Positions 1 through 62,699 of a stretch of DNA of 62,699 bases are shown piece by piece. The notes under the pieces are model-generated. The model saw only the letters and a program-made list of their open reading frames with translations, was not told the origin of the DNA and did no database searches. Source of the stretch: Gallionellaceae bacterium (lineage in GTDB: Bacteria > Pseudomonadota > Gammaproteobacteria > Burkholderiales > Thiobacillaceae); the NCBI GenBank assembly GCA_028714875.1, contig JAQTLN010000022.1, forward strand, positions 1-62,699. The letters are read 5' to 3'. Numbering within the stretch: position 1 is the first letter of the stretch; every line of letters starts with the position of its first letter. The position numbers were made by a program, and so were the translations under genes.

Positions 1-7
1 TGGGGGT

Positions 8-68
8 CGTGGTGGTTGTGGACAATTCCCCGGCAAACCCCGCCGAGGAATTGTCCACAACCACCACG
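8..68. repeat. 22-bp perfect inverted repeat
   Basis: Arms at 8-29 and 47-68 are exact reverse complements, separated by a 17-nt loop. Each arm contains TTGTCCACAA or its complement, one base away from the DnaA-box consensus TTATCCACA. No T-run follows on either side, so a classical terminator is not supported. It lies downstream of the histidine kinase gene (which ends at 161), and whatever lies to its left is outside the window. Function unknown. Confidence 0.7.
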
Positions 69-109
69 GCACATATTCAGTTTGAAGAAATTCGATGGAA
101 AAGAAACAT

Positions 110-192
110 ACAAGGGGGATTTAGCGATGCCGGCCTGGGCAGCCGTCTCAGAAATCCCTCCTAGCCCCCCTTTGATAAAGGGGGGAACCAGC
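110..192. repeat. Family-1 dispersed palindromic repeat (CCCCCTTT/AAAGGGGG)
   Basis: The unit begins with GGGGGATTTAGCGA, runs through about 30 bp, then AAATCCCTCC and the hairpin CCCCCCTTTgatAAAGGGGGG (the last stem split here by 'gat'). The same architecture recurs at about a dozen places in this window. This copy overlaps the 3' end of the histidine kinase gene: the stop codon (161-163) and the last residues of that protein are read from repeat sequence. Confidence 0.8.
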
Positions 193-2911
193 CCCCCGCC
201 ACCGTATCCCGCACGGCGGCCAGCCGTGCCTGCGCCAGCGGCAGAAGCGCGCGCGCGGTTTCGGCTTGTTTCTCCTTCAGGGCCGCTTCCAGGTCGCGCA
301 TCACCGCCTGCAAACCTGGCGCGCCAATCGAACCGGACATGCCTTTGAGGCTGTGCGCCTGGCGCCGGGCGGCTTCGAGGTCGCCGCTGTCGATCAGGCT
401 GGACAGGGCGGCGAGGTCGCCGGCGGGGCTGGCTTCGAACATGCGCAGCATGCGGGCATAAAAGCCGGTGTCGCCATTGGCCGTGACCAGGCCGGCCGCC
501 ACATCCAGCACGTCGGGATCGATCGCCGCCGGTGGTTGCTCCGGTCGCGGCTCCTCCTTGACGTAGCTTGGGCAAAGCGGCGCGACGCCCAAGCTACGGG
601 GTAACCACTGTTCCAGCGCGGCGAAAAGGACATCCGGCAGGATGGGCTTGGTAATGATGTCGTTCATGCCGGCGTCCAGCACTCGCGCCCGTTCTTCCAC
701 CAGGGCATGCGCGGTGAGCGCCAGGATGGGCAGGTCCGGCTGGCGTTCACGCAGGATGCGCGCGGCCGTGTAACCGTCCATCACCGGCATCTGGATGTCC
801 AGCAGCACCAGATCGAAGCGCTGTTGTTCACACGCGGCCAGCGCCTGCTCGCCATTGCTGGCGGTCGTCACGACCGCGCCGGTCAGTTCCACCAGTTCAC
901 TCCCCACCTGGCGATTGAAGTCGTTGTCATCCACCAGCAGGATGCGGCGCCCTTCCAGACGCGGCGGCTGGTCATCACGGCTGGGCGCGGCGACTCGCTC
1001 CCCCTGCCCCGCCAGCGCGTCGACGAGAACGTCATGCAAGCGGGAACGGCTGACCGGTTTGGCGAGAAACGCCTGGATGTCGCCTTCCCGTGCCTGGCCG
1101 CGCGCGGCTTCCGGCTCGTCGCCGGTGACCAGAATGACCGGCATGGCCAGGCCCAGTTCGCGCATTCGCCGCGCCGTGGCCAGGCCATCCTGGCCTGGGA
1201 GGCGCCAATCCATCAAGACTGCGGCGAAATCCGCGTCCTGGCGCAGCTTTTCCAGGGCTTCCTCGCCGGATTTCACGCCCGTCGCCAGACAACCAAACGT
1301 CGTCAGGCTTTGCGAAAGCAGCTTGAGCATGATGGCGTTGTCTTCCACCACCAGAATGCGCTTGTCGCTCAGCGGCGTATCGCCGGCGGTGGGCGCGCTC
1401 GCCGCCTCCTCCTCCTCCATGCCGAAATTGGCCGTGAAGGTGAAGGTACTGCCCTGGCCCGGCGCGCTTTTGACCTCGATGTTGCCGCCCATGCGCTCTA
1501 CCAGTTGCCGCGCGATCGCCAGTCCCAGGCCGGTGCCGCCGAAACGCCGGGTGGTGGAGCTGTCGGCCTGGCTGAAGGCGGTGAACAGGGCGGCCTGTTG
1601 CGCTTCGTTCATGCCCAGCCCGCTATCGCGCACGCTGAAGCGCAGCGCGACCAGGCCCGCGCGCGCGGGCAAGGCTTCCACCAGAACGGAGATTTCGCCG
1701 CGTTCGGTGAACTTCAGCGCATTGCCGACCAGATTGGTCAGCACCTGGCCCAGGCGCAGCGGATCGCCGCGCAGCCCGCGCGGCACCCCCGGCAGTGCGC
1801 CGACGGCGAACTCCAACCCCTTTTCGCGCGCCTTCAGGCTGAACAGACTGGCGACCCGCTCCAGCACCTCGTCGAGGGCGAACGGGATGTGCTCCATGGT
1901 CAGCTTGCCGGCCTCGATTTTGGAAAAATCAAGGATGTCGTTGACCACCCCCAACAAGGACTCGGCGGCGCGGTGGATCTTGCTCACGTAATCCCGGCCG
2001 CGCGGCGGCATCTCCACGCCGCGCAGGCAAAGCTGGGAAAACCCCAGCACGGCATTGATCGGGGTACGGATTTCATGGCTCATGTTGGCGAGAAAACGAC
2101 TGCGCGCCTCGCTGGCCGCCTGCGCCGTCGACAGGGCATCTTCCAGGGCGCGCATGGTCGCCTTGTACTCGCTGATATCGCGCAGCAGGCCGATGAAGGT
2201 GGAACCGGCGTCGTCCACCATCTCGTTGACCATCAGGTCCATCGGCACCAGGGAGCCATCCTTGCGCTGGCCCTGCACCTCGCGGCGCTGCCCGATGATG
2301 CGCGGCACCCGCGTTTCCTGATAGCGCGCGAGATAGCCGTCATGGGCGCCGCGATGCGGTTCCGGCACCAGCATCTTGACGTTCCGACCGACCAGTTCCT
2401 CTTCCTCATAGCCGAACATGCTCAACATGGCGTCGTTCACGGAAAGAATCGTCCCGCGCTGGTCGATGTGCACCACGCCATCGAGCATGGTGCGCAGCAT
2501 CGCGCTGGTGCGTGCATCGTTCAACGAACCTTCCCGCCGGCGCTGGAGCATCCGCTCCTCTAGTCCGCGCGGATCGACGACCCGCGCCGCGATCAACTTC
2601 TGTCCCGCCAGTGGAAGCGGCGCGCACCGCACATCCGCCTTGAACACCGCGCCATCGCCGAGCAGAAACGGCACATCGCGCGCGGTCACCGCCAGCCCGC
2701 CGCGCGCGGCATCCAGATAGTCGCCCCGCCCGCCAGGGTGCAAGGAGGACATCGGCTTGCCGACCAGGAATTCAGGTGCCAGGCCAAGCAGGCGGCAAAG
2801 CGCGCTGTTCGCCGCCTCGATCAAGCCGGTCTCGGCGGCGAATATCACCCTGCCATCGAAGTCATGCTCGAACAGCGCCTGGTAACGGGAATCGGATGGG
2901 CGGTCATTCAT
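161..2911 (-). CDS. Hybrid sensor histidine kinase (PAS-PAS-HisKA-HATPase-REC-REC-Hpt)
   Basis: A complete multistep phosphorelay in one protein of about 916 residues. In order: an N-terminal PAS (ALFEHDFDGRVIFAAETG); a second FixL-like PAS (GTILSVNDAMLSMFGYEEEE, then LLRDISEYKA); HisKA with the phospho-accepting His in NMSHEIRTPINAV; an HATPase domain with N box (LVGNALKFTE) and G box (FGGTGLGLAI); two receivers (phospho-Asp in LMDWRLPG and in LLDIQMPVMDG); and a C-terminal Hpt domain with His in ARRQAHSLKG. No transmembrane segment is evident, so it is probably cytosolic. The start chosen is ATG at 2911 (MNDRPSDSRYQ), because the upstream extension to 3007 has no PAS similarity. The C-terminal residues WFPPLSKGG are encoded by a family-1 repeat, so the native stop was probably lost. 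It is divergent from the transglutaminase-like gene. The signal sensed and the output regulator are unknown. Confidence 0.93.
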   Translation of the reverse strand: MNDRPSDSRYQALFEHDFDGRVIFAAETGLIEAANSALCRLLGLAPEFLVGKPMSSLHPGGRGDYLDAARGGLAVTARDVPFLLGDGAVFKADVRCAPLPLAGQKLIAARVVDPRGLEERMLQRRREGSLNDARTSAMLRTMLDGVVHIDQRGTILSVNDAMLSMFGYEEEELVGRNVKMLVPEPHRGAHDGYLARYQETRVPRIIGQRREVQGQRKDGSLVPMDLMVNEMVDDAGSTFIGLLRDISEYKATMRALEDALSTAQAASEARSRFLANMSHEIRTPINAVLGFSQLCLRGVEMPPRGRDYVSKIHRAAESLLGVVNDILDFSKIEAGKLTMEHIPFALDEVLERVASLFSLKAREKGLEFAVGALPGVPRGLRGDPLRLGQVLTNLVGNALKFTERGEISVLVEALPARAGLVALRFSVRDSGLGMNEAQQAALFTAFSQADSSTTRRFGGTGLGLAIARQLVERMGGNIEVKSAPGQGSTFTFTANFGMEEEEAASAPTAGDTPLSDKRILVVEDNAIMLKLLSQSLTTFGCLATGVKSGEEALEKLRQDADFAAVLMDWRLPGQDGLATARRMRELGLAMPVILVTGDEPEAARGQAREGDIQAFLAKPVSRSRLHDVLVDALAGQGERVAAPSRDDQPPRLEGRRILLVDDNDFNRQVGSELVELTGAVVTTASNGEQALAACEQQRFDLVLLDIQMPVMDGYTAARILRERQPDLPILALTAHALVEERARVLDAGMNDIITKPILPDVLFAALEQWLPRSLGVAPLCPSYVKEEPRPEQPPAAIDPDVLDVAAGLVTANGDTGFYARMLRMFEASPAGDLAALSSLIDSGDLEAARRQAHSLKGMSGSIGAPGLQAVMRDLEAALKEKQAETARALLPLAQARLAAVRDTVAGGWFPPLSKGG

Positions 2912-3095
2912 GACATGCGCCGACAAGTGAAAGTGCTTCCTTAACGGACAAGAAGGTGAAAACTTGATCGCGCCACAAGCGCACTGCTTTCCGCTAGAGA
3001 GATACACGTCTCGCTGATCCGTGGGGCGGCGCCGGATAACGCTCGTTTACCTGCCTGGCCCTGTGCATACTCGCTTGCGACGCAATGCCAACGGG

Positions 3096-3983
3096 ATGTT
3101 CACCATGCTCAGACTCAAATTCTCGATTGAGCTGAATTACGAAATCGACCAACCCGGCTGCGATTTTATTTTCAGCATCCATGCCGCGCGGACCCCGCAT
3201 CAGATCGTGGTGAGCGAGTCGCTGGGCATCAGCCAGAACCTGCTGTCCAACACCTATACCGACCCGGTGACGCACACACGCTTTCTCCGGCTCAAGGCTT
3301 TTCCCGGGCTGCTGACGGTGAGGTACGACGCCACCGTGGACCTGGACCACCACACCGCGGAGACCTCGCTGCTGGGCGAAGTGCCTGTGGCCAACCTGCC
3401 GGGGGCGGTGCTGCCCTACATCTATCCCAGCCGATATTGCCAATCCGACCGGCTGCACCGGCTGGCGGTCAAGGAATTCGGCCAGATGTGGCAGGGTTAC
3501 AGCCGCGTGCGGGCGATCCGCGACTGGGTGGCGAATCGCGTCACCTACCTGCCCAACTCCTCCACCGGCGACACCAGCGCCGTCGACACCCTGGTGGAAG
3601 AAGTGGGCGTATGCCGCGACTTTGCCCATCTGATGATTGCCCTGTGCCGAGCGGTCAACATCCCGGCCCGCTTTGTCAGCGGCATCGACTACGGCGCCGA
3701 CCCATTTCTGAGACCACCCGACTTTCATGCCTATGTCGAGGTGTATTTGGGCGACCGCTGGTACATCTTCGACCCATCGGGCGTTGCCATTCCGATGGGC
3801 TTTGTGCGCTTCGGCACCGGCCGTGACGCGGCCGACTCGGCCTTTGCCACCCTGTTCGGCGGCGTGCGCGGCGCCGCCCCGATCATACAAATCGAGGCCA
3901 TCCCCAATGCGCGGGGGGAATTGATGCTGCCCCGGCATGTGCCGTATGCGCTGTCCACCGACGGGCAATACGAACGCAATTGA
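3096..3983 (+). CDS. Transglutaminase-like superfamily protein
   Basis: A cytosolic-looking protein of about 295 residues with the transglutaminase/papain-like catalytic triad visible in order: Cys in EVGVCRDFAHLM, His in DFHAYVEVYL and Asp in IFDPSG. An N-terminal beta-rich region (LRLKFSIELNYEIDQ) precedes it, as in bacterial transglutaminase-like proteins with an N-terminal domain. Family members are probable cysteine proteases or amidases acting on peptides or isopeptides, but the substrate cannot be read from sequence. Start: ATG at 3096 (MFTMLRLKF) or 3105; the longer frame to 3021 would add an unrelated Arg-rich segment. It stands alone, convergent with the amylase gene that ends at 4014. 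Confidence 0.85.
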   Translation: MFTMLRLKFSIELNYEIDQPGCDFIFSIHAARTPHQIVVSESLGISQNLLSNTYTDPVTHTRFLRLKAFPGLLTVRYDATVDLDHHTAETSLLGEVPVANLPGAVLPYIYPSRYCQSDRLHRLAVKEFGQMWQGYSRVRAIRDWVANRVTYLPNSSTGDTSAVDTLVEEVGVCRDFAHLMIALCRAVNIPARFVSGIDYGADPFLRPPDFHAYVEVYLGDRWYIFDPSGVAIPMGFVRFGTGRDAADSAFATLFGGVRGAAPIIQIEAIPNARGELMLPRHVPYALSTDGQYERN

Positions 3984-4013
3984 TCCGGCGCTACCCGCCC
4001 TGTTGCCGCCCGC

Positions 4014-5927
4014 TCACCGGTAAACCACAAATCCCCCCGCCGGCACGCTGATGTTCACCGCGCGGCCGTTGCGCGCCGCAACCGGCGTGGTGGCGCCGAT
4101 CTGGGCGGGATCGCTGGAGTAGAGGCAGGTCAGCAGCGCCGTTGTGGCTTGCACGGTGGCATCGAGGGTGACCCAGGCCGCGCGTTCCTGCTCCGCGTCG
4201 GTATTGATCGCCAGCAACATTTCCTGGTTGGCGAAGATGCGCGACCAGGGCACCACGGAACGAATCCGGCCGCCGACCATGCGCGGCAGGCCGAAGCTGC
4301 CCGGCACACCAGAGGCGGAAATCTCGCGCAGGTACTGGCGCCCCCGGCGCAGCGGCAGGTACTTGTCGCGCAGCGCGGTGACCTCGGCGATGAAGCGGTA
4401 AATCTCGTGGTCTTCATTGAAGAAGTGGCGGCCGCTGCTTTGCAGGGAGCCGAAAGCGCCGCCGAACATGCACTCGCGCAGGAAACGGTCGTTGTTGCCC
4501 GCTCCGTCGAAAGCCTGCTCGCTGCCGTAATAAATACACGGGATGCCCATGGTGCAAAGATTGAGGCCGAGCACCGCCTTGAGATGGGCATAACCGTTGT
4601 TGGCCTTGTCGCCGCAGAAACGGCCCTTGTCGTTGCCCTTGCGCACCTGATCGTGGTCATCAAACAGGGTCACCACGTGCTTGCCGAACCAGACGTGGGA
4701 CGACTTGCGCTCCAGGGCGGAGTTGCGGAACAGGCCGAAGTAGTCCGCCGGCTCGCGCCAGCCCTTGGCCAGGTAATCCAGCTTGTCGGGGATGTCATCG
4801 ATACCCAGGGCCGCGTCCAGGCCGGTCAGTTCCAGCGTCTTCCAGGCGTAATCGCGGCCGCCGGTGATCTCGCCCACCAGGAAGAAATTTTCCTTGCCCA
4901 GGGTCTGGGCGAATTCCTTCACCACCGACGCGAAGTAGCGGGTCGCCCCCGGCTCCATGTGCTTGACCGTGTCGATCCGAAAGCCGTCCACATCGGCCAG
5001 GGCGATCCAGAACTTGTACGCCTCGCACAGCGTATTCAAGGCGAACGAGGGGTGGAAATCGTCGGGGTTGTCGCTATGGGGGCCGTGATTGATGTCCTTC
5101 AGAGTGGCGAAATCACCTTCCAGATATTCCGGGGCGTGGTCCCAATTGTTGATGCGCCCCTTGGTGGTGAAGTTCTCCACCGCCTGCATCTCCAACGGCC
5201 AGATCGCGTCGTTGGGCCAGGCGTGCGGGTGGCTCGCCGGAATGACCGGGCCGAACGGAATGCTCGCCTCGCCGAAAGCGTTGTGCCAGCCCGCCACCGG
5301 GTAGGTTCCACCATCCCAGCGCGGGTCCATGCAGGCATCGCCCGCCGCGTCCCGGGCGGGATAACGCTCCGAGTTATAGCGGTAAGCGAACACGTCGCCG
5401 GCATGGTTGAGGATGATGTCCAGAATCACGCGGATGCCATGGACGTGCGCGGTATTCACCAGATCGATGAGATCCTGGCGCGTGCCGAAATGCGGGTCCA
5501 CGTCGAGAAAGTTCTGGATGCCGTAGCCGTGGTAGGAATGCCGGTCCGACGCCACCTGCTTGAACACCGGGCTGATCCACAACGTGGTCACCCCCAATCG
5601 CTTCAGATAACCGATCTTGCTCGTCACCCCCCGCAACTTGCCGCCCAGCCACTCGTCCCCCGCATCCGCCCAGACCGCCCGATCCGCCGTATAGGCATCG
5701 TCGGGAAAGCGAAACGGCGGCGTCTCCCCCAGCGCGACGAGATTGCCGGCATTGTCGCGATAGCCCTTTTCCTTGCCGTCGGAAAAGCGGTCCAACATCA
5801 GGAAATACAGCACCTGATCCTCCCAGGCCGCCGGAGAAGGCGTATATGCCTCCCGGCGCAAGGCAACCCAGTCGATTTCCGACAGGCTGCGTTCCAGTTG
5901 ATCGTGGCCGCGGGGATCGATGGACAT
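4014..5927 (-). CDS. Alpha-amylase family glycosyl hydrolase (GH13)
   Basis: A GH13 (beta/alpha)8-barrel enzyme of about 637 residues acting on alpha-glucans or maltodextrins. The four conserved regions are visible: VILDIILNHAGD (region I), DGFRIDTVKHM with the nucleophile Asp (II), FFLVGEITGG with the acid/base Glu (III) and TLFDDHDQV (IV). The protein begins with a QVLYFLMLDRFSDGKE segment typical of cyclomaltodextrinase/neopullulanase-like members and ends in a C-terminal beta domain. No signal peptide is seen, so it is probably intracellular. Start chosen: ATG at 5927 (MSIDPRGHD), because AGGAG at 5937-5941 gives proper spacing; an ATG at 5936 touches that element. The frame stays open to 6296 but there it runs through the CRISPR relic. 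Exact substrate preference is not determinable. Confidence 0.9.
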   Translation of the reverse strand: MSIDPRGHDQLERSLSEIDWVALRREAYTPSPAAWEDQVLYFLMLDRFSDGKEKGYRDNAGNLVALGETPPFRFPDDAYTADRAVWADAGDEWLGGKLRGVTSKIGYLKRLGVTTLWISPVFKQVASDRHSYHGYGIQNFLDVDPHFGTRQDLIDLVNTAHVHGIRVILDIILNHAGDVFAYRYNSERYPARDAAGDACMDPRWDGGTYPVAGWHNAFGEASIPFGPVIPASHPHAWPNDAIWPLEMQAVENFTTKGRINNWDHAPEYLEGDFATLKDINHGPHSDNPDDFHPSFALNTLCEAYKFWIALADVDGFRIDTVKHMEPGATRYFASVVKEFAQTLGKENFFLVGEITGGRDYAWKTLELTGLDAALGIDDIPDKLDYLAKGWREPADYFGLFRNSALERKSSHVWFGKHVVTLFDDHDQVRKGNDKGRFCGDKANNGYAHLKAVLGLNLCTMGIPCIYYGSEQAFDGAGNNDRFLRECMFGGAFGSLQSSGRHFFNEDHEIYRFIAEVTALRDKYLPLRRGRQYLREISASGVPGSFGLPRMVGGRIRSVVPWSRIFANQEMLLAINTDAEQERAAWVTLDATVQATTALLTCLYSSDPAQIGATTPVAARNGRAVNISVPAGGFVVYR

Positions 5928-6029
5928 GGCGTTCATCTCCTGGTTCGACGTTGTGATACTGCGTTGTAGCAGGCCCATGTCGCTTTGCCTTGAACGAGGA
6001 TCGGCACACCCCTGATCGACATGAAACAA

Positions 6030-6119
6030 CACCGTAATCACGCGAGCGCGGGGAACGGTTGACCAGCGCCGCGAAAAAACCGACCTCTTGCGGTTCATCC
6101 CCGCGAGCGCGGGGAACGG
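6030..6119 (-). CRISPR. Relic type I-E CRISPR array: two repeats, one 32-nt spacer
   Basis: A 29-bp repeat at 6091-6119 begins CGGTTCATCCCC and ends GCGCGGGGAACGG on the + strand. This is the hairpin-forming repeat class of type I-E systems, whose transcribed strand ends ATGAACCG. A second copy at 6030-6058 keeps the last 17 bases exactly but is degenerate in the other half. The interval 6059-6090 is exactly 32 nt, the standard I-E spacer length. Transcription would run on the minus strand, making the degenerate copy the trailer-end repeat, where degeneration is normal. No cas gene occurs in the window and no AT-rich leader is obvious to the right, so this looks like an orphan or a remnant. 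Confidence 0.8.
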
Positions 6120-6365
6120 ACTTACAGCAAGTGTCTTGCCCCAATACTCGAACATCCCACCCCGCATGTAGCGACCTCCCTTGGTAGGTGAAAGCGGATC
6201 ACTGCCGCTTTTCGATTTGGGGTGGAGCATGGAGGTTGTTTCCACGAGCGGCAAGCCGCAACCCTTGCACCAAGCTTGTGCATAGCAGCAATTCACGCAA
6301 TCTCAGGCGCCCGGCCCGCGCGTAGCGGCTAAAATCGCGACTTTCTCAACCCATCTTCCCTCGCC

Positions 6366-9029
<2,664 letters not shown>

Positions 9030-9038
9030 TTTGGTTCA

Positions 9039-9084
9039 AACCCCATGAAAAAAGCCGGCGCGAGCCGGCTTTTTTCATGGGGTT
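9039..9084. terminator. Bidirectional rho-independent terminator (acnA / lemA)
   Basis: Perfect 21-bp arms at 9039-9059 and 9064-9084 enclose a GCGA loop. The inner stem is AAGCCGGC/GCCGGCTT, followed by six T on either strand. It lies between the convergent stops of acnA (9029) and lemA (9094). Confidence 0.93.
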
Positions 9085-9093
9085 CTCGATCTA

Positions 9094-9693
9094 TTACTTG
9101 CCGCCACCAAAATCCACCGTGGGCGGCGCGGCGATCGCCTTCTCGTTCTCCACCGTGAAATTCGCCTTGGTTTGATGGCCGAACATCATCGCGGTGAGAT
9201 TGCTGGGGAAGGAACGCACGGTGACGTTGTATTCCTGCACGGTTTTGATGTAGCGGTTGCGGGCGACGGTGATGCGGTTCTCGGTACCTTCAAGCTGCGC
9301 CTGCAAATCGCGGAAGCCGGCATCGGCCTTGAGTTGGGGGTAGTTCTCCGAAACCACCAGCAAGCGCGAAAGCGCGCCGGAGAGTTCGCCCTGGGCGGCC
9401 TGGAATTTCTCCAGCGCGGCCGGGTTGTTGATCAACTCCGGGCTGGCGGTCATCTGGCCGATTTTGGCGCGCGCTTCGGTCACGTCGGTCAATACCTTGG
9501 CCTCATGCGCGGCATAGCCTTTCACCGTGTTGACCAGATTGGGCACCAGATCGGCGCGCCGCTGGTATTGGTTCAACACCTCGGACCAGCCCGCCTTGAC
9601 GGCTTCGTCCTGGGTTTGCAGGGTGTTGTAACCGCAACCGGAAAGGCTGTTTAGGGTCAGCAACAAGGCGATATACATCAATAAGTTACGCAT
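9094..9693 (-). CDS. lemA: LemA family lipoprotein
   Basis: A 199-residue LemA-family protein. The N-terminus has a hydrophobic segment and a lipobox (LSGC, Cys20), so it is probably a lipoprotein anchored in the envelope. The rest is helical, with the family signatures AVKAGWSEVLNQYQRRADL and VPNLVNTVKGYAAHE near the start and a YPQLKADAGFRDLQAQLEGT-type segment in the middle. The molecular function of LemA proteins is not settled. In many bacteria lemA is followed by a TPM-domain (YgcG) gene; none is present here, since the next gene downstream is convergent acnA. Confidence 0.93.
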   Translation of the reverse strand: MRNLLMYIALLLTLNSLSGCGYNTLQTQDEAVKAGWSEVLNQYQRRADLVPNLVNTVKGYAAHEAKVLTDVTEARAKIGQMTASPELINNPAALEKFQAAQGELSGALSRLLVVSENYPQLKADAGFRDLQAQLEGTENRITVARNRYIKTVQEYNVTVRSFPSNLTAMMFGHQTKANFTVENEKAIAAPPTVDFGGGK

Positions 9694-9761
9694 GGTTTCC
9701 TCTATTAATACATGAACCTGAAATCAGATCTTCCGGCGAACATTGTAGGTTGGGACTACGC

Positions 9762-11060
9762 CTACGACTGCAAGCGCTTCATGGTGTTCACCGCCAGCAC
9801 CAGGTCTTCCCAGGCTTTGGCTTTGTCCGCCGGGCTGCGCAGCAGATAAGCGGGGTGATAGGTCACCACCAGAGGCACGCCGCGATATTCGTGGACACGC
9901 CCGCGCAGCTTGCCGATGGGGGTATCGGTCGCCAGCAGGTTTTGCGCGGCGATGCGCCCGACAGCGACGATGATTTTCGGTTTGATCAGGTCGATCTGCC
10001 GTTCCAGATAGGGCAGGCAGGCCGCCACTTCCACCGGACTTGGGTCGCGATTGCCGGGCGGGCGCGATTTCAGCACGTTGGCGATGTAGACGTTCGCGCC
10101 GCGTTTCAACCTCAAAGCGCCGAGCATGGCGTCGAGCAACTTGCCGGCCTGGCCGACGAAGGGCTCGCCCTGGCGATCTTCATCCGCCCCCGGCGCCTCG
10201 CCGATGAACAGCCAGTCGGCATGGATGTCGCCGACGCCGGGCACCCCCTGGGTGCGGGTCTTGTGCAGATCGCACAGGGCGCAGGTTTTGATGGCGGCGG
10301 TGAGGGCGGGCCAGTCGAGGCTAGCGATGGGTAGGGCGGCAGGCGAGGACGCCTGCGCTACATCCCCTGTAGCGCAGGCGTCCTCGCCTGCGTTTTTCCA
10401 GGCGCTACTGAAGCGAAAATCATCTTCCTCCGCGCACAACCTCGCCTTCACCGGGTTCCTCCGGATGTAAGCCGCGAGCGCACGCATCTCGTCGTCGTCG
10501 CGAACCACCCGATCGAAACTTTCTCTCTGCCAGATCGCGCCGCCGCGATCCAGTTGCTGGTTGATCCGATGGGCGGTCCACGATTTAACGCTGTGCAGGA
10601 TGTCGCTCAAGGCATGCTCACCCAGCGGCGTCAGCAGCAGATGCACATGGTTCGGCATGACCACATATTCATGCAGGATGTAGCGGTCTTCATGGTGATG
10701 CAGGGCCTGAATCACCCACTCGGCCAGTTCGGGACGGACAAGCAGGCATTCACCGGCGCCCCGATCAAGGTAACGCTCGGCTTCCCGCGCCCGTTCGATC
10801 TCCGGCAGATCGCGCCAACTGTCCAGTACGTCCTGGGGCAGGCTGTCGGCCAGGCGGAAGGTAACAAAGTAGGTTGCACCCTGGGCTTTGACGTGGGGGA
10901 GGTAGCCTCGAGAATGGATGCCCTGAGTCAGGTGGGCGCGATCCTTCGGCGATGGAATGGCGGACGTAGGCGAGGGCGCCTGCGCTACATCGGCTACATC
11001 CTTCAGCCTCCAGCGTGGCAGCAGGCCAAGCTCCTTGAAGCAATCCTCGCGCGAGAGCAT
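9762..11060 (-). CDS. Family-4 uracil-DNA glycosylase with an in-frame RAYT transposase insertion
   Basis: One uninterrupted frame (432 residues from ATG at 11060) encodes two unrelated proteins. Residues 1-22 (LSREDCFKELGLLPRWRL) look like the N-terminus of a family-4 uracil-DNA glycosylase. Residues about 45-222 are a REP-associated tyrosine transposase: HSRGYLPH start, HUH motif in VVMPNHVHLLL (His about 139 and 141), catalytic Tyr about 199 in AAYIRRNPVKARL. Residues 250-433 are the glycosylase proper: CALC Fe-S ligands, GEAPGADEDRQGEPFVGQAG active-site loop, and TYHPAYLLR. The third expected Fe-S cysteine is Ser333 (LKSRPPGNRD); the fourth is Cys349. The start overlaps the rimI stop (TGATG), so the gene is translationally coupled to tsaB-rimI. 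The family excises uracil from deaminated DNA; whether the chimera is active, cleaved or non-functional is unknown. Confidence 0.9.
   Translation of the reverse strand: MLSREDCFKELGLLPRWRLKDVADVAQAPSPTSAIPSPKDRAHLTQGIHSRGYLPHVKAQGATYFVTFRLADSLPQDVLDSWRDLPEIERAREAERYLDRGAGECLLVRPELAEWVIQALHHHEDRYILHEYVVMPNHVHLLLTPLGEHALSDILHSVKSWTAHRINQQLDRGGAIWQRESFDRVVRDDDEMRALAAYIRRNPVKARLCAEEDDFRFSSAWKNAGEDACATGDVAQASSPAALPIASLDWPALTAAIKTCALCDLHKTRTQGVPGVGDIHADWLFIGEAPGADEDRQGEPFVGQAGKLLDAMLGALRLKRGANVYIANVLKSRPPGNRDPSPVEVAACLPYLERQIDLIKPKIIVAVGRIAAQNLLATDTPIGKLRGRVHEYRGVPLVVTYHPAYLLRSPADKAKAWEDLVLAVNTMKRLQS
10339..10989 (-). mobile_element. REP-RAYT unit inserted in the udg gene
   Basis: The inserted segment is bounded by REP sequences. 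At 10966-10989 there is one REP (GTAGGCGAGGGCGCCTGCGC...). At 10339-10391 there is an inverted doublet of the same REP: 24-bp perfect arms at 10339-10362 and 10368-10391 with a 5-nt loop. The IS200/RAYT-like coding region lies between them, and the REPs are translated as DVAQA-SP(T/A)-like peptides. Gene context on both sides is glycosylase, so the unit appears to have landed in the poorly conserved linker without breaking the frame. Confidence 0.82.
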
Positions 11061-11524
11061 CACAGCATCATCCGCATGACCAGGGCGTCTTCACGGCCAT
11101 GGTCGGCCGGGTAGTAGTTGCGGCGCAGGGCGATGCTCTCGAAGCCAATCCGTTCATACAGGTTCACCGCGCGAGTATTGGAGGGGCGCACTTCCAGGTA
11201 AAGCGTTTCGGTACCGTGGTGGCGGGCGGTATCGATGAGGTTTTCCACCAGCGAGCGGCCGAAGCCGCGCCCCTGCCAGGCGGGGGCGACGCAGCAGTTG
11301 AGGATGTGCCCCTCGCCCACCGCCATCATCAATATCCAGTAACCGGCCAGCGTGCCTTCGACTTCTCCCACCCAGCAGGAATAGCCGGAATCCAGGCAAT
11401 CGCGAAAATTGATCAGAGTCCAGGGGTAGGGATAGGAAGCGCGTTCGATCTTGATCAGCGCATCCAGGTCTTCCGACCGCATCGGCCGGAACGCCATTTC
11501 CAGCGGCTTCAACAGGGCATTCAT
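11060..11524 (-). CDS. rimI: Ribosomal protein S18-alanine N-acetyltransferase
   Basis: A 154-residue GNAT acetyltransferase. The acetyl-CoA-binding motif A is visible as ILNCCVAPAWQGRGFGRSL, with the RimI-typical start FRPMRSEDLDALIKIERASY, PWTLINFRDCLDSGY, and the C-terminal EVRPSNTRAVNLYERIGFE. RimI acetylates the N-terminal Ala of ribosomal protein S18. It overlaps tsaB upstream by 4 bp (11521-11524) and the udg start downstream. The tsaB-rimI pairing is common in proteobacteria and supports the name. Confidence 0.94.
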   Translation of the reverse strand: MNALLKPLEMAFRPMRSEDLDALIKIERASYPYPWTLINFRDCLDSGYSCWVGEVEGTLAGYWILMMAVGEGHILNCCVAPAWQGRGFGRSLVENLIDTARHHGTETLYLEVRPSNTRAVNLYERIGFESIALRRNYYPADHGREDALVMRMML

Positions 11525-12195
11525 CGCTCACTCACCTTGAGCGCCACCTTGTTGCGCACATAGAGTGGTTCCGCCGTTTCCGGCGCGCCGAACTCGCCGG
11601 CGGCAAAGCGCGGCGCGGCCAGCCTGACGATGGCGCGGGCATGAGGAATGGCCTCGCTGACGATATGCGCGAGACGACCCGCCATGCGCTCGCGCAGGGC
11701 CGGATAGGCGGCAAAGCCGGGGCCGGCGCCGAGACAGCCGGCGCTTTCCGGCAGCGGCGCGGCTTGCGGCGGGCAAACGACCGGCCCGACCAGGACGCGC
11801 CAGCCCGATTCTTCGCGGCGGTAAAGCGCGGCGTAAACCTCGTTCATGCGCGCATCCAGGCAGGCAAGCACCTCATCGGCGCCCTCCCCGGCTTCCTCGG
11901 CCAAGGCTTCCAGAGTGGAGACCCCCAGCACCGGCAGATCGGCGCCCAGCGCCAGCCCCTGCGCCACGCCGCAGGCAATGCGTAGCCCGGTGAAGGAGCC
12001 CGGCCCCATGCCGTAGGCGAGGCCGTCCAGTTGCCGATAACTCAGGCCGGCTTCGGCCAGAAGTTCGCCCAGCATGGGAGTAAGCAATTCGGAATGTTTC
12101 TGGCCGGCATGCACGGCGCGGAAACTCACCACGCCGTCAATCAGCAGCGCCGCCGTGCACCATTCGCTGGCGGTATCGAAGGCGAGGAGTTTCAT
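11521..12195 (-). CDS. tsaB: tRNA threonylcarbamoyladenosine biosynthesis protein TsaB
   Basis: TsaB, about 224 residues, the partner of TsaD/TsaE in making t6A37 in ANN-decoding tRNAs. The family signatures are MKLLAFDTASEWCTAAL at the N-terminus and GMGPGSFTGLRIACGVAQGL. The start chosen is ATG at 12195. The frame continues upstream to 12255, but those residues (IPPNPPLGKGG) are translated from a family-1 repeat. The G-run arm of that repeat ends 3 nt before the ATG and may stand in for a Shine-Dalgarno sequence. First gene of the tsaB-rimI-udg overlapping cluster. Confidence 0.93.
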   Translation of the reverse strand: MKLLAFDTASEWCTAALLIDGVVSFRAVHAGQKHSELLTPMLGELLAEAGLSYRQLDGLAYGMGPGSFTGLRIACGVAQGLALGADLPVLGVSTLEALAEEAGEGADEVLACLDARMNEVYAALYRREESGWRVLVGPVVCPPQAAPLPESAGCLGAGPGFAAYPALRERMAGRLAHIVSEAIPHARAIVRLAAPRFAAGEFGAPETAEPLYVRNKVALKVSER

Positions 12196-12197
12196 AG

Positions 12198-12445
12198 TCC
12201 CCCCCTTTCCCAAAGGGGGGTTAGGGGGGATTTTCGAAAGCTTGCACAGGCGCAACCCTTGGAGAAATCCCCCTCGGTCCCCCTTTGAAAAAGGGGGAAG
12301 TCACGTTCCCATCGGCTTTCGCGCTTATCACCCGCCAACGCGAAAAGAGCCTTTAAAAAAAGGGGGTTAGGGGGGATTTTGTTCGGCCCGCGCGCGCGCA
12401 ACCCTTGGAGAAATCCCCCCTGCCCCCCTTTGATAAAGGGGGGAA
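12198..12445. repeat. Two family-1 palindromic repeat units
   Basis: The first unit (about 12198-12297) has the hairpin CCCCCCTTTcccAAAGGGGGG, then TTAGGGGGGATTTT, a spacer with GCACAGGCGCAACCCTTGGAG, AAATCCCCCT and a second hairpin. The second unit (about 12352-12445) repeats this order, including GCGCAACCCTTGGAGAAATC. They fill the gap between tsaB and the DUF1015 gene; nothing else is seen there. Confidence 0.85.
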
Positions 12446-12466
12446 CAGCATCCATGCGCAACGCTT

Positions 12467-13729
12467 TCACAGCAGATGCGAAGCCAGCCCGTCAGCCAGT
12501 TTGGGCTCGAACCAGGTGGATTTCGGTGGCATAACTTCGTTGGCGTCGGCCACGGCCATCAGGTCTTCCATGCTGGTGGCGTGCAGCGAGAAGGCCAGGG
12601 CCATTTCGCCGGAGTCGACACGCTTTTCCAGGCCGCCCAGGCCGCGGATGCCGCCGACGAAGTCGATGCGCTTGTCGCGGCGCGGGTCGTCGATACCGAG
12701 GATCGGGGCGATCAGGTTGTTCTGCAGCAGACTGACGTCGAGGCGCCCCACCGGGTCGGCGGGGATCAGGTCGGGGCGGATGGTGAGCCTCATCCAGCGG
12801 CCGTTGAGATACAGGCCGAACTCGCCGGGCGCGGCGGGCTTCACCGCTTCGCCCCACATTTCGATCATGAAGTTTTCCGCGACCTTCTCCATGAACGCCG
12901 CCTCGGTGAGGCCATTCATGTCCTTGATCACACGGTTGTAATCGAAGATGCGCATCTGGTGATGCGGGAAGATCACCGAGAGGAAGTAGTTGTAGGGCTC
13001 CGCGCCGCTATGCGTAGTGTTTGCGGCCTTGCGCGTGGCGCAAATGCGGCTGGCGGACGCGGAACGATGATGGCCGTCGGCGATGTAGAGCGCCGGCATG
13101 GCGTCGAACAACTCGGTCAGCCGGGCGATGGCGCCCGCGTCCCGAATCACCCACAGCGTATGGCGCACGCCACCGCCGGCCACGCCCTCGCCGATGCCAT
13201 CGGAATCCGGCGCGCCCTGAGAGGCGGCGGCGAGGATGGCATCCACTTCCGGGGCATTCGGGTAGGCCAGCAGCACCGGGCCGGTCTGGGCGTCGAGCGC
13301 CTCGATCTGGCGCACGCGGTCGTCTTCCTTGTCCGGGCGAGTGAACTCGTGTTTGCGGATGCGGTTGGTGTCGTAATCGGCCACGCTGGCGGCGGCGACC
13401 AGACCCACCTGGACGTGCTCGCCCATGATCAGGCGATAGGCGTAGTAACAGGCTTGTTCATCCTGCTTCAGCACGCCGGCGGCCACCATCTTCTTCAGGT
13501 TTTCCGCCGCTTTGGCGTACACCTCGGGCGCGTAGGGGTCGGTGCCGGGCGGCAGGTCAATTTCCGGCTTGGAAATGTGCAGAAAACTCCACGGCCGGCC
13601 TTCGGCAAGCGCTCGCGCTTCTTCGGTATTGAGCACGTCATAGGGCGGCGCCATCACTTCCGGGGCGCGGCCGGGGGCGGGGCGCAGCGCGGCAAAGGGG
13701 CGAACAAGCGAGGCACGAACAAGCGTCAT
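12467..13729 (-). CDS. DUF1015 family protein
   Basis: A 420-residue cytosolic protein of the DUF1015 family. Recognisable parts are LVRPFAALRPAPGRAPEVMAPPYDVLNTEEA at the N-terminus (quoted in part: VMAPPYDVLNTEEARAL), FLHISKPEIDLP, and ALYIADGHHRSASASRICA with the conserved DGHHR motif. No enzymatic role is firmly established for the family; the DGHHR motif suggests a phosphate or nucleotide ligand, which is inference. Start ATG at 13729 with AGGA upstream; the frame extends to 13801 without support. Divergent from the BrkB-cNMP gene. Confidence 0.9.
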   Translation of the reverse strand: MTLVRASLVRPFAALRPAPGRAPEVMAPPYDVLNTEEARALAEGRPWSFLHISKPEIDLPPGTDPYAPEVYAKAAENLKKMVAAGVLKQDEQACYYAYRLIMGEHVQVGLVAAASVADYDTNRIRKHEFTRPDKEDDRVRQIEALDAQTGPVLLAYPNAPEVDAILAAASQGAPDSDGIGEGVAGGGVRHTLWVIRDAGAIARLTELFDAMPALYIADGHHRSASASRICATRKAANTTHSGAEPYNYFLSVIFPHHQMRIFDYNRVIKDMNGLTEAAFMEKVAENFMIEMWGEAVKPAAPGEFGLYLNGRWMRLTIRPDLIPADPVGRLDVSLLQNNLIAPILGIDDPRRDKRIDFVGGIRGLGGLEKRVDSGEMALAFSLHATSMEDLMAVADANEVMPPKSTWFEPKLADGLASHLL

Positions 13730-13790
13730 GGGGTTTTCCTGGCCTTGAAAAAGGTGCATTTTAGCGTCCCGTCCCGACTTCCCGCCTCCC

Positions 13791-15071
13791 ATGTCTGTCA
13801 TCCGGCTGCAAGAAACCCAAAAGAACAGCCTGGATTGGTTGTTGCAGACGGCCTATACCGCCTGGCGCCTGTTCGTGAAGAACGAACTGGTCAACCACGC
13901 CGCCGCCACCACCTTCTACTTTCTCCTCTCCACCGCCCCGCTGGTGCTGTTACTCACCTACGGCACGCAATACCTGGCCCGTCTGGCGGAAACCTCCGCC
14001 CTGGCCAGCATGTTGCTGGCGGCGCTTTACCAGCAATTTCACCTGGAGGAACTCGCCACGCTGGGCTTGATTCCACAGAAGACCGCCATCGCCGCCGGCG
14101 GTGTCGGCCTGCTGACCCTGCTGCTGTCCTCGCGCGGCCTGGTCAATGCCCTGCAAAGCGCCTTCCGGGTGATCTTCCCGGACGAGGCGAAACGCAATTT
14201 CGTGTTCAAGTGGGTGCTGCCGCTGATCATCATTCCCGTGGCCTTCGCGTTGGTCGGCTTGACCGTGGCCACCCAGGCTGTCATCAACTTCCTCGCCAAT
14301 GTCGAATTGCTTGGCGCGGGACGCATCTATCTATTCAACGGATTGAACCTGTTCGTCCGCGTTGGCTTGGTGTGGGGCTTGCTTTATGTGGTGATGCACT
14401 GGATGCCGTTGCGGCATCCCCCCCGTCGCTCCACCTTTATCGTCAGCGGCCTCGCCACACTCACCCTAAGCCTGCTCTATCTGGGCTTCGGCCATTTCTT
14501 CCATATCGAGAAATACCAGGCGGTCTACGGCGCCCTGGGCGGCGTGGTGTTCATTTTGATCGGCGCCTATCTCGCCTGCATGGCCTTCTATTTCTGGGCG
14601 CAATTCCTCTATGCCCTGACCAAAGTGGATGTGGCCGCGCTGGAAAGGCTGTTTCTCGCCGGCGAAGGCCAGGGCGCGAACAAGCTGGACGGCATCGTCT
14701 TCGGCCGCTCCAACCGGCTGCTGGCCAAATACGGCCAGACTTTCGCCGACGGGGATACCCTGATCCGCGAAGGCGATACCTCGAAGGAAGCCTTCTTTCT
14801 CTACTCCGGCAAGGTCGGCCTGTTCAAAGAGATCAGCGGCCAGGAAAAACGCCTCGGTGAACTGGCCGAGGGCGAACTGTTCGGGGAAATGGCCTATCTG
14901 CTGAATGAGCCCCGCACCGCCACGGTACGCGCGGAAAGCGAGGTCACCGCCCTGGTCCTGCCGCCGGAAATGCTGGAAGAACTGATGCGCTACTCCGCCC
15001 CGCTGGCCCGCCGCATCGTAGGCAGCCTGGCCGGGCGATTGATGCGGATGAATCAGGCGGCGAAGGGATGA
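13791..15071 (+). CDS. YihY/BrkB-type membrane protein fused to a cyclic-nucleotide-binding domain
   Basis: Residues about 20-285 are a YihY/BrkB family inner-membrane protein with six predicted hydrophobic segments (for example FYFLLSTAPLVLLLTYGTQY and VLPLIIIPVAFALVGLTVA) and the family motif AVYGALGGVVFILIGAYLAC. Residues about 305-420 form a cNMP-binding (CAP_ED) domain: FADGDTLIREGDTSKEAFFL at its start and the phosphate-binding cassette GELFGEMAYLLNEPRTATVR. The membrane part has no established transport activity; the C-terminal domain suggests gating or regulation by a cyclic nucleotide (inference). The 3' end overlaps the exonuclease start by ATGA, so the two are likely one operon. 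Confidence 0.9.
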   Translation: MSVIRLQETQKNSLDWLLQTAYTAWRLFVKNELVNHAAATTFYFLLSTAPLVLLLTYGTQYLARLAETSALASMLLAALYQQFHLEELATLGLIPQKTAIAAGGVGLLTLLLSSRGLVNALQSAFRVIFPDEAKRNFVFKWVLPLIIIPVAFALVGLTVATQAVINFLANVELLGAGRIYLFNGLNLFVRVGLVWGLLYVVMHWMPLRHPPRRSTFIVSGLATLTLSLLYLGFGHFFHIEKYQAVYGALGGVVFILIGAYLACMAFYFWAQFLYALTKVDVAALERLFLAGEGQGANKLDGIVFGRSNRLLAKYGQTFADGDTLIREGDTSKEAFFLYSGKVGLFKEISGQEKRLGELAEGELFGEMAYLLNEPRTATVRAESEVTALVLPPEMLEELMRYSAPLARRIVGSLAGRLMRMNQAAKG

Positions 15072-16492
15072 ACGCCGAGGCGACGCTCCCGACCCGACTC
15101 GTCTTCATCGACCTGGAAACCACCGGCGCCAATCCGGTCATCGACCGCATCACCGAAATCGGCCTGATCGAAGTGGTGGACGGCGAAACCACACGCTGGA
15201 GCACGCTGGTCAATCCAGAGCGCGCCATTCCCGCGTTCATCCAGCACCTCACCGGCATCCGCGACGACATGGTGGACGGCGCGCCTACCTTCGCCGAGGT
15301 TGCAGAGGAGTTGCGGACGCGCCTGCATGGCAAGCTGTTCATCGCCCACAACGCGCGTTTCGACTACGGCTTCGTCAAAAACGAATTCAAGCGTCTCGGC
15401 CAACGCTTCCAGGCCGATGTGCTGTGCACCGTGCGCCTCTCGCGCAAGTTGTACCCCGAGCACCACAAGCACAACCTGGACAGTTTGATCGTCCGCCACG
15501 GCCTGCGCGCCGACGACCGCCACCGAGCGCTGGCCGACGCGGAGCTGATCTGGCAATTCTGGCAACAGGTACGGGTGAATCACCCGGACGAAACCTTCCT
15601 GAGCGCGGTACAACTGCAACTCAAACGCCCCGCCCTGCCGCCCCACCTCGACGCCGCCGTGCTCGACGATCTGCCGGAAGCGCCCGGCGTCTACCTGATC
15701 TACGGCGAGGGCGACCTCTGTCTGTATGCCGGCAAGAGCATCAACCTGCGCCAACGGGTGTTTGCGCACTTCGCGGCCGAGGTTGGCAACAGCGGCCGCG
15801 AACACAAGGAGATGAACTTGAGCCAGCAGGTGCGCCGCCTGGATTGGCACGAAACCGTGGGCGAAGTCGGCGCTTTGCTGCTGGAATCGCGCCTGGTGAA
15901 ACAGCTCAAGCCGCTGCACAACCGCCGCCTGCGCGAGCACCCGGAAATCTGCGCCTGGCGCCTGGAAGAAATCGAGCCGGGTGACTTCCGCCCGCGCCTG
16001 GTGTTCGCCGAAGACGTCGACCTGGGCGCCGACGACGACCTCTACGGCCCGTTCAACTCGAAACGTGAAGCCACCAATACCCTGCGCAAGATCGCCGAGG
16101 CCTACAAGCTCTGTCCCATCCTGCTCGGCTTGGAAAAACCCAACAAGACAGAGCGCCCGTGTTTTGCTTACCAGGTAGGGCAATGCAAAGGCGCCTGCAT
16201 CGGCAAGGAACCGCGCAATCTGCACAGCGCCCGCTTGATGACCGCCCTGGCCAAGATGAAGGTCAAACCCTGGCCCTGGCCCGGCCCGGTGGGGCTGATC
16301 GAACGCGACGACTTCCGCGACGTGGAAGACGTCCACGTCCTGAGTGGCTGGCGCTATCTCGGCACCGCGCACAACCAGGCGGAAATCCACGAACTGCTGG
16401 AACAGGGCAACAACATTCCTTTCGACCTGGACACCTACAAACTGCTGAAAACCCACCTGGGCAAGGGCAAGCTGAAAGTGCGGGTGTTGTAG
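15068..16492 (+). CDS. DEDDh 3'-5' exonuclease fused to a GIY-YIG endonuclease domain
   Basis: A 474-residue nuclease. Residues 11-170 form a DnaQ-like exonuclease: FIDLETTGANPVIDRITEIG (Asp15, Glu17), FIAHNARFDYGFVKNEF and HRALADAELIWQFW. Residues about 200-280 form a GIY-YIG domain (LPEAPGVYLIYGEGDLCLYA, then GKSINLRQRVFAHF), and the C-terminal part resembles the Cho/UvrC-like region with Cys residues (CFAYQVGQCKGAC). The arrangement matches the proteobacterial 'DNA polymerase III epsilon-like plus Cho' proteins thought to act in nucleotide excision repair; no experimental function is implied here. It overlaps the upstream BrkB-cNMP gene by 4 bp, and the stop codon lies inside a REP hairpin. 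Confidence 0.92.
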   Translation: MNAEATLPTRLVFIDLETTGANPVIDRITEIGLIEVVDGETTRWSTLVNPERAIPAFIQHLTGIRDDMVDGAPTFAEVAEELRTRLHGKLFIAHNARFDYGFVKNEFKRLGQRFQADVLCTVRLSRKLYPEHHKHNLDSLIVRHGLRADDRHRALADAELIWQFWQQVRVNHPDETFLSAVQLQLKRPALPPHLDAAVLDDLPEAPGVYLIYGEGDLCLYAGKSINLRQRVFAHFAAEVGNSGREHKEMNLSQQVRRLDWHETVGEVGALLLESRLVKQLKPLHNRRLREHPEICAWRLEEIEPGDFRPRLVFAEDVDLGADDDLYGPFNSKREATNTLRKIAEAYKLCPILLGLEKPNKTERPCFAYQVGQCKGACIGKEPRNLHSARLMTALAKMKVKPWPWPGPVGLIERDDFRDVEDVHVLSGWRYLGTAHNQAEIHELLEQGNNIPFDLDTYKLLKTHLGKGKLKVRVL

Positions 16493-16516
16493 CGCCAGCG
16501 TCCCGCCGGCGCTACA
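16488..16516. repeat. GTAGCGCC-type REP hairpin
   Basis: TGTAGCGCC and GGCGCTACA form 9-bp arms around an 11-nt loop. The hairpin overlaps the exonuclease stop codon (16490-16492) and sits between two convergent genes, so it may also attenuate transcription. Confidence 0.75.
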
Positions 16517-16523
16517 GAAAACC

Positions 16524-17705
16524 TCAGTTCTGAACGGTCACCGCTGTTTTCCGCGTCGGGCAGAAGAACTGATCCGCCTCCAGATCGACATTGAAGCGCG
16601 CCTCACCCGCCTTGTCGGCCTTCACGACGATCCGCCATTCGACCGCCTCCCCCGTGTTCAACACCGTCACTACGCCGGGCACAACGCGCCCGCCCTCGTC
16701 GGAGGTAACCGAAGTGGGCCCTGAGCCGCCGACAAAGCGCTGCCCTTCCGCCAGACCGGCCACGATCTTCACATGGGTCAGCGGCTGCTTGTTCTGGTTG
16801 AGCACCTTGACCACATAAACCACGTCGCCGCCGACCTTCACCGGGCCGGCCGGGCCAGCCACTTCCAGCAGCGCCGCCGGAACATCCAGCACACGGGTCT
16901 CGCACTGGCTGGCCACAGCGGTGGAACGCTCGCCGACGGCCGCGCTCTTGAACGCGACCCGGCCGGGTTGGGCGGGAGCGAAGGTCGCGCAGACGGTGCG
17001 TTTTTCACCCGGAAGGAAATCGGCGAATTTCCAGGTCAACCGCGTGCTGTCGCTAACATCCGGCCCGCCAGAAACGCATTTCACCCGCGCGCCGGCAGGC
17101 ATGGGCATGGAAAGCATGGCCAACGATTCGGGCAGATCGCCGCTGTTTTCCAGCGTGGCGCAAGACACGATCAGATTGGATTTCGCCGACTCGGTGGGCG
17201 CCTCGCAACTCAGGGCGAGTTCGTGTTTCGGCGGCGGCAACTGTTCCTCGGCCCAGAAATTGCTGCACGCCTTTGGCGTGACTACACGGTAACGCCGCTC
17301 ACCCGAGATAAAGGAAAACTCATAAGCGTCGATCGGTTTTTTGCCCGCCCACAACACATTGCGCAGCAAACGCGGCTTTCCCTTGTGGCGAGTCGACATG
17401 GCGGGAAGCACGGTGCCGACCGGAATACTCAATGCTCGAATCGGCGCGTTGACGGCCGCCCAGCGGAAATCCTCGAAATCGCCGTTGAACTCACTCAGAC
17501 GCAGCACCGTCAGCACATCGTCCCGTAGCGCCTCGCTCAGCAAGGTGCGACGCAAGTCATCCGGTGTTTTCAACGGCGCGGCAAAACGTGTCGCGGGGTT
17601 GCCAAGGCGGGTGGCGCGGTGGACTTCCGCCGCCAATGCGTCGGCCATCAGGCCGGTGGAAAGCGAAACGACCAGAAACATCAGGAAAGCGAGGGTGCGG
17701 GGCAT
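16524..17705 (-). CDS. Secreted DUF11-repeat protein
   Basis: A 393-residue exported protein. The N-terminus is a signal peptide (MPRTLAFLMFLVVSLSTGLM, cleavage probably after ADALAA). Two beta-sandwich DUF11-like modules follow: about 190-270 (SCATLENSGDLPESLAMLSM, PGEKRTVCATFAPAQPG) and about 290-390 (VKVGGDVVYVVKVLNQNKQP, VEWRIVVKADKAGEARFNV). Such modules occur in surface and cell-wall-associated proteins and carry no catalytic residues. No LPXTG or PEP-CTERM tail is present. Monocistronic, convergent with the exonuclease gene. Specific role unknown. Confidence 0.82.
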   Translation of the reverse strand: MPRTLAFLMFLVVSLSTGLMADALAAEVHRATRLGNPATRFAAPLKTPDDLRRTLLSEALRDDVLTVLRLSEFNGDFEDFRWAAVNAPIRALSIPVGTVLPAMSTRHKGKPRLLRNVLWAGKKPIDAYEFSFISGERRYRVVTPKACSNFWAEEQLPPPKHELALSCEAPTESAKSNLIVSCATLENSGDLPESLAMLSMPMPAGARVKCVSGGPDVSDSTRLTWKFADFLPGEKRTVCATFAPAQPGRVAFKSAAVGERSTAVASQCETRVLDVPAALLEVAGPAGPVKVGGDVVYVVKVLNQNKQPLTHVKIVAGLAEGQRFVGGSGPTSVTSDEGGRVVPGVVTVLNTGEAVEWRIVVKADKAGEARFNVDLEADQFFCPTRKTAVTVQN

Positions 17706-18057
17706 GGCAGGTAGGAAAGTGAACAGTTGAAGCGCGAAGGATAACGCTCAATGGCGGGATGAGCAGGCGCCGGCCGCTTTGAAGGGGTACGAAGTCGGCT
17801 GACAATCAAGAGCGGCTGTCAGGTCGGCGGAGTTTTACCGATAGCCGTGAGCCGGGAACGAGGTGCCCCGTTGACGGTTCGACGTGCCACACAAGCGGCG
17901 GTCGCCCAATGCCGCGCGAAACCCGAACCGGGAAACCCCGAAGTTAGACATGCCATCCTGCCGGCGACGGTGGAAGGGATAAATTTCATTGACCAGAAGC
18001 AGGTACATACCTGTAGCAAGTATTCAGATAATCGAGCCTGGCCGCCTTTTCGCCTTT
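17706..18057. other. Intergenic stretch with no assigned feature
   Basis: About 350 bp between the DUF11 gene and a family-1 repeat. Short open frames exist on both strands (about 17847-18131 plus, 17819-18019 minus) but neither has a ribosome site or recognisable product. It may be a remnant of an inserted element; nothing firmer can be said. Confidence 0.4.
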
Positions 18058-18170
18058 GGCTCCCCCCTTTTTCAAAGGGGGGCTGGGGGGGGGGATTTCG
18101 TCAAGGCTGGAGCGAGTGCGGGCGTCGCTAAATCCCCCCTGCCCCCTTTGGGAAAGGGGGGGGCCACGGC
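18058..18170. repeat. Family-1 palindromic repeat unit
   Basis: Full unit: CCCCCCTTTTTCAAAGGGGGG, then CTGGGGGGGGGATTTCGTCA, a loop with GCGAGTGCGGGCGTCGC, AAATCCCCCCTGCCCC and the hairpin CCCTTTGGGAAAGGG. The same internal wording recurs at 25250-25500 and 48328-48432. Confidence 0.85.
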
Positions 18171-18356
18171 CTGCCGCTTCCGCGCTGTCAAGCATCACCG
18201 GGTAACGAGAAAAGCGCCAGGCAGTACTGTTTATCACGCACTCCACTCTCTGGCGGGGAGGCCGTCAACACGCTGGCCGGCCTGAATGCCGGGCCGGCTG
18301 CTTTCCACACCAAATGATGGTTACCCCTACAATGCCGCCGCAAAACTGGAGCCCTC

Positions 18357-18737
18357 ATGAACAAACCCTGCCCTTTCTGCGTTCTCGATCCCGCCCGTAT
18401 CCTGGCCGAGGACGCGCTTACCGTGGTCTACAAGGATGGTTTCCCGGTCTCGCCGGGCCATACCGTGATCATCCCGAAGCGCCATTTCCCCACCCTGTTC
18501 GACGCCACCCAGGAAGAACGCCTCACGCTGCTTGCCGCCCTCGACCAGGCCAAGGCCATCCTCGACGAGCGGCATCATCCCGATGGTTACAACATCGGCA
18601 TCAACCAGGGCGCGGCCGGCGGGCAGTCGGTTCCCCATCTGCATATCCATTTGATTCCGCGTTATAAGGGCGACAAGGAAGACCCGCGCGGCGGCGTGCG
18701 CTGGGTGTTGCCGGACACGGCGAAGTACTGGGCTTGA
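18357..18737 (+). CDS. HIT family protein
   Basis: A 126-residue histidine-triad nucleotide hydrolase/transferase. The triad His-x-His-x-His is at 94-98 in QSVPHLHIHLIPRY, with a CPFC pair at residues 5-8 that often binds zinc in bacterial HIT proteins, and GYNIGINQGAAGGQ before the triad. Substrates in the family include adenosine phosphoramidates and dinucleoside polyphosphates; the exact one is not inferable. Start ATG at 18357. It precedes the toxin-antitoxin pair by about 80 bp. Confidence 0.92.
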   Translation: MNKPCPFCVLDPARILAEDALTVVYKDGFPVSPGHTVIIPKRHFPTLFDATQEERLTLLAALDQAKAILDERHHPDGYNIGINQGAAGGQSVPHLHIHLIPRYKGDKEDPRGGVRWVLPDTAKYWA

Positions 18738-18765
18738 GCGAGCGTGAAACACGGTGGTGCCCGGC

Positions 18766-18796
18766 ATGTGTCACAACCTTTATACTTGTGACACAT
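18766..18796 (+). promoter_or_regulatory. Palindromic operator/promoter of the toxin-antitoxin operon
   Basis: Perfect 11-bp arms ATGTGTCACAA (18766-18776) and TTGTGACACAT (18786-18796) with a 9-bp spacer. The spacer and right arm contain a TATACT that could be the -10 element (18781-18786). The site is 20 bp upstream of the antitoxin ATG. Antitoxins of this type normally autorepress from such palindromes, so this is the likely binding site (inference from position and symmetry). Confidence 0.75.
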
Positions 18797-18816
18797 CCAT
18801 TTCCCGGAGCCTCCCC

Positions 18817-19047
18817 ATGAAAGAACTCACCATCCGCGAGGCGCGCGAAGGCTTGTCGCACCCGGAAATCATGTTCGCCGACGCCGAGGAAGTCCTGGTG
18901 GTGCGTCGGGGCGAACCGGTGGCGCGGATTCTTCCAGTCACTCCGAAGCGCAAGGTACGCTCGCTCAAAGCATTCCTGGCCAGCCAGCCCATGCAGACGG
19001 TTCCTAGCGAAGACCTCCTGGCCGAAGAGCGCGAGGATCGCTGTTGA
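18817..19047 (+). CDS. Phd/YefM-type antitoxin
   Basis: A 76-residue protein (MKELTIREAREGLSHPEIMF...). The N-terminal half has the Phd/YefM fold pattern of a DNA-binding antitoxin (LVVRRGEPVARILPV), and the Arg/Glu-rich C-terminal tail ([14 protein letters not shown]) would wrap the toxin. Start ATG at 18817; an in-frame ATG at 18754 would run through the operator and is rejected. It overlaps the toxin start (TTGA, 19044-19047), as is usual for such pairs. Confidence 0.85.
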   Translation: MKELTIREAREGLSHPEIMFADAEEVLVVRRGEPVARILPVTPKRKVRSLKAFLASQPMQTVPSEDLLAEEREDRC

Positions 19048-19487
19048 GCGCTTATATCGACACCAGTGCACTCGCCAAGTGCTATATCCGCGAAGCCAAT
19101 TCGCTGGATGTGCTTGACTGGGCGGATGCGCGGGAGGAATTGAGCACCAGTCCACTGACGCTACTTGAATTTCGTTGCCTGCTGGCGCGACGGCGCCGTG
19201 CCGGACAAATCGATGTTCAACTCGAACGTGGCGCATTGGCCGAGTTCGACCGCGACGTGCTCGGCCATACCTGGCGCGTTTACCCGGAAACCGGGCAGCT
19301 TTTCAGTGAAGCGCGCAACCTCATCGACCTGGTTCCGGAAATCCCCTTGCGCGCGCTTGATGCATTGCATCTGGCCTATGCCCGCCACTTTGGCGCCAAA
19401 TCGTTCGCCACCGCTGACAAGAATCAGGCCGCGGCCGCCCAGGCACTTGGCTTTTCTGTTTTCACCTTTTATCCAATCAAATCATGA
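19044..19487 (+). CDS. vapC: VapC-type PIN-domain ribonuclease toxin
   Basis: A 147-residue PIN-domain protein with the acidic metal-binding residues in place: Asp6 ([11 protein letters not shown]), Glu42 ([10 protein letters not shown]), Asp107 ([11 protein letters not shown]) and Asp126 ([10 protein letters not shown]). VapC toxins cleave structured RNAs such as tRNAs or rRNA loops; the target here is unknown. Translation starts with TTG at 19044, overlapping the antitoxin stop, and the toxin stop overlaps the lysS ATG (ATGA). The pair is therefore wedged directly into the translation of an aminoacyl-tRNA synthetase gene. Confidence 0.9.
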
Positions 19488-20992
19488 CTGAATCCACCGC
19501 CCCCGCACCCGCCCAAGACGAAAACCAGATCATCACCGAGCGCCGCGAAAAACTCGCTAGCATCCGCGCCCAGGGGATCGCCTTCCCCAACGATTTCGAG
19601 CGCCGCGACTACGCGGGTGAAATCCATGCCTCTTGTGAGCTGACCAGCAAGGAAGACCTGGAAGCCAGCCCGGTCAGCGTCCAACTTGCCGGCCGCATGA
19701 TGCTGAAACGGGTCATGGGCAAGGCCAGTTTCGCCACCTTGCAGGACATGAGTGGACGCATGCAGATCTACGTCTCGCGTGAAGCGGTGGGTGAAGAAGC
19801 CTATGACGCCTTCAAGCGCATGGACCTGGGCGACATCCTCGGCGTGACCGGCACCCTGTTCCGCACCAAGACCGATGAACTGACCATCCACGCCACTTCG
19901 GTGCGCCTGCTGACCAAGGCGCTGCGGCCGCTGCCGGAGAAATTCCACGGCCTCACCGATCAGGAACAGAAATACCGTCAGCGTTACCTCGATCTGATCA
20001 CCAACGAGGACTCGCGCCGCACCTTCATCATTCGTTCCAAAGTCATCCAGGTCATGCGCGAGTTCTTCACCGCGCGCGGCTACCTGGAAGTGGAAACGCC
20101 GATGATGCACCCCATCCCCGGCGGCGCCTCCGCCAAGCCTTTCCTCACCCACCACAACGCGCTCGATATGCAGCTGTACCTGCGCATCGCGCCGGAGTTG
20201 TACTTGAAGCGACTGGTGGTCGGCGGCCTGGAAAAAGTCTTCGAGATCAACAGGAATTTTAGAAACGAAGGCATCTCCACGCGGCACAACCCGGAATTCA
20301 CCATGGTCGAGTTCTACGAGGCCTACCGGGATTACCGCTACCTGATGGACTTCACCGAAGCCATGTTCCGCGACATCGCCGAGAAGGTGCTGGGTACGAC
20401 GACCGTGCCCTATCAGGGCCACGAGATCGACTTGGGCAAACCGTTCGCCCGCATGACCGCGCTCGACGCCGTGCGCCACTACCACCCGGAATTAAAGGAT
20501 GCCCCGCTGCACGACCAGACTTTCGTGGTCGAGGAACTGAAGCGCCGCAAGATCGGTTTCCGCCCCAACGACGGCCTCGGTGGCCTGCAACTGACGTTGT
20601 TCGAGGAAACCACCGAGCACCTGCTGATTCAGCCCACCTTCATCATCGACTACCCGGCGGAAACCTCGCCGCTGGCGCGCCGCAACGACATCAACCCGGA
20701 CATCACCGACCGCTTCGAGCTGTTCATGGTCGGCCGCGAAATCGCCAACGGCTTCTCCGAGTTGAACGACCCGGAAGACCAGGAAGCCCGCTTCGACGCC
20801 CAGGTGGCCGCCAAGGAAGCCGGTGACGAGGAAGCCATGTTCAAGGACCGTGACTACATCCGCGCCCTGGAGCACGGCCTGCCCCCCACCGCCGGCGAAG
20901 GCATCGGCATCGACCGCCTGATCATGCTGCTCACCGACGCCCCCAGCATCCGCGACGTGATCCTGTTCCCGCAGTTGCGACGGGAGGAATGA
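19484..20992 (+). CDS. lysS: Lysine--tRNA ligase (class II)
   Basis: A 502-residue class II LysRS that charges tRNA-Lys. The N-terminal OB fold binds the anticodon ([20 protein letters not shown]). Class II motifs are visible: motif 2 in [20 protein letters not shown] and motif 3 in [20 protein letters not shown]. The length is normal for bacterial LysRS. The ATG overlaps the stop of vapC, so lysS is at least partly translationally coupled to the toxin-antitoxin unit unless an internal promoter exists. No terminator is recognised downstream; a REP follows at 21080. Confidence 0.97.
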
Positions 20993-21079
20993 AGGCGGCT
21001 TCAATCCTGCTTTGTTGCCTTAAAAACAATGCGCAACTTATTGTTTAATTGATGAATTCCACTAGTTTTAGGAACTCAA

Positions 21080-21138
21080 GTAGCGCCGGCTTCGTCGTTC
21101 TGATCAGCCCCACGAAGCCGGCGAGACGCCGGCGCTAC
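21080..21138. repeat. GTAGCGCC-type REP doublet
   Basis: The segment begins GTAGCGCCGGCTTCGTCG and ends with CACGAAGCCGGCGAGACGCCGGCGCTAC, quoted in part: CGAAGCCGGCGAGACGCCGG. It is an imperfect inverted pair closely related to the one at 55443-55514. Located between lysS and the IS630 remnant. Confidence 0.75.
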
Positions 21139-21173
21139 AGGGCAGGCATTTTCGCGTTACCGTGAAAGCTATT

Positions 21174-22189
21174 GATCCGGCCCGATGAAGTCTAAAGCCG
21201 CATAGCGTACATATCGATCCTGGAAATAGCTTATTACCCGCTCAGGTGTACGTTCTGCTTCAAATCCGCGTTGAGCCGCTCTTCAGGGTTGAGTTGCGGG
21301 CTATAGCTGGGCAGATAAAAAAGCTCGATTTGATCCCGCCGCTCCGCCACCCAAGCCTTGACGAGCTTGCTATGGTGGACCCGCAAGTTGTCCAGGATCA
21401 GGAAGACCTTCCTGCCCGCATCGTTGATCAAGGCTTCCAGGAATTCGATCAGCTTGTCCGCGTCAAATGCCTCATCGATGATCAGCCAGCGCGCCTTACC
21501 CTGGTTGGTCACGGTGGCGATCATGGAAAGCTTTTGACGGGTACCACCGGTGTTTTGCCGGCCGGGGCGTAGCCTCTGCCGCGCACGTCCGTGTTGACCA
21601 GCGCGGTCTCATCACCCCAGTGAATCTCGGCACCCTCTTGGCGAGCCCGTTGCTCGATGGCGGGATATTCGCCTTGTAGCCAGTTCTGCACCGCCTCGGG
21701 GCTTTGCTCGTAGGCGCGCTTGATAGGCTTTTGCGGCGTAAAACCCCAGCGGGCGAGGTACTTGCCGACGCTACGCACGTGCAGCTTGATCCCGTACTCT
21801 TGCTCAATAAGCTGCGCCACTGCCGCGCGGCTCCACAAGAAGAACTCCATCTTGAGCTGTTCAGGGCGTTTGTCGATGAGGGTGCGCTGAATCGTCTCTT
21901 CCTGGATGGCGCTGAGCACACGCCCCTCATCCCGACTGCGCCCTCGCGGCGCCGGCCGAATGGCGGGCCAGCCTCCCGCCTCAAATAGGGTCAATACAAC
22001 CGCGTACCGCCGGGTAGCTCAACCCCGTCATGGCCACGATTTGCATGATCCCAATCGCCTTCCTGTGTAGCCGCACGACTTGCTTCGCCGCTCGTGCAGT
22101 TGCTCCAATGTCTGTTTTCGCGCGTTTTCTTTGTCCATGGCTCTCGGAGTAAGAAAATCACAGAAAGTCTTACTTCATTGGGCCTAATC
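21174..22189 (-). mobile_element. IS630-family insertion sequence remnant
   Basis: About 1 kb carrying a decayed IS630-type (DDE/Tc1-mariner-like) transposase. Imperfect terminal inverted repeats are visible: GATCCGGCCCGATGAAGT on the left (21174-21191) and, as its complement, GATTAGGCCCAATGAAGT on the right (22172-22189). A TA lies at 22185-22186 on the right side; a clean TA duplication is not evident. Confidence 0.75.
21234..22138 (-). pseudogene. IS630-family transposase, multiply frameshifted
   Basis: Starts at ATG 22138 (MDKENARKQTLEQLHERR). The frame shifts into KQVVRLHRKAIGIMQIVAMT and GLSYPAVRG, shifts again into LFEAGGWPAIRPAPRGR (21994-21521), and shifts a third time near 21525 into MIATVTNQGKARWLI (21524-21234). 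The catalytic DDE pieces remain: ILDNLRVHHSKLVKAW and YLPSYSPQLNPEERLNADLK. The first shift fits loss of one base after LHERR, the second one extra C in ATTGACCCTATTT. The third lacks a good slippery site, so decay rather than programmed frameshifting is the better reading. Confidence 0.87.
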
Positions 22190-22200
22190 TACAGTGCCCT

Positions 22201-22231
22201 GCCCCCCTGCCCCCCTGTGAAAAAGGGGGGA
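22201..22231. repeat. Family-1 half unit
   Basis: CCCCCCTGCCCCCCTGTGAAAAAGGGGGG, a single hairpin with its CTGCCCC flank, between the IS630 remnant and the CheB-CheR gene. Quoted in part only: CCCCCCTGTGAAAAAGGGGG. Confidence 0.7.
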
Positions 22232-22258
22232 ACCGCATCCCCTCTTTGCCTGACAACC

Positions 22259-25141
22259 CTACCGCACCTCCTCCATCGCCAACAGAATCAACGGGGTGGC
22301 GCCGTGTTTGGCGAGGATACGGCGGGCGTTGAGGAGCAACTTGCGCGAGCCGATGCCGGGGAAGTCGTGTTCCACCGCGTAGCCCTCGAAGCTCTTGTCG
22401 CGCGGCAGTATTTTCTCCAGCAGTTCGCGCAATTCCGGAATGTCCCACTGGCCGTTGCCCAGCCCGTAGAGCGGTTGCCCGACGGTGTCGCCCGGCCTCG
22501 TCTTGAAGCGCTGGTAATAGGAGCGGCTGGCGGAGATCACGAGCAAATCGCCATCCAGCACCACCAGGGGTTCGCGCACAGTATCGACGATGGCTTCGGC
22601 GAGTTCCCGCGCCTCCTGTACCGCCGCTTCGGCGGTGATGCGCGCGCTGATATCGGAGAAGGTCAGCACCACGCCCTCGATCACGTTGTCCAAGGTGCGG
22701 TAAGGCTGGATACGCACCAGATAGGTGGCGCCGCCGAGGGTTTTCACTTCGCGTTCGCTGGGCACCAAGGTATCGAGCACGGCCCGTGCCTCGATCAGCA
22801 AACCCTCGTCCGAGAGGTCGGATTTGATGTCGGCCAGCGGTCGCCCCACGTCGGTCGCCACCAGACGATAGGCGCGCACCGCCTCGCGGGTGAAACGGCG
22901 GATGCGCAGGTGCGGGTCGAGGAAGATGGTGCCGATGTTGATGTTGTCGAGCAGGTTTTTCATGTCGTTCTGCATGCCCGCCAGTTGCTCGATTTTGGCC
23001 TGGAGTTCGGCATTCACGGTGATTAGTTCCTCGTTCACCGATTGCAGTTCTTCCTTGGAAGTTTCCAGTTCCTCGTTGGTGGATTGCAGTTCTTCGTTGG
23101 TGGATTGCAATTCCTCGTTGGTCGATTTGAGCTCCTCGTTGGAGGCCTGCTGTTCCTCGATGGTGGCTTGCAGGTTTTCCTTGGTGTAGGCCAGCTCCCG
23201 CTCGATTTCCTCGACGCGCGGCGTAGCGTCGCTGGGGGCGACGCGCTTGCCACGCCGCCGTTTCCCGGGCGCGGCGGGTGGGATGTCCTGAAAGCTGACC
23301 AGCAGCAGGCCCTGGCCGGCCTCCGGGTCGGGCAGGGGGCGCACGCTGAGGTTGACGGGCTGGAAGTCGCCATTGGTCTTGACCTGAATTTCGTGGTTCA
23401 ACGTGGTTCTGGGTTCAGTGCCCAGCAAAGCGGCGCGCAGGTGCAGTTGCAGGCCCTCGCGCGCCATGTCGATGACGTTGAGGCTGGCCTGGCCGGGCGC
23501 CGGGCGCAGATATTTTCCGGTGTCGCCATGCACGAACAGGAGGTTGCCCTTGCTGTCGGTCAGCACCGAGGCGGGCGCATAGGACTGAAGCAGCGCGCGC
23601 CGGGTGAGTTCGGCGAAATTCGTTTCCTTGACCTGTTTCACGTTGTCCTCCGTAGCCCTGACAGGGCTGTCCGCCGTCCACGACAGGCCGCCCGCCATCA
23701 TCGCGCGAGTGGAGGCGACCGAGTGGGTGGCGCGGTAAAGCTTCCATTTGCGGCTCAGGGCCGTGAACAATTCGGGGTGGTTGCCGATGCTCTCGGAAGG
23801 CGACAGAAACAGCACGCCGCCCGGCTTCAAGGCGTAATGAAAGGCTGGGAACAGGCGGTGTTGCAGTTCCGGTTCCAGATAGATCATCAGATTGCGGCAA
23901 CTGAGCAGATCGAGCTTGGTAAAGGGCGGGTCCTTGATGACGTTCTGGACGGCGAACACCACCATCTCGCGGATTTCCTTCTTCACCCGGTAACCGGCGT
24001 CTTCCTTGACGAAGTAGCGGTACAGCCGTTCCGGCGTGACATCGGCGGCGATATTGGGCGGATACAAACCGGCTCGGGCGAGGGCGATGGCGTCATCGTC
24101 GAGATCGGTGGCATAGATCTGAATCTTGAATTCCTGATGCTGCTTATCCCACCACTCGTCCATGTACTCGCGCAGCAGGATGGCGATGGAATAGGCCTCC
24201 TCGCCACTGGCGCAGCCGGCCACCCAGACGCGGAACACATAGCCTTCCGGCTTGTCGGCGAACAGTTGCGGCAGAATTTCCTGTTTGAGGGTGGCGAAGG
24301 CCTCCGGGTCACGAAAAAAACTGGTGACGTTGATCAGCAATTCCTTGAACAAAACCTGCACCTCGGCTGGGTGCTCCTTCAGGTAGCGAGCATAGACTTC
24401 GCTGTCGCCCAGATCGTGCTGCGCCATGCGCCGCTCGATACGGCGTCCGATGGTGCTTTTCTTGTACAGGGAAAAATCGTGGCCGGTGCCGGCGCGCAAC
24501 AGCATCAGAATGCGGTTCATGCCGCCGGCGGGCACCGGCGCTAGCGCTTGCGGCGCGGGCAGTGTGGCGAGATGCAGCAAGGCCGCCGGCATGTTCTCCG
24601 GCGCCAGCACCTGGGTGGCGTAACCGGCCTGGATGGCGCTGGTCGGCATGCCGTCATATTTGGCCGTGGCCGGTTCCTGAACCAGGGTGACGCCACCGGC
24701 GCCAAGGATGGCACGCAGCCCCAGGGTGCCGTCGGTGCCGGTGCCGGAAAGAATGACGCCGATGGCGTGCTCGCCCTGATCCTCGGCCAGGGACCGCAGG
24801 AAGGCGTCGATCGGCATGCGCTGCCCGCGCGGCACCTCCGGCAGGGAGAGTTGCAGCACCCCGTGGAAGATCGCCATATCGCGGTTGGGCGGCATGACGT
24901 AGACATGATTGGGCGCCACCACCGCCTGATCCTCTACTTCGATGACCGGCATGGCCGTGCTGCGTTGCAGAATTTCACCGAGCAGACTGACATGGTCCGG
25001 GTCCAGGTGCGACACCAGGACGTAAGCCATGCCGCCATCCGGCGGCACCTTGCGGAAGAACTGCTCGAATGCCTCCAGCCCGCCGGCGGAAGCACCCAGC
25101 GCGACGATGGGGAAAACGGGGATTTCAGTCTTGGCGGCCAC
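22259..25141 (-). CDS. CheB-CheR fusion chemotaxis-type methyltransferase/methylesterase with PAS domains
   Basis: About 960 residues. Residues 1-170: CheB methylesterase, with catalytic Ser18 in GASAGG, His in SHLDPDH and Asp in SGTGTDGTLG. Residues about 195-450: CheR SAM-dependent methyltransferase (RVWVAGCASGEEAYSIAILL, NVIKDPPFTKLDLLSCRNL). Residues about 630-700: a long coiled coil built on repeated STNEELQ heptads. Then PAS domains (RRFTREAVRAYRLVATDVGR and a terminal one, LVVLDGDLLVISASRSYY). No kinase domain follows. Such fusions are thought to couple methylation chemistry to PAS sensing in non-flagellar signalling. Start: GTG at 25141 with AGGAG at proper spacing; the ATG at 25225 lies in repeat DNA and is rejected. 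Confidence 0.92.
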   Translation of the reverse strand: MAAKTEIPVFPIVALGASAGGLEAFEQFFRKVPPDGGMAYVLVSHLDPDHVSLLGEILQRSTAMPVIEVEDQAVVAPNHVYVMPPNRDMAIFHGVLQLSLPEVPRGQRMPIDAFLRSLAEDQGEHAIGVILSGTGTDGTLGLRAILGAGGVTLVQEPATAKYDGMPTSAIQAGYATQVLAPENMPAALLHLATLPAPQALAPVPAGGMNRILMLLRAGTGHDFSLYKKSTIGRRIERRMAQHDLGDSEVYARYLKEHPAEVQVLFKELLINVTSFFRDPEAFATLKQEILPQLFADKPEGYVFRVWVAGCASGEEAYSIAILLREYMDEWWDKQHQEFKIQIYATDLDDDAIALARAGLYPPNIAADVTPERLYRYFVKEDAGYRVKKEIREMVVFAVQNVIKDPPFTKLDLLSCRNLMIYLEPELQHRLFPAFHYALKPGGVLFLSPSESIGNHPELFTALSRKWKLYRATHSVASTRAMMAGGLSWTADSPVRATEDNVKQVKETNFAELTRRALLQSYAPASVLTDSKGNLLFVHGDTGKYLRPAPGQASLNVIDMAREGLQLHLRAALLGTEPRTTLNHEIQVKTNGDFQPVNLSVRPLPDPEAGQGLLLVSFQDIPPAAPGKRRRGKRVAPSDATPRVEEIERELAYTKENLQATIEEQQASNEELKSTNEELQSTNEELQSTNEELETSKEELQSVNEELITVNAELQAKIEQLAGMQNDMKNLLDNINIGTIFLDPHLRIRRFTREAVRAYRLVATDVGRPLADIKSDLSDEGLLIEARAVLDTLVPSEREVKTLGGATYLVRIQPYRTLDNVIEGVVLTFSDISARITAEAAVQEARELAEAIVDTVREPLVVLDGDLLVISASRSYYQRFKTRPGDTVGQPLYGLGNGQWDIPELRELLEKILPRDKSFEGYAVEHDFPGIGSRKLLLNARRILAKHGATPLILLAMEEVR

Positions 25142-25185
25142 GAACGTCTCCTGGAGTGTGGTGGCGAATGCTACGGGAATTTTTC

Positions 25186-25532
25186 GCTCTCTTTGGCTCC
25201 TCCCTTTGAGAAAGGGGGGTTCCACGGCAAACCACTTCCGCGTTTGGCTCCCCCCTTTTTCAAAGGGGGGCTGGGGGGGATTTCGTCAAGGGTGGCGCGA
25301 GTGCGAGCGTCGCTAAATCCCCCCTGCCCCCCTTTAGGAAAGGGGGGTTCCACGGCAAACCGCTTCCGCGTTTGGCTCCCCCCTTTTTCAAAGGGGGGCT
25401 GGGGGGGATTTCGTCAAGGGTGGCGCGAGTGCGAGCGTCGCTAAATCCCCCCTGCCCCCCTTTAGGAAAGGGGGGTTCCACGGCAAACCGCTTCCGCGTT
25501 TGGCGCCCCCCTTTGAGAAAGGGGGGTTCTGA
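25186..25532. repeat. Tandem array of family-1 repeats, 128-bp period
   Basis: CGTTTGGCTC occurs at 25241, 25369 and again from 25497, giving a 128-bp period. Each period contains one full double-hairpin unit plus the phrase TTCCACGGCAAACC(G/A)CTTCCG. Two complete periods and partial flanks are present, and the copies differ by very few bases, so the amplification looks recent. It separates the CheB-CheR gene from the divergent amidohydrolase gene. Confidence 0.9.
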
Positions 25533-25581
25533 GCTACCCAACCTACGCTAGCATTCCGCCATCGTTCAGTCGGAACCCGCC

Positions 25582-26919
25582 ATGCCTACTCCAGACCACC
25601 ACCCACACACCACCGATCTGCGCATCGACGCTGGCTGGATCGTTCCCGTGCAACCCAGAGGCGCGGTGCTGGCCGGGCATAGTTTGCTGGTGAAGGAGGG
25701 GCGCATCGCCGCGTTGCTGCCGAGCGCGGAGGCGGATGCCTGGAGCAGCCGTGAGCGTGTACATCTGCCCGGCCATGTATTGATTCCCGGTTTGGTCAAC
25801 CTGCATACCCACGCCGCCATGACTCTGCTGCGCGGCTATGCCGATGACCTGCCGCTGATGGACTGGCTCAACCACCACATCTGGCCGGCCGAGTCGCGCC
25901 ACGGCAGCCACGATTTCGTGCGCGACGGCACCCTGCTGGCCTGCCTGGAGATGCTCAAGGGCGGCATCACCTGTTTCAACGACATGTATTTCTTCGCCGA
26001 AGGCGCGGTGGAAGCGGCTACCCAGGCCGGCATGCGGATCGCCGCCGGGATGATTCTGGTGGATTTTCCCACCGGCTATGCCGCCGACACCGATGGCTAT
26101 CTGCAAAAAGGCCTGGCCATGCGCGACGCCCATGCCGACAACCCGCTGGCGACCTTCTGCCTGGCGCCGCACGCGCCCTACACGGTGGGCGATCGCGGCC
26201 TGGAAAAGATCATGACCTACGCCGAGCAGCTCGACCTGCCGGTACACATCCATCTCCATGAAACCGAAGACGAACTGAAACATAGCCGCGAACAATATGG
26301 CGTCCGCCCGCTCGCCCGGCTGAAGTCGCTGGGCATGCTGACGCCCGGCTTGATCGCCGTGCATGGCGTCCACCTCAACGACATGGAAATCGGTTGGCTG
26401 GCCAGCCACGGCTGCCATGTCGCGCATTGCCCGGCGTCCAACCTCAAGCTGGGCAGCGGTTTCGCGCCGGTGGCCAAGCTGCTGGCGGAGGGGGTCAATG
26501 TCGGCATCGGCACAGATGGCGCCGCCAGCAACAACCGCCTCGACATGCTCGGCGAAATGCGTCTCGCGGCCCTGCTCGCCAAAGGCGTTTCCGGCGACCC
26601 CGCCGCCCTCCCCGCCGCCCAGGCGCTGGAAATGGCCACCCTGTCCGGCGCCCGCGCGCTCGGCCTGGAACAGGAAATCGGTTCCCTGGAACCGGGCAAA
26701 CAGGCCGACATCGTCGCCATCGACCTCGCCCATCCCGGTAGCCTGCCTTGCTACGACCCGCTTTCCGACCTGGTCTACAGCGTCGGCCGCGAACAGGTCA
26801 GCCATGTCTGGGTGGCTGGCCAGGCGCGCGTGGAAAACGGTGTTTGTCTCAGCCTGGACAGCAGGGATATCCTGCGCGCGGCGGGACGCTGGAAGGGGCT
26901 GATCAGTCGGGACGGGTAA
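25582..26919 (+). CDS. mtaD: Amidohydrolase, 5-methylthioadenosine/S-adenosylhomocysteine deaminase type
   Basis: A 445-residue metal-dependent amidohydrolase of the TRZ/ATZ/MtaD group, which deaminates 5'-methylthioadenosine and S-adenosylhomocysteine (or related N-heterocycles). Metal ligands are visible: His75 and His77 in NLHTHAAM, a His cluster at 222-226 (HIHLHETEDE), His in AVHGVHL and Asp312 in GTDGAASNN. ATLSGARALGLEQEIGSLEP and GKQADIVAID are the usual C-terminal composite-domain motifs. Start ATG at 25582. Chlorohydrolase or guanine-deaminase-like specificity cannot be excluded, so the symbol is provisional. Confidence 0.87.
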   Translation: MPTPDHHPHTTDLRIDAGWIVPVQPRGAVLAGHSLLVKEGRIAALLPSAEADAWSSRERVHLPGHVLIPGLVNLHTHAAMTLLRGYADDLPLMDWLNHHIWPAESRHGSHDFVRDGTLLACLEMLKGGITCFNDMYFFAEGAVEAATQAGMRIAAGMILVDFPTGYAADTDGYLQKGLAMRDAHADNPLATFCLAPHAPYTVGDRGLEKIMTYAEQLDLPVHIHLHETEDELKHSREQYGVRPLARLKSLGMLTPGLIAVHGVHLNDMEIGWLASHGCHVAHCPASNLKLGSGFAPVAKLLAEGVNVGIGTDGAASNNRLDMLGEMRLAALLAKGVSGDPAALPAAQALEMATLSGARALGLEQEIGSLEPGKQADIVAIDLAHPGSLPCYDPLSDLVYSVGREQVSHVWVAGQARVENGVCLSLDSRDILRAAGRWKGLISRDG

Positions 26920-26929
26920 ACAGCCTTCA

Positions 26930-27040
26930 TTCCCCCTTTGAAAAAGGGAGGCCGCTCCCTCGGAGTGGTTTCTGTGGCATCACCCGTTCACACGAAATGA
27001 GCGAAAAAAAACGCCGGCAGGGATGCCGGCGCTACAGGGG
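26930..27040. repeat. Family-1 half unit and a GTAGCGCC-type REP
   Basis: At 26931-26952 there is a CCCCCTTTGAAAAAGGGAGG hairpin. At 27013-27036 there is GCCGGCAGGGATGCCGGC followed by GCTACA, a REP also seen at 29828 and 54086. Together they fill the gap between the convergent amidohydrolase and dnaK genes. Confidence 0.7.
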
Positions 27041-27069
27041 TGGCGGCTGGCGCCGCCTCATGCGGGGTC

Positions 27070-28986
27070 TTACTTGTCTTTCACTTCCTCAAACTCGGCG
27101 TCGACGACATCGTCGTCCTTCTTGCCGCCTGTCGCGTCGGGGCCAGCTTCACCACCAGCCGCGCCCTGGTCCTTGGCGTACATCTGCTCGGACAGTTTGT
27201 GGCTGGCTTCGGCCAGGACCTGGGTCTTGGCTTCGATCTCGTCCTTGTCGCCGGACTTGATGGCGGCTTCGGCCTCCGTGATTGCGGTTTCGATCTTGGT
27301 TTTTTCCTCGGCGCCGACCTTGTCGCCGAAGTCCTTCAGCGCCTTCTTCACCGAGTGCACCATGCTGTCGGCCTGGTTGCGCGCGGTGGCCAGTTCGAAG
27401 GCCTTGTGGTCTTCGGCGGCGTTGGCTTCGGCGTCGGACACCATCTTCTTGATCTCGTCCTCGGAGAGGCCGGAGTTCGCCTTGATGGTGATCTTGGCTT
27501 CCTTGCCGGTGCCCTTGTCTTTGGCGGAAACGTGCAGGATGCCGTTGGCGTCGATGTCGAAAGTGACCTCGATCTGCGGCATGCCACGCGAGGCCGGCGG
27601 GATGTCGGTGAGGTTGAACTGGCCCAGGCTCTTGTTGCCGGAGGCCATTTCACGCTCGCCCTGCAGAACGTGGATGGTCACCGCGGTCTGGTTGTCGTCG
27701 GCGGTGGAGAACACCTGATTGGCGCGGGTCGGGATGGTGGTGTTTTTCGGGATCAGCTTGGTCATCACGCTGCCCAGGGTTTCGATGCCCAGGGACAAGG
27801 GGGTGACGTCCAGCAGCAGCACGTCCTTGACCTCGCCCTGCAGCACGCCGCCCTGGATCGCGGCGCCGACGGCGACCGCCTCATCGGGGTTGACGTCCTT
27901 GCGCGGCTCCTTGCCGAAGAACTCTTTCACCAGTTCCTGCACCTTGGGCATGCGGGTCATGCCGCCGACCAGAATCACGTCGCCGATGTCGGAAACCTTG
28001 ATACCGGAATCCTTGATCGCGATCTTGCACGGTTCGATGGTGCGCTTGATCAATTCTTCCACCAGGCTCTCGAACTTGGAGCGGGTGATCTTCAAGACCA
28101 GGTGCTTCGGGCCGGAGGCATCCGCCGTGATGTAGGGCAGGTTGATCTCGGTCTGGGTCGCGGAGGACAACTCGATCTTGGCCTTCTCGGCGGCTTCCTT
28201 CAGGCGTTGCAGGGCCAGCACGTCCTGCTTCAGGTTGACGCCGGACTCTTTCTTGAACTCGTCGATGATGTAATCGATCAGGCGCTGGTCGAAGTCCTCG
28301 CCGCCCAGGAAGGTGTCGCCGTTGGTGGACAGCACCTCGAACTGGTGCTCGCCGTCGATTTCCGCGATCTCGATGATGGAGATGTCGAAGGTGCCGCCGC
28401 CCAGGTCATACACGGCGATCTTGCGGTCGCCTTCCTGCTTGTCCATGCCGAAGGCCAGCGCCGCCGCCGTGGGCTCGTTGATGATGCGCTTCACTTCCAG
28501 GCCGGCGATGCGACCGGCGTCCTTGGTGGCCTGGCGCTGGCTGTCATTGAAGTAAGCCGGCACGGTGATGACCGCCTCCGTGACCTCTTCGCCCAGGTAG
28601 TCCTCGGCGGTCTTCTTCATCTTGCGCAGCACTTCGGCGGAAATTTGCGGCGGCGCTTTCTTCTCGCCATGTACTTCCACCCAGGCGTCGCCGTTGTCGG
28701 CCTGGAAAATCTTGAATGGCATCAGGTCGATGTCTTTCTGCACTTCCTTTTCCTGGAAGCGGCGACCGATCAGGCGCTTGATGGCATACAGGGTGTTCTT
28801 GGGGTTGGTGACGGACTGCCGCTTGGCCGGCGCGCCGCACAGGATCTCGCCGTCTTCCACGTAAGCGACGATGGACGGGGTGGTGCGCGTGCCTTCCGCG
28901 TTTTCGATGACCTTGGCCTTGCCGCCTTCCATGATCGCGACGCAGGAATTGGTGGTACCCAGGTCAATGCCGATGATCTTGCTCAT
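27070..28986 (-). CDS. dnaK: Chaperone DnaK (Hsp70)
   Basis: A 638-residue Hsp70. The ATPase domain begins [20 protein letters not shown] and includes [20 protein letters not shown] and [20 protein letters not shown]. The substrate-binding domain includes [20 protein letters not shown], and the C-terminus is the charged tail [15 protein letters not shown]. Length and ends are those of proteobacterial DnaK. It lies downstream of grpE on the same strand with a 175-bp gap that contains a family-2 palindromic repeat. No dnaJ follows within the window: the next gene is convergent. Confidence 0.98.
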
Positions 28987-29051
28987 TTGTGTCTTCCTCA
29001 GAAAAATTGGCTTGCTAGCTTTATGGGATTGTTGAGCGCGGTTTCAAGAGG

Positions 29052-29158
29052 GGAATTTCTCCCCTCCCCCACCGGGGGAGGGGCTGGGGGAGAGGGAACA
29101 ACGTCAGCCTGTTCCGCGCGCATTCCCTCTCCCCGACCCTCCCCCGGAGGGGAGGGAA
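29052..29158. repeat. Family-2 dispersed palindromic repeat (CCCTCTCCC type)
   Basis: Left half TCTCCCCTCCCCCACCGGGG and GGCTGGGGGAGAGGGAAC; right half CATTCCCTCTCCCCGACCCT and CCCCCGGAGGGGAGGG. The two halves are inverted around about 25 bp. This is the only purely intergenic copy seen; the others lie inside mfd, tex and the DUF748 gene. Confidence 0.85.
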
Positions 29159-29161
29159 AAT

Positions 29162-29683
29162 TCACTTCCCTTTCACCACCATCACCAGCGCCGGCCGAAT
29201 CACCCGCTCGTTCAGCAAGTAACCCTTCTGCAGCACCGTGGCGACGGTATTGGGCTCGCCCTCCGCTTCCACCATGCCAATAGCCTGGTGACAATTCGGG
29301 TCAAATTTGGCACCCAAGGGATTGACTTCATTGATCGCGTTCTTCTCGAACACGCCGGAAAGCTGTTTTAGAGTCAGCTCCACGCCACTCTTCACACTCT
29401 CCAGGCTGGCGTTGTCGCCGGTCGCCAGCGCGGCTTCCAGGCTGTCCTTCACCGCCAGCAAATCGGCCGCGAACTTGTCCAGCGCGAACTTGCGGGCCTT
29501 CTCCACATCATCGAGCGCGCGGCGACGCACGTTCTCGGTCTCCGCCTTGGCGCGCAGCCAGGCATCGTGGTGTTCCTGCGCGTTCAACTCCGCTTCGCGC
29601 AGCATTTCCTCAAGACTCGGCATGCTGTCCACATTGACGCCCGCCGCCTCGACGCTTTCCTGATTGATCTGTTCCTCAGCCAC
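29162..29683 (-). CDS. grpE: Nucleotide exchange factor GrpE
   Basis: About 173 residues: a long N-terminal helix ([40 protein letters not shown]) and the C-terminal beta domain with the GrpE signature [20 protein letters not shown] and [18 protein letters not shown]. It releases ADP from DnaK. Start chosen: GTG at 29683 (VAEEQINQ), 8 to 9 nt after AGGAGG; a GTG at 29689 is also in frame, and the frame to 29821 lacks support. It precedes dnaK and probably shares its promoter. Confidence 0.95.
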
Positions 29684-29714
29684 GTTCACTTCCCTCCTAA
29701 AAACCGGATTGGTT

Positions 29715-29740
29715 TTGTGGGCGTTGCGGAGCATTTCAAG
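29715..29740 (-). promoter_or_regulatory. Candidate sigma-32 heat-shock promoter upstream of grpE
   Basis: On the minus strand there is CTTGAAA (29740-29734), an exact -35 consensus. After 11 bp comes GCCCACAA (29722-29715), a partial match to CCCCATNT. It lies about 32 bp upstream of the grpE start, which is where a heat-shock promoter for grpE-dnaK is expected. The -10 match is imperfect. Confidence 0.5.
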
Positions 29741-29827
29741 AGCGGGGAGAACATATTCGATGGCTACAGGTCCGCGCAGGATGGGTTTCGCTCGCTTAAC
29801 CCATCCTGCCGTTCTGATCACCCAAAG

Positions 29828-29853
29828 GCGCCGGCCGGGATGCCGGCGCTACA
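29828..29853. repeat. GTAGCGCC-type REP hairpin
   Basis: GCGCCGGCCGGGATGCCGGC followed by GCTACA, immediately after the stop of the metallo-beta-lactamase-fold gene (29857). Same family as 27013 and 54086. Confidence 0.7.
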
Positions 29854-29856
29854 TTT

Positions 29857-30777
29857 TCAGAATGCCGCCGCCTCGATTTCCAGGTAGGCCTTGTTGATAT
29901 TGCCGCCCATCTGTTCCGCAAAGTGGTGCAGCGGCTTCCATTCGGCGAGGTCGAGTTTCTTGCGGATTTCGCCGTCGGTGAGGCCCGCTTTGTAGCCGGC
30001 TTCGATGCCGGCGTAGAGCTTGGCCATGCGCTGCCGCATGGCGGCGACATCGGCGGGGGTCATCAGCGGGCCGTGGCCGGGGATGATGGTTTTTGCGGGC
30101 ATGGCCGCCACTTCGGTCAGGGTGGCAATCCACTGCTTGACATTGCCGTCGCGGAAGTTGGGGGTGATCTGGTTGACGGTGATGTCGCCGCCAATCAGCA
30201 CCTTGTCCTCGGGTAGCCAGATCATCATGTCGCCGGCCGTGTGCGAGGCTTCCGGCACCCAGAAGGTGAGTTTGACGCCGTCGAGGGTGACGTCGGTTTT
30301 CGTCTTGCTGGCGTAGACCTCGGTGGCGGGGACGGCGCGGGTGTTGGGCAGCTTGCGGCCGAGCGCGCCCTGGATGATGCCCAGCCATTCGCCTTCACCT
30401 TCGATCAACAGCTTGCGGCACATCTCGGAACTGATGACCTTGGCACCGGGGAAGGCGGCGTTGCCGAAAGTGTGGTCGCCGTGGTGATGGGTGTTGATGA
30501 TGACCTTGACCGGCTTGTTGGTGAGCTTGGCGACTTCTTTCGCCAGGTGGGCGCCGATTTCGTCGGTGAAGCCGGTGTCGATGAGGATGGCGCCGGTGTC
30601 GCCGATGATCAGCGTGCTGTTGACCATGTAGCCCTGATTGGACTTGGTGGGCAGCTCCATCGGCCCGAGCAGCGCGTAGATGCGCTCGTTGACCTTGGCG
30701 ACCTTGGTGGCGGGGATGGCGGCCGCCATGGCGGAGGTGGTGAAGAGCAGGGCGAGAATCAGGAACAGACGCTGCAT
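29857..30777 (-). CDS. Exported MBL-fold metallohydrolase
   Basis: A 306-residue protein with an N-terminal signal peptide (MQRLFLILALLFTTSAMAAA), so probably periplasmic. The metallo-beta-lactamase HxHxDH motif is NTHHHGDHTFG (His97, His99, Asp101, His102). Further ligands are His in PEASHTAGDMMIW, Asp in IGGDITVNQ, and His in IIPGHGPLM. This subgroup resembles the zinc metallohydrolases found with quinoprotein or sulfur-oxidation genes (SoxH-like), but no such genes are adjacent. The substrate is unknown. It precedes nothing on the same strand before grpE; a REP follows the stop. Confidence 0.88.
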   Translation of the reverse strand: MQRLFLILALLFTTSAMAAAIPATKVAKVNERIYALLGPMELPTKSNQGYMVNSTLIIGDTGAILIDTGFTDEIGAHLAKEVAKLTNKPVKVIINTHHHGDHTFGNAAFPGAKVISSEMCRKLLIEGEGEWLGIIQGALGRKLPNTRAVPATEVYASKTKTDVTLDGVKLTFWVPEASHTAGDMMIWLPEDKVLIGGDITVNQITPNFRDGNVKQWIATLTEVAAMPAKTIIPGHGPLMTPADVAAMRQRMAKLYAGIEAGYKAGLTDGEIRKKLDLAEWKPLHHFAEQMGGNINKAYLEIEAAAF

Positions 30778-30874
30778 GGATGTCTCCTTATTGGTTGAGC
30801 GGCGATTCTGTGGACATAAACATTGCGGCTCAATTGGACAGGCGTACCAGGCGACCAGCCGGTCGCCCCTACGA

Positions 30875-32065
30875 TCATGCGGTTTGGTCGAATTTCGCCA
30901 CCGCCTCGACCAGGCGTTGTATCGCCTCGCGAATCACGCTACGCGGCGCGCCCAGATTGAGACGCATGAAGCCGTCGCCGCCCTGGCCGAACAGGCTACC
31001 CGGACTCATGCCCAGGCGCGCCTGTCTGACGAAAAAGCGCTTGAGCGCGACATCGTCCAGGCCCCGTTCTCGGCAAAATTCGCGGCAATCCAGCCACAGG
31101 AGATAAGTGCCTTCCGCCGCGACCACGCGGATGACCGGCGCCTCGCGCGCCAGGGTGGCGGTGACTTCATCACGACTTTCCGCCAGATAGGCCATGAGCG
31201 CGTCCAACCAGGCCGCGCCATGCTGGTAGGCTGCGGCGAAGGCGGCGATGCTGAACGGGTTGGCGCCGCCGACATGCAGGGTGGCGAAAGCGCGGCGCAA
31301 TTTCTCGCGCTGTTCCGGGTTGCTCACGACCAGAGCGGAGAGCCCCAGGCCGGGTATGTTGAAGGTCTTGCTCGGCGCGACGGCGGTGACGATGTCATCG
31401 CCGTCGTCCGCCAGCGTCGCCAGAGGGATGTGGCGCTGGCCGGGATAGATCAGGTCATGATGGATTTCGTCGGAGAGCACCACCAGCTTGTGCTCTCGGG
31501 CGATACGCAGGATTTCGCGCTGCTCCTCCTCGCTCCAGACCCGGCCGACCGGGTTGTGCGGGCTGCATAGGATCAACAAACGGGCATCGGCGGCGCACTG
31601 TTCCAGATGGTCGAAGTCGATGCGGTAGCGGCCGTCCGAGAACAGGAGCGGGTTCTCGATCAAGCGGCGGCCGGTGCTGGTGACGGCGGAGAAGAACGGG
31701 AAATACACCGGCGGCTGCACGATGACGCCCTCCCCCGCTGAGGCGAAAGCCAGCACGGCGGCATGCAGCGAGGGCACCACGCCGGGCGCCATCATGATCC
31801 AGTCTCGTTCGACCTCCCAGTTGTGGCGCTCACGCAGCCAGCCGATCAAGGCTTCATACACGTCGTCCGGGAACAGGCTGTAGCCGTACACGGGATGCGC
31901 GGCGCGCGCCGCCAGCGCCTGGCTGACCGCTTCCGGAACGGCGAAATCCATGTCTGCCACCCAGAGTGGAATGACATCCTCCGTGCCGAACACACTCTTG
32001 CGGCCGTCCCACTTAAGGGCGGCGGTGCCCTCGCGGGGAATGATTTGGTCGAAATCGAAACTCAA
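30875..32065 (-). CDS. PLP-dependent MalY/PatB-type beta-lyase, candidate ovothiol sulfoxide lyase
   Basis: A 396-residue fold-type I PLP enzyme. The cofactor Lys is K233 in APSKTFNIPGLG, with Asp199 in VLSDEIHHDL and Asn171 in CSPHNPVGRVW, all typical of the MalY/PatB cystathionine beta-lyase-like group. It directly follows ovoA on the same strand. In the ovothiol pathway OvoB is a PLP beta-lyase that cleaves the histidyl-cysteine sulfoxide made by OvoA, so this gene is a good OvoB candidate (inference from context). The translated start is TTG at 32065 (MSFDFDQIIPREG). A nearly identical start, ATG AGC TTC GAT TTC GAT, lies 158 bp upstream at 32225, with REP DNA in between. Confidence 0.87.
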   Translation of the reverse strand: MSFDFDQIIPREGTAALKWDGRKSVFGTEDVIPLWVADMDFAVPEAVSQALAARAAHPVYGYSLFPDDVYEALIGWLRERHNWEVERDWIMMAPGVVPSLHAAVLAFASAGEGVIVQPPVYFPFFSAVTSTGRRLIENPLLFSDGRYRIDFDHLEQCAADARLLILCSPHNPVGRVWSEEEQREILRIAREHKLVVLSDEIHHDLIYPGQRHIPLATLADDGDDIVTAVAPSKTFNIPGLGLSALVVSNPEQREKLRRAFATLHVGGANPFSIAAFAAAYQHGAAWLDALMAYLAESRDEVTATLAREAPVIRVVAAEGTYLLWLDCREFCRERGLDDVALKRFFVRQARLGMSPGSLFGQGGDGFMRLNLGAPRSVIREAIQRLVEAVAKFDQTA

Positions 32066-32077
32066 ATCAGTGCCCCC

Positions 32078-32195
32078 CCGTCCGCAGTAGGCCAGGTTGC
32101 GGCCTTATCGCTACCTGGCGGGCCACCATCAAACCGGGGTTTGACGGTTGAGCGTCAGGTAGCCTTCGGCAACCTGACCTACTCCTGGCTGCGCT
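32078..32195. repeat. REP pair between ovoA and the PLP lyase gene
   Basis: Contains the hairpin GTCAGGTAGCCTTCGGCAAC with CTGAC closing it (about 32154-32178), and an inverted related copy GTAGGCCAGGTTGCGGCC to the left. The flanks at 32043-32065 and 32202-32225 are about 85 percent identical direct repeats that both encode MSFDFD(Q/E)I on the minus strand. Confidence 0.7.
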
Positions 32196-32221
32196 GGAGT
32201 TGATCTCATCGAAATCGAAGC

Positions 32222-34333
32222 TCATGGCAAACGCTCCCAAATCGTCACCGCGGAAAGCGTGTGCTGGAATTTGTGCCGGGTCTCGCGGATGACGAAGGGC
32301 ACTTCGAGCGGGCCTTGCACTAGCTTGAAATGCGCCCCAAGGTGGGTTTTCAAGCCGTCCAGAGTGGTCACGTTCTCGCCATCCCGCTTGTAGCCACCGA
32401 TCCATTCCTCCCGAGGGGTGTGCTCGACGAGCCAGGTGTAGGGCGAGGCAATCAGCAGCACACCACCGGGGTTGACCCGTTCATGCACGCCATCAAGGAA
32501 CTTGGTCGGGCTGTACAGGCGATCGATCAGGTTGGCGGCAAGGATCAGGTCGTAGCCGGTGAAACGCGGTTTTAGATTGCAGGCATCGCCCTGGAAGAAA
32601 CTCACCCTGTCGCGCGTCGCCTCCAGGCCGAGATCGGCCAGGCGCCGCTCGCGGTAGGAGACCAGTTCGCCCTCGTCGACCAGGGTGTAGCGCAGCACGC
32701 CGCGTTGCGCGAATTCCGCGCCGAGGCCGATGAAGCGCGCGGAGAAATCGATGCCTTCCACGGCATCGAAGGCCCGCGCCAGTTCAAAGCTGGCGCGTCC
32801 CACCGCGCAGCCGAGGTCGAGGGCGAGACGTTTCGGCCGCTCGCCCATCGCCTGGATCGCCAGTTCGGCCAGAGCCTGGGAGAAGTTGGGCACGCCGAAG
32901 TAGCTGTCGCCGTAATGAAACTCGGCATATTCGGACAAAAACTTGTCGCTCTCGTAGTGCGAGGGCGGCGGCGCCGGCGGCGGGTTGCCCACCACATAGC
33001 GAAAACCAGCGTGCTGGAAGAAATGCCGGCGGAAGGCGTAGCGCGCGGCGAGACGGCTTTCGTTGCCGCAGGAAATCCAGGAACCGCCCTTGAACAGGTT
33101 GTGACGCTCGTCGAAGGTGGGCGTGGTGAAGTCGTCGTAAAGCGGATGCACCTGGAAGCCGTCGAAGGGGTAGATCGGTGTCTCGGTCCATTGCCAGACA
33201 TTGCCCACTACATCGAACAGCGGGCCGTGCGCGAAACGGTTGACCGGGCAGGCGGAAGCGCCGTGGTCGAGATGCAGGTTGGCGGCCGCCGCGCCGTCTT
33301 CCGGCACTTCGGCCACCCCGGCGAACGCGGCCAGGTGGTGCCATTCGTCCTCGCTGGGCAAGCGCACCTTCGCGCCGCTGCGAGCGGCTTTCCAGTTACA
33401 GAATGCCTTGGCCTCATGGAAATTCACCTCCACCGGCCAGTCCCAGGGCATGGCCACCTCTTCCAGCATCAGGCGCAGACGCCAGCCGTTGCCGTCGGGC
33501 AACCAGAAGGTGGGATGGCGGGCTTCCGTGAAATTGCGCCAGGCCAGGCCTTCCTCGGGCCACCAGGCATCGTCGGCGTAACCGCCGTCCTCGACGAAGC
33601 CGAGAAACTCCGCGTTGCTCACCAGATGGCGCGCGGCCAGGAATGCCGGAATGTCGGCCTCGTGGTGGCCGTATTCGTTGTCCCAGCCGTAGTAGAGGTC
33701 ATCGCGCGCCTTGCCGAGGCTCACCTTGCCCGCCGGCACCGCTACCAGTTCGTTGGCGGGCGCCGGACCCGTGTCGCTGCAAGGTGCCCAGGCCGGGTGC
33801 GGCCGCACATAGGCCAGGGACTGCTGGCGGATCAGCACCGATGAGGTTTCCAGGTGAATGCGCTCGTGCTCGATGCCCATCAGGATCGGCCACCAAAGGT
33901 GATCCCAGGTGATCGGCAAGGTCAGCGGCAGATTGGCGATGAGGTCATCCACCGCCGCGCGCACTTGCCCTCGATAGGCCCGGACCTCGGCCACCGTCGG
34001 CCAGTCGTAATGTGCCTCGCCGAGATCGTCCCAGCTCATTTCATCGACGCCGATGGCGAACATAGACTCGAAACGCGGGTTGATCCGTTCACTCAGCAAG
34101 CCGGCAAGCACCAGCTTGTTGATGAAAAATGTGGCTGTATGGCCAAAATAGAAAATCAGTGGATGCCGCAACGGAATCGGCTTGCGGAAATACGCCTCGT
34201 CACTGGCCAGCGCCTCGAACAACTGCTCGTAGCGGTCGAAGGTGGCGTGAAAATAAGCGCGTATTTCGCCGCGCTTGGCTTCGGCGTCGGCGCCATCCAG
34301 GCGGGGAGTGCGGGGAAACAGCTTGGCATTCAT
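32222..34333 (-). CDS. ovoA: 5-histidylcysteine sulfoxide synthase / methyltransferase OvoA
   Basis: A 703-residue three-domain enzyme. N-terminal DinB-like region with the iron ligands: His65 (FYFGHTATF) and His156/His160 with Glu162 (IEHERIHLETS). Then a formylglycine-generating-enzyme-like domain at about 195-450 (VPAGKVSLGKARDDLYYGWD, VGNVWQWTETPIYPFDG, NLFKGGSWISCGNESR). Finally a C-terminal SAM methyltransferase (LALDLGCAVGRASFELARAF). OvoA joins cysteine sulfur to C5 of histidine with oxygen and can methylate the thiohistidine, giving ovothiol A after the lyase step. The C-terminal methyltransferase distinguishes it from EgtB. Start ATG at 34333. The stop overlaps a remnant start (ATGAGC) of the downstream lyase. 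Confidence 0.93.
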   Translation of the reverse strand: MNAKLFPRTPRLDGADAEAKRGEIRAYFHATFDRYEQLFEALASDEAYFRKPIPLRHPLIFYFGHTATFFINKLVLAGLLSERINPRFESMFAIGVDEMSWDDLGEAHYDWPTVAEVRAYRGQVRAAVDDLIANLPLTLPITWDHLWWPILMGIEHERIHLETSSVLIRQQSLAYVRPHPAWAPCSDTGPAPANELVAVPAGKVSLGKARDDLYYGWDNEYGHHEADIPAFLAARHLVSNAEFLGFVEDGGYADDAWWPEEGLAWRNFTEARHPTFWLPDGNGWRLRLMLEEVAMPWDWPVEVNFHEAKAFCNWKAARSGAKVRLPSEDEWHHLAAFAGVAEVPEDGAAAANLHLDHGASACPVNRFAHGPLFDVVGNVWQWTETPIYPFDGFQVHPLYDDFTTPTFDERHNLFKGGSWISCGNESRLAARYAFRRHFFQHAGFRYVVGNPPPAPPPSHYESDKFLSEYAEFHYGDSYFGVPNFSQALAELAIQAMGERPKRLALDLGCAVGRASFELARAFDAVEGIDFSARFIGLGAEFAQRGVLRYTLVDEGELVSYRERRLADLGLEATRDRVSFFQGDACNLKPRFTGYDLILAANLIDRLYSPTKFLDGVHERVNPGGVLLIASPYTWLVEHTPREEWIGGYKRDGENVTTLDGLKTHLGAHFKLVQGPLEVPFVIRETRHKFQHTLSAVTIWERLP

Positions 34334-34458
34334 GGCAAAGCGGGCTCTGGTGCGGAAGCGCCTAATCCTAGCAGCCTCCGGTGGCGAAGCCCTTCTTCCG
34401 ACGTAGTCAGGAGAGATTTGGGATAATCGCCGGCCCTGGTTTACTCCGCATCCAGTCA

Positions 34459-37400
34459 GTGACCCTCAAGTTACCCCCTCCCGGCCAGCGCCTGAAGCTG
34501 CGCCGCCCCCCCGGTTCCGCCGACAGCCTGATTCTCGCGGGTCTCGCCGCCTCGGGAAAAAAGCAGCGCGTGCTTCTCCTGACCCAAACCGCGCAGGAGG
34601 CAACCCGACTAGCTGAGGAAATCGCCTGGTTCGATCCGACGTTGACGGTCAGCCTGTTCCCGGACTGGGAAACGCTGCCCTACGACCCGCTTTCGCCGCA
34701 CCCGGACCTGGTTTCCGAGCGGCTTTCCGCCCTCTGGCTAGCCTCGACCGGCAAGGTAGACGTGCTGGTGACGCCGGCCGCCACGGCCATGCAGCGCCTG
34801 TGCCCACCGAGTTATCTCAACGCCCACGCCTTCCTGCTCAAGGAACGCGACAAGCTGAACGCGGACAAGCTGCGCTCGCGCCTGACCGAGGCCGGCTACA
34901 GCGCGGTGCAGCAGGTGCTCTCGCCGGGTGAATTCGCGGTGCGCGGCGGCATCATCGATCTGTTCCCGATGGGCACGGCCCTGCCCTATCGCATCGACCT
35001 GTTCGACGACGAGATCGAAAGCATCCGCACCTTCGACCCGGACAACCAGCGCACCCTCTACAAGGTGGCCGAAATTCACCTGCTGCCGGCGCGCGAAGTG
35101 CCGCTGGACGAGTCCGGTGTCACCCGCTTTCGGCAGAACTTCCGCGACCGCTTCGAGGGCGACCCGTCGAAGAGCCAGATGTACAAGGACGTTTCCCACA
35201 AGTTGGCGCCCGGCGGCGTCGAGTACTACCTGCCGCTGTTCTTCGACACCACCGCCACCCTGTTCGACTACCTGGCCGAGGACACCGCGCTGGTCCTGCA
35301 CGGCGACATCCAGGAAGCGGTGGACGGCTTCTGGCGCGACACACAAAGCCGCCATCGCTTGATGCAGGGTGACAAACATCGCCCCTTACTGGCGCCGGAT
35401 GCGCTTTTTTTGCCGCCGGATCAGTTTTTTGGGGTGCTGAAGCCCTATGCGCGGGTGGAACTGAGCCTCCCCTCCCCCCTCGGGGGAGGGGCCGGGGGAG
35501 AGGGAACGCCGGTTGGTCAATCTGAAGTAGCTCCCTCACCCCCAGCCCCTCCCCCGGGGGGAGAGGGGAGTTTTGCCCCCGCCCCCGCCGTGGAAGTGGA
35601 GCGCAAGGCCGAGAACCCCTATTACCGCCTGCAAGCGCACCTCGATAGCTTCCAGGGCGCGACCCTGGTGATCGCGGAAAGCCTGGGCCGGCGCGAGACT
35701 TTGGCCAATGCGCTGGCGGAATACGGGTTGAAGCCGGTATTGAGCGAGGGTTGGACAACAGGCACTAGCGACACAAGCGACACGGAGAACCCCCCTTTGA
35801 AAAAGGGGGGCAGGGGGTACCGAAGGGTAGGGGCTTCATCAGATTTAACAACGCCTGCTTCCGTGCAACCCGCGAAGAAATCCCTGATAAAGCCCCTACC
35901 CTTCGGTACCCCAGCCCCCCTTTTGCAAAGGGGGGAGCCAGGCCGCTTCATATTGACCACCGGCCCGCTCGCCACGGGCTTCATCGACCTATCCAGCCAG
36001 CTCGCCGTCCTTACCGAAACCGAGCTTTACGCGCGCAGCCCCATTACCCGCCGCGCGCGCGAAGGCAAGCGCGCCAGCAGCGCCGAGGGGTTGTTGAAGG
36101 ATCTGTCCGAACTCAAGATCGGCGATCCGGTGGTGCATGGCCAACACGGCATCGGCCGCTATCTCGGCCTCTCCGGCATGGATCTGGGCGACGGCACCGA
36201 GGAGTTCCTCTCCCTGGAATTCGCCGGTGGCGACAAGCTCTATGTGCCGGTCGCGCATCTGCACCTGATTTCCCGCTACCTCGGTGGCGACCCGGACACG
36301 GCGCCGCTACACCGTCTGGGCAGCGGCCAATGGGAGAAAGCCCGGCGTCGGGCGATGGAGAAGGCACGCGACACCGCCGCCGAACTCCTCAACATCTACG
36401 CCCAGCGCGCCGCCCGCCAGGGCCATGCCTTCGCCACGAGTGAACACGATCTGGACGCCTTCGCGGAAGGCTTCGGCTTCGAGGAAACCCCGGACCAGAT
36501 GGCGGCCATCGAGGCCGTGGTGAGCGACATGACCTCCGGCCGGCCGATGGACCGCCTGGTGTGCGGCGATGTCGGCTTCGGCAAGACCGAAGTGGCCCTG
36601 CGCGCGGCCTTTGTCGCTGTCTCCGGCGGCAAGCAAGTGGCGGTGTTGTGCCCCACCACCCTGCTGGCGGAACAGCATTTCCAGACCTTTTCCGACCGTT
36701 TCGCGGATACCGCTGTGCGTATCGCGGAACTCTCGCGCTTCCGCTCGCCCAAGGAAGTCGCCAGCGCGCTGGAAGGCCTCAAGGCCGGCCGCATCGACAT
36801 CGTCATCGGCACCCACAAGCTGTTGCAGAAGGATGTGGTGTTCAAGAACCTGGGACTGACCATCCTCGATGAGGAACACCGTTTCGGTGTGCGCCAGAAG
36901 GAGCGCATGAAGGAACTGCGCGCCGAGGTGGATGTACTGACCCTGACCGCCACCCCCATCCCGCGCACCCTGGCGATGTCGCTGGAAGGTATCCGCGATT
37001 TCTCGGTAATCGCCACCGCGCCCCAGAAGCGCTTGGCGATCAAGACTTTCGTGCAGCCGATCTCGGACGGCTTGATCCGCGAGGCGGCCTTGCGCGAACT
37101 GAAGCGCGGCGGCCAGATATTCTTCCTGCACAACGAAGTCGACACCATCCAGACCATGCGCGAAAAACTGGTGAAGTTGCTGCCGGAAGCGCGCATCGAA
37201 GTCGCCCACGGCCAGATGCCGGAACGTGAACTGGAACATGTGATGCGCGATTTCACCCACCAGCGCTTCAACCTGCTGTTGTGCACCACCATCATCGAGA
37301 CCGGCATCGACGTGCCGACAGCCAACACCATCATCATGAACCGCGCCGACAAGTTCGGCCTGGCGCAGTTGCACCAGTTGCGTGGCCGCGTCGGCCGCTC

Positions 37401-38115
37401 GCACCACCAGGCCTATGCCTACCTGCTCACCCCGCCGGACGGCGTGAAAGTCACCCCCGCCGCCGCCAAGCGCCTGGACGCCATCCAAAGCATGGAAGAC
37501 CTCGGTTCCGGCTTCTACCTGGCCATGCACGATCTCGAAATCCGTGGTGCCGGCGAGGTGCTGGGTGAGTCGCAAAGCGGTGAAATGCAGGAGGTTGGCT
37601 TCAATCTTTTCAATGACATGCTGGCGAGTGCGGTGAAATCACTCAAGGAAGGCCGCGAGCCGGACATGGACGCCCCGCTCAAAGCCACCGCCGAAATCAA
37701 CCTGCATATGCCCGCCCTGCTGCCGGACGATTATTGCGGTGACATCCACGAACGCCTGGTGCTCTACAAGCGCCTGGCCAACAGCGAAACCCTGGCGGAA
37801 CTGGATGACCTCAAGGAAGAACTGATCGACCGCTTCGGCCTGTTGCCGGAACCGGCCGAGGCGCTTATGGCGGTGCACCGCCTGCGCCTGGAAACCAAAC
37901 CTTTCGGCATCGCCCGCCTGGCCGTCAGTTCGGAAGGCGCCAGCATCCAGTTCGAGCCGAACCCGCCGTTCGACCCGATGAAGCTGATCAAACTGATCCA
38001 GACCAAACGCGAATACAAACTTGCCGGTCAGGACAAGCTGAAGATCGAGAAAGACTGCGCCACCCTGGGCAAGCGGCTGGAGTTGATACGGGGATTTCTG
38101 CGCGAAATCGCGTAG
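34459..38115 (+). CDS. mfd: Transcription-repair coupling factor Mfd, with two in-frame palindromic insertions
   Basis: About 1218 residues, longer than the usual ~1150 because of inserts. UvrB-like N-terminus (VLLLTQTAQEATRLAEEIAW, FPDWETLPYDPLSPHPDLVS); RNA polymerase-interacting CarD-like domain (GDPVVHGQHGIGRYLGLSG); RecG-like translocase with Walker A GDVGFGKTEVALRAAF, DEEH box ILDEEHRFGVRQKE, motif III TATPIPRTLAMS and the TRG motif region; C-terminal TRCF domain. It removes RNA polymerase stalled at lesions and recruits UvrA. Insertions: residues about 337-373 (family-2 repeat) and about 444-496 (family-1 repeat), both in the variable N-terminal part. Start: GTG at 34459 (VTLKLPPPGQRL); an in-frame GTG at 34381 is less likely. 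Confidence 0.93.
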   Translation: MTLKLPPPGQRLKLRRPPGSADSLILAGLAASGKKQRVLLLTQTAQEATRLAEEIAWFDPTLTVSLFPDWETLPYDPLSPHPDLVSERLSALWLASTGKVDVLVTPAATAMQRLCPPSYLNAHAFLLKERDKLNADKLRSRLTEAGYSAVQQVLSPGEFAVRGGIIDLFPMGTALPYRIDLFDDEIESIRTFDPDNQRTLYKVAEIHLLPAREVPLDESGVTRFRQNFRDRFEGDPSKSQMYKDVSHKLAPGGVEYYLPLFFDTTATLFDYLAEDTALVLHGDIQEAVDGFWRDTQSRHRLMQGDKHRPLLAPDALFLPPDQFFGVLKPYARVELSLPSPLGGGAGGEGTPVGQSEVAPSPPAPPPGGEGSFAPAPAVEVERKAENPYYRLQAHLDSFQGATLVIAESLGRRETLANALAEYGLKPVLSEGWTTGTSDTSDTENPPLKKGGRGYRRVGASSDLTTPASVQPAKKSLIKPLPFGTPAPLLQRGEPGRFILTTGPLATGFIDLSSQLAVLTETELYARSPITRRAREGKRASSAEGLLKDLSELKIGDPVVHGQHGIGRYLGLSGMDLGDGTEEFLSLEFAGGDKLYVPVAHLHLISRYLGGDPDTAPLHRLGSGQWEKARRRAMEKARDTAAELLNIYAQRAARQGHAFATSEHDLDAFAEGFGFEETPDQMAAIEAVVSDMTSGRPMDRLVCGDVGFGKTEVALRAAFVAVSGGKQVAVLCPTTLLAEQHFQTFSDRFADTAVRIAELSRFRSPKEVASALEGLKAGRIDIVIGTHKLLQKDVVFKNLGLTILDEEHRFGVRQKERMKELRAEVDVLTLTATPIPRTLAMSLEGIRDFSVIATAPQKRLAIKTFVQPISDGLIREAALRELKRGGQIFFLHNEVDTIQTMREKLVKLLPEARIEVAHGQMPERELEHVMRDFTHQRFNLLLCTTIIETGIDVPTANTIIMNRADKFGLAQLHQLRGRVGRSHHQAYAYLLTPPDGVKVTPAAAKRLDAIQSMEDLGSGFYLAMHDLEIRGAGEVLGESQSGEMQEVGFNLFNDMLASAVKSLKEGREPDMDAPLKATAEINLHMPALLPDDYCGDIHERLVLYKRLANSETLAELDDLKEELIDRFGLLPEPAEALMAVHRLRLETKPFGIARLAVSSEGASIQFEPNPPFDPMKLIKLIQTKREYKLAGQDKLKIEKDCATLGKRLELIRGFLREIA
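35466..35575. repeat. Family-2 palindromic repeat inside mfd
   Basis: Left half CCTCCCCTCCCCCCTCGGGG with GAGGGGCCGGGGGAGAGGGA; right half CTCCCTCACCCCCAGCCCCT with CCCCCGGGGGGAGAGGGG. Translated in frame as PSPLGGGAGGEG ... PSPPAPPPGGEG. Length is a multiple of three within the frame, so Mfd continues on both sides. Confidence 0.88.
35788..35945. repeat. Family-1 palindromic repeat with nested inverted repeat inside mfd
   Basis: Outer arms CCCCCCTTTGAAAAAGGGGG (about 35792) and CCCCCCTTTTGCAAAGGGGG (about 35916) are family-1 hairpins. Between them, about 35814-35840 and 35884-35911 form a nearly perfect inverted repeat of about 27 bp containing GGTACCGAAGGGTAGGGGCT. Translated as [12 protein letters not shown] ... 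PLPFGTPAPLLQRGEPG within Mfd. Confidence 0.85.
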
Positions 38116-38116
38116 C

Positions 38117-38296
38117 TGCCCCCCCCCTTTCCAAAGGGGGGCTGGGGGGGATTTCCCGAGGCTGGCGCGGGTGCAAGCGTTGCTGAATCCTCCCTGCCCC
38201 CCTTTGAGAAAGGGGGGGTCCATGTCTCACCCGTTGCTTTGCCTGGCGCCGCTTCCGCGCTTGGCTCCCCCCCCTTTTTCAAAGGGGGGGCTTACC
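38117..38296. repeat. Family-1 unit plus half unit between mfd and rlhA
   Basis: Full unit at about 38119-38222 (CCCCCCCCTTTCCAAAGGGG, GGGGGGATTTCCCGAGGCTG ... CTCCCTGCCCCCCTTTGAGAAAGGGG quoted in part) and a single hairpin CCCCCCTTTTTCAAAGGGGG at about 38268-38289. The last hairpin abuts the rlhA stop. Likely also serves as the boundary between the two convergent genes. Confidence 0.8.
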
Positions 38297-40244
38297 GCTG
38301 TCGTGGGTGGAAGGTCAGCGGCACCACCGAGGGCGGTGGGGTTTTCAGGATGTGTTTCTTCATCTTGCCCATCACATGCATTTCACAGGCGCGGCAGTCG
38401 AACTTCAGGGTCAGGCGTTCGTTGCCGTTCACCAGGGTCATCGGTTCGGCGCGCACCTGGCCTTGCACGCCGGTGACACCTTTGGCCTGTTTCGGGCACA
38501 GGCTGAACGAGTAGCGTAGGCAGTGCTTGGTGATCATCAACGAAACCTCGCCGGCTTCTTTGTGCGCCTCGTAGGCGGCGGCGATCAGCTTGACGCCGTG
38601 TTTTTCGTAGAACCGGCGCGCGGCCTGGTTGTAGACGTTGGCGAGAAAGGTCAGCGCTTCTTCCGGGTAGGTGGCGGGCGGTGCCACGGCGGCCTTGCGG
38701 GTTGGGCGCTGGTAGGCCGTCACCCGAGCGGCTTGCAGGCGTTCCACCGCTTCCCGGCGCAGCTTGTTGATGGCCGAGGCGGGCAGAAACCAGGGCTGGC
38801 GCCAGTTCACCGTCAGTTCCAGTAGCGCGAAATCACTGCCGCCGAAGCGGGCGAGTTGTTCGCGCAAGGTGGCTTCGGCCTTGTCCGGCTCTCGCGCCGG
38901 CTGCTTCTCGAAGGCCAGGCTGGCGCTGGCGCTGACGCCGTCGGCATCGTGCAGGGTCAGCTCAAAACCATCGGCGGTTTCGCCGAATCCGGCCCAGATG
39001 TCGATGCGCCGTTCGGCCGAGGCCTTGTTCAGCGCCTGTTCCCAGGCATGGTCGCGGTTGCGGCTGATCGGCGTGCCCGGCCGCAGGCCCGGCAGCGTCG
39101 CCACGGGTTCATTGGGGCGAATCCGCCAGAGCGACTCGCCGACCGCTTCCACCGTGTTCGCCTGCATGCCCACCACTTCGCGCTTGTTCAGGTAGGTGAG
39201 GCCGTCGCCATTGGCGAGGGGCTCCGTCGCTTCGATCTCGAACCAGTCCGGCCCGATGCGCGTGACCAGCCCTAAAGGCAGGCCGACGAAGGCCGGGGTG
39301 TCGAAGGCGCCGATGTCGTCCTTGCGGCCATTCGCGAAGTAATCGGTGGAACCGCGATGGAAGGTCTTGTCCGGGTTGGGGGTGAACAGCAGTCGGGTGT
39401 GGCCGCTGGAGGCGGGCAGCAACTCCGGCCGTTTTTCCAGTATCTCGTCGAGCAGTTGGCGGTAATGGCCGGTGATGTTCTTCACATAGCCGACATCCTT
39501 GTAGCGCCCCTCAATCTTGAAGCTGCGCACCCCGGCGTCGATCAGGGCGTTGAGGTTGTCGCTCTGGTTGTTGTCCTTCACCGACAGCAGGTGTTTATCG
39601 AAAGCGACCACGCGACCCTGATCGTCCTCCAGGGTGTAAGGCAGGCGGCAGGCCTGCGAGCAGTCGCCGCGATTGGCGCTACGGCCGGTATGGGCATGGC
39701 TGATGTTGCACTGGCCGGAGAACGCCACGCACAAGGCGCCGTGGATGAAGTGTTCGAGCACGGTATCGGCCGGCACGGCGGCGCGGACGCCCGCGATTTC
39801 CTGAAGCGTCAGTTCCCGCGCCAGGACGATCTGGGAAAAGCCCACCTCGGCCAGGAAGCGCGCCTTCTCCGGGGTGCGGATGTCGCATTGCGTGGAGGCG
39901 TGCAAGGCGATGGACGGCAGATCCAGTTGCAGCAGGCCCATGTCCTGCACGATCAGCGCATCCACCCCGGCGTCGTACAGCTCCCACACCAGCTTGCGCG
40001 CCGGTTCCAGTTCCGTGTCATGCAGGATGGTGTTGAGGGTGGTGAAGATGCGCGCGTGGTAACGATGCGCGAATTCGACCAGCCCGGCGATCTCGCTCAC
40101 CGTGTTGCCAGCGTTGTGGCGGGCGCCGAACGACGGCCCGCCGATATACACCGCGTCGGCGCCGTGCAGGATGGCCTCGCGGCCGATTTCGGCGGTCTTG
40201 GCTGGGGCGAGGAGTTCGAGAGCGTTGGAAAGGGAAAGTGGCAT
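38292..40244 (-). CDS. rlhA: U32-family 23S rRNA C2501 hydroxylation protein RlhA
   Basis: A 650-residue U32 peptidase-family protein, the length of E. coli RlhA (653), needed for 5-hydroxycytidine at 23S rRNA position 2501. The N-terminal U32 barrel shows LELLAPAKTAEIGREAILHG, ADAVYIGGPSFGARHNAGNT and the signature EHFIHGALCVAFSGQC followed by NRGDCSQACRLPY (cysteines likely binding a metal or Fe-S centre). SFKIEGRYKDVGYVKNIT follows, and the C-terminal region has further Cys (SLCPKQAKGV, FDCRACEMHVMGKM). Start ATG at 40244. Divergent from tex, 134 bp apart. Family members also include YegQ-like proteins, but the full length and C-terminal region favour RlhA. Confidence 0.9.
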   Translation of the reverse strand: MPLSLSNALELLAPAKTAEIGREAILHGADAVYIGGPSFGARHNAGNTVSEIAGLVEFAHRYHARIFTTLNTILHDTELEPARKLVWELYDAGVDALIVQDMGLLQLDLPSIALHASTQCDIRTPEKARFLAEVGFSQIVLARELTLQEIAGVRAAVPADTVLEHFIHGALCVAFSGQCNISHAHTGRSANRGDCSQACRLPYTLEDDQGRVVAFDKHLLSVKDNNQSDNLNALIDAGVRSFKIEGRYKDVGYVKNITGHYRQLLDEILEKRPELLPASSGHTRLLFTPNPDKTFHRGSTDYFANGRKDDIGAFDTPAFVGLPLGLVTRIGPDWFEIEATEPLANGDGLTYLNKREVVGMQANTVEAVGESLWRIRPNEPVATLPGLRPGTPISRNRDHAWEQALNKASAERRIDIWAGFGETADGFELTLHDADGVSASASLAFEKQPAREPDKAEATLREQLARFGGSDFALLELTVNWRQPWFLPASAINKLRREAVERLQAARVTAYQRPTRKAAVAPPATYPEEALTFLANVYNQAARRFYEKHGVKLIAAAYEAHKEAGEVSLMITKHCLRYSFSLCPKQAKGVTGVQGQVRAEPMTLVNGNERLTLKFDCRACEMHVMGKMKKHILKTPPPSVVPLTFHPRQR

Positions 40245-40378
40245 GGTCGGGTCCGGTCAGCGTGCGCGGAATATAGCGTATGCGGGTTGCGGAGAAATGC
40301 GCGCCATTCTCGTCAAGCCTTGCCGAGCGCGGCATTTTTCCCCATCCTGCCGCACCTTTTTCACCGCCTTGAAACCCC

Positions 40379-42772
40379 ATGCTGCCGTCCATCGAAATTC
40401 GTATCGCCCAGGAGCTCAACGTCCATGCCAATCAGGTTGCCGCCGCCGTGGCGCTGCTCGACGAGGGCGCCACGGTGCCTTTCGTCGCGCGCTACCGCAA
40501 GGAAGTGACCGGGGGCCTCGACGACACCCATTTGCGGCATCTGGAAGAGCGGCTGGGCTATCTGCGCGAACTGGAAGAACGCCGCGCGGCGGTGCTCGCC
40601 AGCATTCAGGAACAAGGCAAGTTGACCCCGGAATTGCAGGCCGACATCGCCGGCGCCGAAACCAAGCAGCGCCTGGAAGACCTCTATCTGCCCTACAAGC
40701 AGAAGCGCCGCACCAAGGCGCAGATCGCCCGCGAGGCCGGCCTCGGCCCGCTGGCTGAGAAGTTGCTGGGCGACCCGATGTTGACGCCGGAAGTGGAGGC
40801 CGCCGCTTTCATCGACCCCGAGAAAGGCGTAGCCGACGTGAAGGCGGCGCTGGACGGTGCCCGCCAGATACTCATGGAACAGTTCGCCGAAGATGCCGCC
40901 CTAATCGAAAAACTGCGCGCCCACCTTCAGGACAACGGCCGCGTGGTCTCGCGCCTGGTCGCCGGCAAGGAAGCCGAAGGCCAGAAATTCCGCGACTGGT
41001 TCGAGTTCGACGAACCCTGGAAAACCATGCCCTCACACCGCGCGCTGGCGATGTTCCGGGGACGCAATGAAGGGGTGCTGGGGCTGGCGATCAAGTTGCC
41101 GGAGGAACTTCTCCCCTCTCCCTCCGGGAGAGGGGCCGGGGGTGAGGGAACGGCGCGTGGATATGCAACCGGCGCTCCCTCATCCGGCCCTTCGGGCCAC
41201 CTTCCCCCAGTGGGGGAAGGGGTACTGATCGGCCACATCGCCACCCACTTCGGCCTCTCGGACAAAGCCCGCCCCGGCGACAAATGGATGATGGATACGG
41301 TGCGCTGGGCCTGGAAAGTAAAGCTGTCCCTGCACCTGGAACTGGATTTGATGAACGCGCTGTTCGAGCGCGCCGAACAGGAAGCCATCCGCGTCTTCGC
41401 CAGCAACCTGAAAGACCTGTTGCTGGCCGCCCCCGCCGGGCCGAAAGCGGTGATCGGCCTCGACCCCGGCATCCGCACCGGCGTGAAGGTGGCGGTAGTG
41501 GACCGCACCGGCAAGGTGCTGGATACCGCCGTGATCTACCCGCACGAACCCCGCAACGACTGGAACGGCGCGCTCGCCACCCTCGCGAAACTGGCGAGCA
41601 AACACGGCGCGGAACTCATCAGCATCGGCAACGGCACCGCCAGCCGCGAGACCGACAAGCTGGCGGCTGATCTCATGCGATTACAGCCTGATTTGAACCT
41701 CATCAAGGTCACGGTGAGCGAGGCCGGCGCCTCGGTGTATTCCGCCTCGGAGCTGGCCGCGCGCGAATTCCCGGGCATGGATGTGAGCCTGCGCGGCGCC
41801 GTCTCCATCGCTCGCCGCCTGCAAGACCCGCTCGCCGAACTGGTGAAGATCGAGCCCAAGGCGATCGGCGTCGGCCAGTACCAGCACGATCTCGGCCAAG
41901 CTAAGTTGGGCCAGGCGCTGGAAGCCGTGGTGGAAGACTGCGTGAACGCGGTCGGCGTCGATGTGAATACCGCTTCCGCCGCCCTCCTCACCCGCGTCTC
42001 CGGCCTCAATGGCACGCTCGCCAACCAAATCGTCATGCACCGCGACGCGCACGGCCCCTTCGCCAACCGCGAAGCGCTGAAACAGGTGCCGCGCCTCGGC
42101 CCGAAAACCTTTGAGCTTGCCGCCGGTTTTCTGCGCGTGCCGGGCGGCGACAACCCGCTTGACGCTTCTTCCGTACACCCGGAAGCCTATTCGGTGGTGA
42201 TGCGCATCCTGGCCGACCTGAAGCTGAACATGCGGAGCGTGATCGGCAACGTGGATGTCCTGAAACACCTGGATGCCGGCAAATATGTCGATGAACGCTT
42301 CGGCCTGCCCACCGTGCGCGACATTCTGAAAGAGCTGGAAAAACCCGGCCGCGACCCGCGCCCGGCATTCAAGGCGGCCACTTTCCAGGAAGGCGTGAAC
42401 GACCTGAAAGACCTGAAACCCGGCATGCAACTGGAAGGCGTGGTCACCAACGTCACCAACTTCGGCGCCTTCGTCGACATCGGCGTGCATCAGGACGGCC
42501 TGGTGCACATCTCGGCGCTAGCGGAAAAATTCGTGAAAGACCCACGCGACGTGGTCAAGGCCGGTGACATCGTCAAGGTCAAGGTGCTGGAGGTGGACAT
42601 CCCGCGCAAGCGCGTCGCCCTCACCATGCGCATGAAGGACGAGGTCAAACCAGCCCGGCCGGAAAACACCCCCGGCACGTCCCCCGCGCGGACGAAGAAC
42701 CTCGCCAAACAACCAGAAACAATGGGCGGCGCGCTGGCGGATGCACTGAGCCGCGCGATCAAGCGGACGTAG
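40379..42772 (+). CDS. tex: RNA-binding transcriptional accessory protein Tex, with in-frame repeat insertion
   Basis: 797 residues. N-terminal helical domain ([17 protein letters not shown]), YqgF/RuvC-like domain ([20 protein letters not shown]), helix-hairpin-helix region ([39 protein letters not shown]) and a C-terminal S1 domain ([31 protein letters not shown]). Tex binds nucleic acid and affects transcription and expression of some toxins or stress genes; its biochemical role is only partly known. Residues about 244-282 are encoded by a family-2 palindromic repeat ([12 protein letters not shown] ... PPVGEG), inserted between LAIKLPEEL and [10 protein letters not shown], which are contiguous apart from a short linker in typical Tex proteins. 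Confidence 0.95.
41108..41222. repeat. Family-2 palindromic repeat inside tex
   Basis: Left half TTCTCCCCTCTCCCTCCGGG with AGAGGGGCCGGGGGTGAGGG; right half CTCCCTCATCCGGCCCTTCG with CTTCCCCCAGTGGGGGAAGG. The frame is kept across the element. Confidence 0.87.
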
Positions 42773-42891
42773 AAAAAACGAATTCACCCCAGCCGACGCG
42801 CGACACATCGAAAAAGCCGCAATTTTTGCGTAAGCTGAAGCAGTGATGCGGTATTCCGTATCGCCTACCCAACGATCCACAGGAGAGACAC

Positions 42892-43182
42892 ATGAGCACC
42901 CGTAACGATTACGTCGAATCCCTCAAACAAAACCTCGACAAGTGGAATGCCGACCTCGCCAAGTGGGAGGCCAAGGCCAAAGTCGCCAGGACCGATATGC
43001 AGATCGAATACGAGATGCAACTCGAAGCCCTGCGCAAGCACCGCGAAGATGCCATGGTGAAACTTCAGGAAGTCCAGGCCAGCAGCGGCGAAGCGTGGCA
43101 AGACATGAAAGCCGGCGCCGACGCGGCCTGGGCTTCCATGCGCGAAGCCTTTGAAAAAGCGACCACGCATTTCCAGAAGTAA
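42892..43182 (+). CDS. Small coiled-coil protein
   Basis: A 96-residue, highly charged, almost entirely helical protein (MSTRNDYVESLKQNLDKWNA, LAKWEAKAKVARTDMQ, ALRKHREDAMVKLQEVQ) with a heptad pattern; no signal peptide or membrane segment. AGGAGA lies 6 nt before the ATG at 42892, an excellent ribosome site, so it is very likely expressed. Function not recognised. It precedes the HD-GYP gene on the same strand by 70 bp, with an inverted repeat in the gap, and the two may be co-transcribed. Confidence 0.82.
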   Translation: MSTRNDYVESLKQNLDKWNADLAKWEAKAKVARTDMQIEYEMQLEALRKHREDAMVKLQEVQASSGEAWQDMKAGADAAWASMREAFEKATTHFQK

Positions 43183-43250
43183 TATGCCTTAAGCGGACTC
43201 AAGTCCGCGTGGCGGGTGCCGATACATAGCGAAGTTTCACTAGGCATATT
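43181..43250 (+). promoter_or_regulatory. Inverted repeat enclosing the intergenic gap before the HD-GYP gene
   Basis: Outer arms AATATGCCT (43181-43189) and AGGCATATT (43242-43250) are perfect complements. Inside is a 7-bp hairpin GCGGACTcaAGTCCGC (43193-43208). The left arm overlaps the stop of the small coiled-coil gene and the right arm covers the only Shine-Dalgarno-like bases (AGG) before the ATG at 43253. In RNA it could mask the translation start; this is inference. Confidence 0.55.
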
Positions 43251-43252
43251 TC

Positions 43253-44479
43253 ATGAGCGCACCCGCCGGCATCAAGAAAATCCCGGTCGCCCAATTGCGG
43301 CCGGGCATGTATATCCACGACGTCAACTGCTCCTGGCTCGACCATCCCTTCGTCACCAACAGTTTCGCGGTGCACGATGAAAAGCGGGTGCGGGAGATCA
43401 AGGCACTTGGCATCCATGAGGTGTACATCGACACTGGCCAGGGCCAGGACGTGGCAGACGCCATCACCGAAGCAGAAGTTCGCCACGAAATCGACGTACG
43501 TCTGGTCGACATCGCCATGGAGCGGCCGACGGAAATTCAGCCGGTGCCGCTGGGCGCGGAGATCGAGCGGGCCCGCCGCCTGCATAGCGACGCCAACCGC
43601 ATCGTGCGCAACATGGTTCAGGACATCCGCCTGGGCAAACAGATCGAAATGGAACAGGTGGAACCGCTGGTCGAGAACATGGTGGATTCCATCTTCCGCA
43701 ACCAGGACGCGCTCTTGCCGCTGGCGCGGCTGAAAGACCACGACAGCTACACCTTCCAGCATTCTGTGTCGGTCTGTGCGCTGCTTGTCTCGTTTGGCCG
43801 CGGCCTCAAGCTGGGACGGCCGCTCATCAAGGAACTCGCCATCGGCGGCCTGCTGCATGACGTGGGCAAGGCCAAGGTACCGGATGAAATCCTGAACAAG
43901 CCGGCCAAGCTCACCGACGCCGAATTCACCAAGATGAAGTCGCATGTCGTGCAGAGCATCATCATTTTGCAGAACACGCCGGGCATCAGCCAGATCGCCC
44001 TCGACGTGGCCGGACAGCACCACGAGCGTTTCGACGGCAGCGGCTACCCCAACCAACTCAAGGGCGAGCAGATTTCCCTGTACGGACGCATGGGCGCCAT
44101 CGTCGACGTCTACGACGCCATCACCTCGGATCGCGTCTACCACAAGGGCATGCCCCCCAGCGCCGCCCTCGGCCGTTTGCTGGAATGGAGCAGCTACCAC
44201 TTCGACCCGGTGCTGGTGAAGGCCTATGTAAAAAGCCTCGGCATCTACCCCACCGGCTCTCTGGTGCGCATGGAAAGTGGCCGCCTCGGCGTGGTCATGG
44301 AACAGAACGCCGACAACATGATGAAACCGCGCGTGAACGTGATCTACCACGCGCAACACCATCGTTATTTGAAACCGGAAATTGTCGACCTCTCCTGGAG
44401 CGGCTGCCAGGACCGCATCACCGGCCACGAGGACTACGCCACCTGGGGCATAGACCCGAAACGCTGGCTACCCACGTAG
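43253..44479 (+). CDS. HD-GYP domain cyclic-di-GMP phosphodiesterase (DUF3391 N-terminus)
   Basis: 408 residues, no membrane segment. The N-terminal DUF3391 domain shows IKKIPVAQLRPGMYIHDVNC. The HD-GYP domain begins near HDSYTFQHSVSVCALLVSF (His170), has the HD pair His202-Asp203 in GGLLHDVGKAKVPDEILNKP, and the GYP signature at 256-266 in HHERFDGSGYP. The family hydrolyses cyclic di-GMP to pGpG or GMP; all signature residues are present, so activity is likely. Start ATG at 43253. The 3' end (EDYATWGIDPKRWLPT) is duplicated downstream at 44814-44860. Confidence 0.92.
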   Translation: MSAPAGIKKIPVAQLRPGMYIHDVNCSWLDHPFVTNSFAVHDEKRVREIKALGIHEVYIDTGQGQDVADAITEAEVRHEIDVRLVDIAMERPTEIQPVPLGAEIERARRLHSDANRIVRNMVQDIRLGKQIEMEQVEPLVENMVDSIFRNQDALLPLARLKDHDSYTFQHSVSVCALLVSFGRGLKLGRPLIKELAIGGLLHDVGKAKVPDEILNKPAKLTDAEFTKMKSHVVQSIIILQNTPGISQIALDVAGQHHERFDGSGYPNQLKGEQISLYGRMGAIVDVYDAITSDRVYHKGMPPSAALGRLLEWSSYHFDPVLVKAYVKSLGIYPTGSLVRMESGRLGVVMEQNADNMMKPRVNVIYHAQHHRYLKPEIVDLSWSGCQDRITGHEDYATWGIDPKRWLPT

Positions 44480-45099
44480 GGCGGATGCCCGAAGGGCGAT
44501 CCGCCGGAAGGTGGCATGCTCGATCTGGCGCCCCACCTTCTACGACGGCAACGTCTGCCCGTGTCCCTGGGTAGGGCGGATGCCCGAAGGGCGATCCGCC
44601 GGAAGGTGGCACGCTCGATCTGGCGCCCCACCTTCCGGCGGAACCGCTTCACGTTCCGCCCTACGACGCCAACGTCTGCCCGTGTTCCCGCGTGTCGTGG
44701 AATTTCACTCGGGGCCAGCGTTCCATCGCGAGGCTGAGGTTGACCCGGTTGTCGGCGAGATAGACCAGGTTGTCGTCGACGTCGCGCGCCAGGCGTTGTT
44801 GCTGCGCCTTGAAGACTACGCCACCTGGGACATCGGCCCGAAACGCTGGCTACCCACGTAGGGCGGATGCCCGAAGGGCGATCCGCCGGAAGGTGGCATG
44901 CTCGATCTGGCGCCCCACCTTCCGGCGGAACCGCTTCGCGTTCCGCCCTACGAAGAGAGCGTCTGCCCGTGTTCCCGCGTGTCGTGGAATTTCACTCTGG
45001 GCCAGCGCTCCATTGCCAGGCTGAGGTTGACGCGGTTATCGGCGAGGTAGACCAGGTTGTCATCAACGTCGCGCGCCAGGCGCTGCTGTTGCGCCTTGA
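44432..45099. repeat. Partial duplication of HD-GYP and prfC gene tails with GTAGGGCGGAT repeats
   Basis: The HD-GYP tail at 44432-44478 recurs at 44814-44860 (DYATWDIGPKRWLPT). A 140-bp stretch at 44673-44812 matches the antisense of the prfC 3' end at 44960-45099 at about 90 percent by eye. Between them a CGTAGGGCGGATGCCCGAAG...CTCGATCTGGCGCC phrase occurs three times (from about 44476, 44571 and 44858). The 44480-44947 gap therefore holds one pseudo-copy of each neighbour's tail and no intact gene. Confidence 0.87.
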
Positions 45100-46615
45100 C
45101 GAATTCCGCCAGGTGAGCGGCGTTGTCGCAGGTGACCCAGCGAGCGGTGTGGATGCCGGCGCGTTCAAACGTGGCGTCGACACCGTATTCGGCCTTCAGC
45201 CGGTGTTCCACCACTTCGAATTGCAGTTGGCCGACAGCGCCCAGCAACAAGTTGCTGTCCACCAGCGGCGCGAATACCTGGATGGCGCCCTCCTCGCCCA
45301 GTTCGCGCAGGCCCTTGTTGAGCTGCTTGGACTTGAGCGGGTCACGCAGGCGGGCGCGGCTGAACAAATCGGGGGCGAAATAGGGAATGCCCTTGTAGGT
45401 GAGCATTTCATTTTCGGTAAGCACGTCGCCGATCTGCAACTGGCCGTGGTTGTGGATGCCGATGATGTCGCCGGCGAAGGCGTCTTCCATGCGCGAGCGT
45501 TCGTTGGCCATGAACACCACGGCGTTGGCGATTTTCATTTCCTTGCCGGTACGGCGGTGCTTCACCTTCATGCCCGGCGTGTATTCGCCGGAACAGACGC
45601 GGAAGAAGGCGATGCGGTCGCGGTGGTTGGGGTCCATGTTGGCCTGAATCTTGAACACGAAGCCGGTGAAATTGGGCTCGTCGGGCGCGACCATGCGGCT
45701 TTCGCCCTTCGCGTCGACAGCCTCGCGCGGCTGCGGCGGCGGCGCCCAGTCGATCAGCGCCTGGAGAATTTCGCGCACGCCGAAGTTGTTGATACCGGAA
45801 CCGAAGAACACCGGACTCTGCTTGCCCTTGAGGAAGTCTTCGAGATGGAAGCTGGCGCCGGCGCCCTTGACCAGTTCGGTTTCGTCGCGCATCTGATCGA
45901 ATTCCTGCGAACAGGTGGCGCGCAGCCTGTCGATCTCGGCGCCACGCAGGATTTCCACCTCCCCGTCGGCGCGTTCCTCGCCGGGGGTGAAGCGCATCAC
46001 CTCGTCATTCAACAGGTGGTAGACGCCGACAAAGCGCTTGCCCATGCCGATCGGCCAGGTTACCGGTGCGCAGTGGATCTTCAGCACCGATTCGATCTCG
46101 TCCAGCACCTCCAGCGGGTCGCGCACTTCGCGGTCCATCTTGTTGATGAAGGTGATGATCGGCGTGTTGCGCAGGCGGCAGACTTCCAGCAACTTGATGG
46201 TCTGCGCTTCCACGCCCTTGGCCGCGTCCACCACCATCACGGCGGCGTCGACGGCGGTGAGCACGCGGTAAGTGTCCTCCGAGAAATCCTGGTGGCCGGG
46301 GGTGTCGAGCAGGTTGATGACGCAGTCACCATAGCCGAACTGCATCACCGAACTGGCCACGGAAATGCCGCGCTGTTTCTCCACTTCCAGCCAGTCGGAA
46401 GTGGCGTGGCGGCCGCTCTTGCGCGCCTTCACCGTGCCGGCCATCTGGATGGCGCCGCCGAATAGCAACAGTTTTTCAGTCAGCGTGGTCTTGCCGGCGT
46501 CGGGGTGGGAAATGATGGCGAAAGTGCGGCGGCGCTTCACCTGGCGGGTGATGTCGCCATCGCCGGCCTTGGCTTCGCTGGTGGCTTCCGGACTGGTATC
46601 GGCGGGGTCTGACAA
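44948..46615 (-). CDS. prfC: Peptide chain release factor 3
   Basis: A 555-residue translational GTPase that recycles RF1/RF2 after termination. G1 is [18 protein letters not shown], the switch region [20 protein letters not shown]3 [16 protein letters not shown] and G4 NKMDRE. The domain II/III segments [19 protein letters not shown] and [20 protein letters not shown] are typical. RF3 is usually about 530 residues; this one has a short extra N-terminus ([19 protein letters not shown]). It follows ppx on the same strand, 183 bp away, with a family-1 repeat between. Its 3' end is the source or target of the duplication at 44673-44812. Confidence 0.96.
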
Positions 46616-46689
46616 GACGAACTCCTGGGCACTGCGAGCAAAAGGGCCGCCATGATAGCGAATCCCCCTCTCCCCTGCCGGCCGGGCAG

Positions 46690-46797
46690 TATCTCCCCCC
46701 TTTCTTAAAGGGGGGCAGGGGGGGATTTAGCAACGCTCGCGCTGGTTCCACCCTTGGAAAAATCCCCCCCCCAGCCCCCTTTGAAAAAGGGGGGGGC
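46690..46797. repeat. Family-1 palindromic repeat unit
   Basis: CCCCCCTTTCTTAAAGGGGG, GCAGGGGGGGATTTAGCAAC ... TTGGAAAAATCCCCCCCCAG and CCCCCTTTGAAAAAGGGGGG. Directly abuts the ppx stop codon (46799). Confidence 0.85.
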
Positions 46798-46798
46798 G

Positions 46799-48268
46799 CT
46801 ACGCCAGTTCCAGGCGCAGGCCCGCCGCCGCTTTAGCCCAATCGCGCACTTCGTCGTCGAGAACCGCGCGGGTAAGCGGGTTGTCCTTGAGCCAGTCGGC
46901 GGGCAGGGAGAGGCGGCAGACACCGGCTTCGCAATTCAGCGAGATGGCCGGCAACACGGCATCGCTGCGGCTCATATTGAACAGCAGGGCCAGGCGCAGG
47001 CACAGGATGAGCGGCCATTCGGCGGCGTTGGGAGCGAGGCCGAGTTTGTCCAGGCCGCCGCGGCTGGCGCGCACCAGCAAGGCCATGAAGGTCTGGTCGC
47101 GCCGGGAAAAGCCGGGCATGTCGGCGTTTTCCAGGATGTAGGCGCCATGTTTGTGGAAGCCGGAATGGGCGATGGAAATGCCGACTTCGTGCAGTCGCAT
47201 CGCCCAGGCGAGGCGCCGCTCGGCCTCGGGCGACGGTGTCAGTGCCTGAAACAGGGCCAACGCCTGGGTTTCCACCCGTTGCGCCTGCGCCATATCCACC
47301 TGATAGCGGCGCTGAAATTGGCTGACTGTGATGTCGCGCATGTCGCGGTCATGCACCCGGCCGAGCAGGTCCCAGAGGATGCCTTCGCGCATGGCGCCCT
47401 GCGCCACCGTCATGGTTTCGACGCCCAGTTCCTCGAAGATCGCCAGCATGATGGCGAGGCCGCCGACGATGACCGGACGGCGATCGGGTTTCAGTCCGAG
47501 CAGGTCCAGTTGGTCGATGTGGCCCAGTTTGATCAGTTGCTCACGCAGCCATCTGAGACCCTCCAGGGTGATGGCGCCGTCGGAATGACCGTTCTGCCGA
47601 CAGATGTCGCCCAGCGCGCGGGCGCTGCCCGAGGAACCCACAGCCTCGACCCAGGCGCCCCTGCCGAATACCGGGCCGGCGACGAGGCGGGTTTCGATGC
47701 GCGCGGCAATTTCGGCCGCCTTCATGGAGGCCTTGTCGATGACGCCACTGGCAAAAAAACGGTTGCTGAATACCACGCAGCCCATGCGCAGGCTTTCCCG
47801 GTCCTGCGCTTCATAGCCGGTGCCGATGATGCATTCGCTGGAGCCGCCGCCGATGTCCACCACCAGGCGCGGCTCCGTGTTGAGCGGCAGGCTGTGCGAG
47901 ACGCCCAGATAGATCAGGCGCGCCTCTTCGCGACCGGCGACGATTTCGATTTCAAAACCCAGCGCCGCGCGCGCTTTTTCAAGAAATTCGGGCGCGTTCT
48001 TGGCCACGCGCAAGGCAGAGGTACCCACCGCCCGCACCGCGCCAGCCGGCATGCCCTGTAAGCGTTCACCGAAACGCGCCAGGCAGTTCAGCGCGCGCCG
48101 CTGCGAAGCGCCGTCGAGGCGCTTGTTGGCATTGAGGCCGCCGGCCAGACGCACCGATTCCTTGATGGCGTCGAGATAGAAAAGCTGCTCGCCCTCGACC
48201 CGCCCCACCTGCAAATGAAAGGAGTTGGAACCGAGGTCGATCGCGGCCAGAGTGGGATAGGTTTGCAT
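46799..48268 (-). CDS. ppx: Exopolyphosphatase / guanosine pentaphosphatase (Ppx/GppA)
   Basis: A 489-residue ASKHA-fold phosphatase. Nucleotide-binding loops are AAIDLGSNSFHLQVGRVEG and LVVDIGGGSSECIIGTGYEA, with VGTSALRVAKNAPEFLEKAR between. The C-terminal HD-like region includes WAMRLHEVGISIAHSGFHKH and the ILENADMPGFSRRDQ motif. It degrades inorganic polyphosphate and/or converts pppGpp to ppGpp. Length favours Ppx over a minimal GppA but the two cannot be separated firmly. Start ATG at 48268. No ppk is adjacent. Confidence 0.93.
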   Translation of the reverse strand: MQTYPTLAAIDLGSNSFHLQVGRVEGEQLFYLDAIKESVRLAGGLNANKRLDGASQRRALNCLARFGERLQGMPAGAVRAVGTSALRVAKNAPEFLEKARAALGFEIEIVAGREEARLIYLGVSHSLPLNTEPRLVVDIGGGSSECIIGTGYEAQDRESLRMGCVVFSNRFFASGVIDKASMKAAEIAARIETRLVAGPVFGRGAWVEAVGSSGSARALGDICRQNGHSDGAITLEGLRWLREQLIKLGHIDQLDLLGLKPDRRPVIVGGLAIMLAIFEELGVETMTVAQGAMREGILWDLLGRVHDRDMRDITVSQFQRRYQVDMAQAQRVETQALALFQALTPSPEAERRLAWAMRLHEVGISIAHSGFHKHGAYILENADMPGFSRRDQTFMALLVRASRGGLDKLGLAPNAAEWPLILCLRLALLFNMSRSDAVLPAISLNCEAGVCRLSLPADWLKDNPLTRAVLDDEVRDWAKAAAGLRLELA

Positions 48269-48327
48269 GGGGGAGGACGAATGAGGAAGCCGGGTGATTA
48301 TGCCGCACGGATGTGGCGGGGCCGTTG

Positions 48328-48432
48328 GCTCCCCCCTTTGAAAAGGGGGGCTGGGGGGGATTTATACATGGGTGACGCCAGTGCAAGCCTCGCTAAATCC
48401 CCACTGCCTCCCTTTGGGAAAGGGGGGAAATA
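48328..48432. repeat. Family-1 palindromic repeat unit
   Basis: CCCCCCTTTGAAAAGGGGGG, CTGGGGGGGATTTATACATG ... GCTAAATCCCCACTGCCTCC and CCCTTTGGGAAAGGGGGG. Separates the ppx start from the chemoreceptor stop. Confidence 0.85.
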
Positions 48433-48435
48433 CAT

Positions 48436-50085
48436 TCAAACCCGGAAGCGCCCCGCCAGTTGCTGGAGATCACTGGCCAGCATGCGCAACTGCTCGGCGG
48501 ACGCGGCGGTCTGGTTGACGGCGGCGCTGTTTTCTTCCGCGCCCTGAGCGATGCGTTCCACTTTCTGGGCAATTTCCCGCGCGGCGACGGCCTGTTCCTT
48601 GAGCGCCAGATTGATGTCGTCCACGGCATGGGTGACCTGTTCGGAACTGGAACGAATGCCGGTCACGGAATCGCCCGCCTTGTGCGCCAGGCTGACGCCA
48701 TCGTTGACCCGCTGCACGCCGGACTCCATCTCCTGCGCGGCGCGCTGCGTGCCCTGCTGAATCTTGCCGATCATGGTAGTGATTTCCTGGGTGGAATTGG
48801 CGGTGCGCTCGGCCAGTTTGCGCACTTCGTCGGCCACCACCGCGAAACCACGCCCCTGCTCGCCCGCCCGCGCGGCTTCGATGGCGGCATTGAGCGCCAG
48901 CAGGTTGGTCTGGTCGGCGATGTCCTTGATGACGCCAACGATGCTGGAAATCTGCCCGGAATAGTCTTCCAGTTGCCGGATGGTGCCGGCGGTGGCGTTC
49001 ACCGCCTCGGCGATGCGGCCCATTTCGCTGGCCGCCTCGTGGATGATGCGACCGCCCTCCTCCGACTGGCTGCCGGAAGTCAGGGTGACACCCCGCGCCT
49101 CGCGCGCATGTTCTTCCACCTGGTCGATGGACACGGAAAGCTGTTCCACCGAGGCGGCCATGCTGGAAGCGGCCTCCGACTGGGCTTCGCTGGCGCGCGC
49201 GCTGTTGGACGAGACCGCCGACAGATCCTTCGCCGCGCGGTCGAGATTGTTCACGTTGCCGCGCACCGCGCCGATCAGATCGCGCAGGCCGCTCTGCATG
49301 AGCGAAAGCTTGCCCAGCATCTCGCCGATTTCATCGGAACCGGATGGCGGAATCGGTCGGGTGAGGTCGCCGGAAGCAATCGCCTCGACCATGTCCCCCG
49401 CCTCCTTCAGGCTATGGGTAATGCGGCGAATCGTGAGCAGGGACATGCCCAACACACCCAAGACGCCAATCACGATCAGCGCGCCATAAAACCAGAGGTG
49501 TGTCTGCACACGCGCCGCCGCCGCCTCATATTCCTGTTGCGCCACGGTTTCCTGGTAGGTCATCAGTTTTTCCATAGCCTCGCTCGTGGCCTTGCCCTCC
49601 TCACGCCCGGCTTTCAGGAAACGCGCCATCGCATCCGGGCTGTAATTTCCGGCCGTGATTCCGTCCTTGGCTTCCACCATCTTCGCGACCCAGGCTTTGC
49701 GTTTCTCGGTGAAATCCGCCGCCAGGAGTTTTTCTTCATCCGTGAGATAAGTAGCCATGTATTTGGCCCATATGCTGTCTATTTCTGCCTTGCCCTTGTC
49801 CATCGCATCCAGGTGAAAAGTGATCGGGTGGTCATGAATCGCATGCAGGGGGCCGTTGGGATCGTGCTGGAACGCCCCCAAAAGGTGGCAGGTGTTTGCC
49901 TGGATGATCGTGCCGATACGGGACAGTTCGTGCATAGGCACCGCCCGATCCTCGAACACCGACTTCAGCGATTTTTCCGCCGCGGTCAAACCCAGGTAAC
50001 CAGCGATCACGGAAATGAAGAACAAGCTGCCCGCCAGCAGGGACGTGAGCCACAAACGGTGGGCGATCTTGAGGTTGTTGAACAT
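48436..50085 (-). CDS. Methyl-accepting chemotaxis protein
   Basis: A 549-residue transmembrane chemoreceptor. TM1 at about 12-33, periplasmic four-helix-bundle ligand domain at about 35-195, TM2 at about 198-218, HAMP ([20 protein letters not shown]), then the MCP signalling domain. Its highly conserved tip is [20 protein letters not shown]. The periplasmic part contains several His residues ([20 protein letters not shown]), which could bind a metal or haem-like ligand; that is only a suggestion. There is no C-terminal CheR-tethering pentapeptide. Start ATG at 50085. No che operon is nearby, so it works through genes elsewhere. Confidence 0.95.
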
Positions 50086-50284
50086 GGGGGCTCCTGAGCC
50101 TGAGTTGCTGTTGGAATGCCCACAATTTCGGCTTTTCTGGAGATAACTTGAGGCGTATTCACCCGCAAACAGGCGACAGCCGTGGGTTGGGTTGATTGAT
50201 TTTCAAATCAGTCAGCCCTACGAACTGGATGTCCACCTGCGCGGGAATGACGGATATTTTGGGTGCCGGAAACAGCCAGCCAGC

Positions 50285-50366
50285 GTAGCCCGGATGCAGC
50301 ACAGCGGAATCCGGGGAGCGTGACCGGAGGAAACCCCTGGATTCCGCTGCGCTCCATCCAGGCTAC
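50285..50366. repeat. REP pair in the gap upstream of the chemoreceptor gene
   Basis: GTAGCCCGGATGCAGCACAG ... and its inverted partner ending GCTCCATCCAGGCTAC, with GGAATCCGGGG/CCCCTGGATTCC in the stem. It fills much of the 320-bp gap 50086-50405; the remainder (50086-50284) contains no recognisable feature apart from a short inverted repeat GGGTTGATTGATTTTCAAATC. Confidence 0.75.
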
Positions 50367-50405
50367 TCGGGACTGATCAGGCCCATGGCCGGCGGAGTGC
50401 CGGCG

Positions 50406-53400
50406 TTACTTCCCCGCCACCCCCAGTTCCAGCTTCACCGGCACTTCTTTTCCCTCACCCTGGAAGGCCTCGATCGCGGCCGTCCGGACGCGTTCGGGCG
50501 GGGCGCCGGCCGCGGCGAGGCCGGCGACGATGGTTTGTATCCGCTGCTCGGCCAATTGCTTCAGGGTCGCGTCACTGACGGTTTCCTGTTCCAGCAGGCG
50601 GGCATGGAGCAAGGCGTGAAGATCGCTCCCTTTGAGGGCGGATAGTTCAGCTTCCGCGAGCGGCTGTTCCGGCTTGATCAGGCCATTCAGGCGCGACAGC
50701 ATCTTGCCAACACCCTGTTTCTTCTCGGGATTGGCCTGGAACCACCGGGCTTGCAGCGCCTTCCAGTCCGCTTCGCCGAAGCGCGCGGCATAGAGGGCTT
50801 CCAGAGCGTTTTGGGCTTTGGGATTGGCGGTGGAAATGGGGCCGGCCTCCTCATCCGGCGCCAGCTTCACACCCATCGTCTCAAGCACGGCGCGGCGCAG
50901 TTGCCGCTCCTTCAACACCGGGCGGTCGATCTCGGAGGACCAGGCGCCATGCACGCTGAGGGCGAGTCCGGGACGTTTGTTGAGCACCTTGGCGATCTGG
51001 TTGAACTTCTCCTTTTCCGGTGGCGTCAGGCCTTGTTCGCCGGCTTCGAAGGCGATCTGCTCCAGCTTCTCGCCATTGCCGCCGAACAGGCGGGCGAGCG
51101 CCCGGAACGGCGCCGTGACGATCTTGGTAAGAATGTTGCCGATGGCCTTACCGATGATGCGGCCGTAGCTGAATTGCGGATCATCCAGGCTGCCGGAGAC
51201 CGGCAGGCCGAGGTCTATCCTGCCGTCCGAGTCCTCCAGAATGGCGATGGCCAATTCCAGCGGTAGGTACTTGATGTTGGGGCCTTCCAGCTTCTCGCCC
51301 AGGATGAGCTTGTCCATGATGATCTGGTTCTCGCCCAGAAATTCGCGCTGCTTGATCTTGTATTCCAGATTCAGCGAAAGCTTGCCGGAGGCGATCTTGT
51401 AGCCCGCGAAGGTGGCGGTATAGGGCGTGAGGTTGACCATCTCGACGTTGCGGAACACCGTCTTGATGTCCATGAAGCCGGTGGGATCGAACAGGTCGAT
51501 CTGCCCCACCACGCGCGCCAGGCCATATTCGTCCACGCGCCCGTCCAGTTCCAGTTCCGCCGCTGTTCCAGACTGACTGGAAATGCCGTTGAGGGCGCCC
51601 TTGAAGTCGTAAATGCGGGTACCGAAAGGCAGACGCAGGGATAAATCGGCGAAATCGACTACACCATGCTCGACGCGCACGCGGTCGATATTGAGGCGGA
51701 AGGGTTTCTCCCCTCTCCCACCGGGATAACCAGCGACTTGGCGGGCGTTGTTTGCCCGCATAGTCGATTGCTTAGAAGCCCCATCAGAGGGGTTGGGGGT
51801 GAGGGAACCCGAGTTGGCCTTGGCGGAGGGCTTCGATGAGTCCACCGTCGCTCCCTCTCCCCCGGCCCCTCTGATGGAACTACTAAGCAATCGACTAGGC
51901 TGCCCAACTACGGCAGCCAAGTCGCTGCTTACCCCGAGGGGAGAGGGGGGCGATGTTCTGAGTATCTTCTTCAGATTGACCGTCTTGTCCGGGTAGATGA
52001 TCAGCTTGGCGCCGAGGCTGTCGAGCTTCAGTTCGTCGATATCCAGACTGCCGGGCGTGGCGCTGACTGTGTCGCTGGTCAGGCGCTTCCAGGCAAGGAA
52101 GCGGTCGCCGGTTTCGCTTTCCTTGAGCAGCAGATCATCGACTGTAAAACCGCCCTTGAAGCTGACCTGCTTGTCCGCGGCGGCCTTGCCGTCGAATTTG
52201 ACCCGGCCCTCCGTGGCTGCGCGCCCGGAAGCCAGTTGCAGATTCGCGGCCTGGCTCAGCCAGGGTTGCGCGGGCGCCAGGGCGAGGGCATCGAGCTTCA
52301 GTCTGATGTCGGCGCGCAGGCTGGCGGGAATGACCTTGCCCGAGGCCTGGAAGCGGCCGCCTTCCTTGACCCGGAAAGCGAGCTTCACCGGCAGTGGCGT
52401 TTTCAGGTTTTCACTGAGACCACGCGCCGTTGCTTCGATGCCTTGCAAGGTCAGGCCGCCGGCGGGCCGCACGGTTTCATCGCGCACGGCGACCTGGAAG
52501 CCGGCCAGACCAAACTGATCCACGCGATAACGCCAAGCCGGTTCTTTTTGCTCTGATTGAGCGGGCGCGGCGACGGGCTTCCCGGAAGCGGGTTTGAAGG
52601 CCTCCAGCAAGGCGATACGCCCCTTGGCATCACGGCGCAACTCCATCTTGCCATTCGCCAGCGCCACCTGGCCGACATGCACCTCACGCGCGGCCAGGTC
52701 GAGTTTCCCTTGATCCAGTTGGATGCCGCCGAGCACGAGCAACGGCGTCTTGCCGGAAACCAGGCGAATGCCGGAAACCGCCACGCCGAGTTCGTCCAGC
52801 ACCGCCTGGGTCTTTGTCCCACCGGCTTCGGCGTGGGCCGTGAAGCCGACCTGGAGATTGCCGATCTCGGCATCGAGCGGCGTAACGAAACCGGCGTCGT
52901 TGACGTGGATACCGAGGCCGTTGAGGGAGAATTTGGCGAGGTTGACGCGCCACACCCCCCCTCCCCCTCCGGGGGAGGGGGAACCCCCATTCGGTTTGGC
53001 GACGGCCTTTGCCGAAACCACCCTTTTTCCCTCTCCCCCAGCCCCTCCCCCAGGGGGGGAGGGGAGCTTGAACCAGTCCATCACATCCAACCGCCCCGCC
53101 CTGTCGCGCAGCAAATCCACCTTGCCGCCTGACAGGGCGATCTCGCCGATGTCGAGTTGCCGTTTTCCCAGATCGAAGCGCCCGCCAGTGAGCGCCACAT
53201 GGTCCAGGGTGATGGCGTCCCGCGTGGCCTTGTTGCCGCGCAATGCCAGTCCATCGAGCTTGAGGCCCAGCTTGTCCAGCAGCAGCGACAAGTGCTTGTC
53301 GGCATAGCCCACCCGGTAGTTCAGGGCCAGGCTGGCGCTGCCAGCCGCTGGCGCCAGGTTCAGCTTGCTCGCCAGATAGGGCCAGTAGTTGGCCAGCGTC

Positions 53401-54074
53401 ACTTTGTCGATACCCAGTTCGCCGCTCGCATTGAGGGGTTTCAGCGTCACATCGCCCTTCCAGCGGATGCGCGCACCCAGGCGCGTGCTGGCGGCCAAGG
53501 TGTAGGCACCCTTGTCATCGGGCAGGGTGGAGAGATCGGTCAGGGTCAGATCGAGTGGGTTGAGCGCGGTTTCAAAGCTCACTTTCCGATCCGCGAACTC
53601 GACGCGGCCTTGCTCCAGCGCAATCTGGCGAATCAGCAAGCGCGGCAGCGGCTTGTCTGCTTCCTCATCCTTGCTTTTCAGCGCCTCGATCAGCGCGGTC
53701 CAGTTGAGGCTGCCATCGGCGCGCAACTCCACATGCGCTTTCGGCGCCACCAGGCGAATGCGGTCGAAGGTGTAAGCCCAGTTGAACAGGCTGGCGGCAT
53801 CGAAATCGACGAACAGCTCATCGAATGCCAGTAACGGCTTGCCATCCGGCTCGGCCAGCTTCAGGCCTTTCAGATCGAGGGACAGGCGCAGCGGATCGAA
53901 TCTGGCGGCTTGCAGGCTGAGCGTGTGTTGGCTCTTGTCGGCGATGTATTTCGGTGCCGCCCATTTCACTAATGGCTCGAAGCCGAACCAGGCGAACAGG
54001 AACCAGGCCGCGACCAGGCCTATGGCGATCTTGATGGGGGTCTTCAGAAGCAGAGTACGCAGGCGGAATGACAT
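50406..54074 (-). CDS. DUF748 / AsmA-like envelope protein with two in-frame repeat insertions
   Basis: A 1222-residue protein with one N-terminal membrane anchor (IAIGLVAAWFLFAWFGFEPL) and a long periplasmic beta-rich body of DUF748 repeats (YIADKSQHTLSLQAARFDPL, DRIRLVAPKAHVELRADGSL, LKLDSLGAKLIIYPDKTVN). The C-terminal part carries VVGQIDLFDPTGFMDIKTVF, GRIDLGLPVSGSLDDPQFSY and an OmpA-like-flavoured VHGAWSSEIDRPVLKERQLR. AsmA/DUF748 proteins are implicated in envelope lipid homeostasis; the specific role here is unknown. Insertions of family-2 repeats lie at about residues 337-374 (PSPPGGGAGGEG ... SPSPGGGGG) and 707-790. Start ATG at 54074 with GGAG upstream; 39 bp after the SpmAB-like gene, likely one operon. 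Confidence 0.85.
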   Translation of the reverse strand: MSFRLRTLLLKTPIKIAIGLVAAWFLFAWFGFEPLVKWAAPKYIADKSQHTLSLQAARFDPLRLSLDLKGLKLAEPDGKPLLAFDELFVDFDAASLFNWAYTFDRIRLVAPKAHVELRADGSLNWTALIEALKSKDEEADKPLPRLLIRQIALEQGRVEFADRKVSFETALNPLDLTLTDLSTLPDDKGAYTLAASTRLGARIRWKGDVTLKPLNASGELGIDKVTLANYWPYLASKLNLAPAAGSASLALNYRVGYADKHLSLLLDKLGLKLDGLALRGNKATRDAITLDHVALTGGRFDLGKRQLDIGEIALSGGKVDLLRDRAGRLDVMDWFKLPSPPGGGAGGEGKRVVSAKAVAKPNGGSPSPGGGGGVWRVNLAKFSLNGLGIHVNDAGFVTPLDAEIGNLQVGFTAHAEAGGTKTQAVLDELGVAVSGIRLVSGKTPLLVLGGIQLDQGKLDLAAREVHVGQVALANGKMELRRDAKGRIALLEAFKPASGKPVAAPAQSEQKEPAWRYRVDQFGLAGFQVAVRDETVRPAGGLTLQGIEATARGLSENLKTPLPVKLAFRVKEGGRFQASGKVIPASLRADIRLKLDALALAPAQPWLSQAANLQLASGRAATEGRVKFDGKAAADKQVSFKGGFTVDDLLLKESETGDRFLAWKRLTSDTVSATPGSLDIDELKLDSLGAKLIIYPDKTVNLKKILRTSPPSPLGVSSDLAAVVGQPSRLLSSSIRGAGGEGATVDSSKPSAKANSGSLTPNPSDGASKQSTMRANNARQVAGYPGGRGEKPFRLNIDRVRVEHGVVDFADLSLRLPFGTRIYDFKGALNGISSQSGTAAELELDGRVDEYGLARVVGQIDLFDPTGFMDIKTVFRNVEMVNLTPYTATFAGYKIASGKLSLNLEYKIKQREFLGENQIIMDKLILGEKLEGPNIKYLPLELAIAILEDSDGRIDLGLPVSGSLDDPQFSYGRIIGKAIGNILTKIVTAPFRALARLFGGNGEKLEQIAFEAGEQGLTPPEKEKFNQIAKVLNKRPGLALSVHGAWSSEIDRPVLKERQLRRAVLETMGVKLAPDEEAGPISTANPKAQNALEALYAARFGEADWKALQARWFQANPEKKQGVGKMLSRLNGLIKPEQPLAEAELSALKGSDLHALLHARLLEQETVSDATLKQLAEQRIQTIVAGLAAAGAPPERVRTAAIEAFQGEGKEVPVKLELGVAGK
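51706..51955. repeat. Composite family-2 palindromic insertion in the DUF748 gene (large)
   Basis: Ends CTCCCCTCTCCCACCGGGAT and GCTTACCCCGAGGGGAGAGG are inverted. Inside are further inverted pairs: TAGTCGATTGCTTAG (about 51762) with CTAAGCAATCGACTA (about 51883), and CATCAGAGGGG with CCCCTCTGATG. It looks like one palindromic element invaded by another. About 250 bp, translated in frame. Confidence 0.8.
52955..53065. repeat. Family-2 palindromic insertion in the DUF748 gene (small)
   Basis: CCCCCCCTCCCCCTCCGGGG with GAGGGGGAAC on the left and CCTCTCCCCCAGCCCCTCCC with CAGGGGGGGAGGGGAG on the right. Translated on the minus strand as LPSPPGGGAGGEGK ... GGSPSPGGGGGVW. Confidence 0.85.
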
Positions 54075-54085
54075 GCTTCATCTCC

Positions 54086-54109
54086 TGTAGCGCCGGTATC
54101 CCTGCCGGC
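54086..54109. repeat. GTAGCGCC-type REP hairpin
   Basis: TGTAGCGCCGGTATCCCTGC followed by CGGC, in the 39-bp gap between the SpmAB-like and DUF748 genes. Confidence 0.65.
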
Positions 54110-54113
54110 TGGG

Positions 54114-55340
54114 TTATCCACCAAAAAACAGATAGGCCGCGAACACCGCCGCGACGAAGCCGCCCAGGTCCGCCATCAACCCGGCGGCCACGGCGTGGCG
54201 CACGCGCTTGATGCCGACCGCGCCGAAATACACCGCCAATACATAAAACGTCGTCTCGGTGCTGCCCTGGATGATGCTGGCCAGACGCCCGGCAAAAGAG
54301 TCGGCGCCGGAAACCCGCATGGTCTCCACCATCATCGCCCGCGCCCCGGAACCGGATAGGGGCTTCATCAGCATGGTCGGCAGGCCGTCCACCCAGGCGG
54401 CATCGAAACCCAGCGTCGTCACCCCGGCGCGCACCACCTCGACGAAGGCCGGCAACGCGCCGCTGGCGCGCAGCATGGCGATGGCGACCAGCATCGCCAC
54501 CAGGTAGGGAATGATGGTCACGGCGGTGTGGAAGCCTTCTTTCGCGCCCTCGATGAAGGCCTCGTAAGCATTCACCTTTTTCACCAGCGCGCCGATGAGG
54601 AAGATCACGATCAGCGCCAGCAACAGGAAATTGCTCAACAGCGATGACTGCGCGGTCATCACGGCGGCCGGCAAATGCGCGAAGTACCAGGCCAGGCCGC
54701 CCACCACGGCGGTCAGCCCGCCCATCCAGGCCAGCACCACGGCATCCAGACGGATGCGCTGCACCGTCGCCACGAAGAAAAAACCGACCAGCGTGGAGCA
54801 ATAGGTGGCCATCAGTATCGGGATGAATACATCCGTGGGGTCCGCCGCGCCCATCTGCGCCCGGTAGGTGAAGATGGTCACCGGCAACAGGGTCACGGAC
54901 GAGGCGTTGAGCACCAGAAACAGGATCTGCGCGTTACTGGCCGTTTCCTTGTCCGGGTTCAGTTCATGCAGTTCGCGCATGGCCTTGAGGCCGATCGGCG
55001 TGGCCGCGTTGTCGAGGCCGAGGATATTGGCCGCCATGTTCATGGTGACCGAACCCAGCGCCGGGTGCCCGCGCGGCACGTCGGGAAACAGGCGCGCGAA
55101 CAACGGCGCCAGCCAGCGCCCGAGAAGCGCGAGAAAGCCGGCCCGCTCGCCGATCTTCATCACCCCCAGCCACAAGCACATCACCCCGGTCAGCCCCAGC
55201 GCCACCTCGAAAGCGGTCTTGGCGGCATCGAAGGCGGCTTTCATCACCGCCGCGAAAATACCCTGGTCGCCACCGAGAAACTGCATCACGGCGGCGCCGA
55301 AGGCGGTCAGGAAAAATCCGATCCAGAGGGCATTCAGCAT
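54114..55340 (-). CDS. Nucleoside-recognition (Gate) domain membrane protein, SpmA-SpmB-like fusion
   Basis: A 408-residue polytopic membrane protein with two Gate/nucleoside-recognition domains in tandem. The first (about 40-160) resembles spore-maturation protein SpmA (SVTMNMAANILGLDNAATPI, GLKAMRELHELNPDKETASN, AQILFLVLNASSVTLLPVT). The second (about 230-400) resembles SpmB (GAKEGFHTAVTIIPYLVAML, VDGLPTMLMKPLSGSGARAM, IIQGSTETTFYVLAVYFGAV). In Gram-negatives such fusions are widespread but their substrate is not established. Start ATG at 55340. Upstream of the DUF748 gene on the same strand. Confidence 0.9.
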   Translation of the reverse strand: MLNALWIGFFLTAFGAAVMQFLGGDQGIFAAVMKAAFDAAKTAFEVALGLTGVMCLWLGVMKIGERAGFLALLGRWLAPLFARLFPDVPRGHPALGSVTMNMAANILGLDNAATPIGLKAMRELHELNPDKETASNAQILFLVLNASSVTLLPVTIFTYRAQMGAADPTDVFIPILMATYCSTLVGFFFVATVQRIRLDAVVLAWMGGLTAVVGGLAWYFAHLPAAVMTAQSSLLSNFLLLALIVIFLIGALVKKVNAYEAFIEGAKEGFHTAVTIIPYLVAMLVAIAMLRASGALPAFVEVVRAGVTTLGFDAAWVDGLPTMLMKPLSGSGARAMMVETMRVSGADSFAGRLASIIQGSTETTFYVLAVYFGAVGIKRVRHAVAAGLMADLGGFVAAVFAAYLFFGG

Positions 55341-55442
55341 GGCATGGCCGTTGTTCAGATCGTGACGCGGGAAGGGCTTGCATTATGTCGCAGCACCTGC
55401 CGCCGATTGAACCCGGCGCGAAGATCGATCGAACGCGGTTGT

Positions 55443-55514
55443 TGTAGCGCCGGCGTCTCGCCGGCTTCGTGGGCCTGATCAGAAGGACGAAGCCGGCGAG
55501 ACGCCGGCGCTACA
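55443..55514. repeat. Perfect 28-bp inverted REP pair
   Basis: Arms at 55443-55470 and 55487-55514, perfect complements beginning TGTAGCGCCGGCGTCTCGCC, with a 16-bp loop. Closely related to 21080-21138. It directly adjoins the T-run of the terminator at 55514-55535 and lies upstream of the SpmAB-like gene. Confidence 0.85.
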
Positions 55515-55535
55515 AAAAAGGGGCCTTGCGGCCCC
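55514..55535 (-). terminator. Rho-independent terminator after the giant surface-protein gene
   Basis: On the minus strand: GGGGCC, a four-base GCAA loop, GGCCCC, then TTTTTT. It lies 50 bp past the stop codon at 55585. Confidence 0.88.
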
Positions 55536-55584
55536 TTGCGCTTCCCGTCACGGGAGTCGGGATCACTCCCCGCCTCCCCCGCCA

Positions 55585-58500
55585 TCAGGCATAAGCCACA
55601 TGCTGATCGACCAGATCGGCAAGTTGCTTCATGGCCTCCAGATTGCCGCAGGCGAAGGCGTCGTTGGCGGCTGCGACCGTAAAGTCGACCGGGGCAGTCG
55701 GGGTGATCGCTTCCGGGGCGCCCAGAAGCCCATCCAGGCTGCTGCTGTCGGACATCAGATCGGCCAGTGACGGCAGTTCGATACCGGCATGGGTGACATC
55801 GGCGGCGGAGATACCGAAATACACGTCGGTCATATCCACCGTGCTGCCGTCCGCCATCGTCGCGCTGCCGCGTTCCAGATGCAGGTTGCCGTTGCCGTCC
55901 ATCAGCGGCAGGGCCTGATAGGCCAGGCTAAGACTGGCGACACCAGCTTCGCTCAAGGTCATCAACTCGCCGTCGTCGGTCTGGTGATTGCCATTGACAT
56001 CCCGCCAGATACGCAGGTCGGCGAAGGCGGCGTCGTTGGCATCCACCACGCCGTCGCCATTGCTGTCGAATGCCGCGAGCTTGGCGTAGCCGTCACCCTT
56101 GTTGTTGCCGCCGAACAGTTCGCTGATGTCATCGATACGACCGTTGCCGTTGCGGTCCCACGCCAGGAAACCATCCTCTCCCGAGAGCCAGCCGGACTGG
56201 ATTGCCTTGCCGGTTCCAAGCAAATCAAACGCTCCCGTGGAGTAGGCACGCGAGATGGTCTGGATACCGTCGCCGTTGAGGTCGATGGCGATGGGGGTGA
56301 TGCCCGCATCCCAGTTCATGTCGTTCTGGCCGGAAGCCAGGGTGATCACGCCGGTCTGGGTGACGTTGGTCTTCGAGATGGCATCGCCGGTCACATCCGA
56401 GTCGATGGCGTCGTTGCTGCCCACATCCTTCACTGCCCACTTCCAGTCGTTCATGTTGTACCAGGCGCCATAGTTGTAATGCATGACGTTGGTCTTATCG
56501 AACACCAGCAAGTAATCACCCGGATTCAGGTTGGCGAAGTTGTAGTAGCCGCCGCTATCCGTGGTGGTGCTGGCAACGGTGGCGCCGGCGGCGGTTTTCA
56601 GGGTGATCTTGATGCCGGAGATGCCCGGCTCGCTCGCATCCTGGAGGTTGTTGTGGTTCATGTCATCCCAGACACGGTCGCCCAGGCTGGCCTTGCGATA
56701 GAGACCGGCATCCACCGACATCTGCTGCTGGCCGGCGGTGACGGTATATAGACCAGTGAGGCCGGCAGTGCTGATGTCGGAGTCGAGGTTGTCGTTCGTG
56801 CCTTGGTCCTGCTTGGTCGCGAAATAGCCGCTGGGCGTGACCACCTGCACCTTGTAGCTGCCGGCATCCACGTCGAAGTAGTAATTGCCGTTGGCATCGG
56901 TATAGGTGGTTTGCACCACCACTCCGCTGGAGTTCTGCAAATTGACCTTGACGTTGCCAATACCCGCTTCGCCCGCATCCTGGAGGCCGTTGTAGTTCAG
57001 GTCTTCCCAGACCTTGTCGCCGATCCGCGCCTGTTGCACCAGGCCCGCGTCCACCGTCAGGTTGTTCTGGCCGGAGGTCAGCGTGTAGAGGCCGGTCACG
57101 CCGGTCGTGGCATTGACGTCGGAATCGGTCGCATCATTCGTGCCCTGGTCCTGGAGCGTGTAGCGGTAGCCTGTGGGCGCCACCACCTGCACGGCGTAGT
57201 CACCAGGGTTCAGGGCACTGAATAAATAGTTGCCGTTGGCATCCGTAGTCGTGGTGGATAAAACAGTTCCAATCGTGTTTAGCAACTTGACTGTGACACC
57301 GCTGATACCCGCCTCACCGGCATCCTGAATGCCGTTGGCGTTGCTGTCGCACCACACCTTGTCGCCCAGACTGGCCTTGCGGAATACCCCGGCATCCAGG
57401 GTCATATTCACTTGCCCCGCCGATACCGTGAAGACATTAGTACGCCACGTGCTTGCGGAGAAATCACTGTCCGCGGCATCGTTGCTCCCCTGGTCCTGCC
57501 TGGTGACGCCGTACCCCGTCGGCAAACCTAGCGACAGCAGGTAGCTGCCAGCCGACACATCGAAATAGTAATTGCCGTTGGCATCCGTCGTCGTCCCGGT
57601 GATCCAGGTGCCAGCGGCATCTCGCAAACCCACCGTCACCCCGGCGACTCCAGCCTCCCCCGCATCCTGAATCCCGTTGAAGTTCAGATCCTCCCACACC
57701 CGGTCGCCGATCCGCGCCTTCTGCGTCAACCCGGCATCCACCGTCAGATTGCTCTGCCCCGAGGCCAGCGTGTAGAGGCCGGTCATGCCGGTCGTGGCAT
57801 CCACGTCCGAATCCGTCGCGTCATTGGTGCCCTTATCCATCGGCGAGTAGCGGTAGCCCGTGGGCGCCACCACCTGCACGGCGTAGTCGCCGGGCGCCAG
57901 GTTGCTGAACAGGTAGTTGCCGCTGCTGTTGGTGGTCGCCGTGGCCACAACCGCGCCGGCAGCGTTCAGCAGGTTCACCGTCACGCCGCTGATGCCAGCC
58001 TCGCCGGTGTCCTGAATGCCGTTCACGTTGACGTCGTTCCATACCTTGTCGCCGATCGAGGCAACCTTGTACAAGCCGGCGTCCCAACTCAGGTCATTCT
58101 GGCCAGAAACCAGCGTCGTGGTGATGGTCTTGCCGGTGATCGGGTCGAAGTCGCTGTCCATGGCATCGTTGCCGCCCTGGTCCTTGCCGGTAATGGTGTA
58201 GCCCGTAGGCGCCACCAATTGCACGGCATAGTCGCCGGGGGTGAGGTTGCTGAACAGGTAGTTGCCGCTGGCGTTGGTGGTCGTGGTCGCCAGAACCGTG
58301 CCAGCCGTGTTGAGCAGTTTCACGGTGACGCCACTCAGACCGGCTTCACCCGCGTCCTGCACGCCGTTGCCGTTCGTGTCTACCCAGACCTTGTCACCAA
58401 GCGAGGCTTTCTGATACAGGCCGGCATCTACCGACATCTGCTGCTGGCCGGCGGTGACGGTATACAGACCAGTGAGCCCGGCGGTGCTGATGTCAGAGTC

Positions 58501-61500
58501 GATATTGTCGTTGCTGCCTTGGTCCTGCTTGGTCGTGAAGTAGCCGCTGGGCGTGACCACCTGCACCTTGTAGCTGCCGGCATCCACGTCGAAGTAGTAA
58601 TTGCCGTTGGCGTTCGTGGTCGTGGTTTGCACTACCACGCCGCTGGAGTTCTGCAAATTGACCGTGACGCCACTCAGGCCCGCTTCACCAGCGTCCTGGA
58701 GGCCGTTGTAGTTCTTGTCTTCCCAGACGGTGTCGCCGATCCGCGCCTGTTGCACCAGGCCCGCGTCCACCGTCAGGTTGTTCTGGCCGGAGGTCAGCGT
58801 GTAGAGGCCGGTCACGCCGGTCGTGGCATTGACGTCGGAATCGGTCGCATCATTCGTGCCCTGGTCCTGGAGCGTGTAGCGGTAGCCTGTGGGCGCCACC
58901 ACCTGCACGGCGTAGTCACCAGGGTTCAGGGCACTGAATAAATAGTTGCCGTTGGCATCCGTAGTCGTGGTGGATAAAACAGTTCCAATCGTGTTTAGCA
59001 ACTTGACTGTGACACCGCTGATACCCGCCTCACCGGCATCCTGAATGCCGTTGGCGTTGCTGTCGCACCACACCTTGTCGCCCAGACTGGCCTTGCGGAA
59101 TACCCCGGCATCCAGGGTCATATTCACTTGCCCCGCCGATACCGTGAAGACATTAGTACGCCACGTGCTTGCGGAGAAATCACTGTCCGCGGCATCGTTG
59201 CTCCCCTGGTCCTGCCTGGTGACGCCGTACCCCGTCGGCAAACCTAGCGACAGCAGGTAGCTGCCAGCCGACACATCGAAATAGTAATTGCCGTTGGCAT
59301 CCGTCGTCGTCCCGGTGATCCAGGTGCCAGCGGCATCTCGCAAACCCACCGTCACCCCGGCGACTCCAGCCTCCCCCGCATCCTGAATCCCGTTGAAGTT
59401 CAGATCCTCCCACACCCGGTCGCCGATCCGCGCCTTCTGCGTCAACCCGGCATCCACCGTCAGATTGCTCTGCCCCGAGGCCAGCGTGTAGAGGCCGGTC
59501 ATGCCGGTCGTGGCATCCACGTCCGAATCCGTCGCGTCATTGGTGCCCTTATCCATCGGCGAGTAGCGGTAGCCCGTGGGCGCCACCACCTGCACGGCGT
59601 AGTCGCCGGGCGCCAGGTTGCTGAACAGGTAGTTGCCGCTGCTGTTGGTGGTCGCCGTGGCCACAACCGCGCCGGCAGCGTTCAGCAGGTTCACCGTCAC
59701 GCCGCTGATGCCAGCCTCGCCGGTGTCCTGAATGCCGTTCACGTTGACGTCGTTCCATACCTTGTCGCCGATCGAGGCAACCTTGTACAAGCCGGCGTCC
59801 CAACTCAGGTCGTTCTCGCCGCCACTCAAGGTGGTGAAGACGGTCTTGCCGGTGATCGGGTCGAAGTCGCTGTCCGTGGCATCGTTGCCGCCCCGGTCTT
59901 TGCCGGTAATGGTGTAGCCGGAAGGCGCCACCACCTGCACCGCATAGTCGCCAGGGGTGAGATTGCTGAACAGGTAATTGCCGTTGGCGTCGGTCGTCAT
60001 CGTGTTCACAACCGTGCCCGCCGCGTTCAGCAATTTGACGGTGACACCGGCGATGCCGGCTTCACCCGCGTCCTGCACGCCGTTGCCATTGGCATCCAGC
60101 CAGACCTTGTCGCCGATGCTGGCGTTGAGGCCGCAGCTCGGGGTGCACACGGACAGGGTTTGAATCTTGAAGTAGTCCTCCGGCGTGGTATCGGTGGTGT
60201 CGGCGGCGATGACTATGGTGTTGCCGAGATACTCACCCGCGTTGAGGTCAGCCCAGCGCGCCGTGGTCAAGGTCGTGGTGTTCACTTCCATGAAGCCCAT
60301 CTGCGCCAGCACGGCATCGTTCAGGCTCATGTGGCTGGTGTACGGCGTATTGAAGTTGCCGATCCAGACCTGCATGTCGCTGTCGCCGACCACGTAACCG
60401 AGATAGGCCTTGTCCAGCATCACGAACTGGCTGAATTCGAACATCACGTAGTTGTCGCGGCCGCCGACGTTGTCGACGGTATGGCTGTTGTTGCCGCCGC
60501 TGCCTTCGCTGCTGTCGGTGACCCCAAGGCCGCCGCCGTAAGTGCCCAGCCAGGCATCCGCCCAGACGCCCGTGCTCTTGTCTCGGCTGAAGGCGCTGAC
60601 GTTCACCGAAAGGCCGTTCTGCGAATAAGTGCGGATGTTGCCGTCCGTGCCATCGGTCGCGCTGCTGCCGTTGAAATTCAGGTCGACACAGGCGCCGATG
60701 GTGGTCAGCCCGGCATCCCAGGACAGATCGTTCTGCCCGGAAGTCAGCGTGGTGACGATGGTCTTGCCGGTCGTGACGTCGACATCGGAATCCAGGGCGT
60801 CGTTCGTGCCCTGATCCCTGGCCGTGAAGCTATAGCCATTGGGCGCCAGCACCTGAATGGCGTAATCACCCGGGGTGAGGCCGCTGAACAGGTAATTACC
60901 CAGGTAATCGGTAGTGGTCGTGCCCAGCACCACACCGGCTCCACTGAGCAGATTCACCGTGACGCCGGAAAGGCCGATCTCGTTGGCATCCTGAATGCCA
61001 TTGGCATTGCAATCCAGCCAGACCTTGTCGCCGATGGAAGCCTTCTGGTACAGGCCGGCATCCCAGGTCATGTCGTTCTCGTTGGCCGACAGGGTGGTGA
61101 GCATGGTCTTGCCGGTAACCGGATCGATATCGCTGTCTTTGGCGTCCGCAATCGCGGTATTTCCGCCGACGTCTTTCGGGGAAACGAAGTAGCCGTCAGG
61201 CGTGACCACCTGTACGGCGTAATCGCCGGGAGTGAGCCCCTCGAACAGATAGTTGCCGTCGACATCCGTGACCATGCTGTCGATGACCACGCCGGCCGCG
61301 TTGAGCAGATTCACGGTAACGCCTTCGAGACCATCCTCGCCGGCGTCCTGGATGCCGTTCGCGTTGGCGTCCAGCCAGACACGATCGCCGATGCTGGCGA
61401 TCTGATCCGTGGTCGTGTAGTAGGCCGCGTCGGAATCCGTGGCGCTCAGGCCGGATACCGCGTCGGTGCCGGACACCGTGCCGATGTTGAGATGCAGGCC

Positions 61501-62699
61501 CGCCACCGTCACGATCTCGCTGGCGGTGTAGGTCCAGGTCTCGTTCACATCCAGCAAGCCGTTGCTGTTGCCGTCTCCTCCCACGAAGGTAAGGCTGACG
61601 ATGCGGTCGTCACTCACCAGAATATTGCTCAGCGCCACGTCTCCGGTGTTCTTCACCACATAGGTGAACACCGCCAGGCCGCCAATGGGGATGTAGGGGC
61701 CACTGGGCACATCGGCATCGAAGTCCGGGGTAATGACCGTGGTCGTGGAACTCGCCGGCGTGGTCAGATCCGCGCCCAGGTTGTTCTGCGTATCGAACAG
61801 ATTCTTGGTCGGCTCGAAATTGCTGCTGGAAACCGCCGACTGCGTCATGGCGATCACATCGGCCTTGCTGTAAAGGTAATCGACATAGGGGTCGGAAGCG
61901 TTCAGCAAGGCGGCGGCTGAGTGGCGCATCAGGGCATAAACGCCGCCGCCCTTGGCTTTCAAGGCATCCAGCAGTGTGGGATTGCCCGGCACATCGACGC
62001 CGAAGATGGACTCATAGCTGTCGCTCGGGCTATAGCCGGTCTTGACCCATTCGCTGGCCTGGCCGTTCTTGCCCACCGTATGGTTTTTCCAGTAGCCGGG
62101 CGTCAGGCCTTCACCGCCGCCGCTGGTGCCATCCGTGTACTCGCCGCGGACATATTTCTCGATGTCGATGCCGATATTCGGCGCATAGATACCGGCATCC
62201 AGTGTCGCGTTGTACTCCCCGGAACTGAGCGTAACGATCTGGCTCTTGCCGCTGATCGTGTCGGCATCCGAGTCGATGCCGTCATTCGTGCCCACGTCGC
62301 GCGTGGTGTAGGAGTAGCCGGTCGGCTTACTGAACATGACCTGATACTGCTCGCCGATGTTCAGGCCGGTGAACTGGTAGAAGCCATCCGCGCCGGTCAC
62401 TGTGGTGGCCGTGGTGTCATCAGCCGTGCCGATCACCTTGTCGGCGCCGCCACCGATCAGCGTGACGGTCAGGCCGGACACGCCGGTCGCGCCATCGTTC
62501 TGCAAACCGTCGTGGTTGCTGTCGATCCAGATCCGGTCACCCAGGCTGGCTTTTTGCACCAGGCCGGCGTCAACCGTGAGGTTGCTCTCGCCGCTGGCGA
62601 GGGTGTAGCCGCCGGTCTTGCCGGTGCTGGTGTCGGCGTCGCTGTCGGTCGCGTCGGCGCCGATGTCTTTGCTGGTGAGCAGGTAGCCGCTGGGGGCGA
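55585..62699 (-). CDS. Giant SdrD-B-repeat surface protein (5' end outside window)
   Basis: At least 2370 residues; the frame is open to the right edge, so signal peptide and start are missing. It contains 14 full SdrD B-like Cna-B modules of about 114 residues, each opening like ASIGDKVWLDANGNGVQDAG and holding a TDANGNYLFSNLTPGDYAVQ segment, plus a partial one at the edge. Between the first modules lie a TPGYWKNH domain (about 62.1-61.8 kb) and a DUF11-like domain (IGGLAVFTYVVKNTGDVALS). After module 4 there is a unique domain (about 60.7-60.1 kb; VDLNFNGSSATDGTDGN). The C-terminus resembles FrpC/RTX-associated calcium-binding regions (DLNGDGIQT, DRNGNGRIDDISELFGG, DSNGDGVVDANDAAF). Probably a secreted or surface adhesin-like stalk; no LPXTG or PEP-CTERM tail is seen. 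A 1081-bp block is duplicated internally. Confidence 0.9.
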   Translation of the reverse strand, partial: APSGYLLTSKDIGADATDSDADTSTGKTGGYTLASGESNLTVDAGLVQKASLGDRIWIDSNHDGLQNDGATGVSGLTVTLIGGGADKVIGTADDTTATTVTGADGFYQFTGLNIGEQYQVMFSKPTGYSYTTRDVGTNDGIDSDADTISGKSQIVTLSSGEYNATLDAGIYAPNIGIDIEKYVRGEYTDGTSGGGEGLTPGYWKNHTVGKNGQASEWVKTGYSPSDSYESIFGVDVPGNPTLLDALKAKGGGVYALMRHSAAALLNASDPYVDYLYSKADVIAMTQSAVSSSNFEPTKNLFDTQNNLGADLTTPASSTTTVITPDFDADVPSGPYIPIGGLAVFTYVVKNTGDVALSNILVSDDRIVSLTFVGGDGNSNGLLDVNETWTYTASEIVTVAGLHLNIGTVSGTDAVSGLSATDSDAAYYTTTDQIASIGDRVWLDANANGIQDAGEDGLEGVTVNLLNAAGVVIDSMVTDVDGNYLFEGLTPGDYAVQVVTPDGYFVSPKDVGGNTAIADAKDSDIDPVTGKTMLTTLSANENDMTWDAGLYQKASIGDKVWLDCNANGIQDANEIGLSGVTVNLLSGAGVVLGTTTTDYLGNYLFSGLTPGDYAIQVLAPNGYSFTARDQGTNDALDSDVDVTTGKTIVTTLTSGQNDLSWDAGLTTIGACVDLNFNGSSATDGTDGNIRTYSQNGLSVNVSAFSRDKSTGVWADAWLGTYGGGLGVTDSSEGSGGNNSHTVDNVGGRDNYVMFEFSQFVMLDKAYLGYVVGDSDMQVWIGNFNTPYTSHMSLNDAVLAQMGFMEVNTTTLTTARWADLNAGEYLGNTIVIAADTTDTTPEDYFKIQTLSVCTPSCGLNASIGDKVWLDANGNGVQDAGEAGIAGVTVKLLNAAGTVVNTMTTDANGNYLFSNLTPGDYAVQVVAPSGYTITGKDRGGNDATDSDFDPITGKTVFTTLSGGENDLSWDAGLYKVASIGDKVWNDVNVNGIQDTGEAGISGVTVNLLNAAGAVVATATTNSSGNYLFSNLAPGDYAVQVVAPTGYRYSPMDKGTNDATDSDVDATTGMTGLYTLASGQSNLTVDAGLTQKARIGDRVWEDLNFNGIQDAGEAGVAGVTVGLRDAAGTWITGTTTDANGNYYFDVSAGSYLLSLGLPTGYGVTRQDQGSNDAADSDFSASTWRTNVFTVSAGQVNMTLDAGVFRKASLGDKVWCDSNANGIQDAGEAGISGVTVKLLNTIGTVLSTTTTDANGNYLFSALNPGDYAVQVVAPTGYRYTLQDQGTNDATDSDVNATTGVTGLYTLTSGQNNLTVDAGLVQQARIGDTVWEDKNYNGLQDAGEAGLSGVTVNLQNSSGVVVQTTTTNANGNYYFDVDAGSYKVQVVTPSGYFTTKQDQGSNDNIDSDISTAGLTGLYTVTAGQQQMSVDAGLYQKASLGDKVWVDTNGNGVQDAGEAGLSGVTVKLLNTAGTVLATTTTNASGNYLFSNLTPGDYAVQLVAPTGYTITGKDQGGNDAMDSDFDPITGKTITTTLVSGQNDLSWDAGLYKVASIGDKVWNDVNVNGIQDTGEAGISGVTVNLLNAAGAVVATATTNSSGNYLFSNLAPGDYAVQVVAPTGYRYSPMDKGTNDATDSDVDATTGMTGLYTLASGQSNLTVDAGLTQKARIGDRVWEDLNFNGIQDAGEAGVAGVTVGLRDAAGTWITGTTTDANGNYYFDVSAGSYLLSLGLPTGYGVTRQDQGSNDAADSDFSASTWRTNVFTVSAGQVNMTLDAGVFRKASLGDKVWCDSNANGIQDAGEAGISGVTVKLLNTIGTVLSTTTTDANGNYLFSALNPGDYAVQVVAPTGYRYTLQDQGTNDATDSDVNATTGVTGLYTLTSGQNNLTVDAGLVQQARIGDKVWEDLNYNGLQDAGEAGIGNVKVNLQNSSGVVVQTTYTDANGNYYFDVDAGSYKVQVVTPSGYFATKQDQGTNDNLDSDISTAGLTGLYTVTAGQQQMSVDAGLYRKASLGDRVWDDMNHNNLQDASEPGISGIKITLKTAAGATVASTTTDSGGYYNFANLNPGDYLLVFDKTNVMHYNYGAWYNMNDWKWAVKDVGSNDAIDSDVTGDAISKTNVTQTGVITLASGQNDMNWDAGITPIAIDLNGDGIQTISRAYSTGAFDLLGTGKAIQSGWLSGEDGFLAWDRNGNGRIDDISELFGGNNKGDGYAKLAAFDSNGDGVVDANDAAFADLRIWRDVNGNHQTDDGELMTLSEAGVASLSLAYQALPLMDGNGNLHLERGSATMADGSTVDMTDVYFGISAADVTHAGIELPSLADLMSDSSSLDGLLGAPEAITPTAPVDFTVAAANDAFACGNLEAMKQLADLVDQHVAYA
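57015..58095. repeat. Internal duplicated block, copy 1 (pairs with 58731-59811)
   Basis: 1081 bp that appears identical to 58731-59811, with an offset of 1716 bp (572 codons, five modules). Sequence just outside both ends differs (for example ACC versus ACG just left of 57015, and CATTCTGG versus CGTTCTCG right of 58095). It lies wholly inside the giant surface-protein gene. Confidence 0.88.
58731..59811. repeat. Internal duplicated block, copy 2 (pairs with 57015-58095)
   Basis: Second copy of the 1081-bp block. The 635 bp between the copies encode related but diverged modules (ARIGDTVWEDKNYNGLQDAG and ASLGDKVWVDTNGNGVQDAG types), so the duplication unit was five modules and one part has since diverged or was exchanged. 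Confidence 0.88.

Follow-up and report, generated by a model that had tools for sequence, protein, structure and literature searches.

In a 62,699-nucleotide stretch of DNA from a Gallionellaceae bacterium (contig JAQTLN010000022.1; hereafter, the window), a REP-associated transposase (RAYT) and its flanking REPs lie in frame within the gene for a family-4 uracil-DNA glycosylase (UDG). This nested arrangement is old and common to many species. Judged from sequence, it is probably a protein-embedded REPtron, in which a RAYT and its own GTAG-headed REPs occupy the linker of a family-4 UDG in frame as a permanent extra domain. In published accounts a RAYT is an open reading frame with a REP on each side (PMC2817692), and RAYTs are single-copy transposases that have been inherited vertically for millions of years and are hence domesticated (PMC8049555); the persistence of REP populations is still being modelled (PMC8049555). 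A few unexpectedly long RAYT proteins, ascribed to gene fusions or annotation errors, were discarded in a classification of the family (PMC6006769). In the open-licence PMC literature we found no earlier report of a RAYT-UDG fusion, or of a RAYT embedded in a host enzyme, and no paper that pairs Y1_Tnp with uracil-DNA glycosylase.

A RAYT and its REPs are encoded within udg

The fused gene is a single, uninterrupted open frame of 433 codons at 9762-11063 on the minus strand. Its probable start is the ATG at 11060, one codon past the listed GTG, which overlaps the stop codon of rimI (TGATG). A preliminary description had read this frame as the N-terminus of udg followed by a REP, a RAYT, an inverted REP pair and the catalytic domain of udg. 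This reading holds: a whole REP-RAYT unit occupies the linker of the UDG, and the frame is preserved across its REPs. Residues 2-22 (10998-11060, minus strand) form a UDG N-terminal segment of the LGLWPxWRLR type; as had been proposed for the first 22 residues, it resembles by eye the opening of relatives' unfused UDGs. It is followed by the N-side REP, GTAGCGCAGGCGCCCTCGCCTAC (10966-10988, minus strand), which is read in frame as the peptide VAQAPSPT and is slightly decayed, ending in GCCTAC. The RAYT (TnpAREP) domain, identified by Pfam, NCBIfam and alignments, spans residues 45-228 approximately (10380-10931, minus strand). The HUH motif and the tyrosine are where the preliminary description had put them: NHVH at residues 138-141 (10641-10652, minus strand), and Tyr199 (10467-10469, minus strand; AAYIRRNP), which is invariant in alignments A1 and A2 and which, from its position and by homology, we take to be the catalytic tyrosine. 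On the C-terminal side, one REP copy (10369-10391, plus strand) encodes AGEDACAT at the RAYT C-terminus and a second, inverted copy (10339-10361, minus strand) encodes VAQASSPA; the two lie within a perfect inverted repeat with 24-nt arms, and all three REPs of the gene have a GTAG head. The family-4 UDG catalytic domain occupies residues 249-433 approximately (9765-10319, minus strand).

Pfam places Y1_Tnp at residues 126-202 and UDG at residues 275-421. The NCBIfam model for REP_Tyr_transpos (NF047646) is matched at 84.3 bits, above its cut-off of 80, and UDG_fam4 (TIGR00758) at 213.2 bits, above its cut-off of 125.3. The transposase domain has the TnpAREP fold and is flanked by inverted GTAG-headed REPs, as membership of the RAYT/TnpAREP family asks; existence as a separate gene, a usual and not a defining trait, is lacking here, the RAYT being embedded in udg. 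At E values up to 0.1, Pfam finds only UDG and Y1_Tnp, and no intein splicing (Hint) domain. The structure model gives good confidence for both domains and low confidence for the linkers at residues 15-60 and 222-242.

Neither linker of the window gene contains an ATG, GTG or TTG. Because the domain borders lack stop codons and, in the window gene, the RAYT lacks a start of its own, a complete RAYT can be made only within the UDG polypeptide; its translation has to begin at the start of udg, and the UDG domain is reached only through the RAYT. No such codon occurs in 5 of the 14 N-side linkers examined across the set or in 4 of the 12 C-side ones, and in other species scattered ATG, GTG or TTG codons lie in nine N-side and eight C-side linkers.

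Immediately upstream lie rimI (11060-11524, minus strand), which overlaps the udg start, and tsaB (11521-12255, minus strand), both of which pass their NCBIfam models. The preliminary description had predicted that this tsaB-rimI-udg cluster is translationally coupled and hence expressed.

Distribution of the fusion among genomes

A RAYT occupies the same udg site in 17 genomes: 10 of the window's genus, six of a second genus in another family, and one further MAG with a complete fused frame (L041). Twelve of these fusions are complete open frames, four are cut by contig ends and one is broken. Among the 23 genomes of the window's genus that were searched, udg was found in 22, with a RAYT in 10 and without a RAYT in the linker in 12, while one 58%-complete genome has no detected UDG.

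Complete frames in the window's genus are those of the window genome (G000), G005, G008, G011, G012, G017, G018 and G022, and the fusions of G006 and G009 stop at contig ends. The RAYT and UDG of G006 had at first seemed to lie apart; they are in fact on two contig ends that share one stretch of REP array, which accounts for the cut. Ten genomes of the second family were searched. Complete fusions occur in G168, G351 and G237 of the second genus, and those of G266 and G378 are cut by contig ends; what is visible of the G378 fusion, like that of G009, is limited to the udg N-terminus and RAYT. In G323 (L177/L182) the loss of the C-side REPs has put the RAYT and UDG in different frames, and the UDG domain has codons from which it could start independently. 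The gene may have split naturally, or its REPs may have been misassembled; the case indicates that the union of RAYT and UDG is not obligatory. UDGs without a fusion in this family are that of G205, in the second genus, and two from a sister genus. No match was obtained in one genome that is 70% complete.

Both domains are under purifying selection

In the computed pairs of fused species, dS between the RAYT domains runs from about 0.2 to 1.5. Nei-Gojobori (NG86) dN/dS ratios were calculated with our own script for 14 pairs picked out of 136 possible RAYT pairs; they are 0.06-0.19 for the RAYT part and 0.07-0.15 for the UDG part in the 13 of those pairs with both UDGs. The RAYT and UDG domains are therefore both under purifying selection. 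The HUH motif and the tyrosine are invariant in alignment A1, which holds nine UDG-embedded and two HsdR-embedded copies; in the remaining eight UDG-embedded copies they were read by eye, and in alignment A2 they are invariant except for one free-standing row, which has NHAH. The motifs GExPG..ED and HPAYLL, which we take to be active-site motifs of family-4 UDGs, are intact in all 15 fused copies whose UDG domain is in hand, contrary to the suggestion that the glycosylase might be disabled. By these signatures both halves look functional.

The RAYT module and the UDG have different histories

UDG trees track host lineages. The UDG tree included 15 picked loci from the other betaproteobacteria, and one locus (L101) was dropped from it for the AU tests on account of its long branch. 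A single vertical origin of all fusions together with their UDGs was rejected, the one-clade tree having a log-likelihood lower by 133 (p 7e-66). One clade was not rejected for the RAYTs of all UDG fusions (p 0.24), the fused UDGs of the window's genus including G012 (p 0.32) or those of the second genus (p 0.22), and was rejected for the RAYTs of the window's genus including G012 (p 0.023). The G012 RAYT groups with that of L041 (support 96/93), and a grouping of the UDGs of these two was rejected (p 1.9e-6). Embedded RAYTs from all hosts were not supported as a single clade as such.

The window genome and G006 are sisters by UDG (97/94). Their nucleotide identity is 91% in rimI, 94% in udg and 73% in the RAYT; dS is 1.52 for the RAYT versus 0.24 for the UDG, and sisterhood of the two RAYTs was rejected (p 0.0009). 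Since quicker protein evolution would not raise dS in this way, these comparisons indicate that the two close relatives differ by an in-place replacement confined to the RAYT. The replacement may have come about through recombination in the flanks of udg or through REP-guided insertion.

A dispersed REP family accompanies the fused RAYT

The REPs that flank the RAYT are members of a dispersed family. Every one of the 10 fused genomes of the window's genus has 11-171 copies of the pattern GTAGCGCMGGCNNYYNNGCCKGC, and the 13 others have none; this split does not represent ten independent events because the fused species of the genus mostly form one clade. A reversed control pattern was absent from all 23 genomes. 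The window genome holds 96 exact matches against none for the control, which points to dispersed cognate REPs. Across 399 genomes of the order, apparently the same set for the RAYT and the REP scans, the REP is present in all 11 genomes with a close RAYT (3-140 copies) versus 6 of the 388 others, namely G071 (60 copies), G295 (24), G205 (two) and three genomes with a single match each. The reversed control gave one match each in G087, G090, G113, G132, G314 and G329, that is, in six of the 399, so single matches carry no meaning. G295, in which no fusion was detected, is 70% complete and belongs to the genus of the fused ones.

The copies in G071 are of a related REP (GTAGCGCAGGCGACC...), and this genome has no close RAYT. 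Four of its five RAYT matches were checked; two have other REPs and none has the GTAGCGCAGGCGACC... REP.

All seven other RAYT matches of the window genome were examined, and none has the fused-gene REP on both sides: two adjoin clear REPs of other types, and the one on contig C16 has a related REP on one side only. Three other RAYTs of G012 have another REP type or none. Further RAYT matches occur in 6 of the 12 unfused genomes of the genus, none of which contains the fused-gene REP. Because the REP is confined, within the genus, to fused genomes, and no other RAYT examined has it on both sides, the fused RAYT is the leading candidate for the enzyme responsible for this REP family.

Within the fused genes, 38 of 40 REP matches begin on a codon boundary (one G006 REP is counted twice, and G266, whose contig begins inside the RAYT, is omitted). 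The dispersed copies often differ from those that flank the RAYT: the CCGGC variant, which is not the flanking one, accounts for 25 of 33 REPs in G018, for most in G012 and for 10 of 10 in the window genome (of 96), in each case among the matches listed.

The window itself contains further REPs of this family at 21117-21138, 27013-27035, 29830-29852 and 55444-55513; the first three are intergenic with respect to the plausible genes, one of them beside what is presumably dnaK. At L191 (contig C7 of the window genome) another RAYT adjoins GTAGGGCGGAAC... REPs that form an array with a spacing of about 130 nt.

A general tendency of the REP to insert into genes was considered as the cause of the arrangement. 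We took 40 REP stretches of G012 in list order (contigs C1 to C6, from 140 pattern matches, the fused locus excluded). Eight frames at seven sites extend at least 140 codons on both sides, of which one has a Pfam match, TonB_C, on one side, the other sites having been judged by eye only; on this sample the explanation was set aside. At L237 (G012, contig C5) the low-complexity N-terminal part of a TonB-like protein includes a REP read in frame; TonB_C is at the C-terminus of this protein.

Related RAYTs in other host enzymes

Among the closest of the other RAYTs are two, in separate genomes (L154, L155), that are nested in frame within HsdR-like type I restriction proteins of 1229 aa (P0002, at L154) and 1173 aa (P0003). 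Their order is HSDR_N and ResIII, the RAYT, and then EcoEI_R_C. The RAYT parts score 41 and 47 bits, below the RAYT cut-off of 80, the frames are under the NCBIfam cut-offs for type I subunits, and Pfam Y1_Tnp is above its cut-off in P0003 and not in P0002. A different REP flanks these RAYTs, with the peptides VEAASRRL and KRRDAAST. Two plasmid-borne HsdR relatives, one of which ends early, lack the RAYT block when aligned. P0002 also has REP-like peptides within its RAYT domain, between HUH and Tyr, and a repeated 12-residue peptide at two places in its HsdR part.

In one genome (L167) a related RAYT lies in frame inside an HmaB methylase of 1237 aa (P0004), a name that rests on PADLOC (1656 bits), the related NCBIfam model being below its cut-off. 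The RAYT part scores 97 bits, above the RAYT cut-off. The best plasmid matches to this frame come in two pieces and leave roughly a quarter of it uncovered, the pattern that hosts lacking the insert would give. A search of 398 genomes across the phylum returned this embedded RAYT and several RAYTs in short frames; 369 genomes of the class yielded four in short frames and no further embedded one, and 48 genomes of the order of the HmaB genome held no other embedded RAYT. The plasmid search gave one RAYT match, at 30% identity and annotated as a transposase. Since relatives have RAYT frames of ordinary size, embedding is one life style of this kind of RAYT and not the sole one.

Discussion

If the udg insert is a protein-embedded REPtron, translation of the tsaB-rimI-udg cluster would yield the RAYT within the UDG chain, and the REPs of the RAYT would have a double role as the DNA substrate of the RAYT and as coding sequence for flexible inter-domain peptides. 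The fused protein may cut REP single strands and so sustain the REP population. Host expression and protection would be the gain of the element, the latter because most ways of losing it would cost the host its udg. The module could have spread in two ways, alone or together: the conserved flanks in udg may have served for recombination, or members of a single RAYT lineage may have inserted into udg linkers more than once.

Inteins and in-frame homing elements also nest a nuclease in a host gene. The insert resembles them in that a nuclease is found at the same place of a host gene in many species and is exchanged independently of that gene. Unlike an intein, the fused gene has no splicing domain and the insert no visible exit from the protein; unlike the double-strand cutting of homing elements, its chemistry is, by family, that of a single-strand HUH nuclease. 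Homing elements of yeast are treated in PMC7282813. Known RAYT/TnpAREP proteins and REPtrons, such as E. coli TnpAREP (PDB 4er8), are usually separate genes, whereas here the RAYT has no start or stop at its own borders and is a domain of a host enzyme. Intragenic REPs (PMC3733652) and the palindromic elements of Rickettsia (PMC10969869) are likewise in-frame palindromic repeats read as peptide; however, the inserts reported in the excerpts of these two reports are of at most 82 residues, with no transposase mentioned there, and here a whole conserved transposase lies inside. A broader reading, to which we give tentative credence only, is that of splicing-free, homing-like inserts: a RAYT lineage in the linkers of DNA enzymes (UDG, HsdR, HmaB) that would spread between host alleles and make the host enzyme two-headed, so that an enzyme that scans DNA carries a HUH nuclease for single strands.

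The fused RAYT might instead be a passenger, inactive on DNA, with the REPs made by another RAYT and the insert tolerated as a spacer. The seven further RAYT matches of the window genome, one of them adjoining a single related REP, are in keeping with this, as is the difference in three genomes between the flanking variant and the commonest among the matches listed. We nevertheless hold it improbable: dN/dS is far under 1 and HUH and Tyr are retained, no other RAYT examined has these REPs on both sides, and half of the unfused genomes of the genus have other RAYTs, yet none has these REPs. Somewhat less doubtful, and still unlikely in our judgement, is that selection acted on the tether itself: with a glycosylase and a single-strand nuclease brought together on one DNA target, such as a REP hairpin of the lagging strand, repair or the movement of REPs would come under control. 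Such RAYTs are embedded in three unrelated DNA enzymes (UDG, HsdR-like and HmaB), both domains remain intact, and a 2013 survey of intragenic REPs found many in genes, and hence proteins, of DNA synthesis and repair (PMC3733652). Against this, the low-confidence linkers of the model suggest that the domains are independent, 12 of 22 UDGs of the same genus do without a RAYT, and the list of hosts is short and was reached through the RAYT rather than by an unbiased count of insertions.

We give next to no weight to a recent or neutral insertion or an assembly error, in whose favour there is nothing beyond the origin of the fused relatives as MAGs from named collections. The presence of the same gene in the assemblies of other species, from separate projects, shows that it is a product neither of chance nor of mis-assembly, and so not the junction error that the preliminary description had named as its refutation; the same architecture in relatives with large synonymous divergence likewise disposes of the fresh insertion it had allowed for. 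Exchange of the module independently of the UDG, its recurrence in a second genus and a further MAG, and the HsdR-like and HmaB hosts go beyond that description.

As a protein-embedded REPtron, a RAYT turned part of a host enzyme would have its persistence secured and could be expressed and assayed as one protein; a cleavage assay of TnpAREP on REP single strands has been published (PMC8266576). The arrangement bears on the presence of REPs in DNA repair genes (PMC3733652), and it suggests that a transposase module can pass from one host gene to an orthologous one with the reading frame kept. If the tether matters for DNA processing, the fusion would be more than a variant of a known element.

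The glycosylase half has the same whole catalytic domain and motifs as family-4 UDGs (PDB 4zbx, 1ui0), from which it differs in carrying about 180 transposase residues in its N-terminal linker and in having serine for one candidate Fe-S cysteine, as do most unfused relatives. The cysteines C261, C264 and C349 are present in the window gene, and KCRPP reads KSRPP. We take the KCRPP cysteine to be a candidate Fe-S ligand of family-4 UDGs, the assignment of all four cysteines as ligands being our assumption. In the window's family, 20 unfused UDGs were examined, and 19 have serine in place of the KCRPP cysteine. Counting fused and unfused UDGs of this family together, the position (10065-10067 in the window) is serine in 27 of 29 examined, and the cysteine is kept in all eight UDGs examined of the second family.
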